From: Gammaproteobacteria bacterium
Lineage (GTDB): Bacteria > Pseudomonadota > Gammaproteobacteria > Steroidobacterales > Rariloculaceae
Length of the DNA stretch: 40,651 nucleotides
Direction: 5' to 3'
Assembly (NCBI GenBank): GCA_003155415.1
Contig: PMCP01000086.1
Span: 1 to 40,651 of the forward strand
Part shown: one piece after another, positions 1 to 40,651 of the stretch
Position numbering within the stretch: the first letter of the stretch is position 1
How the letters are laid out: every line of letters starts with the position of its first letter
Made by a program: the position numbers and the translations under genes
Notes under the pieces: model-generated
Databases searched by the model: none
What the model saw: only the letters and a program-made list of their open reading frames with translations
Told to the model about the DNA's origin: nothing

Positions 1-142
1 ATTCCCGGGCGGGGCATCCCGGCTGGCGGCGTTGCTCATCCCTCAAATATTCCCGATATTCTCGGTCTTCGCGCCTTGCCATCCGGGCGCCGCGCGCCGG
101 GACTGAAGCCACGATCCACGCGGCCAGAGGGATAGGCGATCG
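1..142. other. Leading intergenic stretch
   Basis: No supported coding region lies here. The first gene starts at 143 and is preceded by a GA-rich Shine-Dalgarno-like stretch at about 126-135. Any upstream partner gene is outside the window. RnfD-like proteins of this type can sit beside CRTAC1/UnbV-type genes, but nothing here tests that. Confidence 0.4.
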
Positions 143-1738
143 ATGAAGAGGTCCCGAGGCGCGGCCACGTCTGCGCAAACGGCGGCCGCTGCAGCAGCGA
201 CCGGCACCAGGCTCTCGGCCGGTGGCGCCTTTGCCGTCAACGCCTGCTTCACCGCCGGCTTGCTCGTGCTCAGCCAACTCCCCCTGCTGGAGCAGCGTCT
301 CGCGGTGCGCGCCTCCCTCGTCGCCGCCGCGCTGTTCCTGCTCGCGTGGAGCGGACTGCTGTTCGGCGTTCTGCGCCGTGGGCAGAACGTGACGCTCGAA
401 ATCGTGCTGCGCCGCCAGCACTACCTGCAAGCCTGTCTGCAAGGCATGCTGGCCCTGTATTGGGGCTACTACTGGCGCGAGGTCTATCACGCCGCGCCGC
501 TCATTGCCGCGCAGCTCCTGTTTGCCTACGGCTTCGACAGCCTGCTTTCCTGGACGCACCGCCGGAAGTTCGCTCTGGGCTTCGGCTCGTTTCCGATCGT
601 CTTCAGCATCACGCTGTTTTTCTGGTTCAAGGATCCGTTCTTCTACTGGCAGTTCGTGATGGTCGCGATCGGGCTCGCCGCCAAGGAATTTCTGCGCTGG
701 AAACGCGACGGCGTGAACACCCATATCTTCAACCCGTCGTCGTTTCCTCTGGCGGTCGTGGCGGCGGTGCTACTGATTGCCGACGCGAGCGACATGACCT
801 GGGGCTTCATGGTCGCGCAGACCGAATTCTATCCGCCGCATATTTACCTCGCGATCTTCCTCATCGCGCTACCGGGGCAATTCCTGTTCGGCGTCACGCC
901 GATGACGTTGGCTGCCGTGACGACGACGTTTGCTTTCAGCGCGATCTACCACGCCGCCACCGGCAGCTATTTCTTCGTCGATGCGCACGTGCCCATCGCA
1001 GTGTTCCTCGGTATGAACTTGCTGTTCACCGATCCCGCAACGGCGCCGCGCACGCTGGTGGGGCGCCTCTTTTTCGGTGTGCTCTACGGGCTCACGGCGG
1101 TGCTCTTGTACGAATGGTTGCTGAGCGCGAACACCCCGGGCTTCTACGACAAGCTGCTTCAGGTGCCGTTGCTGAACCTCTCCGTCAAATGGCTCGATCG
1201 ACTGGCGAAGTCGCCCATGCTGAAGGCATTGGATCCGTCGGTGTGGGGCAGGGCGCTGATGCCGCGCAGCCGTCATCTGGCCTATATGAGCGTGTGGGGC
1301 ATCGCGTTCGCCGCGATGAGCGCGTCCGGGCATCTCGGCGACGAGCATCCCGGGCAATGGACGCCGTTCTGGGCGAAGGCCTGCGAAGCCGAGAAGCGTG
1401 ACGCCTGCCTGAACCTCTATTTCCTGCAGGACGGCTTCTGCACGGACGGCTCGCCATGGGCATGCAACGAGGCCGGCATCGTGCTGGCCGAGCACTACGG
1501 CAATCGTGTCCGCGCCGCCGCAGCGTTCGAGCGGGCGTGCACGCTGCAATTCTCCGCCGGCTGCGCCAACGCGGCTGCCCTCGCAAAGGCTGGCATGTTG
1601 CGGCATGACACGCCTACCTACGTGGACTACCAGTTCATTCTGCGCGGCAGTAAGGGCCCGCTACGGGATCGCGAGCCCGCCGAACTGTACGCACGCGCTT
1701 GTGAGCTAGGGTGGCCGGGCACCTGCGGAAGCCGTTGA
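143..1738 (+). CDS. RnfD/NqrB-like membrane protein with C-terminal Sel1-like, cysteine-paired domain
   Basis: This 531-residue protein has about nine hydrophobic segments from residue 30 to 330. The motifs HIFNPSSF (194-201) and LFTDPATAP (294-302) match conserved loops of the RnfD/NqrB family of flavin-linked ion-translocating electron-transport subunits. The SGAT flavin-attachment motif of classical RnfD/NqrB is not seen, so a covalent FMN is not supported. After a further hydrophobic segment near 378-392, the last 120 residues carry four cysteine pairs, each spaced C-X7-C (414/422, 433/441, 466/474, 520/528). That is the pattern of disulfide-stapled Sel1-like repeats in Hcp-type proteins. 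I infer an extracytoplasmic C-terminal domain on a membrane redox-type core. Other Rnf subunits are not in the window. The membrane-domain family is fairly sure; the function is unknown. Confidence 0.75.
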   Translation: MKRSRGAATSAQTAAAAAATGTRLSAGGAFAVNACFTAGLLVLSQLPLLEQRLAVRASLVAAALFLLAWSGLLFGVLRRGQNVTLEIVLRRQHYLQACLQGMLALYWGYYWREVYHAAPLIAAQLLFAYGFDSLLSWTHRRKFALGFGSFPIVFSITLFFWFKDPFFYWQFVMVAIGLAAKEFLRWKRDGVNTHIFNPSSFPLAVVAAVLLIADASDMTWGFMVAQTEFYPPHIYLAIFLIALPGQFLFGVTPMTLAAVTTTFAFSAIYHAATGSYFFVDAHVPIAVFLGMNLLFTDPATAPRTLVGRLFFGVLYGLTAVLLYEWLLSANTPGFYDKLLQVPLLNLSVKWLDRLAKSPMLKALDPSVWGRALMPRSRHLAYMSVWGIAFAAMSASGHLGDEHPGQWTPFWAKACEAEKRDACLNLYFLQDGFCTDGSPWACNEAGIVLAEHYGNRVRAAAAFERACTLQFSAGCANAAALAKAGMLRHDTPTYVDYQFILRGSKGPLRDREPAELYARACELGWPGTCGSR

Positions 1739-1793
1739 TCGCCTGTCGTGATCGCAACGGAGGGCGGCGGGTGCCACCCTCCGCTGGCAATGC

Positions 1794-2372
1794 CTAGCTC
1801 GCCTTCCGGCGATGAATCCGGCGGCTCTGATGATTTTCGGTGCGCTGCACACCGGCCTGCTCGCGCGGGCCCACATGGCCGTCGATCGCCGCCGCCGCTT
1901 CTCGCCGATCGACGTGCGCTTGCCCGCGCTCGAGGGATCCCACTTCGCGATTCGTCAGCGTGCCGTTGTCGATGCCCTGGTCGATGCGTTGCTCCTGACG
2001 CACGTTGCGCGCGACGTCGGCCTGCATGCGCTGCGACGACCGGGAGTCGGGATTGCCCGTCTGGCCATCGTGCTTTTGGGCGGCGATGTTGGCGCTCGTG
2101 CGGTTCTGCATGCGATTGATTCTCGCTTGCTCTTGCGGCGATAGTTTGCCGTCCTTGAGGTCGCGCGCTTCGGTTCGATCGATGCGCGCTTCCTGGCGCT
2201 CGAGCTGACCCGCTTCGCGTGTGTTGAGCTGGCCCGTTTGCAGGCCTTGCTCGATGCGCTCCTGTTGGTTCACATCGCGATCGACGACTTCATCGGTTCG
2301 CGGGCCTGCGGCGTACGTGCTGGCGCTCGCCATGCACAAGACGAGCGTGCTGAATGCAGTAATCCTGTTCAT
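1794..2372 (-). CDS. Secreted two-repeat hypothetical protein
   Basis: This 192-residue protein has a signal peptide ending near residue 22 (hydrophobic core LVLCMASAS, then TYAAG). The mature part is very hydrophilic, rich in Gln, Arg and Glu, and contains two homologous units of about 60 residues at roughly 36-96 and 125-187. Each follows the pattern QxRIxQG, G-L-x-x-RE-x-G-x-LER, A-x-(I/V)-DR-x-EA, DG, EQA, R-x-x-N. The DG-containing loops recall calcium-type loops but do not form canonical EF-hands. I do not recognise a named family. It lies opposite the NTF2-like gene across a 291-bp gap and may share that control region. Expect an exported, largely helical protein. Confidence 0.7.
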   Translation of the reverse strand: MNRITAFSTLVLCMASASTYAAGPRTDEVVDRDVNQQERIEQGLQTGQLNTREAGQLERQEARIDRTEARDLKDGKLSPQEQARINRMQNRTSANIAAQKHDGQTGNPDSRSSQRMQADVARNVRQEQRIDQGIDNGTLTNREVGSLERGQAHVDRREAAAAIDGHVGPREQAGVQRTENHQSRRIHRRKAS

Positions 2373-2663
2373 CTGAATCCCTCCCTATTTAGATGCGAGC
2401 CGTCCAGTCAGTTTCAAGAACACTTCCGGCTCTCGCTAGCGAACAACGCATACGGCCAGCCGCCGATGACAAGAGCACGTGACAGAACTCACAGTAGGGC
2501 TACCGATTCACCCATACAGGTATTACGTCTATTGGCATGCGAGCTGCCGGAGACTGCGTACCGGCGTATTCGACCTGTGGGGCCTAAGCGTCGTCGCTGG
2601 TATAGTCCACGCAGCCGGTTCAGCCGGAACAATACGAACGATCAGTCACGAGGGGACCCCACG
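2373..2663. promoter_or_regulatory. Divergent intergenic region with an extended -10 promoter
   Basis: This 291-bp gap separates two divergent genes. At 2598-2606 the sequence TGGTATAGT is a good extended -10 element (TGn plus TATAGT, 5 of 6 to TATAAT) directed towards the NTF2-like gene at 2664. No good -35 is visible at 16-18 bp, as is usual for extended -10 promoters. Transcription would begin near 2613, giving a leader of about 50 nt with an AGGGG Shine-Dalgarno. No clear promoter for the minus-strand gene was identified. Confidence 0.45.
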
Positions 2664-3143
2664 ATGAAAGTACTTGCCGCCGCAGTCGCAGCCTTTGCCG
2701 TCACGGCCGCCGTCAACGCCGCCGAGCCGGTCGTTGCCACGCCCGCCAAAGAGCAGCTCAAATTTCTCGAAAGCAAAGATCCGCAGCTCGCCGCCAACAA
2801 GAAGCTCGTGTGGGACATGTGGCGCGAGTTCCTGAGCGCGCACCACATCGATGCCGCCGATAAATATCTAGCGCCCGAGTACCACCAGCACAATCCAAAC
2901 GCCGAGACCGGCCTCGACGGCGTGAAGGCATACTTTACCGCTCGGAAGATTGCGCCTATCGACGTGCCGGATCACATCGACGGGCTCATCTCGATGGTCG
3001 CGGAGCGCGATCTCGTCACTCTCGGGCTTAAGCGCGAGTACAAGGACAAAGACGGCAAGCCGTACACCACCACGTGGTTCGATATGTTCCGCATTGCCAA
3101 CGGCAAGATCGTCGAGCATTGGGACACTGCGCTGAAGCAGTAA
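2664..3143 (+). CDS. Exported NTF2-like (SnoaL-type) protein
   Basis: The protein is 159 residues. The ATG at 2664 is chosen because it follows GAGGGG at good spacing and begins a signal peptide (MKVLAAAVAAFAVTAAVNAAE); longer in-frame extensions have neither. Residues 45-159 fit the NTF2/SnoaL-like cone fold. The N-terminal helix WDMWREFLSAHHIDAADKYL is followed by YHQHNP, which is typical of the SnoaL-like polyketide cyclase group, then by WFDMFRIANGKIVEHWD, the classical terminal strand pair. The ligand or reaction cannot be read from sequence, since the fold serves enzymes and binding proteins alike. The gene ends 39 bp before the diheme cytochrome gene and is probably co-transcribed with it up to the terminator near 4000. 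Confidence 0.8.
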   Translation: MKVLAAAVAAFAVTAAVNAAEPVVATPAKEQLKFLESKDPQLAANKKLVWDMWREFLSAHHIDAADKYLAPEYHQHNPNAETGLDGVKAYFTARKIAPIDVPDHIDGLISMVAERDLVTLGLKREYKDKDGKPYTTTWFDMFRIANGKIVEHWDTALKQ

Positions 3144-3182
3144 CAACGATTGAGCTCTGAACGTCAACGAAGGGGAAGAGTC

Positions 3183-3944
3183 ATGTCAATGTCATCCGTT
3201 CTCGTCCGCCACTCGGTGGCTGCTGCTTTGCTGCTGCTCGCCGGTGCTGCGTTCGCGCAGGCGCCCGCGCAGGCGCCCGCGCAGGATGCGCCGAAGAACC
3301 TAAAGGTGCTGCCGAAAGATTGGACGCGCCCGCAGGTTATCAACGTAATGCAGAATTTCACGGCCGCGCTCGGCGTCGGCTGCGAGTACTGCCACGTGGA
3401 GAAGGAAGGCGCGCCGCCGGACTTCGCGTCCGACGATAAGAAGGAAAAGGATCGCGCGCGCGCGATGATGAAGATCGCCACGGACCTGAATGCGGCTCTT
3501 CCGACGGCTCTCGGTGAACCCGCGGATCAGCTCACGCGCGTGGGTTGCATCACGTGCCACCGCGGTGTGCCGGAGCCGAAGCAGATCGGCGAGATCCTGT
3601 CGAAGACGTCGAAGGACAAGGGCTTCGCTGCCGCGTCGTCGCAGTACACCGAGCTCAAGACGAAGTACTACGGCGCTCAAGCGTACGACTTCAGCGAGCA
3701 GGGCTTGATCGCGACGGCGCGTCCGCTGATTGCGCAGAACCGCCAAGACGAAGCGATCCAGTTCCTGCAGTTGAACCTGACGCTGTTCCCGAAGTCGGCC
3801 GCGAGCTACGTCACGATCGCGCAGGCGCAGCAAGGCAAGAAAGACAATGCCGCTGCGATCGAGAGCCTGCAGAAGGCGCTCGCGATCGACCCGAAGAATG
3901 CGCAAGCGACTCGCATGCTGGGTCAGCTGCAGCCGAAGAAGTAG
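3183..3944 (+). CDS. Diheme c-type cytochrome, reaction-centre cytochrome-subunit-like, with TPR tail
   Basis: The protein is 253 residues. The ATG at 3183 follows AGGGGAAGAG and opens a signal peptide cleaved near residue 25. Two heme sites are visible, CEYCH (67-71) and CITCH (122-126). Each is preceded by a helix with methionine (Met56 before LGVGCEYCH; Met95/96 before the second), the arrangement of the photosynthetic reaction-centre cytochrome c subunit family, where Met is the distal ligand. That subunit normally has four hemes, whereas this protein has two. Residues about 165-250 form TPR-like helices (for example AIESLQKALAIDPKN). No photosynthesis genes are near. A periplasmic electron carrier is the safest reading; its partners are unknown. 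The ccm operon 3.3 kb downstream would supply heme attachment. Confidence 0.82.
   Translation: MSMSSVLVRHSVAAALLLLAGAAFAQAPAQAPAQDAPKNLKVLPKDWTRPQVINVMQNFTAALGVGCEYCHVEKEGAPPDFASDDKKEKDRARAMMKIATDLNAALPTALGEPADQLTRVGCITCHRGVPEPKQIGEILSKTSKDKGFAAASSQYTELKTKYYGAQAYDFSEQGLIATARPLIAQNRQDEAIQFLQLNLTLFPKSAASYVTIAQAQQGKKDNAAAIESLQKALAIDPKNAQATRMLGQLQPKK
3255..3284 (+). repeat. 12-bp tandem repeat in the cytochrome gene
   Basis: Two and a half copies of GCGCAGGCGCCC encode a QAPAQAPAQ linker directly after the predicted signal-peptide cleavage site. The copy number could vary between strains by slippage without changing frame. Confidence 0.7.
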
Positions 3945-3963
3945 CAGCTCGCCCTAACGCGCC

Positions 3964-4005
3964 TGCAAAGCTGGGGGCGGCCTCGTTAGGCCGCCCCCGT
4001 TTGCA
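3964..4005 (+). terminator. Strong hairpin terminator after the cytochrome gene
   Basis: An 11-bp perfect stem, GGGGGCGGCCT (3973-3983) with AGGCCGCCCCC (3988-3998), encloses the tetraloop CGTT. The outer arms TGCAAA and TTTGCA extend it. The T-tract is short (GTTT), so termination strength is inferred from stem stability. It closes the NTF2-like/cytochrome transcript and insulates the tRNA gene. Confidence 0.75.
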
Positions 4006-4065
4006 AGTGTTAACCTTCTGCGCGGCGATCCCGGCGGCCTTCGATGCCGGCGCCAACGCGCACGT

Positions 4066-4151
4066 GCCCGGGTGGCGGAAGGGTAGACGCAGCGGACTTA
4101 AAATCCGCTGGCCGAAAGGCCGTCCCGGTTCAAATCCGGGCCTGGGCACCA
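4066..4151 (+). tRNA. tRNA-Leu(UAA)
   Basis: All parts of a class II tRNA are present in 86 nt including an encoded CCA. The acceptor stem GCCCGGG pairs with CCTGGGC (one G-T pair) with discriminator A. The anticodon stem GCGGA/TCCGC encloses the loop CTTAAAA, giving anticodon TAA. The variable arm is GGCCGAAAGGCC and the T-arm is CCCGG-TTCAAAT-CCGGG. The long variable arm and anticodon identify leucine. Confidence 0.95.
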
Positions 4152-4196
4152 TCACGATCACCAACGCTACCGAACTGGTCTACTGCAGCGAGGCCG

Positions 4197-4649
4197 CTAG
4201 CGCTCGTGAGTGTTCAAAGTCGCGAGTAGGCGTTGTATCGCGGCCGTGTCGACGGGCTTGGTGAGATGAGCGTCGAACCCCGCATCGCTCGAGCGTAAGC
4301 GGTCGGCTTCTTGTCCCGAGCCGGTCAAGGCCACCAGCACTGCACGCCGGCCCCAATCTTTCTGGCGCATCAGACGCGCTGTCTCGTACCCGTTGAGCTT
4401 CGGCATTCCGATGTCGAGCAGCACGAGTTGCGGCTTGAATTTCTCGGCGACTTCGATGGCTTCGAGGCCGTCGTTCGCCGTTCTAGTCTCGTGGCCTGAC
4501 ATACCGAGAATCATTGCGAGAATCGTGGCCGAATCCTGGTTGTCGTCGACGACGAGAACGCGGCGGCTGATCGATTCCGGTCCGGCGTCGACTTTGCTCG
4601 CGCGCGGAACAACGGTCGGGGTTGGTTTTAGGGTTGTGGGCGGCTGCAC
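4197..4649 (-). CDS. Single-domain CheY-like receiver, remnant C-terminus of a hybrid histidine kinase
   Basis: The open frame gives 150 residues from a GTG at 4649. Residues 30-148 are an intact response-regulator receiver with all key residues: Asp35-Asp36 (VVDD), phosphoacceptor Asp79 (LLDIGMP), Thr109 (LTGSG) and Lys131 (LTKPV). No output domain follows. The first residues (after VV, QPPTTLKP) are the linker that normally follows the last strand of a kinase ATPase domain, GSEFVV, which is readable just upstream. The frame therefore looks like the surviving end of a hybrid kinase rather than a gene with its own start. Whether it is still translated is unclear: no good Shine-Dalgarno precedes the GTG. 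If it is made, it could act as a phosphate sink or a diffusible receiver. Confidence 0.65.
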   Translation of the reverse strand: MQPPTTLKPTPTVVPRASKVDAGPESISRRVLVVDDNQDSATILAMILGMSGHETRTANDGLEAIEVAEKFKPQLVLLDIGMPKLNGYETARLMRQKDWGRRAVLVALTGSGQEADRLRSSDAGFDAHLTKPVDTAAIQRLLATLNTHER

Positions 4650-4800
4650 GACGAACTCGCTGCCTGCCCCGACGCCTTGAACATGACGAGTACGCGTGGG
4701 AGCAGCTCCTGCGGAATACCGATTCCATTGTCGACGATACCCGCCGTGACAGAGTCCTTCATATGACCAGCTGGGTCAACCCGTCGAGCTGCAGCTTCGA
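4650..4800 (-). pseudogene. Decayed histidine kinase ATPase domain
   Basis: Reading the minus strand towards the receiver, one frame gives DPAGH...VDNGIGIPQELLPRV, with the N-box-adjacent segment and G1 box (DNGIGIP, about 4714-4735) of a histidine kinase. The sequence then jumps, with the intervening F and G2 boxes missing and a frame change, to GSEFVV, the last ATPase-domain strand fused to the receiver at 4649. The H-box (dimerisation) domain and sensor are absent. I read this as an internal deletion plus frameshift in a hybrid kinase. Confidence 0.55.
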
Positions 4801-5011
4801 AGCGCAACGCCGCGCGTGTCGGTGACGGTAGAAGCAGAAGGATTCGGCGTAGCGGTGGCAGCTCTCGACTTCTTTACTAGTGCCGTGCGTCTCGGCGGAT
4901 ATCGGCTTTGGCGGGGCAGCCCGGGAGGCGGTTTAACAAAGCCGTAACATGAACGTAAAGCTACTGCAAAGACCGGATGTTGGAGTGCCCTTGGATTCAG
5001 GGGAACCAACA
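4801..5011. other. Intergenic region before the OmpR-type regulator
   Basis: No coding region or clear promoter is seen. Together with the kinase remnant, the stretch from 4650 to 5011 has no intact gene. An in-frame ATG at 4949 would extend the next gene by 21 residues, but it lacks a Shine-Dalgarno. Confidence 0.4.
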
Positions 5012-5755
5012 ATGGGCAGTGCAGTGCTTGTCGTCCACAGCGACCATCTGCTGCGAGAGCTGGCGCGCCAGGCGTTGGAATCTGCAGGCCATGCGGTCGC
5101 AGAAGCCGCCGATGTCCAGTCGAGCGTGCGAATGGCGCAAGCCGCTCCACCCGATCTGTTCCTGATTGAGTGGACGGAGCATCCGGTGCTGCGCGCTACG
5201 CTGGACCGCCTCCGCGATGAGCCGGGCACGAGCCAAAGCCGTGTCGTAGTGTGGGTTGACCAGTCCGATATCCACGAAGCCATCCACGCGCTCGAGTTTG
5301 GCGTGGATGACTGCCTTCCGATTCCGTTCGATCGCGTGGAGCTTGTCGCGCGGATCAACGCTTGTTTGCGCCGGTCTGCGGCGGGCGCCCGGCCCGATCA
5401 ATTGGCTGCAGGCCCCCTGGTGCTCGACAAAGTGGGTCATTGTCTGTGGGTCGACGATCGGCCGGTAGAGCTCGCGCCGACGGAGTTTAGGCTCATGGCG
5501 TTCTTCCTCGAGAACCGCGGCCGCGTATTCGGTCGTGACGAGTTGCTGCGCCGCGCGTGGCCGAGTGCCATCAAGGCGGGTCATAGGACCGTCGATGTGC
5601 ACGTCCGGCGGCTGCGCGAACATCTTGAACCCTTCCGATTGGATGAGCTGATCCAGACCGTTCGCGGTTTCGGCTACCGCTTCGGTGAGCCAGGCCGAGC
5701 GCGCAACGGCCGAGCGCAGCTGCTGCCGAACGAACCTGACAACGCCTCGCGCTAA
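5012..5755 (+). CDS. OmpR/PhoB-type regulator with an atypical pseudo-receiver
   Basis: The protein is 247 residues. The ATG at 5012 is chosen because CAGGGGAA precedes it and the receiver fold begins at once (GSAVLVVHSD). Residues 1-120 align with PhoB-type receivers, but every phosphorylation residue is altered. The acceptor Asp is Glu53 (LIEW for LLDW), the switch Thr/Ser is Val82, the conserved Lys is Ile104 (LPIPF for ITKPF), and the acidic pair is reduced to one Asp (HSD). Residues about 132-225 form a complete winged-helix DNA-binding domain with ELAPTEFRLM, RTVDVHVRRLRE and IQTVRGFGYRF. It is probably a DNA-binding regulator controlled without phosphorylation, or locked by the Glu. 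No cognate kinase is intact nearby. Its targets are unknown. Confidence 0.85.
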   Translation: MGSAVLVVHSDHLLRELARQALESAGHAVAEAADVQSSVRMAQAAPPDLFLIEWTEHPVLRATLDRLRDEPGTSQSRVVVWVDQSDIHEAIHALEFGVDDCLPIPFDRVELVARINACLRRSAAGARPDQLAAGPLVLDKVGHCLWVDDRPVELAPTEFRLMAFFLENRGRVFGRDELLRRAWPSAIKAGHRTVDVHVRRLREHLEPFRLDELIQTVRGFGYRFGEPGRARNGRAQLLPNEPDNASR

Positions 5756-5784
5756 ACCGTGCCGCCGGCGACGTTCGTGGTGAA

Positions 5785-7020
5785 CTACTTCACGCGCCAG
5801 ATGTTCGTTGAAGCTGCTTCGTCCGGCGGCATGACCGCCGTATCCGCCAGCGATTCGGCTTCGGGCAATGGGCTACCCTGAGCCAGCCATTCTGGGATCT
5901 GCACTTTCAGCCGGAAAGGGCCCACGGCGAGCAGGTCTTGATCGCAAAGCACGGCACGTTCCACCGCGCGTCCGTTCACCTGTAGTCCGTTCACGCTGCT
6001 CAAGTCCACCACGTAGTAGCCTTCCGGCGTTCCGACGATCACGGCGTGGTGGCGGCTCAAGTAGGGGCTAGGCAGGCAGACGTCGTTGTGCTCGCTGCGG
6101 CCAATCAAGGTTCTCTGGCCGAGCGTAACTCTCGTCAGCACTTTCCCGCCGCGGCTGATCAGCAAATAGCCCTGCGGCGGAACGTTGACGCCCTGGTCCG
6201 GCTCGGCGTCGGGCGCAGGCTCGAGCTTGGCGGCTTGGCGCGTCGCAAGTGTGGCGACCGCCTGACGCGCGACGCGCGCGTCGACGCGCTCGAGACTGAG
6301 TTGGCGCAGCAGCAAGAGCGACATCTGGCACAGTACGTCCACCGCCGCATACCTGCCTCCGGCCAGGCGGGCGATCATGTGACCCGCCACCGGTGTCACG
6401 ACGGGGCCCATGTCGAAGCGCTGCAGTCGCCACTCGATATAGTCGACCAGCTCGTCCTGCGTCGGCGCTTCGAGCCGATGGATCAGCACGTCGCTCGGCT
6501 GCACCGCGGGGGGCAAGATCTCGAACTCTTCACCGAGCGATGGAGGGCCGGCAAGCAACAGTTCGAGCGCTGGCCGGCCGTCGACCTTGAACGACAGCAG
6601 CCGCTCGATTTCTTCCCAGGCGGGAGGGCGGAATAGGTGAGCATCGTCGATGACGAGCACCACTCGGCGGCCCTGCGACCGGCGCTGTTGGACGAAAACG
6701 GTAAACAGGTTTCTTTGATCGGTTTCCGATAGCTCCCAGGGCCCGAGCTCGGCGCTCAACAGTAGGCTCGCGAGAACCTGGCTCGCATGGTCCTTCGGGC
6801 CGCGGCAGACCAGTAGCACAGTGTCGCTGCCGGGCCGTGCGGCCATGTGATTCAACAAAGAACTCTTGCCGCTGGAAGGAGGCCCGATCAGGAGCCGCGC
6901 GCGCGCTGGCTTAGAAAGCTGGCTCAGGGCCGTCTGTTGAGACGGCCCGAGCCAGATTTGATCCGCCGTTGGTCGCGCAAACACTCTCGCGGGAGACACC
7001 AAACGACGCGCTTCTCCCAT
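5785..7020 (-). CDS. AAA ATPase (ExeA/GspA-like) fused to an FHA domain
   Basis: The protein is 411 residues. The N-terminal half is a P-loop ATPase of the ExeA/GspA type: Walker A GPPSSGKS (46-53), Walker B VVLVIDD (120-126) followed by AH, and a winged-helix-like lid to about residue 265. A linker rich in Ala and Pro leads to a forkhead-associated domain at about 285-375, with IGRS (306-309), SRHH (322-325) and VNG (343-345), the residues that contact phosphothreonine. The tail contains DTAVM, a possible internal FHA ligand. An AAGGA Shine-Dalgarno lies just before the ATG. It converges on the pseudo-receiver regulator with 29 bp between them. No peptidoglycan-binding or membrane segment is present, unlike ExeA itself. 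Expect a cytoplasmic ATPase recruited by Ser/Thr phosphorylation. Confidence 0.82.
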   Translation of the reverse strand: MGEARRLVSPARVFARPTADQIWLGPSQQTALSQLSKPARARLLIGPPSSGKSSLLNHMAARPGSDTVLLVCRGPKDHASQVLASLLLSAELGPWELSETDQRNLFTVFVQQRRSQGRRVVLVIDDAHLFRPPAWEEIERLLSFKVDGRPALELLLAGPPSLGEEFEILPPAVQPSDVLIHRLEAPTQDELVDYIEWRLQRFDMGPVVTPVAGHMIARLAGGRYAAVDVLCQMSLLLLRQLSLERVDARVARQAVATLATRQAAKLEPAPDAEPDQGVNVPPQGYLLISRGGKVLTRVTLGQRTLIGRSEHNDVCLPSPYLSRHHAVIVGTPEGYYVVDLSSVNGLQVNGRAVERAVLCDQDLLAVGPFRLKVQIPEWLAQGSPLPEAESLADTAVMPPDEAASTNIWRVK

Positions 7021-7300
7021 AGCCGTTTTCCTTCTTTATACAAATAGTTATTGAGGAAACATGCTTTTTTTATTACGGCCGCTGGGAAGTCTATGTCATG
7101 AGGAAAGTTATGTAAACCTCTGGTTTCTTTTCCTATTTCGCCGCCAACCGAACATTACAAAGCGAGTGAGAAGTTGATAAGTGTTCGAGCAGAAAGTTGT
7201 TACTAGTTGTTGTTCAAAGGAAAACAGCAACGCCTTAGCTTGCAAAATCCCGGTTGTCGGGCACAATCCGCGCGGTCACTGTGAGGCTTGGGCCACGACG
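7021..7300. other. AT-rich divergent intergenic region upstream of the ccm operon
   Basis: This is 280 bp, clearly richer in A+T than the surroundings, between the ATPase-FHA gene and ccmA. Runs such as CTTTTTTTATTA and several TTGTT motifs stand out. No small gene is supported. It must hold the ccm operon promoter. Confidence 0.5.
7240..7267 (+). promoter_or_regulatory. Candidate sigma-70 promoter of the ccm operon
   Basis: TTGCAA (7240-7245) and CACAAT (7262-7267) are separated by 16 bp and each matches four of six consensus bases. They lie 34 bp before the proposed ccmA start. This is a visual match only. Confidence 0.3.
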
Positions 7301-7918
7301 TTGACGAACCAGGGAACGGCACTGCGCGCGGAAGACGTGGCCATATGGCGCGGCGATCGTTGCCTATTCGAATCCCTGAATTTTGAGTTGAACTCGGGTC
7401 AACTGGCGCTGCTGGTCGGGCCGAATGGCGCCGGCAAGACGAGCCTGCTGCGCGTCCTGGCCGGTCTCGCGAGCCCCACCGCCGGGCGAGTGCTGTGGCA
7501 GGGAACCCCCGTCGACGCGCTGCCGCCGGAGCTGCGCGGTGCGATCGCCTACCGCGGCCATCTGGATGGCCTGAAGAAAGATCTGACGGTCGCGGAGAAC
7601 CTCCATTTTTACGCCGCCATTTGGGGCGGGAGCGCGGACCTCTCTCTGCTGCCGGAGCTCAAGCTCGAAGCGCAGGCGCATACACGTGCGAGGCACCTGT
7701 CGGCCGGGCAGCGACGGCGTGCCGCGCTCGTATCGCTGCGAGTGGTTGCGTCGCGCCTGTGGATTCTCGACGAGCCGATGACGAACCTCGACACCGAAGG
7801 TCGAGCGACCGTCGTTAGGTGGATGGCGCAGCATCTCGAGAGCGGCGGGTGCGCGATCGTTGCGACACACCAGCCCAAGGAGTTCGAGCGGCCGGGCGCA
7901 TTGGTGATCGAGCTATGA
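7301..7918 (+). CDS. ccmA: Cytochrome c maturation heme-exporter ATPase CcmA
   Basis: ABC ATPase that, with CcmB, powers release of heme-bound CcmE from the CcmC complex in System I cytochrome c maturation. Walker A is GPNGAGKT, the signature is LSAGQRRRAAL and Walker B is LWILDEP followed by MTNLD. The open frame reaches back to a GTG at 7181, but homology begins at about ALRAEDVAIWRG, so the TTG at 7301 is chosen. It gives 205 residues, the family's usual length; the Shine-Dalgarno is weak and the exact start is uncertain. The stop overlaps the ccmB start by 4 bp (ATGA), the first of a chain of translationally coupled junctions. Confidence 0.92.
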   Translation: MTNQGTALRAEDVAIWRGDRCLFESLNFELNSGQLALLVGPNGAGKTSLLRVLAGLASPTAGRVLWQGTPVDALPPELRGAIAYRGHLDGLKKDLTVAENLHFYAAIWGGSADLSLLPELKLEAQAHTRARHLSAGQRRRAALVSLRVVASRLWILDEPMTNLDTEGRATVVRWMAQHLESGGCAIVATHQPKEFERPGALVIEL

Positions 7919-8583
7919 AGCGCGCGTTCCTCGCCATTCTCCAGCGAGACTTGCAGATCGCGTTTCGGCGCGTGAGCGAGATCGCGAATCCGCTGTTGTT
8001 CTTCATCATCGTCGCTTCGCTTTTTCCGCTGGCGGTGTCCCCTGACTCAGACCATCTGCGCAGCATCGGCAGCGGTGTCTTGTGGGTGGTAGCGCTGCTA
8101 TCCTCTCTATTGGCGCTCGAGGGGCTATTCCGCGCAGATGCGGAAGACGGCAGTCTTGAACAACTGATGCTGAGCCCGGTGCCGCTCGGTGTTGCGGCGC
8201 TCGCGAAGGTTACGGCGCATTGGCTCGTGACGATCGTGCCGCTCGTCGTTCTAACCCCCGTGTTGGCACTATCGTTCGCCCTGCCGGTCGGAGTATTGCC
8301 CGTCATGGCGTTCGCATTGTTGCTGGCGACGCCCACACTGAGTGTGCTCGTGGCGCTCGGTGCTGCGTTGACACTGGGTTTGCGACGAGGCGGGGCTATC
8401 GTGGGGTTGTTGGTGCTGCCGCTGACTGCGCCGCTGCTGATTTTCGGAACGCGCGCGATCGACCTTGCCCTGTACGGCGAATCGGCCGTTGCGCCGCTGT
8501 ATCTGCTCGCAGCGCTGGCAGCCCTCGCTGTCTCTTTGGGTCCGGTTGCAATCGCTGCCGCGCTTCGAGTCGGCGTCGAGTAG
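7915..8583 (+). CDS. ccmB: Heme exporter membrane subunit CcmB
   Basis: The protein is 222 residues with six hydrophobic segments and matches the CcmB permease partner of CcmA. The N-terminus (AILQRDLQIAFRR) and the loop DAEDGSLEQLMLSP are family hallmarks; the latter contains the region that contacts the ATPase. It sits in the inner membrane. The gene begins inside the ccmA stop codon (ATGA) and ends 32 bp before ccmC, the widest gap in the operon. Confidence 0.93.
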   Translation: MKRAFLAILQRDLQIAFRRVSEIANPLLFFIIVASLFPLAVSPDSDHLRSIGSGVLWVVALLSSLLALEGLFRADAEDGSLEQLMLSPVPLGVAALAKVTAHWLVTIVPLVVLTPVLALSFALPVGVLPVMAFALLLATPTLSVLVALGAALTLGLRRGGAIVGLLVLPLTAPLLIFGTRAIDLALYGESAVAPLYLLAALAALAVSLGPVAIAAALRVGVE

Positions 8584-8615
8584 GCCGCGAGAGTGGGCTT
8601 TGTAGGGGAGACTTC

Positions 8616-9368
8616 ATGAAACTACCGCGCTGGTTTCACCTGTTCGGCTCGCCGCCGTTCGTTTACCGACTGGCCGGAGCGTTGACTCCGTGGTTGGGCA
8701 TCATCGCGTGCACGTTGTTGATCGTGGGTGCCTACTGGGGGCTCGTCGTGGCTCCGCCTGACGCCGTTCAGGGCGAGGTTTACCGCATCCTCTACATTCA
8801 TCCGCAAACCGCTTATGTGTCGATGATGGCGTACGTCGTGATGGCCGTCACAGCAGGCATCGGCTACATATGGAGGATCAAGCTGGCTCACGCGGTCGCG
8901 GTGAGCGCGGCGCCGATTGGCGCTTCGTTTACGGCGTGCGCGCTGGTGTCCGGCTCGTTGTGGGGCCGGCCCACGTGGGGAACCTATTGGGAATGGGGCG
9001 ATCCACGCATCATGTTCGAGACCCTGCTGCTGTTTTTGTTCTTGAGCTACCTCGCGTTGCGTGCAGCGTTCGAGGATAGGGACAAGGCCGATCGTGTCAG
9101 CGCAATTCTCGCAGTGGTTGGCGTCGTGAATGTGCCGATCATTCACTACTCAGTTCTTTGGTGGAACACGTTGCACCAGGGTCCCACCATCTCGAAGCTC
9201 GATAGCCCGTCGATGGCCACTGAGTTCTTGATCCCGTTTCTCATCATGATCACGGGCTTCACATTCTGCTTCTATTGGCTTTTGTTGAGCCGCTTGAAGG
9301 CCGAAATTGTGGAGCGCGAGCGAGACACCCGCTGGCTCCAGGACGCGTTGCAAGGAGGCCGGCCGTGA
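8616..9368 (+). CDS. ccmC: Heme lyase/handling protein CcmC
   Basis: The protein is 250 residues. The ATG at 8616 follows GGGGAG. It presents heme to CcmE at the outer face of the inner membrane. The WWD-type domain is at 116-131 (WGRPTWGTYWEWGDPR), flanked by the external heme ligands expected at His62 (YIHP) and His187 (NTLHQG). Six hydrophobic segments are visible. The WWD core reads EWGDPR rather than the common VWDARL, a lineage variation rather than an obvious defect, since the tryptophans and the Asp are kept. The stop overlaps the ccmD start (GTGA). Confidence 0.95.
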   Translation: MKLPRWFHLFGSPPFVYRLAGALTPWLGIIACTLLIVGAYWGLVVAPPDAVQGEVYRILYIHPQTAYVSMMAYVVMAVTAGIGYIWRIKLAHAVAVSAAPIGASFTACALVSGSLWGRPTWGTYWEWGDPRIMFETLLLFLFLSYLALRAAFEDRDKADRVSAILAVVGVVNVPIIHYSVLWWNTLHQGPTISKLDSPSMATEFLIPFLIMITGFTFCFYWLLLSRLKAEIVERERDTRWLQDALQGGRP

Positions 9369-9553
9369 ACGAGATTTTGAGCATGGGCGGACACGGCGCT
9401 TACGTCTGGCCTGCCTACGGGATTACACTCGCAGTGATCGTTTTCAATGCGTGGGCGGCGCGGCGAAAGCTCGCCATTGCGCTAGACGAGGCACGCCGCT
9501 CCAGGGCCACGGAACAGCCCCGGAACCAACCCAGAGTGAGGCAGTTACAATGA
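9365..9553 (+). CDS. ccmD: Heme exporter small subunit CcmD
   Basis: The protein is 62 residues from a GTG at 9365 that overlaps the ccmC stop. It has one transmembrane helix (AYVWPAYGITLAVIVFNAW) preceded by the typical GGHGAYVWPAYG motif and followed by a basic, charged tail. CcmD bridges CcmABC and holo-CcmE. An upstream in-frame TTG gives a longer frame, but that part overlaps ccmC and has no CcmD homology. The stop overlaps the ccmE start (ATGA). Confidence 0.9.
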   Translation: MNEILSMGGHGAYVWPAYGITLAVIVFNAWAARRKLAIALDEARRSRATEQPRNQPRVRQLQ

Positions 9554-9987
9554 AGCCGCGGCAGCAAAGGATGGCCCTAATCGCCGGCGTTCTTGTCGGT
9601 GTCGTCGTAGCGGTCGGTTTCGGTTTTCGTGCGTTCCAGGAAAATCTGTCCTACTTCTTCTCGCCGTCGGACGTTGCCGCCGGTAAGTCCCCAACTGGGC
9701 GGTCGTTTCGACTGGGTGGCATGGTGGTGAACGACAGCGTGCAGCGCGAGGCTGGCAGCCTCACGATCGACTTCACCGTGACGGATTTCGCGAATGCCGT
9801 GCCGGTCCGTTATACGGGGGTACTCCCCGACCTGTTCAAGGAAGGCAAGGGTGTCGTGGTTCGCGGGCAGGTGGGAGCGGACGGCCGCTTTGTCGCGCAG
9901 GAAGTGCTCGCTAAGCACGACGAGAACTACATGCCCCCGGAAGTGAAGGACGCGCTCGCGAAGAGTCGCCAGGCGGAGAACAAATGA
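9550..9987 (+). CDS. ccmE: Periplasmic heme chaperone CcmE
   Basis: The protein is 145 residues with an N-terminal membrane anchor (about 8-24) and a periplasmic OB-fold beta-barrel. It carries heme covalently from CcmC to CcmF. The heme-attachment motif is HDENY (His123 to Tyr127), the His forming the covalent bond. The segment FRLGGMVV and the strand pattern after it fit the family. The start overlaps the ccmD stop and the stop overlaps the ccmF start, both by 4 bp. Confidence 0.95.
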   Translation: MKPRQQRMALIAGVLVGVVVAVGFGFRAFQENLSYFFSPSDVAAGKSPTGRSFRLGGMVVNDSVQREAGSLTIDFTVTDFANAVPVRYTGVLPDLFKEGKGVVVRGQVGADGRFVAQEVLAKHDENYMPPEVKDALAKSRQAENK

Positions 9988-11939
9988 TTCCGGAGATCGG
10001 TCAGTTCGCCTTGGTCTTGGCCCTTTGCCTTGCGTTGGTTCAGGCCACATTTCCGCTGCTCGGTGCCGCGCTCGGTCGCACGGAGTGGATGGCGCTTGCG
10101 AGACCGGCCGCCGCGGGTCAATTCGTGTTCGTGGCTATAGCGTTTGGCATTCTGGAGTACGCATTCCTCACGGACGACTTCAGCGTCGAGTTCGTTGCAC
10201 AGCATTCGAATAGCGCGTTGCCGGCGTTCTACAAGTTCACGGCGGCGTGGGGCGGTCACGAAGGCTCCATGCTGTTCTGGATCACCGTGCTCGCAATCTG
10301 GACGATGGCCGTCACCGTGGGCAGCCGTTCGCAGCCCGAGGAATTTGCGAGCCGCGTGCTCGGCGTGCTCGGTATCGTCAGTGCGGGCATCATCGCGTTC
10401 TCTCTGCTGACGTCGAATCCGTTCCTGCGGCTAGCGCCCGCAGCGCTGGACGGCAACGATCTGAATCCACTGTTGCAAGACCCTGGCATGATCTTTCACC
10501 CGCCGATGCTGTACCTGGGGTACGTTGGCGTGGCGGTGCCGTTCTCGTTCGCCATCGCAGCGCTGCTGACTGGCCGACTCGACAAGGACTGGGCCAAGTG
10601 GACGCGCCCCTGGACCGTAGCCGCATGGTTGTGTCTCACGATCGGCATCACGCTCGGTAGCTGGTGGGCGTATTACGAGCTTGGCTGGGGTGGTTGGTGG
10701 TTCTGGGACCCGGTCGAGAACTCGTCGTTCATGCCCTGGCTCATGACGACCGCGTTGCTGCACTCGCTTGCGGTCACGGAACGCCGCGGTATCTTCAAGA
10801 GCTGGACGGTGCTGCTCGCGATTGCGGCGTTCTCGCTGAGCCTGCTCGGCACGTTCCTCACGCGTTCACCCGTTATGGTGTCGGTCCACGCGTTCGCGGC
10901 AGATCCGACGCGTGGCTTGTTCATCCTGTCGTTGCTCGGGCTGATCTCGGGCGGCGGGCTGCTGCTGTACGCGTTCCGCGCGCGTGCGCTCGAGGCCGAA
11001 GGCGGGTTCAAGCTCGTCTCGCGCGAGGCGTTCCTGCTCGCCAACAACATTCTGCTCGTGATTGCCGCCGTAGCGGTGCTCTTCGGTACGTTGTATCCGC
11101 TGTTCATCGATGCGCTCGGGGGTGGAAAGATTTCCGTCGGGCCGCCGTATTTCAACGCGATGTTCTTGGTGCCGGTGCTGCCACTGTGCGCGTTGCTCGG
11201 TCTGGGCATGCACTCCGCGTGGCGCACGATGTCAGCCGATGCTCTGCTGCGGCGGCTGAAATGGCCGGCCGTAGCTGCCGTCGCAGCCGGAGTGATCCTT
11301 CCGTTCGTGTTCTTCCGCACAGCATCCGTGCTCGCGATTGTTTCGATCACGATCGGTATCTGGGTGTGCGTGAGCTCGATGCTGGATCCTGCCCGCAAGC
11401 TAATACTGCGCACCGGCGCGCCGCTGACTCGCGGTCATTTCGGGATGTGCCTCGCGCACTTCGGCGTCGGTGTGTTCATCCTCGGAGCGACGGTGGCGTC
11501 CGCTTACAATCTCGAGGTCGACGTCAGCGCGAAGCCGGGTGACACCGTGAAGGCCGGCAATTACGAGTTCGTGTTCCGCGGCATGAAACGGGTCCAGGGG
11601 CCGAACTTCGTAGCGGACGAGGGCGAATTCGAGCTGCGGCGTGACGGCAAGCTCCTCACGGTTTTGACGCCGCAGAAGCGCGTGTACCGCGTGCAGCAGA
11701 ATCCGATGACGGAAGCCGCCATCAACACTAACCCGGCACGAGACGTGTTCCTTGCGCTTGGCGATCCGCTTGGCGACAACGCGTGGAGCCTTCGTATTCA
11801 GGTCAAACCCATGATCAGCTTCCTGTGGATTGGCTCCGGCATCATGGCGCTCGGCGGAGTCTTGGCCATTACCGATCGGCGTTATCGGCAATTGCGCCAG
11901 AAGCCGGCGGTGCGCGTCGAAGCCGTGGGAGCCGCCTGA
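9984..11939 (+). CDS. ccmF: Cytochrome c heme lyase CcmF
   Basis: The protein is 651 residues, a usual CcmF length, with about fifteen hydrophobic segments. It takes heme from CcmE and attaches it to apocytochrome CXXCH motifs with CcmH. The WWD domain reads GSWWAYYELGWGGWWFWDP, followed by VENSSFMPWL, nearly identical to the family consensus. A large periplasmic domain lies between the last helices (about 540-620). Conserved His residues (for example WGGHEGSM and LLHSLAVTERRG) are in the expected places. It starts in the ccmE stop (ATGA) and ends 2 bp before ccmG. Confidence 0.97.
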   Translation: MIPEIGQFALVLALCLALVQATFPLLGAALGRTEWMALARPAAAGQFVFVAIAFGILEYAFLTDDFSVEFVAQHSNSALPAFYKFTAAWGGHEGSMLFWITVLAIWTMAVTVGSRSQPEEFASRVLGVLGIVSAGIIAFSLLTSNPFLRLAPAALDGNDLNPLLQDPGMIFHPPMLYLGYVGVAVPFSFAIAALLTGRLDKDWAKWTRPWTVAAWLCLTIGITLGSWWAYYELGWGGWWFWDPVENSSFMPWLMTTALLHSLAVTERRGIFKSWTVLLAIAAFSLSLLGTFLTRSPVMVSVHAFAADPTRGLFILSLLGLISGGGLLLYAFRARALEAEGGFKLVSREAFLLANNILLVIAAVAVLFGTLYPLFIDALGGGKISVGPPYFNAMFLVPVLPLCALLGLGMHSAWRTMSADALLRRLKWPAVAAVAAGVILPFVFFRTASVLAIVSITIGIWVCVSSMLDPARKLILRTGAPLTRGHFGMCLAHFGVGVFILGATVASAYNLEVDVSAKPGDTVKAGNYEFVFRGMKRVQGPNFVADEGEFELRRDGKLLTVLTPQKRVYRVQQNPMTEAAINTNPARDVFLALGDPLGDNAWSLRIQVKPMISFLWIGSGIMALGGVLAITDRRYRQLRQKPAVRVEAVGAA

Positions 11940-11941
11940 TC

Positions 11942-12511
11942 ATGTGGCGCTACGCCCGCTACGCGATTCCGGTCGCGATCTTTGTCGCGATCGGCGGGTT
12001 CTTCTACCGCGGCCTGGGTCTGAATCCGAACGACGTGCCGTCGGCGCTCGTCGGAAAGCCCATGCCGAAATTCTCACTGCCGACGGTCACAGACCCGGAC
12101 GCAACGATCACCTCGGACGCGTTGCAAGGCAAGGTCGCGCTCGTGAACGTGTGGGGCACATGGTGCATAGAGTGCCGACACGAGCACGGCTTTCTCGTGC
12201 AGCTCGCGCAGGCCGGGGTCCCGATCTACGGTCTGAACCTGCGCGACGATCGTGCGAGCGCAATGAGTTGGCTCGCCCAGCTCGGCAATCCGTACGTGAC
12301 GTCGGGCTTCGATCCGAAAGGTGTTGCCGCGGTCGACTGGGGCGTCACGGGCGCTCCGGAAACGTTCCTGATCGGGCGTGACGGCAACGTGATCTTCAAG
12401 CACATCTCGCCCATGACACCGCAGGTCTGGCGCCACGACTTCTTGCCCTTGGTCGAAGAGCAGTGCCGGGCGGGGGGCTGTGAGTTCCTTGCCGCGGCGG
12501 GCGGGCGATGA
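11942..12511 (+). CDS. ccmG: Thiol:disulfide interchange protein CcmG/DsbE
   Basis: The protein is 189 residues, an N-terminal signal anchor (8-24) followed by a periplasmic thioredoxin fold. It keeps apocytochrome CXXCH thiols reduced. The active site is WCIEC (Trp74 to Cys78) and the cis-Pro loop is TGAPETFLI, both as in DsbE. The start lies 2 bp after ccmF; the stop overlaps the ccmH start. Confidence 0.94.
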   Translation: MWRYARYAIPVAIFVAIGGFFYRGLGLNPNDVPSALVGKPMPKFSLPTVTDPDATITSDALQGKVALVNVWGTWCIECRHEHGFLVQLAQAGVPIYGLNLRDDRASAMSWLAQLGNPYVTSGFDPKGVAAVDWGVTGAPETFLIGRDGNVIFKHISPMTPQVWRHDFLPLVEEQCRAGGCEFLAAAGGR

Positions 12512-12930
12512 GTCGCTGGATCCTCGTGGGTGTGCTTTGGCTCGCCGGCGCGTCCGCGGCGTTCGCCATCGATCAGGAGATCGCGTTCAGCGATCCCTCG
12601 ATGAACACGCGGTACCTGAGCTTGATTCGCGAGATTCGCTGTCCGAAGTGTCTGAACGAAAGCATCGCGGATTCGGATGCACCCGTCGCCGCTGATCTGC
12701 GGCGCGAAGTACGCAGGCTCATGGGCGACGGTAAGTCCGATGACGACATCAAGGACTTCCTGTCGGCGCGCTATGGCGATTTCGTGCTCTACCGGCCGCG
12801 CGTGTCGGAGACCACCTGGGCGTTGTGGGCGGGTCCGTTCGTGTTCCTAGTCATCGGCGGCATCGTGTTTTGGCGCATCGTGCGATCGCGCCTTGGCCAA
12901 CCTCTTGACGACGAGGAGTCGGCGGCGTGA
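12508..12930 (+). CDS. ccmH: Cytochrome c maturation protein CcmH
   Basis: The protein is 140 residues with a signal peptide (cleaved after AFA, residue 20), the redox motif RCPKC (Cys45, Cys48) in the three-helix domain, and a C-terminal membrane helix (about 105-125). This is the short CcmH/CcmL form without TPR; the TPR part is the separate next gene. It binds and reduces apocytochrome during heme ligation by CcmF. Both ends overlap neighbours by 4 bp (ATGA and GTGA). Confidence 0.95.
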   Translation: MSRWILVGVLWLAGASAAFAIDQEIAFSDPSMNTRYLSLIREIRCPKCLNESIADSDAPVAADLRREVRRLMGDGKSDDDIKDFLSARYGDFVLYRPRVSETTWALWAGPFVFLVIGGIVFWRIVRSRLGQPLDDEESAA

Positions 12931-13964
12931 CGCAGTTCTGGTGGTTTGCTGCGCTGCTATGCGCCGTCGCCGTTGGGGTTTTGATGTTGCCGTTGTGGCG
13001 CGCCAAGCGGCGCGGCGGTCAATGGTCACCCGTGGGAATCGGGATGGCCGTTGCGATTGCGATTGTGCCAGTGGCGTTTGGTCTATACAGCCACGTTAGC
13101 AACTGGGATCCAACGGTGGCCGAGCGTGCCAACGAAGGCACACGCCTGGTGTCAGCGCTCGCGGCGCGGCTGCAGAAGACGCCCGACGACGTCGAAGGCT
13201 GGCGGTTGCTGGCCAACAGCTACATGGCGCTCGGTCGCTACGACGAAGGGCTCGCCGCCTATCAGCAGCTGTGGAAACGCACGCCACAGCCCGATAACGA
13301 GCTCAAGGTCGCGTACGCGGAAGCGCAGATTCTCACGGATCGCGGCACGCTGACGGGCGACGCCGGCAGGTTGATCGAGGAAGTGCTGGCTGCGGAGCCT
13401 CGTAATGCGAAGGCCCTGTGGTATGGCGGCCTCGTAGCTCTCGACCGCGGACGAGAAGATGTCGTGCGCGTGCGCTGGACGAGCCTGCTTGCAATGAATC
13501 CGCCGGAGCAGGTTGCGGAAGTCGTGCGCGCGCAGTTGGCGACCCTGGGCGGGTCTGCACCGGCCGCTGGTCCGCAAGGCGGCGGTCAGGTGGGCGGAGC
13601 GCAGGCTGCGGAGGGGAGCGGTCCCACGATCAAGTTGAACGTCACGCTCGGGGCCGGCCGGTCTGCCCAGCAGCTCGGGCCGAACGCGCAGCTCTTCATT
13701 TTCGCCCGCGCGCCGGAGGGCGGGCCGCCGCTTGCCGCTGTGCGTCGACCGGCGAGCGCCGTGCCTGGAGAGTTCACGCTGAGCGCTGCCAACAGCATGA
13801 TCCCGGGCCGGACGATTGCGAACTATCCGGAAGTCACGGTTGTTGCGCGGCTATCCGCGAGCGGCCAGCCCACGGAACAGCCTGGCGATTTGTTCGCCCA
13901 GGCCGTCGTTCGACCGGCGGAAGGCGCCGCAGTGGCGCTCGTTATCGATCAGGTGGTCCAATGA
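12927..13964 (+). CDS. ccmI: Apocytochrome chaperone CcmI (CycH-type, TPR)
   Basis: The protein is 345 residues from a GTG at 12927. Two N-terminal membrane helices (about 5-22 and 36-53) are followed by TPR repeats at roughly 75-205 (for example DVEGWRLLANSYMALGRYDEGLAAYQQL). A Gly/Ala/Gln-rich linker (about 208-232) leads to a C-terminal beta-rich domain like that of longer CcmI proteins. CcmI delivers apocytochrome C-termini to the CcmFH ligase. The start overlaps the ccmH stop; the glycosylase gene begins 4 bp after its stop. Confidence 0.88.
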   Translation: MTQFWWFAALLCAVAVGVLMLPLWRAKRRGGQWSPVGIGMAVAIAIVPVAFGLYSHVSNWDPTVAERANEGTRLVSALAARLQKTPDDVEGWRLLANSYMALGRYDEGLAAYQQLWKRTPQPDNELKVAYAEAQILTDRGTLTGDAGRLIEEVLAAEPRNAKALWYGGLVALDRGREDVVRVRWTSLLAMNPPEQVAEVVRAQLATLGGSAPAAGPQGGGQVGGAQAAEGSGPTIKLNVTLGAGRSAQQLGPNAQLFIFARAPEGGPPLAAVRRPASAVPGEFTLSAANSMIPGRTIANYPEVTVVARLSASGQPTEQPGDLFAQAVVRPAEGAAVALVIDQVVQ

Positions 13965-13968
13965 GCGG

Positions 13969-14865
13969 ATGCCGGAGCTGCCGGACATTACGCTCTATTG
14001 CGAAGCGCTCGAGCACAGGATTCTCGGCCAGCGCCTAGGGTGCGCGCGTCTCAATACGCCGTTTCTGTTGCGTAGCGTCGAGCCTCAGCTCGACGCCGCG
14101 GTTGGCGCGAGCGTCACCGTGATCGAGCGCATCGGTAAGCGTATCGCGATCGGCTTCGACAACGACCACTGGTTGGTCTTTCATCTGATGATCGCCGGCC
14201 GATTGCATTGGCGCGACGCGCCTTCGAAAGTACTGCCCAAGCAAACGGCGATTGCGCTCGACTTTGCGAACGGATCGCTCACGCTGACGGAAGCGGGAAC
14301 GAAGAAGCGCGCCTCGCTGTACGTGGTTCGCGGAAGCGAGGCTCTCGCGCAGCACAATCCCGGCGGTCTCGAGATCCATGCGGCCACGGCCGCGACATTC
14401 CAAGCCGCGCTGCAACAGCGCAATCACACGTTGAAGCGCGCGCTGACGGATCCGCGCCTCCTGAGCGGCATTGGCAACGCGTATTCCGATGAGATCCTGC
14501 ATCGAGCCCGGATGTCTCCTGTCGCGCTGACCAGCAGGTTGTCGGCCAGCGATTGCACACGGTTGCTACAGGCCACACGTGACGTGCTTACGGAGTGGTC
14601 GCAGCGCCTGCGCGAGCAAGCCGGCGGCGATTTTCCGAAGCGCGTGACCGCGTTTCACGACGAGATGGCCGTTCACGGCCGCTACGGTAAACCGTGCCCC
14701 GTATGCGATACGAAGGTGCAGCGGATTCGCTACGCAGCCAATGAGACGAACTACTGCCCGCGGTGCCAGACTGGTGGGAAACTGTTGGCAGATCGCTCGC
14801 TGTCGCGCCTCTTGAAAAGTGACTGGCCAAAGTCGATCGACGAGCTCGAGCGGTTGCAGGGGTGA
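13969..14865 (+). CDS. Fpg/Nei-family DNA glycosylase/AP lyase
   Basis: The protein is 298 residues. The ATG at 13969 gives the obligatory MPELP N-terminus, in which Pro2 (after Met removal) is the catalytic nucleophile and Glu3 the acid; longer in-frame starts would bury it and are rejected. LPDITLYCEALE matches the Nei-like subgroup more than classical MutM. The H2TH region includes LLSGIGNAYSDEILHRA. The zinc finger is complete: Cys243, Cys246, Cys263, Cys266 with C-X2-C-X16-C-X2-C spacing. It removes oxidised bases; substrate choice cannot be read. It is joined to the ccm operon (4 bp after ccmI) and to dinB (4-bp overlap), so it is likely on the same transcript. Confidence 0.92.
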   Translation: MPELPDITLYCEALEHRILGQRLGCARLNTPFLLRSVEPQLDAAVGASVTVIERIGKRIAIGFDNDHWLVFHLMIAGRLHWRDAPSKVLPKQTAIALDFANGSLTLTEAGTKKRASLYVVRGSEALAQHNPGGLEIHAATAATFQAALQQRNHTLKRALTDPRLLSGIGNAYSDEILHRARMSPVALTSRLSASDCTRLLQATRDVLTEWSQRLREQAGGDFPKRVTAFHDEMAVHGRYGKPCPVCDTKVQRIRYAANETNYCPRCQTGGKLLADRSLSRLLKSDWPKSIDELERLQG

Positions 14866-16094
14866 GCGTGTCGAATCGCGAGTGGCCGCGCACCATCGTG
14901 CATGCCGACATGGATGCGTTCTACGCCTCGATCGAGCAGCTCGACGATCCGACGTTACGCGGGCGGCCGTTGCTCGTCGGACCGAACAGCGCGCGCGGTG
15001 TGGTGTTGACCGCAAGCTACGAGGCCCGGCCGTTCGGTGTCGGCAGCGCCATGCCGATGCAACGCGCGCGTCGATTGTGCCCGCAAGCGCTGATCGTGCC
15101 GCCGCGCTTCGAGCGCTACATGGAAGTGTCGAAGCAAGTCATGGACGCGTTCGGCACATTTTCGCCGCAAGTCGAACCCTTGAGTCTCGACGAAGCGTTT
15201 CTGGATATGACGGGCAGCGAGCGGCTGTTCGGTCCACCCGCTGCAATCGGTGAGCGAATCAAGGCCGCCATACGCGAGGCGACCGGCGGATTGACCGCGT
15301 CCGTCGGCATCTCCGATACACGTTACGTGGCGAAGGTCGCGAGCGGCTATCGCAAACCCGACGGTTTGACGATCGTCCCGCCCGAGGATGCACGCGCATG
15401 GCTTGCTCCGCTGGCTGTTGAAAATCTCTGGGGCGCCGGCGCGAAAACGTCGAAACGGCTGCGCGAAGCGGGGTACCAAACTATCGGACAGATCGCGTGC
15501 GCGGATCCGAAGAGTTTGTCGCGAATCTTCGGTGCCATAGGCGAGCGGTTTTTCGCAATCGCCAACGCGATCGATCCGCGCACGGTGGCGACTACGCACA
15601 GTACGCGCAGCTTAGGTTCCGAACGCACACTGGCGACGGACGTGAGTTCGCCGCGCGAGTTGCGTCTGTATCTGCGGGTGGCCGCTGAGACAGTTGCGCA
15701 GCGATTGCGGCGGCGTGGTTTGGTCGCGAGCGGTGTGCGAATCAAGCTGAAGCGCGCGGACTTTCAGATCCTGACACGGCAAGACGGACTTACCGCGGCA
15801 ACAGACGTGAGCGCCGTACTGGCCACGAAAGCCACGGAGCTGCTCGATCACGTGAAGGACCCGGGCCCGTTTCGCCTCGTGGGGCTTGCCGCGTTCGACC
15901 TCGCGCACGCGAGCGCCGACTCGCAACTTAGCTTGTTGCCCACTGCGGGGAAGCGCGACCGCGGGCTGGAAACGACGATTGACGCACTCGAGCAGCGGTT
16001 TGGCGCGGGAATCGTGCAGCGAGGGGGGGAGGCGTTCGGAGACCGAGGCGTCGGGATTCCGACGAATCTCGACTTCCTCGATATGGATGACTAG
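14862..16094 (+). CDS. dinB: DNA polymerase IV (Y-family)
   Basis: The protein is 410 residues from a GTG overlapping the glycosylase stop. Catalytic residues are present: Asp16 in HADMDAFYAS and Asp110-Glu111 in LSLDEAF. The palm, thumb (helix-hairpin-helix near LWGAGAKTSKRL) and little-finger domains are complete. A beta-clamp binding motif QLSLLP lies at about 355-360, with 50 residues after it. It performs error-prone translesion synthesis. No LexA-like operator is evident upstream, and coupling to the glycosylase suggests expression with the ccm operon rather than independent SOS control. The TAG stop shares a CTAG palindrome with the stop of the opposing Uup remnant. Confidence 0.95.
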   Translation: MSVSNREWPRTIVHADMDAFYASIEQLDDPTLRGRPLLVGPNSARGVVLTASYEARPFGVGSAMPMQRARRLCPQALIVPPRFERYMEVSKQVMDAFGTFSPQVEPLSLDEAFLDMTGSERLFGPPAAIGERIKAAIREATGGLTASVGISDTRYVAKVASGYRKPDGLTIVPPEDARAWLAPLAVENLWGAGAKTSKRLREAGYQTIGQIACADPKSLSRIFGAIGERFFAIANAIDPRTVATTHSTRSLGSERTLATDVSSPRELRLYLRVAAETVAQRLRRRGLVASGVRIKLKRADFQILTRQDGLTAATDVSAVLATKATELLDHVKDPGPFRLVGLAAFDLAHASADSQLSLLPTAGKRDRGLETTIDALEQRFGAGIVQRGGEAFGDRGVGIPTNLDFLDMDD

Positions 16095-16336
16095 GTTTCC
16101 GCTGTCTTACCAGTCCTTGCGATATCTGCCGCGAGTTGCTCGAGCTCGGCCCACCGTTCGACGTTTCGCTCGAGTTGTTCTGCGATCTCTCGTAGCGCGC
16201 TGAGCTGCTGCTGAACGCCGATGTGCGTCTCCAGTTGCTCTATCTCGTTGGGCAACGCGTCCAGCTCACGTTGCAGTTTGCAGGAAAGTTTCCGCGGAAG
16301 CGGTTTCGTGATGGCGTTCGAGCCAGTCGCTGGCAC
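16091..16336 (-). pseudogene. Remnant of ABC-F ATPase Uup (C-terminal coiled coil)
   Basis: The open frame encodes 81 residues, of which PRKLSCKLQRELDALPNEIEQLE and the following ERWAELEQLAA match the C-terminal coiled-coil DNA-binding domain of Uup-type ABC-F proteins (about 620-640 residues). Both ATPase domains are missing. A different frame just upstream reads SDWLERHH, resembling the DWL segment that links the second ATPase domain to the tail, so a frameshift and large deletion are likely. The GTG that opens the frame has no clear Shine-Dalgarno. It converges on dinB, sharing CTAG for both stops. Confidence 0.6.
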
Positions 16337-16652
16337 GCGCGCTCACCAGGCTCGATGGCGAACATCGCTTCCGGCTCACCAAACGCGATCAAAACGGCGT
16401 CGAAACGAATTGAGGGCGGGCCAGCGTTGTCCCGGACGCCGTGAACGCGGGGAGACCTCGATGGTGACCAGGTGCGGAGGTACGCAGCTATCGAGTTGTC
16501 TGTCGAATAAGACATAATATACATTATCCGCAATCAATCGGATCGGCGGCCGGCCACTCAGTTTTCACGTCGGGCTTCTTTACAGATCGCCGAGAAATAT
16601 ACGCTAACCCATTGTTTCGTATTGCTGGCATACGTCTTGCTCCTTGATCGGC
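16337..16652. other. Gene-poor stretch with AT-rich palindrome upstream of the PagP-like gene
   Basis: No intact gene is seen; open frames on either strand look like debris. TTGTCT (16496-16501) and TATACA (16518-16523) with a 16-bp gap could be a weak promoter reading towards 16653. Overlapping it is the inverted repeat ATAAT-ATAC-ATTAT (16514-16527), a possible operator. The leader would be about 120 nt. Confidence 0.35.
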
Positions 16653-17258
16653 ATGACGACACACAGCTATTCGGGATGGATCGCAGTGTTGCTGGCGGCG
16701 ACAGCGGTTGGTGGCAACGCTCACGCACAGGGCGGCGATTGGGACGTTGTCCTCAACGGGCGTTCGGTGCACGTCGACGCCGCCCACAACTGGAATGAGG
16801 AAAACTGGGGTCTCGGCGTCGAGCGCGAATTCAACAGCGACGGGCGTTGGGTGAAGGTCGCGTTGGCGAACGGTTTCAAGGACAGCGCTGAACACCCGTC
16901 GTACATGGCCGGCGGCGGCATGAAGCGACGCTTTCGCATGTTCTCGAACCAAGCCTATTTCGACGTTGGGCTGATCGGGTTTGTGATGACGCGTGAAGAC
17001 GTTCGGCACAACCAGCCATTCCCCGGCGTGCTACCAGCGATGACGTTTGGCGTTAGGCGCGTGGCTGTGAACGTCACGTACTTGCCTGAAGCTGCCGTTG
17101 ATCGCGTGACCAGTGCTCAGCTGGTCGACCCCAACATGAAAGGCGTGTTCTTCATTCAACTGAAGCTCGACGCAAGCCTGTTCGGCTTTGGCGGCCGGCG
17201 CCAGCACTTATTGGCGAACGGCGACACGGGGCCGGCCAATAGCGACAGCCGCCAGTAG
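16653..17258 (+). CDS. PagP-like outer-membrane lipid A acyltransferase homologue
   Basis: The protein is 201 residues. The ATG at 16653 is preferred over a TTG three codons upstream. A signal peptide ends near residue 26 (NAHAQ). The mature part shows alternating strands of a small beta-barrel and follows E. coli PagP in order: a His in the first segment (His40, VHVD), NEENWG for NERPWG, FKDS (75-78) for the catalytic FKDS, AGGG, then PFPGVLP for PLPVLLP, TYLPE for TYIPG, and a closing strand. His40, Asp77 and Ser78 would supply the catalytic triad. PagP transfers palmitate from phospholipid to lipid A. Overall identity is low, so a related barrel of other specificity is possible. The gene stands alone. 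Confidence 0.65.
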   Translation: MTTHSYSGWIAVLLAATAVGGNAHAQGGDWDVVLNGRSVHVDAAHNWNEENWGLGVEREFNSDGRWVKVALANGFKDSAEHPSYMAGGGMKRRFRMFSNQAYFDVGLIGFVMTREDVRHNQPFPGVLPAMTFGVRRVAVNVTYLPEAAVDRVTSAQLVDPNMKGVFFIQLKLDASLFGFGGRRQHLLANGDTGPANSDSRQ

Positions 17259-17378
17259 TCGCGGCCGATCGATCCACCACGTGCGGGGCCACCTATTGGC
17301 CGTTGTGATATCGTCGGACCGAACGAATGGCACCGCCGACGTTCTAATTTCATGGATCCAGCCTCAGGACGACTCGAC

Positions 17379-18167
17379 ATGCTCCGGAACGCATCGTTGC
17401 TCGTTGCGGCATGCTTAGCGCTAACGTCGAGCACGATTGCTCGCGCGCAGTTGATTGTGTCCGAGAAGGAAGTCCGACGGGAGGCACGGGTGGAGTGGCT
17501 GTCGATGAAACGCCACCTGTCGGTGGCCCACGACCCGCGGATCCAGAACTACGTGCAATGCGTTGCGAATAACATCATCGGCACGCTGTCACCCGAGCAG
17601 GCGCAGGCAGATTGGGAAGTCGTCGTGTTCGACGAGGACCAGATCAACGCGTTTGCCGATCCGAATTACAAGATCGGAGTGTTCACCGGTTTGTTGCGGG
17701 TCGCCGATACGCCGGACGCATTGGCTGCGGTCATCGGGCACGAAGTGGCCCATGCCACGGAAGGCCACGTCATGCAGCGCGCGCGCAAGGGCGCTCGAAA
17801 CAATGCGCTCGTGCTGCTCGGCTCCGCCGCTACGGGAATCAGTCCAGACCTGTTGAACGAAGGCGCGATGCTTAGTCTCAATCTGCCGTACGCGCGCGAG
17901 CAAGAGACGAAGGCCGACATGATCGGTCTGCAATCCATGGCGAAAGCGGGCTTTGATCCGCGGGCCGCCCTGAGTCTCTGGAAGAACATGGCGGCGGCCA
18001 TGAGCGGCAAGGGTGCCCCGCCGGAGTTCTTGTCGGATCACCCGGCAGACGACACGCGGTTGGACACCATCATCAAACAGATCCGTCCGGCCCTGATCAC
18101 GTACAACCAAGCGGTTGAAGCGGGTAAGCGACCGAATTGTCAGGCGGTAGCTGCGCCCGATCGCTGA
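17379..18167 (+). CDS. Exported M48-family zinc metalloprotease
   Basis: The protein is 262 residues. The ATG at 17379 is chosen over one at 17352 because AGGA precedes it and it opens a clean signal peptide (MLRNASLLVAACLAL, cleaved after ARA). The zinc site is HEVAH (121-125) within AVIGHEVAHATEGH, with the third ligand Glu176 in EQETKADMIGL. INAFADPNYKIGVFTGLL is the conserved strand before it. It resembles periplasmic BepA/LoiP-type M48 proteases but lacks the BepA TPR domain, so it is closer to LoiP (YggG) in architecture. A role in outer-membrane protein quality control is inferred from the family. It ends 6 bp from the convergent exported-protein gene. Confidence 0.88.
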   Translation: MLRNASLLVAACLALTSSTIARAQLIVSEKEVRREARVEWLSMKRHLSVAHDPRIQNYVQCVANNIIGTLSPEQAQADWEVVVFDEDQINAFADPNYKIGVFTGLLRVADTPDALAAVIGHEVAHATEGHVMQRARKGARNNALVLLGSAATGISPDLLNEGAMLSLNLPYAREQETKADMIGLQSMAKAGFDPRAALSLWKNMAAAMSGKGAPPEFLSDHPADDTRLDTIIKQIRPALITYNQAVEAGKRPNCQAVAAPDR

Positions 18168-18173
18168 CGGGCC

Positions 18174-18830
18174 TTACTGGCTTTTCGAGTCGTTACTCGA
18201 TGGCACTGGCTTCGGGCCCTCGCCGGCCGGCTTTCCAACCTGGATCTCTCCGGACCCCATCGGCGGCAGCGGAGGCGCGACGCGATGCGCCACGTAGATC
18301 TCCACCACTTGATCGTCTGTAATGGACACGACGCTCGAGACCTGGCAGGCGGCCTTGGCGCGCCCGAAACGGTCGCGAGGAGCCGCTGGGTCTAGCGCGG
18401 TCGTCGACTCAGTGAAGGCGCCGCCGGTGACTTGCAGTCCTAGATTGTTGTCGCAAACTTTCAGGCTTGCCCGGCCTCGCCTCTGACTCGGTAGGCTCAA
18501 ATCTTCTGCCTGAGCGAAAGAGACGTCCCCAGGGCCATTGCGTACGCCGCTCTGCTCACCGAGCGGCAGATCCTTGGGATCGCTGAAAACGAGTTCAGGC
18601 GCGTATGTCAGGTCGCAGAATGTACCCCGCAGCTCGACCTTGAACGCGCAGCGCTGCGTGCCGATGTAGACGATGAGCGTGCTCTTGTCGATCACGTCGA
18701 AGCTGCGTACGTCGCGGGCAGAGAAGCAGTCCTTGACGTTGCACGCGCGTTCGCCGGCCTGCGCATCACTCGTCGGATGCGCGAGGCAACACGCGAAGAA
18801 CAAGACGGAGCCGGGTACGCCGGTTTTCAT
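18174..18830 (-). CDS. Exported DUF6491-like protein
   Basis: The protein is 218 residues. The ATG at 18830 is chosen because GAGGGGATAGGGAG precedes it and a signal peptide follows (VLFFACCLAHPTSDAQA); an in-frame start 17 codons upstream lacks both. The segment RSFDVIDKSTLIVYIGTQR then FKVELRGTFCDL resembles the core of DUF6491 proteins, small exported proteins common in Xanthomonadales-like bacteria. Conserved cysteines (for example Cys in RACNVKDC, GTFC, KVCDNN, AACQVSS) suggest disulfides. A closing strand VSITDDQVVEIYVAHRV and a Pro/Gly-rich tail end it. Function is unknown. It lies 58 bp downstream of glpQ on the same strand and may share its transcript. Confidence 0.65.
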   Translation of the reverse strand: MKTGVPGSVLFFACCLAHPTSDAQAGERACNVKDCFSARDVRSFDVIDKSTLIVYIGTQRCAFKVELRGTFCDLTYAPELVFSDPKDLPLGEQSGVRNGPGDVSFAQAEDLSLPSQRRGRASLKVCDNNLGLQVTGGAFTESTTALDPAAPRDRFGRAKAACQVSSVVSITDDQVVEIYVAHRVAPPLPPMGSGEIQVGKPAGEGPKPVPSSNDSKSQ

Positions 18831-18888
18831 CTCCCTATCCCCTCTTTCCGTTCTTGAAATTGACTCTAGGTCAGTTTCCAACCTCTGT

Positions 18889-19899
18889 CTATTGAGCTTT
18901 GTTCCCGCCGCTAGGCGCCAGGTTCATCAGCCCGCGGAGGCTGTCGCGAACGCGCACGGCGACGTCCGGGAAGTCGCAAAATACGCCGTCCACGCGAGCT
19001 TGGCCCAGGAATACCTCCAATAGCTGCTCGAGCGTGGTGACGTAGCGAGGCAGGTCCTCGCGACGGAAGGTATAGGGGTGGAGCCGCAAGCCGAGCTCGC
19101 GGGCATGGGTCGTGAGCATCGTGATGCCAGGCCGTCCGTCGTTGTCAGCGACCAGTTGCCTATGGCTTGGGCCTAAGCCAAACGCGTAGCGGGCTACGCG
19201 CGTGAGGCCTGCCGGAGTCAGCAGCTCTGCGTAGGCTGGCTCGGTGCCGACGAGCTGGATCAGCCGCAACTCGCACCCGAGTTCGTCGTGCACGCGCAGC
19301 AATTCATTCGCATCGAAACACTGAACGAACGCCGCATGCTCCGGCCGCGTGTAACCAAAGACCCGGAGCTTCGCGAGCACCAAGCGCGTGAGATCGACGC
19401 CCTGCTCGCGGTGCCACCGCGGGTCCTTTATTTCGGAATAGATGCCTACGGCTCGCCCCGTCGATTGGTTCAAGCCTTGAATCAAGCGCAGCTCTTCGTC
19501 GAGCGTCGCGATTCGCGCCACGCCGATGCCGGCCGGGAATCGGCGCGGGTACTTCGCCGTGCCGGCCCCAGGTGTACGCCGCTCGAACAATGTGAGCTGT
19601 CGGAGTTCCGCTAGATCGAAGTCGATTGCGTAATGAAGTCCGTCGCTGCGGTGGCGACCAGAGAAGCGCTGCGCGACGTCGCTTACATCATCGAGGTGCA
19701 GGTCGTGCAGAACGATGAGTTCGGCATCTCGTGTAGCGACAACATCCTGTTCGAGGTAGTCGGCGCCCAGACCGTAGGCCAGTGCCTTACCGACGAGGGT
19801 GTGTTCGGGTAAGTACCCGCTCGCGCCGCGGTGCGCGATGACGATGGCGCGTTCAGTCAAGCTTGAATTCGATGGTGTCCCAGCGTTGCGTGTCTTCAT
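18889..19899 (-). CDS. glpQ: GlpQ-type glycerophosphodiester phosphodiesterase without signal peptide
   Basis: The protein is 336 residues from an ATG at 19899; a TTG at 19860 (ten bases of shared DNA with the upstream stop) or a start at 19950 are alternatives. The sequence follows E. coli periplasmic GlpQ closely: IAHRGASGYLPEHT (catalytic His23; Glu32), ADYLEQDVVATRD (Glu50, Asp52) and LHD (His65), then RFSGR, YAIDF, GIYSEIK and VDGVFCDFPD. It cleaves glycerophosphodiesters to glycerol-3-phosphate and alcohol, with calcium bound by the acidic residues. The N-terminal signal peptide of GlpQ is absent for every start, because this end overlaps the TIR-like gene by up to 47 bp. It is therefore predicted to be cytoplasmic. 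No glpT/ugp transporter is near. Confidence 0.9.
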   Translation of the reverse strand: MKTRNAGTPSNSSLTERAIVIAHRGASGYLPEHTLVGKALAYGLGADYLEQDVVATRDAELIVLHDLHLDDVSDVAQRFSGRHRSDGLHYAIDFDLAELRQLTLFERRTPGAGTAKYPRRFPAGIGVARIATLDEELRLIQGLNQSTGRAVGIYSEIKDPRWHREQGVDLTRLVLAKLRVFGYTRPEHAAFVQCFDANELLRVHDELGCELRLIQLVGTEPAYAELLTPAGLTRVARYAFGLGPSHRQLVADNDGRPGITMLTTHARELGLRLHPYTFRREDLPRYVTTLEQLLEVFLGQARVDGVFCDFPDVAVRVRDSLRGLMNLAPSGGNKAQ

Positions 19900-20308
19900 G
19901 GCGCGCCTGGCGACGGACCGTATCGACGATGACCCGCTCGTTCCAACCAATCACTTCGGCACAGCGCTTGACGAGTTCGGGAGGAACTTTCGCACTGCCG
20001 CCGAATGGCTCCATCGCGACCAATGGCAGGTTGTTCGCTTGAGCAGCGTCCATCTGGTAGGTCGTCCAGTATTCGTTCTCGACATACAGTGAGCTCAACA
20101 CCACGACCACTTCTGCGGTCTTCAGCTGCGTCCGATATTCCTCTTTCAGCGCTTCCTTGCCGCCGCCGGCCGGCGGGTGATCCGGGACGCTGCAATTGCG
20201 GTAGAAGAAGTTCGGCGACGCTTCCAGGTACTCGAATACGCGGTGATAGTCTGTGTGACTCGCAAACGCGTGTGTGACGAACAAGCGGATCGGACTCTTG
20301 GCGGACAT
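19853..20308 (-). CDS. ThsB/DUF1863-type TIR-like protein
   Basis: The protein is 151 residues. The fold begins at once with RLFVTHAFASHTDYHRVFEYLE and continues with FFYRNCSVPDHP, LKEEYRTQLKTAEVVVVLSSLY, YWTTYQMDAAQANNLPLVAMEP and VIGWNERVIVDTVRR. That is the order of strands and motifs of the TIR-like family that includes Thoeris ThsB (DUF1863). In NAD-cleaving members the segment after the Trp carries a catalytic Glu; here that position appears to be Gln85 (TYQMD). No ThsA-like SIR2 or SLOG effector gene is nearby. It overlaps glpQ on the same strand. A signalling, defence or scaffolding role is inference. The TIR-like fold is fairly sure. Confidence 0.75.
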   Translation of the reverse strand: MSAKSPIRLFVTHAFASHTDYHRVFEYLEASPNFFYRNCSVPDHPPAGGGKEALKEEYRTQLKTAEVVVVLSSLYVENEYWTTYQMDAAQANNLPLVAMEPFGGSAKVPPELVKRCAEVIGWNERVIVDTVRRQARHEDTQRWDTIEFKLD

Positions 20309-20458
20309 ATCCCTGGGACCCGAGGGGCCATCGATTTTTCCGGACGCTACTACTCGTGCCTGCTATTTGCAACGAACACCGTCCGCTTTGTGGGTCAGAC
20401 CTTGCGCCACGAACTTCCCGATCGTCCTACGCGCTGCTCCGGTACACTACCGGTGTAG
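20309..20458. promoter_or_regulatory. Divergent control region between the TIR-like and EEP genes
   Basis: This 150-bp gap must hold promoters for both directions. Next to the EEP start are two nested inverted repeats: CCGGTA-CAC-TACCGG (20439-20453) and TACAC-TACCG-GTGTA (20443-20457), ending one base before the ATG triplet's leader AG. They would form an operator or an RNA hairpin covering the ribosome-binding region. No strong Shine-Dalgarno is seen for the plus-strand gene. Confidence 0.4.
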
Positions 20459-21214
20459 ATGCGGTTACTGCTGTACAACATTCGCTACGGACTCGGGCTC
20501 GGCTCCGCTCTGCACTGGCCGCTGCCCGGTATGGGGTACTTGTTCGGCAATCGCGCTAACCTGCAGCGCATTACCGAATTCATCAAGTCGCAGGATCCCG
20601 ACATCGTCGGTCTCGTCGAGGTCGACACCGGTTCGATCAGAACGCGCAGTATCAATCAAGCGGATGTCATCGCTCGTTCGCTCGGCCACTATTCCGTCTA
20701 TCAGTGCAAGTACGGAATCGATTCGCTGAATCAGCACCTACCGATACTCCGCAAACAGGGCAACGCATTCCTCGCTGCGCCGCGCGTGCACGGCGAGCGG
20801 TTTCACTACTTCGAGAAGGGCATCAAACGGCTCATCATCGAGCTTGAACTCGAAAGTTGCGCGGTGTTCCTCGTGCATCTGTCGTTGAAGTATCGCCATC
20901 GTCATACGCAGCTGCAGCACTTGCACGATCTCGTGGTGGCGTCCCCCAAGCCTGTCATCATCGCAGGGGATTTCAATACGTTCTGGGGCGACCAGGAGAT
21001 CTATCTGTTCATGAAAGCGTGCAAGCTCCGGAGTGCCAACGAACAGAGTCTGCCTTCCTATCCCAGCCGCTCGCCGCGCAAGGAGCTTGATTTCGTCCTT
21101 TATGGCGACGGCATCAACGTGACGGGATTTTCCGTTCCGTCAGTCAAGTTCTCGGATCACTTGCCGTTGATCTGCGACTTCGAGGTCGAGCGCGGAGCGC
21201 GTGTGGCGGCCTAG
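20459..21214 (+). CDS. Endonuclease/exonuclease/phosphatase (EEP) family hydrolase
   Basis: The protein is 251 residues with no signal peptide. EEP-fold motifs appear in order: LLLYNIRYG (Asn), VGLVEVD (metal-binding Glu), VHLSLKYRHR (His), AGDFNTF (catalytic Asp-Asn) and FSDHLPLICDFE (terminal Asp-His). Members cleave phosphodiester bonds in DNA, RNA, phospholipid head groups or inositol phosphates; the substrate cannot be assigned. It has no DNase I- or ExoIII-specific additions and is shorter than most sphingomyelinases. It is divergent from the TIR-like/glpQ pair and ends 11 bp before the beta-oxidation gene, with which it may be co-transcribed. Confidence 0.85.
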   Translation: MRLLLYNIRYGLGLGSALHWPLPGMGYLFGNRANLQRITEFIKSQDPDIVGLVEVDTGSIRTRSINQADVIARSLGHYSVYQCKYGIDSLNQHLPILRKQGNAFLAAPRVHGERFHYFEKGIKRLIIELELESCAVFLVHLSLKYRHRHTQLQHLHDLVVASPKPVIIAGDFNTFWGDQEIYLFMKACKLRSANEQSLPSYPSRSPRKELDFVLYGDGINVTGFSVPSVKFSDHLPLICDFEVERGARVAA

Positions 21215-21225
21215 CGGCGCGACCG

Positions 21226-23259
21226 ATGAGCTCGCAACCAAAGCATTGGAGCCGCGAGACCGATCAGCAGGCCATCTGTTGGTTGACTCTCGATCGCGCA
21301 GGTGCGACCGCCAACACGTTGTCCTCTGACGTGCTTGTTGAGCTCGGCAACGAGTTGGATGAGATCGAGCGCCTCGATTGTCGGGGCGTTGTCATCCGCT
21401 CGGGTAAGAGCAGCGGCTTCATCCTCGGCGCAGACGTCAAGGAGTTCAGTCAGCTACGAACCGCTGACGATGGCACCGCGTCCGCCGCTCGCGGGCAATC
21501 GCTGCTCAATCGCATTGCGAACCTCGACGTGCCGACCGTCGCGGCAATCGACGGGTATGCCCTTGGCGGCGGCCTCGAACTGGCGCTCGCGTGCCGCTAT
21601 CGCGTGGTCGTCGAAGCATTCGAGCGCACGCTTGGGCTGCCGGAAGTACAGCTCGGTATTCACCCCGGGTTCGGCGGCACGGTGCGCTGCGTGCAGTTGC
21701 TCGGTGCGCCGCGCGCTCTGGATCTGATGCTCACAGGCCGTTCCCTGTCGCCACGCGAAGCCTTGGCGGTCGGCCTGGTCGATCGTGTCGTCGCACGTGA
21801 CGCGCTGGGCGCAGCCGCCGCGGAAATTGTTCTGAAGCGCCCGGCTCCGCGTCGGGCGCCATGGTACTTGCGAGTGTTGAGCGGCGCGCCCGTGCGCCCA
21901 CTTCTCGCCGCATTCCTGCGCAAGCAGGTCGCGCGCCGCGCGCGGCGTGATCACTACCCCGCTCCGTACGCCATCATAGATCTGTGGCAACGCTACGGCG
22001 GCGATGGTGCAGCTGCGCAGCGCGCGGAAGCGGTTTCGATTGGACAGCTGTTCGCGACGCCGACAAGTCGCAATCTCGTGCGCGTGTTCGAGCTGCGCGA
22101 ACGGCTGCGGAATCTCGCACGGCGCGACACTGAAGTTAAGCATGTGCATGTCGTGGGTGCGGGAACTATGGGCGGCGACATTGCGGCATGGTGTGTGCTG
22201 CGCGGTCTGTCGGTCACGTTGCAGGATCGCGCCCGGGAGTACGTGGAACCGGCGGTGGCACGCGCCCGGGAGCTGTTCAAAAAACGCTTGCGCGCGCCGG
22301 GCGAGGCCGATGCCGCAGCCGCGCGCCTCACGGTAGACCTGGAAGCGGCGCGGGTCGAATCCGCCGATATAGTGATCGAGGCCATCATCGAAAACGCCGA
22401 CGCCAAGCGCGCATTGTTTAGTGGCCTTGAACCGAAGCTACGACCTTCTGCGCTGATCGCCACTAACACGTCAAGCATCGTGCTGGAACAGCTAAGCGGT
22501 GCGTTGCAGTCTCCGGGCCGCCTCGTCGGATTGCATTTCTTCAATCCTGTTGTCAGCTTGCCACTGGTCGAAGTTATTCACGGCCGCGACACGGCGCCCG
22601 ACACAGTCCAGAGGGCGCTGTCATTCGTTACCAGGATTGGCAAGCTGCCGTTGCCCTGTCGCAGTGCGCCTGGATTCGTCGTGAACCGTTTGCTGACGCC
22701 GTACATGCTCGAGGCGTTGTACGCGCACTTGGATGGCAACGCGTTTGAAACGATCGATTCGGCGGCGAAGTCGTTCGGAATGCCCGTGGGTCCGATCGAG
22801 CTTGCGGATCGTGTAGGCCTCGATGTGGCCCTGCACGTAGCCGAGATCCTGAGCGAGGTTCTGGCCGCGCAGCCCCCCGACCTGCTGCGCGAAAAAGTCG
22901 CCAAGGGCGAGCTCGGGACAAAGACGCACCGCGGCTTCTACACGTATGACAAGGCCGGCAAGGCCATCAAGAGTCGCTCCGCACCGAGCGGTGACGCCGA
23001 GCTCGCCGATCGCCTGATCCTTCCGCTTTTGAACGAAGCCGTCGCGTGCCTGCACGAAGGCATCGTGGCCGACGCGGACTTGCTCGACGCAGGCATGGTG
23101 TTTGGCACCGGCTTTGCGCCTTTTCGGGGCGGGCCGATGCGCTACGCGCGAGAGCGCGGCGTCGCCGTAGTCGTCGCCAAACTGGAGAGTCTTGCACAGC
23201 GATTTGGGACGCGGTTCACACCCCATCCCGGGTGGAGCACATTCGCACGCGATGCGTGA
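21226..23259 (+). CDS. Bifunctional enoyl-CoA hydratase/3-hydroxyacyl-CoA dehydrogenase (FadB/FadJ-type)
   Basis: The protein is 677 residues, slightly shorter than FadB/FadJ (about 715-730). Residues 1-195 are the crotonase domain with the oxyanion loop FILGADVKEF and both catalytic glutamates, Glu118 (GGGLE) and Glu140 (LPEVQLGIHPGFGG). The NAD-binding domain begins with GAGTMGG (311-317); the dehydrogenase His437 lies in LVGLHFFNP. Two C-terminal 3HCDH domains complete it. It carries out two consecutive steps of fatty-acid beta-oxidation. No thiolase gene (fadA/fadI) adjoins it, unlike typical fadBA pairs, so the thiolase must be elsewhere. The Shine-Dalgarno is weak. Confidence 0.92.
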   Translation: MSSQPKHWSRETDQQAICWLTLDRAGATANTLSSDVLVELGNELDEIERLDCRGVVIRSGKSSGFILGADVKEFSQLRTADDGTASAARGQSLLNRIANLDVPTVAAIDGYALGGGLELALACRYRVVVEAFERTLGLPEVQLGIHPGFGGTVRCVQLLGAPRALDLMLTGRSLSPREALAVGLVDRVVARDALGAAAAEIVLKRPAPRRAPWYLRVLSGAPVRPLLAAFLRKQVARRARRDHYPAPYAIIDLWQRYGGDGAAAQRAEAVSIGQLFATPTSRNLVRVFELRERLRNLARRDTEVKHVHVVGAGTMGGDIAAWCVLRGLSVTLQDRAREYVEPAVARARELFKKRLRAPGEADAAAARLTVDLEAARVESADIVIEAIIENADAKRALFSGLEPKLRPSALIATNTSSIVLEQLSGALQSPGRLVGLHFFNPVVSLPLVEVIHGRDTAPDTVQRALSFVTRIGKLPLPCRSAPGFVVNRLLTPYMLEALYAHLDGNAFETIDSAAKSFGMPVGPIELADRVGLDVALHVAEILSEVLAAQPPDLLREKVAKGELGTKTHRGFYTYDKAGKAIKSRSAPSGDAELADRLILPLLNEAVACLHEGIVADADLLDAGMVFGTGFAPFRGGPMRYARERGVAVVVAKLESLAQRFGTRFTPHPGWSTFARDA

Positions 23260-23289
23260 ATTCGTCGGCAGCGGTGCTCGAGAACGCTA

Positions 23290-23311
23290 TGTTAGACTGC
23301 AAAAGCTAACA
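23290..23311 (+). repeat. Short inverted repeat between the fad and cNMP genes
   Basis: TGTTAG (23290-23295) and CTAACA (23306-23311) are perfect complements around a 10-nt loop in the 84-bp gap. It could be a weak terminator for the upstream gene or an operator for the next one; there is no T-run, so termination is doubtful. Confidence 0.35.
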
Positions 23312-23343
23312 ATTTCGCTGGATTCTCGCGCAGTCAACCCTGG

Positions 23344-24390
23344 ATGACCAAGCAAGTCGAAATCGATCGATTGAAGGCTCTTTCGCCGATTGACAGTCTG
23401 AAGAAAGACAATCTTCATGCGTTGGTCAAGAAGACCAAGGTTCGCGATGCGCAACCGGGCGAAGTGCTATTTCGCCAGGGCGACGCGGAGAAGCGCACGG
23501 TTTACGTCTTGGCGGGCACGGTCGAGCTGCGCGAGGGTGAGCAAACCGTAGCGAAAATCGTCGGCGGGTCTGATAACGCTCGCAATCCGCTATCCCCCAA
23601 GCTGCCACGCCAACATACTGCGATGGCGACGAGCGCAGTCGAGTACCTCGCAATCGACAGCGACCTGCTCGACGTGATGCTGACGTGGGATCAGACCGGG
23701 TCCTATGAGGTATCAGAGCTACGCGGAGAAGCCAGCGGCAGCGACGACTGGATGACCACGCTGCTGCAGACGAAGGCATTCCACAAAATTCCGCCGGCCA
23801 ACATCCAGGCGATTTTCATGCGCCTGCAGCAGGTCAATTACCGTGCTGGCGACGTCGTCATCAAGCAGGGTGAGGAAGGCGACTATTTCTACGTGATTAC
23901 GCGCGGTAAGTGCGTCGTGACGCGCGAGACGCCGCTCAATAAGGAAGGCATCCGCCTGGCGGAGCTCCAGGTGGGCGACACTTTCGGCGAAGAAGCGCTG
24001 ATCTCCGAAGCCAAACGCAATGCGACGGTGACGTTGGAGACCGACGGCTCGCTAATGCGCTTGGGCAAAGAAGACTTCCGCACGTTGCTGAACGAGCCGA
24101 TGCTGGACTGGGTCGACACGGCACAAGCCGAGAAGATCATCCAAGAAGGCGGTCAGTGGCTCGACGTCAGGTTGCCATCGGAGTTTGAGGCCTATCACAA
24201 CGAGGGCGCGGTCAACGTCCCGCTGTACTTCATCCGTCTGAAACTCAAGACGCTCGACCCTGCCATCAACTATGTTGTGTGTTGCGACACGGGTCGGCGC
24301 AGCTCGGCCGGTGCGTTCATTCTGAACGAGCGTGGGTTCCAGACGTACGTTTTGAAGGGCGGACTGAACCGAACCGGTCTACCCGGCTAG
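23344..24390 (+). CDS. Tandem cyclic-nucleotide-binding domains plus rhodanese domain
   Basis: The protein is 348 residues with three domains. The first cNMP-binding-type barrel (about 10-118) has PGEVLFRQGD but a degenerate phosphate-binding cassette, so it probably does not bind nucleotide. The second (about 140-255) has FGEEALISEAKRNATV with Glu217 and Arg225, the residues that hold the cyclic phosphate. The rhodanese domain (about 260-348) has the active-site loop CDTGRRS with Cys314. There is no DNA-binding helix-turn-helix, so it is not a Crp-type regulator. It may link a cyclic nucleotide signal to sulfur or redox chemistry; this is inference. It ends 4 bp from convergent pilZ, the two stops lying in one palindrome (24387-24398). 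Confidence 0.85.
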   Translation: MTKQVEIDRLKALSPIDSLKKDNLHALVKKTKVRDAQPGEVLFRQGDAEKRTVYVLAGTVELREGEQTVAKIVGGSDNARNPLSPKLPRQHTAMATSAVEYLAIDSDLLDVMLTWDQTGSYEVSELRGEASGSDDWMTTLLQTKAFHKIPPANIQAIFMRLQQVNYRAGDVVIKQGEEGDYFYVITRGKCVVTRETPLNKEGIRLAELQVGDTFGEEALISEAKRNATVTLETDGSLMRLGKEDFRTLLNEPMLDWVDTAQAEKIIQEGGQWLDVRLPSEFEAYHNEGAVNVPLYFIRLKLKTLDPAINYVVCCDTGRRSSAGAFILNERGFQTYVLKGGLNRTGLPG

Positions 24391-24394
24391 AGTT

Positions 24395-24733
24395 CTAGAG
24401 GGTGTGAGTCGGCTTGTCGCCGCCCAATGCGCCGGCGAGATAATTCTCGATTCGCTTTTGCGTGTTGCCTTGATCCTGTTCGCTGAACTGCACGCCAATG
24501 CCTGCGGTGCGCTTGCCCTGCGCTCCCTTGGGCGTAATCCAGATGACGCGGCCGGCAACGGGTATCTTCTCTTCCTCGCCCATCACGTTCAGGAGCATGA
24601 AGACTTCATCGCCCAGCTTGTAGCTCGAGTTGGTCGGGATGAAGAGTCCGCCATTCTTGATGAACGGCATGTACGCAAGGTATAGCGCGCTCTTGTCCTT
24701 GATCGTCAGTGTCAGGAGACCCGGCTTACTCAC
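24395..24733 (-). CDS. pilZ: PilZ-domain type IV pilus protein PilZ
   Basis: The protein is 112 residues and a good match to the stand-alone PilZ of type IV pilus biogenesis: MPFIKNGGLFIPTNSSYKLGD, VFMLLNVMGEEEKIPVAGRVIWITPK, GIGVQF. This group lacks the RxxxR and DxSxxG motifs that bind c-di-GMP, as here, and works by contacting PilB and FimX-type partners. Its place after tmk-holB is the standard gammaproteobacterial order. The holB stop lies 2 bp upstream of its start region, so it is on the same transcript. Confidence 0.93.
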   Translation of the reverse strand: MSKPGLLTLTIKDKSALYLAYMPFIKNGGLFIPTNSSYKLGDEVFMLLNVMGEEEKIPVAGRVIWITPKGAQGKRTAGIGVQFSEQDQGNTQKRIENYLAGALGGDKPTHTL

Positions 24734-24735
24734 GA

Positions 24736-25752
24736 CTATCCTCGATTCACCTGGAAACCAACCAAAAGGGCCTGAATAGCAAGCTCCAGGTTGACTCCGG
24801 AGCCGAGCTGGTTCAGGAGTCTTTCGGCCTTGTCGTACTGCTCGAACAACGTCCTAAGTGTCAGTGGGCGCCATGCATTATGCAACGTAGAGTCGGGGCG
24901 AACTGTGACCGCAGTCGAACCCTCGCCATCGGCGCGCCGGCGCAGCTCCTCGTGCAATTCGCGCGTGAGCCAGATCAGTGCCAGCTCGGCGTCGCCTTTC
25001 GCCCAGGTTTCAGCGACTGCCAGCGGGTCTTTGCTGTCATTACTTATAGCCGAAAGATCAGTGCGTAACTCATTGTTCCATTTAAATTCAGACTGCGCGA
25101 GCAACGCGGCGACGCGCAGCGGTGCCCCGCCGGCCATCTGCCAGGCATCGGTGACGGTTGTGGAATCCGTCACGCCGAGCCACGCCGTAACTGCGGCAAG
25201 TGCAGGCCGGGCAATGTCGAGGCGCTGACAGCGGCTACGGATGGTCGCAGGAAGCCGGTCCGGCTGACTACTCAGCAAGAATAGGTAGGCATTGCCGGAC
25301 GGTTCCTCGAGCGTCTTCAACAGCGCGTTGGCGGCGGAAAGCGTCATCGAGTCGGCGGGTTCGACGATGACCACTTTCGCGGCCCCATGTGCGGTGAGGC
25401 TGATGGCCTCAATGAGCTCGCGTATTTGCTCAACGGAGATGCTGTTCTTGTCCTCCTCCGGATGGATCCAGTGCAGGTCGGCGTCATGGTCGGCCGGCTC
25501 GTACCTCGCTGAGAGCGCTGCCAGTGCTTCGGCTGGACCCAATGGCTGCGGCGGTGCGATCGCGTCGAGCAGCAGCTGATGTGCCGCGACTAAGGCCAGG
25601 TTGAGCTTGCCGATTCCTGCCGGGCCAGCGATGAGCCATGCGTGACCGAGGCGCTTAGCGCGTCGCGCTGCCTGCAAACGCTCGAACGCGGGAGCGAGCC
25701 AGGGACAGAGCTTTGTTCCCAGAAGCTCTATCGGCGAACTCATCGTCGTCAT
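24736..25752 (-). CDS. holB: DNA polymerase III delta-prime subunit, zinc module lost
   Basis: The protein is 338 residues. It is the clamp-loader delta-prime subunit: GHAWLIAGPAGIGK (43-49 for the relaxed P-loop), SISVEQIRELIE, ANALLKTLEEPSGNAYLFLLSSQ and TIRSRCQRL are the conserved motifs. The four-cysteine zinc module that normally follows the P-loop (between about residues 65 and 95) is absent; that stretch is Pro/Ala-rich with no cysteine. The start at 25752 overlaps the tmk stop by 4 bp; a second ATG three codons in is an alternative. Confidence 0.93.
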   Translation of the reverse strand: MTTMSSPIELLGTKLCPWLAPAFERLQAARRAKRLGHAWLIAGPAGIGKLNLALVAAHQLLLDAIAPPQPLGPAEALAALSARYEPADHDADLHWIHPEEDKNSISVEQIRELIEAISLTAHGAAKVVIVEPADSMTLSAANALLKTLEEPSGNAYLFLLSSQPDRLPATIRSRCQRLDIARPALAAVTAWLGVTDSTTVTDAWQMAGGAPLRVAALLAQSEFKWNNELRTDLSAISNDSKDPLAVAETWAKGDAELALIWLTRELHEELRRRADGEGSTAVTVRPDSTLHNAWRPLTLRTLFEQYDKAERLLNQLGSGVNLELAIQALLVGFQVNRG

Positions 25753-26381
25753 GGCCGAAGCCTCGCAATCAGTTCATTGAGCTGCTCGGCGATCTCCGTT
25801 TGCACTGCGGAGAGCGGCCGCGCCGCGTCGATGATCCTTATCCGCGCCGGGTTGTCCGCTGCGAGCTGCAGATACGCTTTGCGGACGCGTTCGAAGAACG
25901 GGCGCTGCTCCCGCTCGAAATGATCGGGCACGCGCGCAGCAATCCGACTGGACCCAACGTCGAGCGGCGCATCGAGTAGCAGCGTCAAATCAGGCTCGAG
26001 CCCCTGTTGAACCTCCGCGCGCAAAGTGCGGAGCAGTGCAAGATTCGCGCTCCGCCCTCCCCCTTGGTAGGCAAAGGTGGCATCAGTGAATCGGTCGCAA
26101 ACGACCCAGCGGCCTGCCGCGAGCGCTGGCCGAATGACCTGCTCGAGATGCTGCGCTCGTGCGGCAAACATCAACAGAGCTTCTACCTCGGCGGACAGAC
26201 GGCCGTGGTCGCCCTCGAGAATCCAGCCGCGGATGCGTTCACCGAGAGCCGTGCCGCCGGGCTCCCGCGTCGTGAGCACGTTGTGACCGGCCGCCTTCAA
26301 GGTATCTGCGACGAACGAGAGATTCGTCGATTTGCCGACGCCTTCTCCGCCTTCGAGTGTGATGAATGCGCCGCTCATCAC
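25749..26381 (-). CDS. tmk: Thymidylate kinase
   Basis: The protein is 210 residues and phosphorylates dTMP to dTDP. The P-loop is GGEGVGKST, the DR(Y/F) motif is CDRFTDATFAYQGGGR, and the lid region near PDHFEREQRPFFERVR carries the basic residues of the E. coli-type enzyme. TREPGGTALGERIR is the substrate-binding loop. The start overlaps the mltG stop by 4 bp and the stop overlaps the holB start. Confidence 0.95.
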   Translation of the reverse strand: MMSGAFITLEGGEGVGKSTNLSFVADTLKAAGHNVLTTREPGGTALGERIRGWILEGDHGRLSAEVEALLMFAARAQHLEQVIRPALAAGRWVVCDRFTDATFAYQGGGRSANLALLRTLRAEVQQGLEPDLTLLLDAPLDVGSSRIAARVPDHFEREQRPFFERVRKAYLQLAADNPARIRIIDAARPLSAVQTEIAEQLNELIARLRP

Positions 26382-27397
26382 CGCTCCGGCTTTCGCAGCT
26401 GCCGCAAGTAATCGCGGACGGCGCGGTCATGCTCTTCGAGCGTCGCGGAGAAATGATGACTACCGTCGCCTCGGCCCGTGGCCACAAAATACACTGCGGC
26501 GCTGATTTCCGGCGTAACGGCTGCTTCGAGCGCGCCGGCGCCCGGTAATGCGATCGGCGTTGGCGGAAGCCCGCCCCGCGTGTACGTGTTGTAGGGCGTG
26601 TCACGCTCGAGATCGTCGCGACGCAGATTGCCGTCGAAGGATTCGCCGAGCCCGTAGATAACCGTAGGGTCCGTTTGTAGCCGCATGTTGCGGCGCAGGC
26701 GCTCGTGGAACACGCCTGCGATCAAGCGTCGCTCCGCGGGCAATGCCGTCTCCTTTTCAATAATGGACGCCAAAATCAGGGCCTCATACGAACTCTTCAA
26801 CAGTGTGTCCGGCGTACGCGACTGCCATACGGCGTCGAGGTGTGCGCGTAGCGCTTGATGCGACTGTCGTAACACGTCGAGGTCCGCGGTGCCCTTCGGG
26901 AAACTGTAGGTATCGGGGAAGAATTGACCTTCGGGATGCACGCCAGGCTCGCCGAGGGCAGTCATTATGCTTGGACCGTCGAGAGTGCTCGCAGCGATCG
27001 CGGGGTTCGAGCGCAGTGCGCGCAGCAGCTCCGCGAACCGCCAGCCCTCGACGATGGTCACCTGGTGCAGATACACCTGGCCGGACACGAGCCTCGCTAG
27101 CAAAGAAAGCGGCGTCGTGCCGGGAGGCAGCTGGTATTCGCCGGCGCGTATTCGCGTCGCGTCTCCGGTCGAGCGCGCATACGCCGTGAGCAGCCACGGA
27201 TAGAGCAACACTCCGCGCTCGCCGAGCTGCGCGGCTACACGCCGCAGCGACATGCCGTTCTCGACTTCGAGCCACGTTCCCTCCGCCGGCATCGCGAGCG
27301 GAGCGTTCAGCATTCGCCACGCGAATGCCGTCGCGGCGCTTCCGGCCCCAACCAGGGCGATCACCGTCAGTACCGCTAGCCACGCGCGGCTACGCAT
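26378..27397 (-). CDS. mltG: Endolytic murein transglycosylase MltG (YceG-like)
   Basis: The protein is 339 residues from an ATG at 27397 that overlaps the pabC stop by 8 bp; a GTG two codons upstream is possible. One N-terminal membrane helix is followed by a LysM-like segment and the YceG catalytic domain. The catalytic Glu is in LASIIEKE; LQTDPTVIYGLG and YNTY then GLPPTPIALPG are signature motifs. MltG cleaves nascent glycan strands and so limits their length. Its position between pabC and tmk is conserved in gammaproteobacteria. Confidence 0.95.
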   Translation of the reverse strand: MRSRAWLAVLTVIALVGAGSAATAFAWRMLNAPLAMPAEGTWLEVENGMSLRRVAAQLGERGVLLYPWLLTAYARSTGDATRIRAGEYQLPPGTTPLSLLARLVSGQVYLHQVTIVEGWRFAELLRALRSNPAIAASTLDGPSIMTALGEPGVHPEGQFFPDTYSFPKGTADLDVLRQSHQALRAHLDAVWQSRTPDTLLKSSYEALILASIIEKETALPAERRLIAGVFHERLRRNMRLQTDPTVIYGLGESFDGNLRRDDLERDTPYNTYTRGGLPPTPIALPGAGALEAAVTPEISAAVYFVATGRGDGSHHFSATLEEHDRAVRDYLRQLRKPER

Positions 27398-28211
27398 CGG
27401 CACTCACACCTAGGTGGTGCATGAGTCGCTGTGTGATCGCGCCGCGAGCGAACGTTCCGCTGTCGAGTGACGCAACAGGCCAGATTCCAAACAATGCGTT
27501 CGTCATGAACAGTTCGTCGGCGTTCGTGATTTCCGCGAGCGTCAAATCCCGCTCGGTGGTGCGTAGACCGAGTTCGGCGGCGGCCGCGAGCACGACGCGG
27601 CGCATGACACCCTTGACGCCCGCCCGCTCGATAGCCGGCGTTAGCAACTGACCCTGGTGTACTGCAAACACGTTGCTGCTCGTGCCACCCACGACGTGCT
27701 CGCTCGTGTCGAGAAGCAGCCCTTGCTCGGCATCGGCACCGCGCAACTCGAGATGGGCGAGTACGTGCTCCAAACGATTCAGGTGCTTCATTCCCGCAAG
27801 CGTGGGATTAGACGCGAGTCGCAGGCGACACACGCGAACGCGAATACCGTTTGCGTAATAGCTGCTCGGGTACTTGGGCCAGGCACCGACAGATAGAATG
27901 CGGGTCGCTACCGCAACGGCGGGCGGCGCATACCCGCGCGTACCGGAACCGCGCGTCACGATCAGTTTCACGGCGGCCCGGCCTACCCTCGTACAATGTC
28001 TCGCGATCTCGTCCGCGAGAAGGCGCCGCTCTGGCGGCTGAATCTCCAGGCGCCGGCAGCCCTCTTCGAGACGGTCGAAGTGCAGATCGAGCCAGCGGAT
28101 TTGACCGTCTTGTGCGGCCATTGTCTCGAACAGCCCGTCGCCGTAGGCGAGCCCGCGGTCAGCGGGATCGACGCCAGTTCGCTCTCCGTTCACGAGCCAA
28201 AGGGTTTCCAC
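27390..28211 (-). CDS. pabC: Aminodeoxychorismate lyase
   Basis: The protein is 273 residues from a GTG at 28211. It is a fold-type IV PLP enzyme that converts aminodeoxychorismate to 4-aminobenzoate for folate synthesis. LAYGDGLFET opens the fold, Lys142 (MKHLNRL) is the PLP lysine, and VGGTSSNVFAV and TNALFGIWPV are the substrate/cofactor loops. It lies 91 bp downstream of fabF, with no terminator evident in the gap. Confidence 0.92.
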   Translation of the reverse strand: METLWLVNGERTGVDPADRGLAYGDGLFETMAAQDGQIRWLDLHFDRLEEGCRRLEIQPPERRLLADEIARHCTRVGRAAVKLIVTRGSGTRGYAPPAVAVATRILSVGAWPKYPSSYYANGIRVRVCRLRLASNPTLAGMKHLNRLEHVLAHLELRGADAEQGLLLDTSEHVVGGTSSNVFAVHQGQLLTPAIERAGVKGVMRRVVLAAAAELGLRTTERDLTLAEITNADELFMTNALFGIWPVASLDSGTFARGAITQRLMHHLGVSADA

Positions 28212-28302
28212 GACGATTCAATCGCTGCGGCAGGGGTTCAGACTGGTTTGTAGCAGAACGGTCGTTGCCCGTCATGTCGACAGGCCAGAAGTTTAGCGGC
28301 CC

Positions 28303-29544
28303 TCAGCGGGATCGCTTGAAGACGACAGTGCCGTTGGTGCCGCCGAACCCGAACGAGTTCGACAGCGCACACTCGAGGGTCGCGCTGCGTGCTGTGTTTG
28401 GCGTGTAGTCGAGATCACAGGCGGGATCGGGATTCTCGAGGTTGATCGTCGGCGGAATGACCTGATCGCGCAGCGCCAGAATTGTGAAAATAGCCTCGGC
28501 GCCACCTGCTGCACCGATCATGTGTCCCGTCGTGGATTTGGTGGAGCTGACGGCAACGGACTTAGCAGCGTTACCAAAAGCGCGCTTCACCGCCACAGTT
28601 TCCGCAACGTCGCCAAGCGGCGTCGACGTGCCGTGCGCATTCACGTAGCCGATCTGCTCCGGGTTCAATCCGGCGTCACGCATGGCGTTGACCATGCACT
28701 GATACGCGCCCTGACCGTTCTCGGCCGGCGCGGTGATGTGATGCGCGTCTGCGCTCATACCGAAGCCGGCGAACTCCGCATAGATCTGCGCGCCGCGAGC
28801 TTTGGCGTGCTCGTATTCCTCGAGTGCGATACAGCCGGCTCCGTCGCTCAGGACGAAGCCGTCGCGATCACGATCCCACGGACGGCTTGCGCGTGTCGGG
28901 TCGTCATTGCGTTGCGACAATGCGCGCGCCGCGCAAAAGCCGCCAAGGCCTAGCGGTGTCGCTGCGAATTCGGCGCCGCCGGCGAGCATGTAGTCTGCAT
29001 CGCCGTACTGAATCAGGCGCGCCGCGAGACCGATGCAATGCGTCCCGGTCGTGCATGCGGTGACGATCGCCAGATTCGGGCCCGTCAATCCGTGATTGAT
29101 CGACACGTGTCCTGAAATCATGTTGATGATGCTGGCAGGCACGAAGAACGGCGAGATCTTGCGTGGACCTCCTTCGAGCCACTTGGAATGGTTCGATTCG
29201 ATCGTGTGAATGCCGCCGATGCCAGATCCCATTGCAACGCCGTAGCGGTGCGCGTTGGCTTCTGTCACTTCCAGCCCCGAATCGCGGAGCGCTTGCACGC
29301 ACGACGCGATGCCGTAATGCATGAACGGGTCGCACTTTCGAGCCTCTTTGGGCTCGAGGTACTGCGACACGTCGAAGTTCTTGATCGTGCCGGCGAAGCG
29401 CGTGGTGAACGCGCTGACGTCGAAGTGTTCGATCGGCCCAATACCGCTGACGCCGTCGCGGACGTTTTTCCACCCCTCGGCGACGCTGTTGCCGACCGGG
29501 GATATGAGGCCAAGGCCTGTGACTACGACGCGCCGCTTAGACAC
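28303..29544 (-). CDS. fabF: Beta-ketoacyl-ACP synthase II
   Basis: The protein is 413 residues, the usual length. It condenses malonyl-ACP with acyl-ACP in chain elongation. The catalytic Cys is in [11 protein letters not shown], the two His are in [11 protein letters not shown] and [11 protein letters not shown], and the N-terminus [15 protein letters not shown] is typical. It lies 60 bp after acpP on the minus strand. Confidence 0.97.
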
Positions 29545-29604
29545 GGTCGGGGTCTCGGACTGCTGAGGAAGAGATGACGGGGTCTCGCGCGCAGACGCCT
29601 GTGT

Positions 29605-29847
29605 CTAGGCTTCGTTCTGGCGGGCACGAATGTAATCGATGGCCTGTTGCACGGTGGTGATCTTTTCGGCGTCGTCATCGGGGATTTCAGTTTCGAACTC
29701 CTCTTCCAACGCCATCACGAGCTCAACGGTATCCAAAGAGTCAGCGCCCAGGTCATCGACGAACGACGCATCGTTCTTGATTTCGTCGGCTTTGAGACCA
29801 AGCTGCTCGGCAATGATCCCTCTGACTTGTTCTTCGACGCTACTCAT
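29605..29847 (-). CDS. acpP: Acyl carrier protein
   Basis: The protein is 80 residues and strongly acidic. Ser37 in [10 protein letters not shown] is the phosphopantetheine attachment site. It carries the growing acyl chain for FabF and FabG on either side. The Shine-Dalgarno AAGGGG is well placed before the ATG at 29847. Confidence 0.98.
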
Positions 29848-29998
29848 ATTCCTACCCCTTATTAATTGACCGGCCGGACCAAGGGGCCCGGCCGATGTGG
29901 CGCGTATTGTATTGGAATCGATGGGGCCATTCTACAGATTGCGGGGTGGGTACCCCCTAGGCCGCAATCCCCCGATTGTCAACGAATTCGGCTCCGAC
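29848..29998 (-). promoter_or_regulatory. acpP leader with candidate promoter and GC-rich stem-loop
   Basis: The -10-like TACAAT (minus strand, 29911 to 29906) sits about 60 nt before acpP; the -35 is poor. Just after it a stem-loop forms from CGGCCGG (29871-29877) and CCGGCCG (29888-29894). It would lie early in the acpP transcript or weakly terminate read-through from fabG. There is no U-tract. Confidence 0.35.
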
Positions 29999-30769
29999 CT
30001 AGTGCATCGACAGACCGCCGTTGACGTTCAACGTTTCGCCGGTGATGTACGCGCCGGCGTCGGACGCAAGGAACGCGACCGCGGCGGCCACATCGGCGGC
30101 CGTGCCGAGCCGCCCAAGCGGGATTTGCGACTTCAGCGTTTCCACCTGCCGTTCGTCGAGAGCGCGCGTCATGTCGGTTTCGATGAATCCTGGTGCGACC
30201 GCGTTCACGGTGACGTTGCGCGATGCAATCTCGCGAGCCAAAGATTTCGTGAAGCCGATCATGCCCGCTTTCGCGGCCGCGTAGTTCGCTTGCCCCGGGT
30301 TGCCGATCAGAGCCACGACCGAGCTGATGTTGATGATCCTGCCGTACCGTGCCTTCATCATGCCGCGGAGGCTTGCTTTGCTGACGCGATACAACGACGA
30401 GAGGTTAGTCGACACGACGTCGTTCCACTCGTCGGCCTTCATCCGCATCAAAAGATTGTCGCGTGTGATGCCGGCGTTGTTGACGACGATCTCAGGCGCG
30501 CCTTCGCGGCCGACGATGTCGGCGAACAGTGTTTCGACCGATGGATCGCTGGCGACGTCGAGTTGCGCGCCCCGGCCGCGGAGCCCGAGTGTCGCCAGCC
30601 ACTCACTGATGGCAGCGGCGCCCTGCTCGCTCGTCGCCGTCCCGATCACCGTGGCGCCCTGGCGTGCCAGCGTTTCCGCGATCGCTCTGCCGATGCCACG
30701 CGAAGCGCCGGTAACGAGGGCGACACGTCCGGCAATGCCAGGCAGAGCGGGTAGCGCCGACAGGTCCAT
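29999..30769 (-). CDS. fabG: 3-oxoacyl-ACP reductase
   Basis: The protein is 256 residues, a short-chain dehydrogenase. The NADPH motif is TGASRGIGRA, NNAG is NNAGITRDNLLMRM, and the catalytic Ser-Tyr-Lys are in ISSVVALIGN then YAAAKAG. The C-terminus ITGETLNVNGGLSMH is diagnostic of FabG. It reduces 3-oxoacyl-ACP in the elongation cycle. A 12-residue N-terminal extension (MDLSALPALPGI) precedes the fold. Upstream on the same strand, 33 bp away, is a rhombosortase instead of the usual fabD. Confidence 0.95.
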   Translation of the reverse strand: MDLSALPALPGIAGRVALVTGASRGIGRAIAETLARQGATVIGTATSEQGAAAISEWLATLGLRGRGAQLDVASDPSVETLFADIVGREGAPEIVVNNAGITRDNLLMRMKADEWNDVVSTNLSSLYRVSKASLRGMMKARYGRIINISSVVALIGNPGQANYAAAKAGMIGFTKSLAREIASRNVTVNAVAPGFIETDMTRALDERQVETLKSQIPLGRLGTAADVAAAVAFLASDAGAYITGETLNVNGGLSMH

Positions 30770-30802
30770 AAGTTCTCGACGGTTAAAGTGCGACGCGCGC
30801 GA

Positions 30803-31423
30803 TTATATACGCGCCCTTCGAGCCCGAACGACGCCGACCGCAGCCGCGACCATGACCCCCCCCGCCGTTCCGTACAAATGGGATGCCACGACGACGGGGC
30901 CACCCACGGCTGCCGCCGTGAACGGTACGGGCCCGACGGTCTGTTCCCACACGAGCTTAGCCGCGAGACCGATCGCGAGCAGCCAGCCGATCGACTGACC
31001 GCGGAGCCATGCCGTCAGTGCGCCCGCTGCGACGAATCCGTGCAATACGCCCGACAACCCCACGTACCAGTTGACGTCCGGGTCGAGCAGCAGCAGACCG
31101 AGGTCGATTGAACCGGCGGCCGCCGCGGCCACCAGGAGCCACATTCCCGCATCGAACAGGTCCTCGAAGAGTGCACCAATCAGCAGTAGCGCTGTCAGAT
31201 TTGGCCAGAGATGGCCCCAACCGAGGTGGACAACGTGAGCCGTGACGAGACGCCAATATTCGCCCTGCATGATCAGAGCGCCGTCGTACCTGCCCCACTG
31301 CCTGGCGTCGTCCCCGGTGAGCTCCAGTATCAGGCTCGCCAGGGCCAGCGCGACGACCGGCCATCCGCGCCGCAGTCGCCAATGAGCGACGTCTTTAAGT
31401 TCCGCGAAAAGGCCTTTGTTCAC
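30803..31423 (-). CDS. rrtA: Rhombosortase (rhomboid-family intramembrane protease)
   Basis: The protein is 206 residues from a GTG at 31423; further upstream frame sequence is not rhomboid-like and overlaps gspG. Six hydrophobic segments are visible. EYWRLVTAHVVHLGWGHLWPN is the conserved first part; the catalytic dyad is Ser124 (GLSGVLHG) and His182 (SHLYG). Rhombosortases process proteins with GlyGly-CTERM tails, substrates that are usually exported by type II secretion. The gspG operon diverges from its 5' end, which fits that link. No GlyGly-CTERM protein was seen in the window. Confidence 0.88.
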   Translation of the reverse strand: MNKGLFAELKDVAHWRLRRGWPVVALALASLILELTGDDARQWGRYDGALIMQGEYWRLVTAHVVHLGWGHLWPNLTALLLIGALFEDLFDAGMWLLVAAAAAGSIDLGLLLLDPDVNWYVGLSGVLHGFVAAGALTAWLRGQSIGWLLAIGLAAKLVWEQTVGPVPFTAAAVGGPVVVASHLYGTAGGVMVAAAVGVVRARRARI

Positions 31424-31498
31424 AATGGATATCTCGATGATTGTGCTATCGTCGGCGCCGAATCCGGCCGCCTGTCGGCCGCAACCGAAGGTAGCCCT
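31424..31498. promoter_or_regulatory. Short divergent region between rrtA and gspG
   Basis: Only 75 bp separate the two starts, so their promoters must overlap or lie within the rrtA coding region. A convincing -35/-10 pair was not identified. Confidence 0.3.
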
Positions 31499-31936
31499 AT
31501 GCGCCCGATCAGAACACCTCGCCGCGTTGCGCAGCAAGGGTTCACGTTGCTCGAGATCATGGTAGTCGTCGTGATCATCGGTCTGCTGGCAGCAATCGTC
31601 GTACCGAATTTTATCGGCCAGCTCGACACCGCCGCGAAAAACCGAGCCAAGCAAGACATCCGCGGCATCGAGACGGCACTGAATCTATTCCGGCTCGACA
31701 ACTTCAAATATCCGAGCACGGCCGATGGGCTGCAGGCCCTCGTATCTAATCCGGGCGAGGCCTCCGCGCCGAACTGGAAACAGCAGTTGCCACGGTTGCC
31801 CCTAGACCCGTGGAACAAACCCTACCAATACGCCTACCCCGGCCAGCACGGCGAGTTCGATGTGTTTACGTTTGGAGCCGACGGCCAGGAAGGCGGCGAA
31901 GGCGTCAATGCCGACATCGGGAACTGGGAATTCTAG
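31499..31936 (+). CDS. gspG: Type II secretion major pseudopilin GspG
   Basis: The protein is 145 residues. The ATG at 31499 gives a short basic leader and the prepilin peptidase site QQG-FTLLEIMVVVVIIGLLAAIV; longer starts would overlap rrtA. The body matches GspG: AKQDIRGIETALNLFRLDN, YPSTADGLQALV, PLDPWNKPYQYAYPGQHGEFDVFTFGADG. It is the main subunit of the pseudopilus that drives substrate through the outer-membrane secretin. It overlaps gspH by 29 bp. Confidence 0.95.
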   Translation: MRPIRTPRRVAQQGFTLLEIMVVVVIIGLLAAIVVPNFIGQLDTAAKNRAKQDIRGIETALNLFRLDNFKYPSTADGLQALVSNPGEASAPNWKQQLPRLPLDPWNKPYQYAYPGQHGEFDVFTFGADGQEGGEGVNADIGNWEF

Positions 31937-32480
31937 CCGAGCGTGTCGGCGCAGCGCATGCCGCGGCTTCTCGCTGCTCGAGCTGATGGTTGTCGTCGCG
32001 ATCATCGGCATTATTGCGGGTGCCGTCGTCTTGGCGATGGGCGGCCTCGGTAACGATCGGGAAATAAACGAAGAGACCAGTCGGCTGCGCGGCCTACTGA
32101 GCCTGCTGCACGAAGAGTCGTTGATGCAGAGTCGTGACTACGCATTGCTGTTCACGACCACGGGCTACCGCTTCTACATTTACGACTACACAAAACTCCT
32201 GTGGGTCGAGGCCGCCGACGACAAGCTTCTGCGGGGCTACGATCTGCACCCGCAACTGACCATGGCGCTTTTGCTCGACGGGCGCGAGGTCGAGCTCAAG
32301 CGAGACTTCAAGAAGGTCGATATCGAGAAGCCCGAGCCGCAGGTCATGTTGTTGTCGAGTGGCGAAGTCACACCGTTCAAGCTCGAGGTGTCGCGCGAAG
32401 GTCGCCCCGGCCGATTCGAACTCGTCGGAGATCTCGACGGCACACTGAAGGTCACCGAATTGGGATTCGATGGCCGCTAG
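31908..32480 (+). CDS. gspH: Type II secretion minor pseudopilin GspH
   Basis: The protein is 190 residues. The ATG at 31908 is the only reasonable start upstream of the pilin motif; later ATG and GTG triplets are out of frame. The leader is long (19 residues, ending ACR) before GFSLLELMVVVAIIGIIAG. The rest has the beta-rich GspH/FimT pattern with LRGLLSLLHEESLMQSRDYAL. It caps or stabilises the pseudopilus with I, J and K. It overlaps gspI by 11 bp. Confidence 0.88.
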   Translation: MPTSGTGNSSRACRRSACRGFSLLELMVVVAIIGIIAGAVVLAMGGLGNDREINEETSRLRGLLSLLHEESLMQSRDYALLFTTTGYRFYIYDYTKLLWVEAADDKLLRGYDLHPQLTMALLLDGREVELKRDFKKVDIEKPEPQVMLLSSGEVTPFKLEVSREGRPGRFELVGDLDGTLKVTELGFDGR

Positions 32481-32907
32481 TGCGCATACGTCCCGTGGGT
32501 TCACCTTGCTGGAAGCGATGGTGGCTCTCGTGATCGTCGCTCTCGGCATGATGGCCGTGAACACGCAGCTGAACCGCTACGCGGCGGCATCGGTCTACAT
32601 AGAGCAGAAGACTTTGGCCAGCTGGATCGCGACCAACAAGCTCACGGAGCTCAGTGTGGGACCCACTTGGCCGGCCGTAGGCGACTCCGACGAAGATGTC
32701 GAGTTCGCCGGCCAGAAGTGGCGCTGTGCCATCAAGGTTCAAGAAACCGGTGTGAAGAACTTGCATCGCGTGGACGTTTCCGTGTCGTTTGCGGCAGACC
32801 CCAAACGCGTCGTGCACAAAGTCTCGGCTCTGATCGAGCCGCCCGCTCCGCCCGGGTTCCTGCCACCGCAGTGGTCGTCGCCGCGTGCCGGCGGCCAGCG
32901 AGGTTGA
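32470..32907 (+). CDS. gspI: Type II secretion minor pseudopilin GspI
   Basis: The protein is 145 residues with leader MAASAHTSRG and pilin motif FTLLEAMVALVIVALGMMAV. The conserved segment LASWIATNKLTEL, then GQKWRCAIKVQET, identifies GspI, the tip-complex core. It ends 2 bp before gspJ. A Pro-rich tail (PPAPPGFLPPQW) follows the fold. Confidence 0.92.
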   Translation: MAASAHTSRGFTLLEAMVALVIVALGMMAVNTQLNRYAAASVYIEQKTLASWIATNKLTELSVGPTWPAVGDSDEDVEFAGQKWRCAIKVQETGVKNLHRVDVSVSFAADPKRVVHKVSALIEPPAPPGFLPPQWSSPRAGGQRG

Positions 32908-32909
32908 GC

Positions 32910-33524
32910 ATGCGTATGCATTCGGCACGCGGATTCACGTTGATCGAGCTGCTCGTCGCATTGGCTATCGTGGCGGTAATCGGCGTGATGGCATTGACGG
33001 GCCTGACGCAGGTAATCAAGCAGCAGACGATCGCGCGGGAGCACACCGAACGTTGGCAGGCGATCCAGCTCGCGATGCGGCTGGTCACTCAAGATCTCGC
33101 GCAGCTGCAGCCGCGCGAGACCCGCGACGAGCTCGGCGCGACGTATCTGCCGAGCCTGCTCGCGGATCCGAACGCGCAATTCGCCCTCGAGTTCAGCCGC
33201 GGTGGTTGGTCGAATCCCGGCGGCTTTCCGCGTGGAACTGTATTGCGCGTTGCGTATAACTGGGAGACCGACAAGCTTGTGCGATTGCATTGGCCCGTCA
33301 TGGATCGAACAGTGTCCACCCCGCCCGTGCGTACCGAATTGCTCAGCGGCGTCAAGAACGTCCAGGTGCGGTTTCTCGACACGGCGGGTCAGTGGCATCT
33401 CGAGTGGCCACCGGTCGATGTGCAGGGTCCGCAACGCTTGGTCCTGCGGCCGCGCGCCGTCGAGTTCGCCATCGAGTTGAGCGATTACGGTCGCGTGTGG
33501 CGTCTCGTGGAGACCTCCGGATGA
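32910..33524 (+). CDS. gspJ: Type II secretion minor pseudopilin GspJ
   Basis: The protein is 204 residues. The ATG at 32910 yields a 7-residue leader before GFTLIELLVALAIVAVIGVM. The motifs RWQAIQLAMRLVTQDLAQLQPR, FSRGGWSNP and VQVRFLD identify GspJ. It forms the trimeric pseudopilus tip with I and K. The stop overlaps the gspK start (ATGA). Confidence 0.93.
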   Translation: MRMHSARGFTLIELLVALAIVAVIGVMALTGLTQVIKQQTIAREHTERWQAIQLAMRLVTQDLAQLQPRETRDELGATYLPSLLADPNAQFALEFSRGGWSNPGGFPRGTVLRVAYNWETDKLVRLHWPVMDRTVSTPPVRTELLSGVKNVQVRFLDTAGQWHLEWPPVDVQGPQRLVLRPRAVEFAIELSDYGRVWRLVETSG

Positions 33525-34447
33525 ACTTGTACGGCAAGCAACGCGGGGTTGCCGTGCTGACGGCGATGTTGGTGGTCGCGATAGGTACGATCATTGCCGT
33601 GAATCTTTTATGGCAGGGCACGCTCGATCTGCGGCGTACGGAATCGGCACTCGCCGCGGATCAGGGCCTCATGTTCATGCAGGGCGCCGAGGCGTGGGCA
33701 GCGGACATCCTGCGGCAGGATATGGTTGACTCGCCGGCTAGCGACAATCTGGGCGAACAATGGGCCACGCAGCTGCCCCCCTTGCCCGTCGATGGTGGCA
33801 CCATCATCGGCAAGCTCGAGGATTTGCAGGGACGCTTCAATCTGAACAACCTGGTCAAGCCCGATGGCACTGAAAATCCACTCGCGCGTCAGCAGTTCGA
33901 GCGCCTGTTGACCCTACTGCAGATCGATCCCGGACTTGCCGGCGCGGTCGTCGACTGGCTGGATGCGGACAACGATCTACGGTTTCCTAACGGGGGCGAG
34001 GACGTGACCTATGCCGGCGCCGACCCACCCTACCGGGCAGCCGATACCATGATCACGTCTGCCTCGGAGCTCATGGCCGTGAATGGGTTCAAGCGGGAGA
34101 CATATTCTGCGCTCGCGCCTTACGTCACCGCGCTGCCGATAGGAACCAAGCTCAATGTGAACACTGCATCGCCCCTAGTGCTTGCGTCGTTGTCGGAAGA
34201 CATCGACATCTCCACGGCCGAGGGCCTCGTCCAGCAACGCAACGACGGCGCGTTCGTAGACATAGACAAGACGTTCGAGGGGCTGGTCGATCCGAAGGTG
34301 CTGAAGCAAATTGACGGCGTGAGCCAGCACTTCTTGTTGACCGCAACAGTCACGCTCGGTACAAATCAGCTGACGATGCGTTCTGTCCTGCAGCGCGACG
34401 CGAGCGGCGTCACCCGTGCGTTGTTCCGGAGTTTGGGAGTCGAGTAG
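33521..34447 (+). CDS. gspK: Type II secretion minor pseudopilin GspK
   Basis: The protein is 308 residues with the distinctive GspK leader: QRGVAVLTAMLVVAIGTIIAV, lacking the Glu5 found in other pilins, as expected for the tip subunit. EDLQGRFNLNNL and VVDWLDADND are hallmark motifs, and LNVNTASPLVLASL lies in the later domain. It begins in the gspJ stop codon. gspL starts 1 bp after its stop. Confidence 0.95.
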   Translation: MNLYGKQRGVAVLTAMLVVAIGTIIAVNLLWQGTLDLRRTESALAADQGLMFMQGAEAWAADILRQDMVDSPASDNLGEQWATQLPPLPVDGGTIIGKLEDLQGRFNLNNLVKPDGTENPLARQQFERLLTLLQIDPGLAGAVVDWLDADNDLRFPNGGEDVTYAGADPPYRAADTMITSASELMAVNGFKRETYSALAPYVTALPIGTKLNVNTASPLVLASLSEDIDISTAEGLVQQRNDGAFVDIDKTFEGLVDPKVLKQIDGVSQHFLLTATVTLGTNQLTMRSVLQRDASGVTRALFRSLGVE

Positions 34448-34448
34448 C

Positions 34449-35672
34449 TTGGCTGAGACCTTATTCATTCGACTGGCCGACGGCGAAGTGGCTCACTGGG
34501 CCGCCTTTGATGCGAACGGCGCGCTCTTAGGCCCGGTCGGCCGTGGTCCTCTCTCGAGCGCAGCCGCAGCGGTCCACGGCAAACGTTGCTGCGTGCTCGT
34601 GCCTGGCGTCGACGTCACCAGCGCGGTGGTCGATTTGCCTCAAGCGAGTCAGGCTCGCCTGAGGCAAATCTTGCCATTCTCGCTCGAAGAGTCTCTAGCC
34701 GACGATGTCGAGCACCTTTCGTTCGCCATCGGTGCGCGACGCGCGTCCGGTGGTACGCCCGTTGCGGTCGCGGCAAAACAGCTCGTCGACCGCTGGCTGG
34801 AGCGCTTGCGCACAGCGGGCATCGCGCCGCAGGCGTTGTGCTCTGAAGCTGACGGTGTGCCGGACGTTCCTGGCACTCTCGTGGTGCTCGTAGAAGGCAG
34901 TCGAATCTTTGGACGGCTCGCAGAACGTGCGCCGTTCGTGCTCGAGGGGCTCTCGGTACGGCAGGCGCTCGCTCTCGTGCGCTCGCCCGCCGGAGATGCG
35001 GAGCGGCCGCATTTACTCGTCTACACCGATGTGGCTGACTCGGAGCGTGTGCGCCGTGAAGTTGCGACACTCGGCGAGGAGTTCGCGAGCGTCGAAATCA
35101 AGGTCGCCGCGAATGGCGTGTTCCCGCATCTCGCGGCGACGCTCGCTCAACGCGCCGGCACGAATCTTCTGCAGGGCGCGCACGCGCCGCGATCGAATTG
35201 GCTCGCGCTCGCGCAGCCGTGGCGATTCGCGGCCGGCTTGGTTGTAGCGGCGCTCGTGTTGTCGTTGGTCACCCAAGCAGCGGTGTACTGGCAGCTGCGG
35301 CGCGCCGATCAGGCGCTCACCGACCTCGTGGCATCGAATTGCCAACGCGTCGTTGGCGACGCGCGTCCGTCGGCCTGTCAGCGCGAAGTACAGCAGCGGC
35401 TCGGGGCCAGTGCCGCGGGTGCGGGTGGCGAAGAATTTCTGTCGACGCTCGCGGCCGTGTCGGCTGCGCGCGACTCGGCCATGCACATTGATGCGCTGAG
35501 CTACCGAAACCGAATTCTGGATCTACAGCTGCTTGCGGCCAGCGTGCCGGCCCTCGACGAATTCGCTCGCGGTCTCAAGCAAACCAAACTTTTCGATGCG
35601 GAGATTCAGGCCGCCAACCAGAAAGACAGCGGCATCGAAGGCCGGGTTCGCGTTGTCGGGGTGAAACCATGA
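34449..35672 (+). CDS. gspL: Type II secretion assembly-platform protein GspL
   Basis: The protein is 407 residues from a TTG at 34449, directly after the gspK stop; the longer in-frame start lies inside gspK and adds no homology. The cytoplasmic actin-like domain (1-250, with LPFSLEESLADDVEHLSFA) recruits the ATPase GspE. One membrane helix follows (about 255-280, FAAGLVVAALVLSLVTQAAVY), then a periplasmic ferredoxin-like domain. The stop overlaps the gspM start (ATGA). Confidence 0.92.
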   Translation: MAETLFIRLADGEVAHWAAFDANGALLGPVGRGPLSSAAAAVHGKRCCVLVPGVDVTSAVVDLPQASQARLRQILPFSLEESLADDVEHLSFAIGARRASGGTPVAVAAKQLVDRWLERLRTAGIAPQALCSEADGVPDVPGTLVVLVEGSRIFGRLAERAPFVLEGLSVRQALALVRSPAGDAERPHLLVYTDVADSERVRREVATLGEEFASVEIKVAANGVFPHLAATLAQRAGTNLLQGAHAPRSNWLALAQPWRFAAGLVVAALVLSLVTQAAVYWQLRRADQALTDLVASNCQRVVGDARPSACQREVQQRLGASAAGAGGEEFLSTLAAVSAARDSAMHIDALSYRNRILDLQLLAASVPALDEFARGLKQTKLFDAEIQAANQKDSGIEGRVRVVGVKP

Positions 35673-36133
35673 GAGCGTGGTTCAGCAACCTGCAACCGCG
35701 CGAGCGCTGGATATTGATCGCCGGCATCGTCGTCGCGCTCGGGATCGTGCTGTGGGCCGGCGTGTTGCGACCGCTGCGCGCGCAATCGGTCACGCTGCAA
35801 GCCGCGGTCGAATCCAAACAACGCCTGTTGCTCGACCTGGGCAAGCTCAGTGCGACATCCACGGCGCGCTCTCCGGGTACGCAACCTCCGGACCAAACCC
35901 TGGTCGTGGTGGTGGACAGCACGGCGCAGGCGCATGGCTTACGCATCACGCGATCGCGGCCCAATGGCCCGAGCGGTGTCGAGGTGACTCTCCAGGCCGT
36001 GCCTTTCGACGTGCTCGTCGCCTGGCTCATGACATTGCATGGCACCTACGCCGTTGATGTGGACTCCGCTCAGCTGAGCACCGCGCGTCAGCAAGGGCTC
36101 GTGAACGGCCAAGTTTCACTGCACAGGCTCTAG
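35669..36133 (+). CDS. gspM: Type II secretion assembly-platform protein GspM
   Basis: The protein is 154 residues: a short cytoplasmic start with LQPRERWILIAG, one membrane helix (about 14-33), then a coiled segment and a small periplasmic ferredoxin-like domain. PFDVLVAWLMTLHGTYAVDVDSAQL is typical of GspM. It dimerises with GspL in the inner membrane. The start is in the gspL stop; gspN begins 1 bp after its stop. Confidence 0.92.
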   Translation: MRAWFSNLQPRERWILIAGIVVALGIVLWAGVLRPLRAQSVTLQAAVESKQRLLLDLGKLSATSTARSPGTQPPDQTLVVVVDSTAQAHGLRITRSRPNGPSGVEVTLQAVPFDVLVAWLMTLHGTYAVDVDSAQLSTARQQGLVNGQVSLHRL

Positions 36134-36134
36134 C

Positions 36135-36896
36135 GTGAAGAATCGTTGGTCATGGCTAGCAGTCGGCGTTTGCGCGTATTTGGTATTCGCGCTCGCCACG
36201 TTTCCGGCGGGCACGGCGGTTCATCTATTCGCGCCGCCGCCGGTTGCGCTGAATGGCATACAGGGCACGGTGTGGTCCGGCAGTGCCGCGAGCGGCACGA
36301 TTGGCGGACTCCCCGTGCAGGACGTGCGTTGGCACTTCCGGCCGCTGACATTGTTGACTGGACGCGTGGGCGCCAACCTTGAGGCTCGACTGGCCGATGG
36401 GTTTCTGAGCACCGGCATCACGGCATCGACGAGCCGCATTCAGTTCAACGATTTGCGAGGCGGCACGTCGCTTGCGACGATCGCGTCGATGGTGCCTCTG
36501 AGCGGCATGAGAGGCCAGGCGAGCGTGGCGCTCTCCTCGCTCGAGATCGAAAACGGCTGGCCCGCACACATCGTGGGCGAGCTAAAGCTCGCGGCGCTTC
36601 AAGTCGCACCATTCATTCCTAACGGGCGATCGAACAGCTTGGTGCCGCTCGGCGACTACACTGTGACGTTCGGGGAAGCCCCCGCGCGTAGTGTCGCCGC
36701 GAGATTCGTCGACAACGGTGGGCCCCTCGAAGTCGCCGGCACGCTGGCCGTGAACCCGGCTCGAGAGTACACGTTCGACGCACTAATCAAGCCGCGTGAA
36801 GGCGCGTCTCAGCAGCTCATCGACGGCTTGAACGTCATGACAGCCGATCCCGACGCCAATGGGCGGCGTCGCCTGACGCTCACCGGTTCGTTGTAG
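36135..36896 (+). CDS. gspN: Type II secretion protein GspN
   Basis: The protein is 253 residues from a GTG at 36135 with an N-terminal membrane helix (about 7-24) and a beta-rich periplasmic body. FPAGTAVHLFAPPPVALNGIQGTVWSGSA and the closing NPAREYTFDALIKPR match GspN, a non-universal accessory of type II systems. It is the last gene of the run. Its final 17 bp overlap the 3' end of the convergent helicase gene. Confidence 0.88.
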   Translation: MKNRWSWLAVGVCAYLVFALATFPAGTAVHLFAPPPVALNGIQGTVWSGSAASGTIGGLPVQDVRWHFRPLTLLTGRVGANLEARLADGFLSTGITASTSRIQFNDLRGGTSLATIASMVPLSGMRGQASVALSSLEIENGWPAHIVGELKLAALQVAPFIPNGRSNSLVPLGDYTVTFGEAPARSVAARFVDNGGPLEVAGTLAVNPAREYTFDALIKPREGASQQLIDGLNVMTADPDANGRRRLTLTGSL

Positions 36897-39800
36897 CGGG
36901 CCAGCCTCGAAACTCCGCGAGCAGCGGAAAGTACAGGCCGAGATGAATCGGTCGCGAGTCAATGGCGGCCAGCGCGAGCGCGTAGCGTTCGAGTTGCGGG
37001 CGATAGCGCGTGACCTCCGAGTCGAGGAACACGTCGAGATCCCCGCCTTGGTGCTGGCTCGTCTTGAAGTCTACGATCCAGCGTTTGCCGTCATCCACGA
37101 AGGTGCGGTCCAGACGCAAGTGTTCGAGCACCTCACCGTTGCGTACCGTGAGCTTGAGCTCGCTGCGGGCTTCCGCGTGGGCACCGAGCACCCAGCGGCC
37201 GCGCGGGTCGTCGAGCGCGCGCATCAGCGCCGCCAGCACGCGATCCCGAGCCGCCTCGATGTCGTGCGGCTCGACGCCGAGCAGCATCAAGTCGCGCTCG
37301 AACGTGCCGGCCAGCGCGCGGACTCGTGCACCGTTCCACGACGCGACGTCCCCATCCGCGAAGCGTTGCAGCTGGCGATGCACGAGCGTGCCAACGTGTA
37401 CGGCCGCCTGCCCCGCCCACGCAAACTCGGGTTGCGTGACTTCGTTAACCAAAGGCGTGTGTTGCGCTATCGCGCGTGCGGACGGGCGCGTCGCGAGACG
37501 ACGCAACACGGGTTCGATGGTGACCCTCTCGCTGATCGTCTCCACGGGTGGCTCGGCTTCCGGAGCCGGAATCTGCGCGGCTACGGTAGGCCACAGATGC
37601 GCCAGCATCGTCCCGGCCTTTGGTTCTCCCAGGTCGGTCGGCGGCTGCCAGACGAGGTGAAGGCGTTCGCGCGCGCGAGTGGTGGCCACGTATAGCAGTC
37701 GTGCGCGTTCGGCCAGATCGCGCTCTCGTTCAGAGCGGCGCACGAAGTCGGCGAGGCGCGCACCCACGGTGTCGCCGGATGTGGGCGCCGGCACGATCAG
37801 TAGATCCTCGCTGCCGTCGGCAGCGACGCGGGCCAGCCACTGCAGCGCTTTCGGATCGTCGGGGCGCGGCTCGCGCGCGAGCCCCAGCAGCACTACGGTG
37901 TCGAACTCGAGGCCTTTAGCGCGGTGCATCGTCATGATCTCGATGCCCTGCTCGCGCGGCGGGTCCGCTTGCGGCTGCACGCTCGCAAGCAACGTATGCA
38001 GCTGCGCAGGGTCTCCGAGATCGCCGTGCTGCTCGGCGCGCGCGAGCAGCGCGAAGAATTGCTGCGCGGCGAACTGTGCTGCCTCGTCGTCGAGGCATGC
38101 CGGTCCGTCGAGCTCGCGCCACGTTTGTTCCACCCAATGGCTGAGCGAGGCGCCGTGGCGGCGATCGAGCGCGCGAGTCAGCACGCTCGTGACGTCTGCC
38201 AACCTCTCGCAGCCGTCTTCGCTCAGGTGCTCGAGCCGACTGGGCTGGCGTAGCAGGTCGCAGATAGGCTCATCGGTATCGCCACACAACGCTTCGAGAT
38301 CCGCCCAGCGCAAGCCGCACCAGGGTGCGCGCAGCACTGCCAGCCAAGCGATACGATCCGCCGGGTGCAGTAGTGCGCGCGTCAGACCTGCAAGGTCCTG
38401 CGCAGCCTGCTGGTCCTCCAGCGAGTCGATTTCGACGGCGTGTACGGGCCAGCCGCGCGCGCGCAGCAGTTCGCGCAGTCCTTCGAGATGCCTGCGGCTC
38501 TGCACGAGCACGGCGATCGATTGTTCTGGATCGAGCGCCCGCTCTGCCGCGAGAATCTCGACGACGCGCGTAGCTTCCGCGTGTGACTCCGATGTCGCGA
38601 CCGGCGCAAGCCGAACGAACTGGCCGGCAGCGCTGTCGCGGACGGCCGTGCTGGCACGAAAGGCGGCGATCCCGGTCGCAATCTGGTCTTGTGCGGGAAA
38701 CACGCGCGCAAATGCCGTGTTGACCCAACCGACGATGTCGGGCGCGCTGCGAAAGTTGTTGGTGAGTGTGAGGCTGGTAAGTGCGACGCTGCCGATGCCG
38801 CGCTGCTTCGCGCGCAAGAACAATGACATGTCGGCGTCCCGAAAACGGTAGATCGACTGCATCGGATCACCGACGAGGAACAGCGTGCGACCGTCATCGC
38901 TTTGCCAACCGGCCGTCAACAGCTCGAGCAGACGGAGTTGCGATTGCGATGTGTCCTGAAACTCGTCGACGAGAATGTGCTGGATGCGGCGGTCGAGCGC
39001 CAGCAACAGTTCCGACGGAACGTCGACGTGGCCAAGCGCGCGCCGCGCCGCAAGCGCGAGCTCCATGAAGTCCACTTCGCGCCGCTCCGCAAATACCACC
39101 TTGAGCTCGGCGGTGAGCCGTAGCAGCACGTCGCGTAGCGCAACCAGGCTTTGCCACTGAAGGTCGCTGTAGCGCCCTTCGGGTAGCGCGAGCACGGCCG
39201 CGAGCGCCCGCCGGAATGCGTCGTCAGAACGCAAGCCGTCGATGACTGCGCGACAGCGATCACGTAGCGCCGCATGCTCGGGGCCGAATCCCTCCGGCTT
39301 CGCGATGCGCTTACGCCACTCGCCCTCTTTCGTCAGCAGCAGAGTAGCGATTCCGCGCCACGCGGCGAGAGCGAGCGGGCCTAAGCCCGGCGGTTTGTCG
39401 AGCGCGAGCCAAGGCGAGAGCTCGGCGCGCAGCGACTCGCCGGCGAAGCTGGCCGCATGGCTCAGCAACGGCGCGAGCTCCGGCAGTAACGCGCGGGGGC
39501 ACAGCGCGCGTGTAGTCGCGAGCTCGTCGTCGACGAGCCGCTGCAGCGCGGCCTCGAGTGCGGTGCGCACGTCATTCACGTCGCCACTCGCGAGGTGCGA
39601 TAGCCATTGATCGCGGCGCGACAGCAGTGCAGCCAACATTCGCGCAAGCCGTTCCGCGTCGTTGTCGACGCTGCGCAGTAGTGCTCGAAGATGGCTCGCG
39701 AGTGTGAGGTCGTCGCCAGCGATCGTCGCGACCGTGCGTTTCGCCGCCTCGCGATAGTGCGCGTCGGGTTTGTCGACGATGCTTGCGGCCGCCACACCGT

Positions 39801-40194
39801 CGGCCAGCACCGGCAGCTGCTGCGCAAGCCACACATTGAACGCGTCGAGCGTATCGACGCGCAGTCGCTGCGGCTGAGTCAACAGCATCCAGTCGAGCTC
39901 CGCGTCCCGCGCCATCACTGCTCGCGCAAGACGGAGTGTTGTCTGCTCGTGCGCATGCGCGCCCGTTGTGCCCGCGGCCGCAGCGCGCAGCGCTGCTTGC
40001 ACGCGGCGGCGCATCTCTGCAGCCGCTTTGCGAGTGAACGTGATCGCGACGACTTGCTCGGGCTGTTGCACCGTCGTCAACAACGCGAGATAGCGCTGAA
40101 TCAAGAGTTCCGTTTTGCCCGACCCCGCCGGCGCTTGCACGATGAACGAACGCGTTGGGTCTAGTGCGGCTGCTCGGGCTGCGGCGTCCGTCAT
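36880..40194 (-). CDS. addA: AddA-like UvrD-family helicase with C-terminal nuclease domain
   Basis: The protein is 1104 residues. The UvrD/RecB helicase motifs are complete: APAGSGKTE (21-29, motif I), AITFTRKAAAEMRRRV (Ia), LVDEFQDTSQSQL (II), LVGDPMQSIYRFRDAD (III), LTLTNNFRS (IV), EIMTMHRAKGLEFDTVVL (V) and LLYVATTRARERLHLV (VI). A RecB-type nuclease domain closes the protein, with the metal and catalytic residues in WIVDFKTSQ. It processes double-strand breaks with its partner upstream on the same strand, which ends 4 bp before this start. The 3' end overlaps gspN. Confidence 0.9.
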   Translation of the reverse strand: MTDAAARAAALDPTRSFIVQAPAGSGKTELLIQRYLALLTTVQQPEQVVAITFTRKAAAEMRRRVQAALRAAAAGTTGAHAHEQTTLRLARAVMARDAELDWMLLTQPQRLRVDTLDAFNVWLAQQLPVLADGVAAASIVDKPDAHYREAAKRTVATIAGDDLTLASHLRALLRSVDNDAERLARMLAALLSRRDQWLSHLASGDVNDVRTALEAALQRLVDDELATTRALCPRALLPELAPLLSHAASFAGESLRAELSPWLALDKPPGLGPLALAAWRGIATLLLTKEGEWRKRIAKPEGFGPEHAALRDRCRAVIDGLRSDDAFRRALAAVLALPEGRYSDLQWQSLVALRDVLLRLTAELKVVFAERREVDFMELALAARRALGHVDVPSELLLALDRRIQHILVDEFQDTSQSQLRLLELLTAGWQSDDGRTLFLVGDPMQSIYRFRDADMSLFLRAKQRGIGSVALTSLTLTNNFRSAPDIVGWVNTAFARVFPAQDQIATGIAAFRASTAVRDSAAGQFVRLAPVATSESHAEATRVVEILAAERALDPEQSIAVLVQSRRHLEGLRELLRARGWPVHAVEIDSLEDQQAAQDLAGLTRALLHPADRIAWLAVLRAPWCGLRWADLEALCGDTDEPICDLLRQPSRLEHLSEDGCERLADVTSVLTRALDRRHGASLSHWVEQTWRELDGPACLDDEAAQFAAQQFFALLARAEQHGDLGDPAQLHTLLASVQPQADPPREQGIEIMTMHRAKGLEFDTVVLLGLAREPRPDDPKALQWLARVAADGSEDLLIVPAPTSGDTVGARLADFVRRSERERDLAERARLLYVATTRARERLHLVWQPPTDLGEPKAGTMLAHLWPTVAAQIPAPEAEPPVETISERVTIEPVLRRLATRPSARAIAQHTPLVNEVTQPEFAWAGQAAVHVGTLVHRQLQRFADGDVASWNGARVRALAGTFERDLMLLGVEPHDIEAARDRVLAALMRALDDPRGRWVLGAHAEARSELKLTVRNGEVLEHLRLDRTFVDDGKRWIVDFKTSQHQGGDLDVFLDSEVTRYRPQLERYALALAAIDSRPIHLGLYFPLLAEFRGWPATTNR

Positions 40195-40198
40195 CGCG

Positions 40199-40651
40199 TC
40201 ACCAAGGGCGCACCGCGCCGCGCGCGACCGCCAGTTGTTCGGCGATGCGTGTCAACGGCGCGAAGGCGCCGCCGGCGCTGTCGGAGTCGGCGAGGAACAC
40301 GCGGACGTCTCCCGTCGCGAACTCGTGCGCCAACTGCTCGAGCTGTGCTCGCCAATCCTTCAGCTGCGCCGGCCAGTCGGCGGCGAGACGTGTGGCCCGG
40401 CCCGCGAACGCGCCATCGGGCCACACGCCGGAATAGCTGGTTCCGGCGGGGCGCACGCGCGCGACGACGGTGGCGCCGAGCGGCTCGGCAGTCTGGATCG
40501 CGTAAAGCGGCACTTGCGCATCGCGCAGTCGCGGCCCGAACCAGTCCGCACTAGTCGCTCGGTCGCCGGTCTTGTAGTCCACGATGGCGACCGTGCCGTC
40601 GTCTAGCCGATCGAGCCGGTCCACCCGCACCGACAGCGTCCAACGGCCGAG
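40199..40651 (-). CDS. PD-(D/E)XK nuclease, AddB-like partner (C-terminal part, cut by window edge)
   Basis: Only the C-terminal 150 residues are in the window; the open frame runs off the right end. The RecB-like nuclease motif is VAIVDYKTGD, preceded by the VRVDRLDRLDDG hairpin that carries the first metal Asp. This arrangement and the 4-bp spacing to the AddA-like gene point to the AddB-type subunit of a double-strand-break repair complex. The N-terminal helicase-like part would be beyond 40651. The ATG seen near 40630 is internal, not the true start. Confidence 0.8.
   Translation of the reverse strand, partial: LGRWTLSVRVDRLDRLDDGTVAIVDYKTGDRATSADWFGPRLRDAQVPLYAIQTAEPLGATVVARVRPAGTSYSGVWPDGAFAGRATRLAADWPAQLKDWRAQLEQLAHEFATGDVRVFLADSDSAGGAFAPLTRIAEQLAVARGAVRPW

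Follow-up and report, generated by a model that had tools for sequence, protein, structure and literature searches.

RnfD/NqrB-fold membrane proteins with a fused Hcp-type Sel1-like tail: a conserved and apparently undescribed domain architecture

Among described proteins, the closest to the one considered here are RnfD and NqrB (PF03116). UnbU of enediyne clusters is a free-standing RnfD-like membrane protein outside Rnf, and COA7, a human cytochrome c oxidase assembly factor, is reported to combine heme binding with disulfide reductase activity. Excerpts of published work place both termini of RnfD in the cytoplasm (PMC9588780) and list Thr162, Asn200, Asn203 and Asp346 as the riboflavin contacts of NqrB (PMC9325719). 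NqrB/RnfD-like proteins that lack the conserved threonine and yet retain an apparent non-covalent flavin site have a precedent in excerpts of PMC10979944, which also describe an Nqr/Rnf-like fusion of PF03116 with a cytosolic NAD-binding domain (PF00175). On the side of the repeat proteins, the tethering of consecutive repeats by disulfides is given, in the relevant part of PMC3851747, as particular to the Hcp family.

The window, by which we mean the whole 40,651-nucleotide stretch of DNA analysed here, opens with the first base of C46, a contig of its genome, and the first gene on that contig encodes a protein in which an RnfD/NqrB-type core and an Hcp-type tail are joined. Its features, with window coordinates, are as follows.

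143..1738, plus strand: whole gene, ATG start and open frame, 531 aa, encoding an RnfD/NqrB-fold membrane protein with an Hcp-type Sel1-like tail (both assignments from profiles and models)
218..373, plus strand: two added N-terminal helices, aa 26-77 (26-44 and 53-77), as modelled; the RnfD match starts at residue 88
404..1228, plus strand: RnfD/NqrB-fold core, aa 88-362 (structural Z 21.0 and 19.6; profile E 2.6e-5)
605..607, plus strand: S155, at the position of NqrB Thr162, a riboflavin contact (alignment; 67/67 rows)
722..736, plus strand: H194-I-F-N197-P198, aligned with NqrB Asn200 to Pro204, including the contacts Asn200 and Asn203 (H194 and N197 in 67/67 rows)
779..841, plus strand: shortened linker between the core halves, aa 213-233, without the FMN-threonine loop and holding the near-invariant T219
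1028..1048, plus strand: T-D297-P-x-T-x-P, with D297 at the position of NqrB Asp346 (alignment; 67/67 rows)
1142..1168, plus strand: family signature F-Y-D-K-L-L-x-V-P, aa 334-342 (invariant alignment columns)
1262..1324, plus strand: extra helix following the core, aa 374-394, predicted to span the membrane (model; basic before, acidic after)
1325..1735, plus strand: Hcp-type Sel1-like tail, aa 395-531 (HcpC profile match, E 6.9e-22; models)
1382..1408, plus strand: C414-x7-C422 (pattern, model, conservation)
1439..1465, plus strand: C433-x7-C441 (pattern, model, conservation)
1538..1564, plus strand: C466-x7-C474 (pattern, model, conservation)
1700..1726, plus strand: C520-x7-C528 (pattern, model; C520 kept in 66/67 rows)

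An AlphaFold model built from a 67-row alignment (pLDDT 91.4, pTM 0.89) features the 10-helix RnfD/NqrB fold in its core. With a structural aligner, model residues 88-362 superpose on RnfD (8rbq_D) at Z 21.0 and an rmsd of 3.0 A over 249 residues, and the core matches NqrB (7xk3_B) at Z 19.6, the RnfD/NqrB matches spanning 249-254 residues; in a Foldseek search of the PDB the best 13 core matches were all NqrB/RnfD chains, with probabilities of 0.98-1.00 and no E below 0.001. As NqrB and RnfD are the top structural matches, the core, as modelled, is an RnfD/NqrB-fold domain, and the membrane core of this type proposed in an earlier note on this DNA is thus upheld by a clear fold comparison. 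A match to 8a22 (mL120) was dismissed as chance (E 0.69). The same note had looked to PF03116 for a match over residues 90-325; here the fold and the relatives agree, three of the latter exceeding the gathering cut-off of 27.7 bits (30.9, 30.7 and 27.9 bits), whereas the window protein by itself matches weakly and below the cut-off (E 0.0013, 18.6 bits, residues 256-325 only). Furthermore, a profile of four homologous cores retrieved Azotobacter RnfD from the PDB (E 0.0037), and profile-profile comparison with RnfD proteins of related genomes (30 loci, 25 of them used and five not parsable) gave E 2.6e-5, carried by the T-D-P region; in the extended profile alignment, H-I-F-N-P pairs with N-x-F-N-P of RnfD.

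Excerpts of PMC12174285 describe ammonium and urea transporters as relatives of RnfD/NqrB in both structure and evolution, and by the structural aligner Rh/Amt proteins (Z 13.5) and urea transporters (Z 9.9) do superpose on the core as members of the same overall fold class. A solute or ion channel or transporter, with a core that conducts a small solute or ion and a Sel1-like arm that recruits a binding protein, nevertheless seems doubtful to us, since the core matches RnfD/NqrB with much higher scores (Z 19-21) and carries invariant motifs of RnfD/NqrB type (H/N-x-F-N-P and T-D-P). To our knowledge, Amt/Rh and urea transporters do not carry the F-N-P and T-D-P motifs.

NqrB positions were mapped onto the family through an RnfD-type protein (L150), whose T89, N127, N130 and D279 fall on Thr162, Asn200, Asn203 and Asp346. 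Compared in this alignment with the NqrB contacts, N197 and D297 are identical, S155 is a conservative change, and H194, in place of Asn200, is changed to an invariant histidine. With three of the four kept or conservatively changed, the riboflavin-contact positions appear largely retained. The Asp and Asn near riboflavin have also been proposed for Na+ binding in RnfD, according to excerpts of PMC9588780, so that conservation of these positions is no proof of a flavin.

The other flavin position of the fold fares differently. The RnfD loop D-x-x-T-x-A-T-P-L finds no counterpart in the profile alignment with the window family, and the motif Asn and the Asp are 100 residues apart in 72 of the 80 homologues (106 in one, seven not scorable) versus 161 in 20 of 25 RnfD proteins (135, 149, 158, 163 and 66 in the remaining five, the last likely a miscount), which makes the linker about 60 residues shorter than that carrying the covalent-FMN threonine in RnfD/NqrB. 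Judged by alignment and spacing, the linker bearing the covalent FMN is lost in the family protein, in line with the earlier observation that the flavin-threonine motif is absent. The short linker does hold a threonine, T219, found in 66/67 rows (Ser in the other) and 22 residues past the F-N-P asparagine, and one could picture a full Rnf-like conduit with FMN attached covalently at this non-canonical residue; we regard this as improbable, given that the D-x-x-T-x-A-T loop is absent, that profile alignment puts the T-W-G stretch elsewhere, and that Asp217 is not conserved (33/67).

The 531-residue protein contains ten cysteines (35, 98, 414, 422, 433, 441, 466, 474, 520 and 528), and its C-x7-C matches are 414/422, 433/441, 466/474 and 520/528 with no others, exactly the four equally spaced pairs first noticed in this gene. 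Tail cysteines are identical in 66-67 of the 67 aligned rows. Chance was rejected as the source of the spacing on account of this conservation and of shuffling, which gave four or more C-x7-C in 29 of 200,000 permutations of the 137-residue tail with its eight cysteines; the presence of exactly four in 67 of 80 homologues points to inheritance by descent.

A profile of 64 tails matched HcpC (E 6.9e-22), then HcpB (2.7e-9), followed by human COA7, LpnE and other Sel1 proteins. Modelled alone, the tail reached a pLDDT of 90.3 with HcpB as its best Foldseek match (E 0.015, probability 1.00); similarity in the structural aligner was modest (c5321 at Z 8.0, HcpC at Z 6.6, tail residues 1-89), at levels that helical repeats generally may reach. 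The Pfam Sel1 family does not match the window protein and scores above gathering in two of three relatives. By profile and model, then, the tail is an Hcp-type Sel1-like solenoid, as had been proposed. The predicted cysteine pairing agrees with the helical hairpins asked for in the earlier note: in both models the first three pairs span the turn from one helix into its successor, and the fourth occupies the stretch from the last helix to the C-terminus. The window tail thus resembles Helicobacter HcpB and HcpC in the C-x7-C linkage of consecutive repeats and differs in having just three clear repeats, with a fourth pair that has diverged, and in being tethered to a membrane protein, HcpB and HcpC being secreted solenoids without a membrane core. 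COA7 shares the Sel1-like repeats (profile E 3.1e-6 to 7mqz) and, unlike the window protein, is a soluble mitochondrial protein that likewise lacks a membrane core.

The model adds two helices before the core and one after it, and the mean charges over 67 rows are distributed accordingly: the segments expected inside are basic (residues 78-90, KR 3.9 and DE 1.1; 353-373, KR 3.8 and DE 1.1) and the segment expected outside is not (395-412, KR 1.3 and DE 1.7). Helix count and charge distribution together predict a periplasmic tail, and we conclude that it probably lies outside the inner membrane, held by four predicted disulfides.

A scan of our contig collection with the single protein returned no match, and a 4-row core alignment was required to recover the family; the core-profile scan then yielded 259 relatives, of which the best 80 were kept. 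These 80 come from Acidobacteriota, Gemmatimonadota, Gammaproteobacteria and Planctomycetota records, with a few labelled Acidimicrobiia or unclassified. Of C-x7-C pairs they carry four (67 proteins), three (4), six (1), seven (1), one (2) or none (5), and those with none or one are L092, which ends at a contig edge, L088, which contains a masked run, the three TPR-tailed proteins described below and two planctomycete proteins whose Sel1-like tails are poor in cysteines. Alignment A5 omits 14 of the 80 loci (truncation at a contig end, a masked run, a TPR tail, or an unusual tail or start), alignment A6 further omits L124, L086 and L094, and the tree omits L088 and L092. Several genomes hold more than one copy, with five in G1219 (including L189, L193 and L194) and three in G1139 (L184, L185 and L187).

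Three homologues (L103:5818-8142, L115:5767-7680 and L119:5821-7764), which cluster in the tree (88/96), carry the same core with a canonical, cysteine-free TPR array where the others have the Sel1-like tail, and the genomes of L115 and L119 also hold a Sel1-tailed paralogue. Such a swap is what a docking module would predict, and the tail resembles known interaction modules (HcpC, COA7, LpnE); both observations would suit a periplasmic assembly or scaffold factor in which the solenoid does the work and a degenerate RnfD-like core merely anchors it. We consider this unlikely, because the core is the more conserved part and ten of its polar residues (H93, Q96, Q124, K181, H194, N197, D280, D297, D336 and K337) are identical in 67/67 rows, more than simple anchoring would require. 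Two genome searches showed no member without a tail: all 17 distinct matches sit in frames of at least 512 aa (the core and added helices account for about 395 aa, our yardstick for such a member).

Around the window the family is sparse. The 196 related genomes searched, the window's own included, contain one other carrier, and 3 of 396 genomes of the order, again with its own, carry a homologue. In samples of the class and the phylum, a homologue was counted only if its match spans the core, and a few short RnfD-motif matches (model positions about 264-363) were dropped. Among the matches listed, core-spanning ones were confined to the window's own genome and G639 in the class sample (369 genomes) and to its own in the phylum sample (398 genomes); with full-length alignments, matches to the Sel1 tail only predominate in these searches and extend to at least 205 of 369 and at least 215 of 398 genomes. 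In the phylum of L070, 6 of 119 genomes hold the family at E 1e-20. A tblastn search of plasmids for the family gave no match.

We next to these counts set the question of independence from Rnf. A PF03116 search of 13 carrier genomes at E 0.01 left seven (G115, G1138, G1139, G1140, G1141, G1249 and G1258) with no match beyond the family members; some of the 13 may be incomplete, G115 being 98% complete. The absence of any other RnfD/NqrB in these seven argues that the family protein is not an Rnf subunit there. The other six hold a separate, strong RnfD/NqrB. The window genome itself has a separate RnfD on contig C185, whose match (L067 and L068; G000:C185:5077-5951) is split over two stretches, possibly through a frameshift or an assembly error. 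No rnf or nqr gene was found among ten scanned genes at each of two relatives, and neither rnf/nqr families nor a flavinylated FMN_bind or ApbE occur among the 25 most frequent neighbour families of either set (72 and 65 families in all).

The scanned neighbours revealed no partner gene common to the whole family. A PF03781 (FGE-sulfatase) domain is found in 17 of 73 scanned downstream genes, whose starts range from 88 bases ahead of the core gene's end to 16 bases beyond it, so that the two genes often overlap. The loci concerned (L131:7461-8420 and 16 others among L127-L149) belong to one sub-clade of the tree. The product read as an example carries a hydrophobic stretch at its N-terminus, and the consensus shows no conserved cysteines after its RGGS motif, which we take to be the position of the catalytic cysteine pair of formylglycine-generating enzyme. 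A secreted-looking P-D-x-x-G-x-W family lies near 47 of 80 loci, including L073:7049-8053, 16 times in divergent orientation at the adjoining position, and two representatives gave no NCBIfam match. In the window, the gene is followed by a 192-aa ORF on the minus strand (1794-2372) with a signal-peptide-like start, repeated Gln/Arg/Glu-rich blocks and no Pfam match, then by a SnoaL-like gene and, at 3150-3944, by a probably secreted protein that combines a photosynthetic-reaction-centre-type cytochrome c domain (CytoC_RC) with TPR repeats. An UnbU/UnbV-like enediyne pair was considered and set aside, as ASPIC/UnbV is absent from 20 scanned neighbours of two relatives and from the 25 commonest neighbour families of the 80 loci; the difference from UnbU lies in these ASPIC-free scanned neighbourhoods. 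Literature searches for UnbU with UnbV and for enediyne with RnfD membrane protein returned no matching description.

Overall, the window protein is like RnfD/NqrB in its fold, its H/N-x-F-N-P and T-D-P motifs and three of four contact positions kept or conservatively changed, and unlike them in lacking the FMN-threonine loop, in its shorter linker, in the helices added at both ends, in the fused periplasmic-type solenoid, in the absence of rnf/nqr from scanned neighbourhoods and in its occurrence without another PF03116 protein. With the Nqr/Rnf-like fusion of PMC10979944, as excerpted, it shares a core without the flavinylation threonine and with what may be a non-covalent flavin site; its C-terminus, in contrast, is the Hcp-type solenoid, the domain search found no PF00175, and no NqrC/RnfG-like partner was seen for the window family. 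The earlier judgement that the fusion is no standard Rnf architecture stands. The homologue survey corrects the impression of a lone oddity: the fusion is conserved in several phyla. The three added helices and the largely retained riboflavin-contact positions are further points on which the present analysis amends the earlier note. Its conservation across phyla, often in genomes without another such pump subunit, indicates that these proteins are probably a separate, uncharacterised membrane protein family. Literature searches found no description of RnfD with Sel1, those for RnfD with tetratricopeptide returned, by title, only work on Treponema pallidum, and excerpts of PMC8238504 and PMC10979944 make no mention of Sel1 alongside flavinylated NqrB/RnfD; the conserved domain architecture is thus apparently undescribed.

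The position of the gene invites the question of its origin. The window protein falls in an Acidobacteriota-rich clade (split 100/98), apart from the three homologues of its own order and class, on a long branch (1.1) that leaves its exact place in the tree unsure. This grouping, the place of the gene at the start of the contig and the single other carrier among 196 genomes (own included) could reflect misassembly or contamination from another bacterium. Such an artefact is hardly credible to us: the contig appears native by its CcmF, which reaches 65-70% identity with same-family genomes (excepting a fragment at 53% and one genome that gave no match) and no more than 36% with the four genomes behind L070, L073, L098 and L102; the GC content of the gene (64.4%) is close to that of the window (63.0%) and gives no hint of origin; and a best identity of 58% to any homologue, together with the long branch, does not suit a recent stray fragment. 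The family itself stands regardless. These comparisons fit an old horizontal transfer best. At another locus (L003:2-1321, in the relative G315) the contig breaks inside the gene, and the window contig breaks just upstream of it, which may be coincidence.

We favor, at a probability of roughly 45%, a stand-alone NqrB-fold membrane protein with a single flavin, acting outside any Rnf/Nqr complex and equipped with a periplasmic docking arm. Its core would bind a single flavin non-covalently, close to the cytoplasmic face, and exchange electrons with membrane quinone, as NqrB does. The added helices, two N-terminal and one after the core, would place the tail in the periplasm, where four disulfides could form and give a rigid arm for docking; a periplasmic partner bound to it would be kept against the membrane core, which may reduce, oxidise or sense that partner. 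For one sub-clade, a candidate partner is the membrane-anchored FGE-like protein whose gene lies directly downstream. Against the single-flavin proposal stands the replacement of NqrB Asn200 by His, and with no FMN on the periplasmic side, electrons given up by a partner there would face a long path to the riboflavin site. Somewhat unlikely, in our estimate, is the more specific idea of a one-protein derivative of the NQR/RNF core, in which a single non-covalent riboflavin would link the quinone pool, in either direction, to periplasmic proteins held on a disulfide-stapled or TPR arm, possibly with Na+ or H+ coupling.

How RNF and NQR couple flavin redox chemistry to ion movement, and what NqrB or RnfD can do alone, is still disputed. 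The family offers a natural experiment on both points, as the same fold occurs with riboflavin positions largely kept, the covalent FMN site gone, no partner subunits and a predicted periplasmic arm. If the one-protein derivative were true, its hosts would often be bacteria without an Rnf or Nqr complex; and if the fold holds riboflavin alone, Acidobacteriota, Gemmatimonadota and Gammaproteobacteria would possess in these proteins a novel type of periplasmic electron gate.
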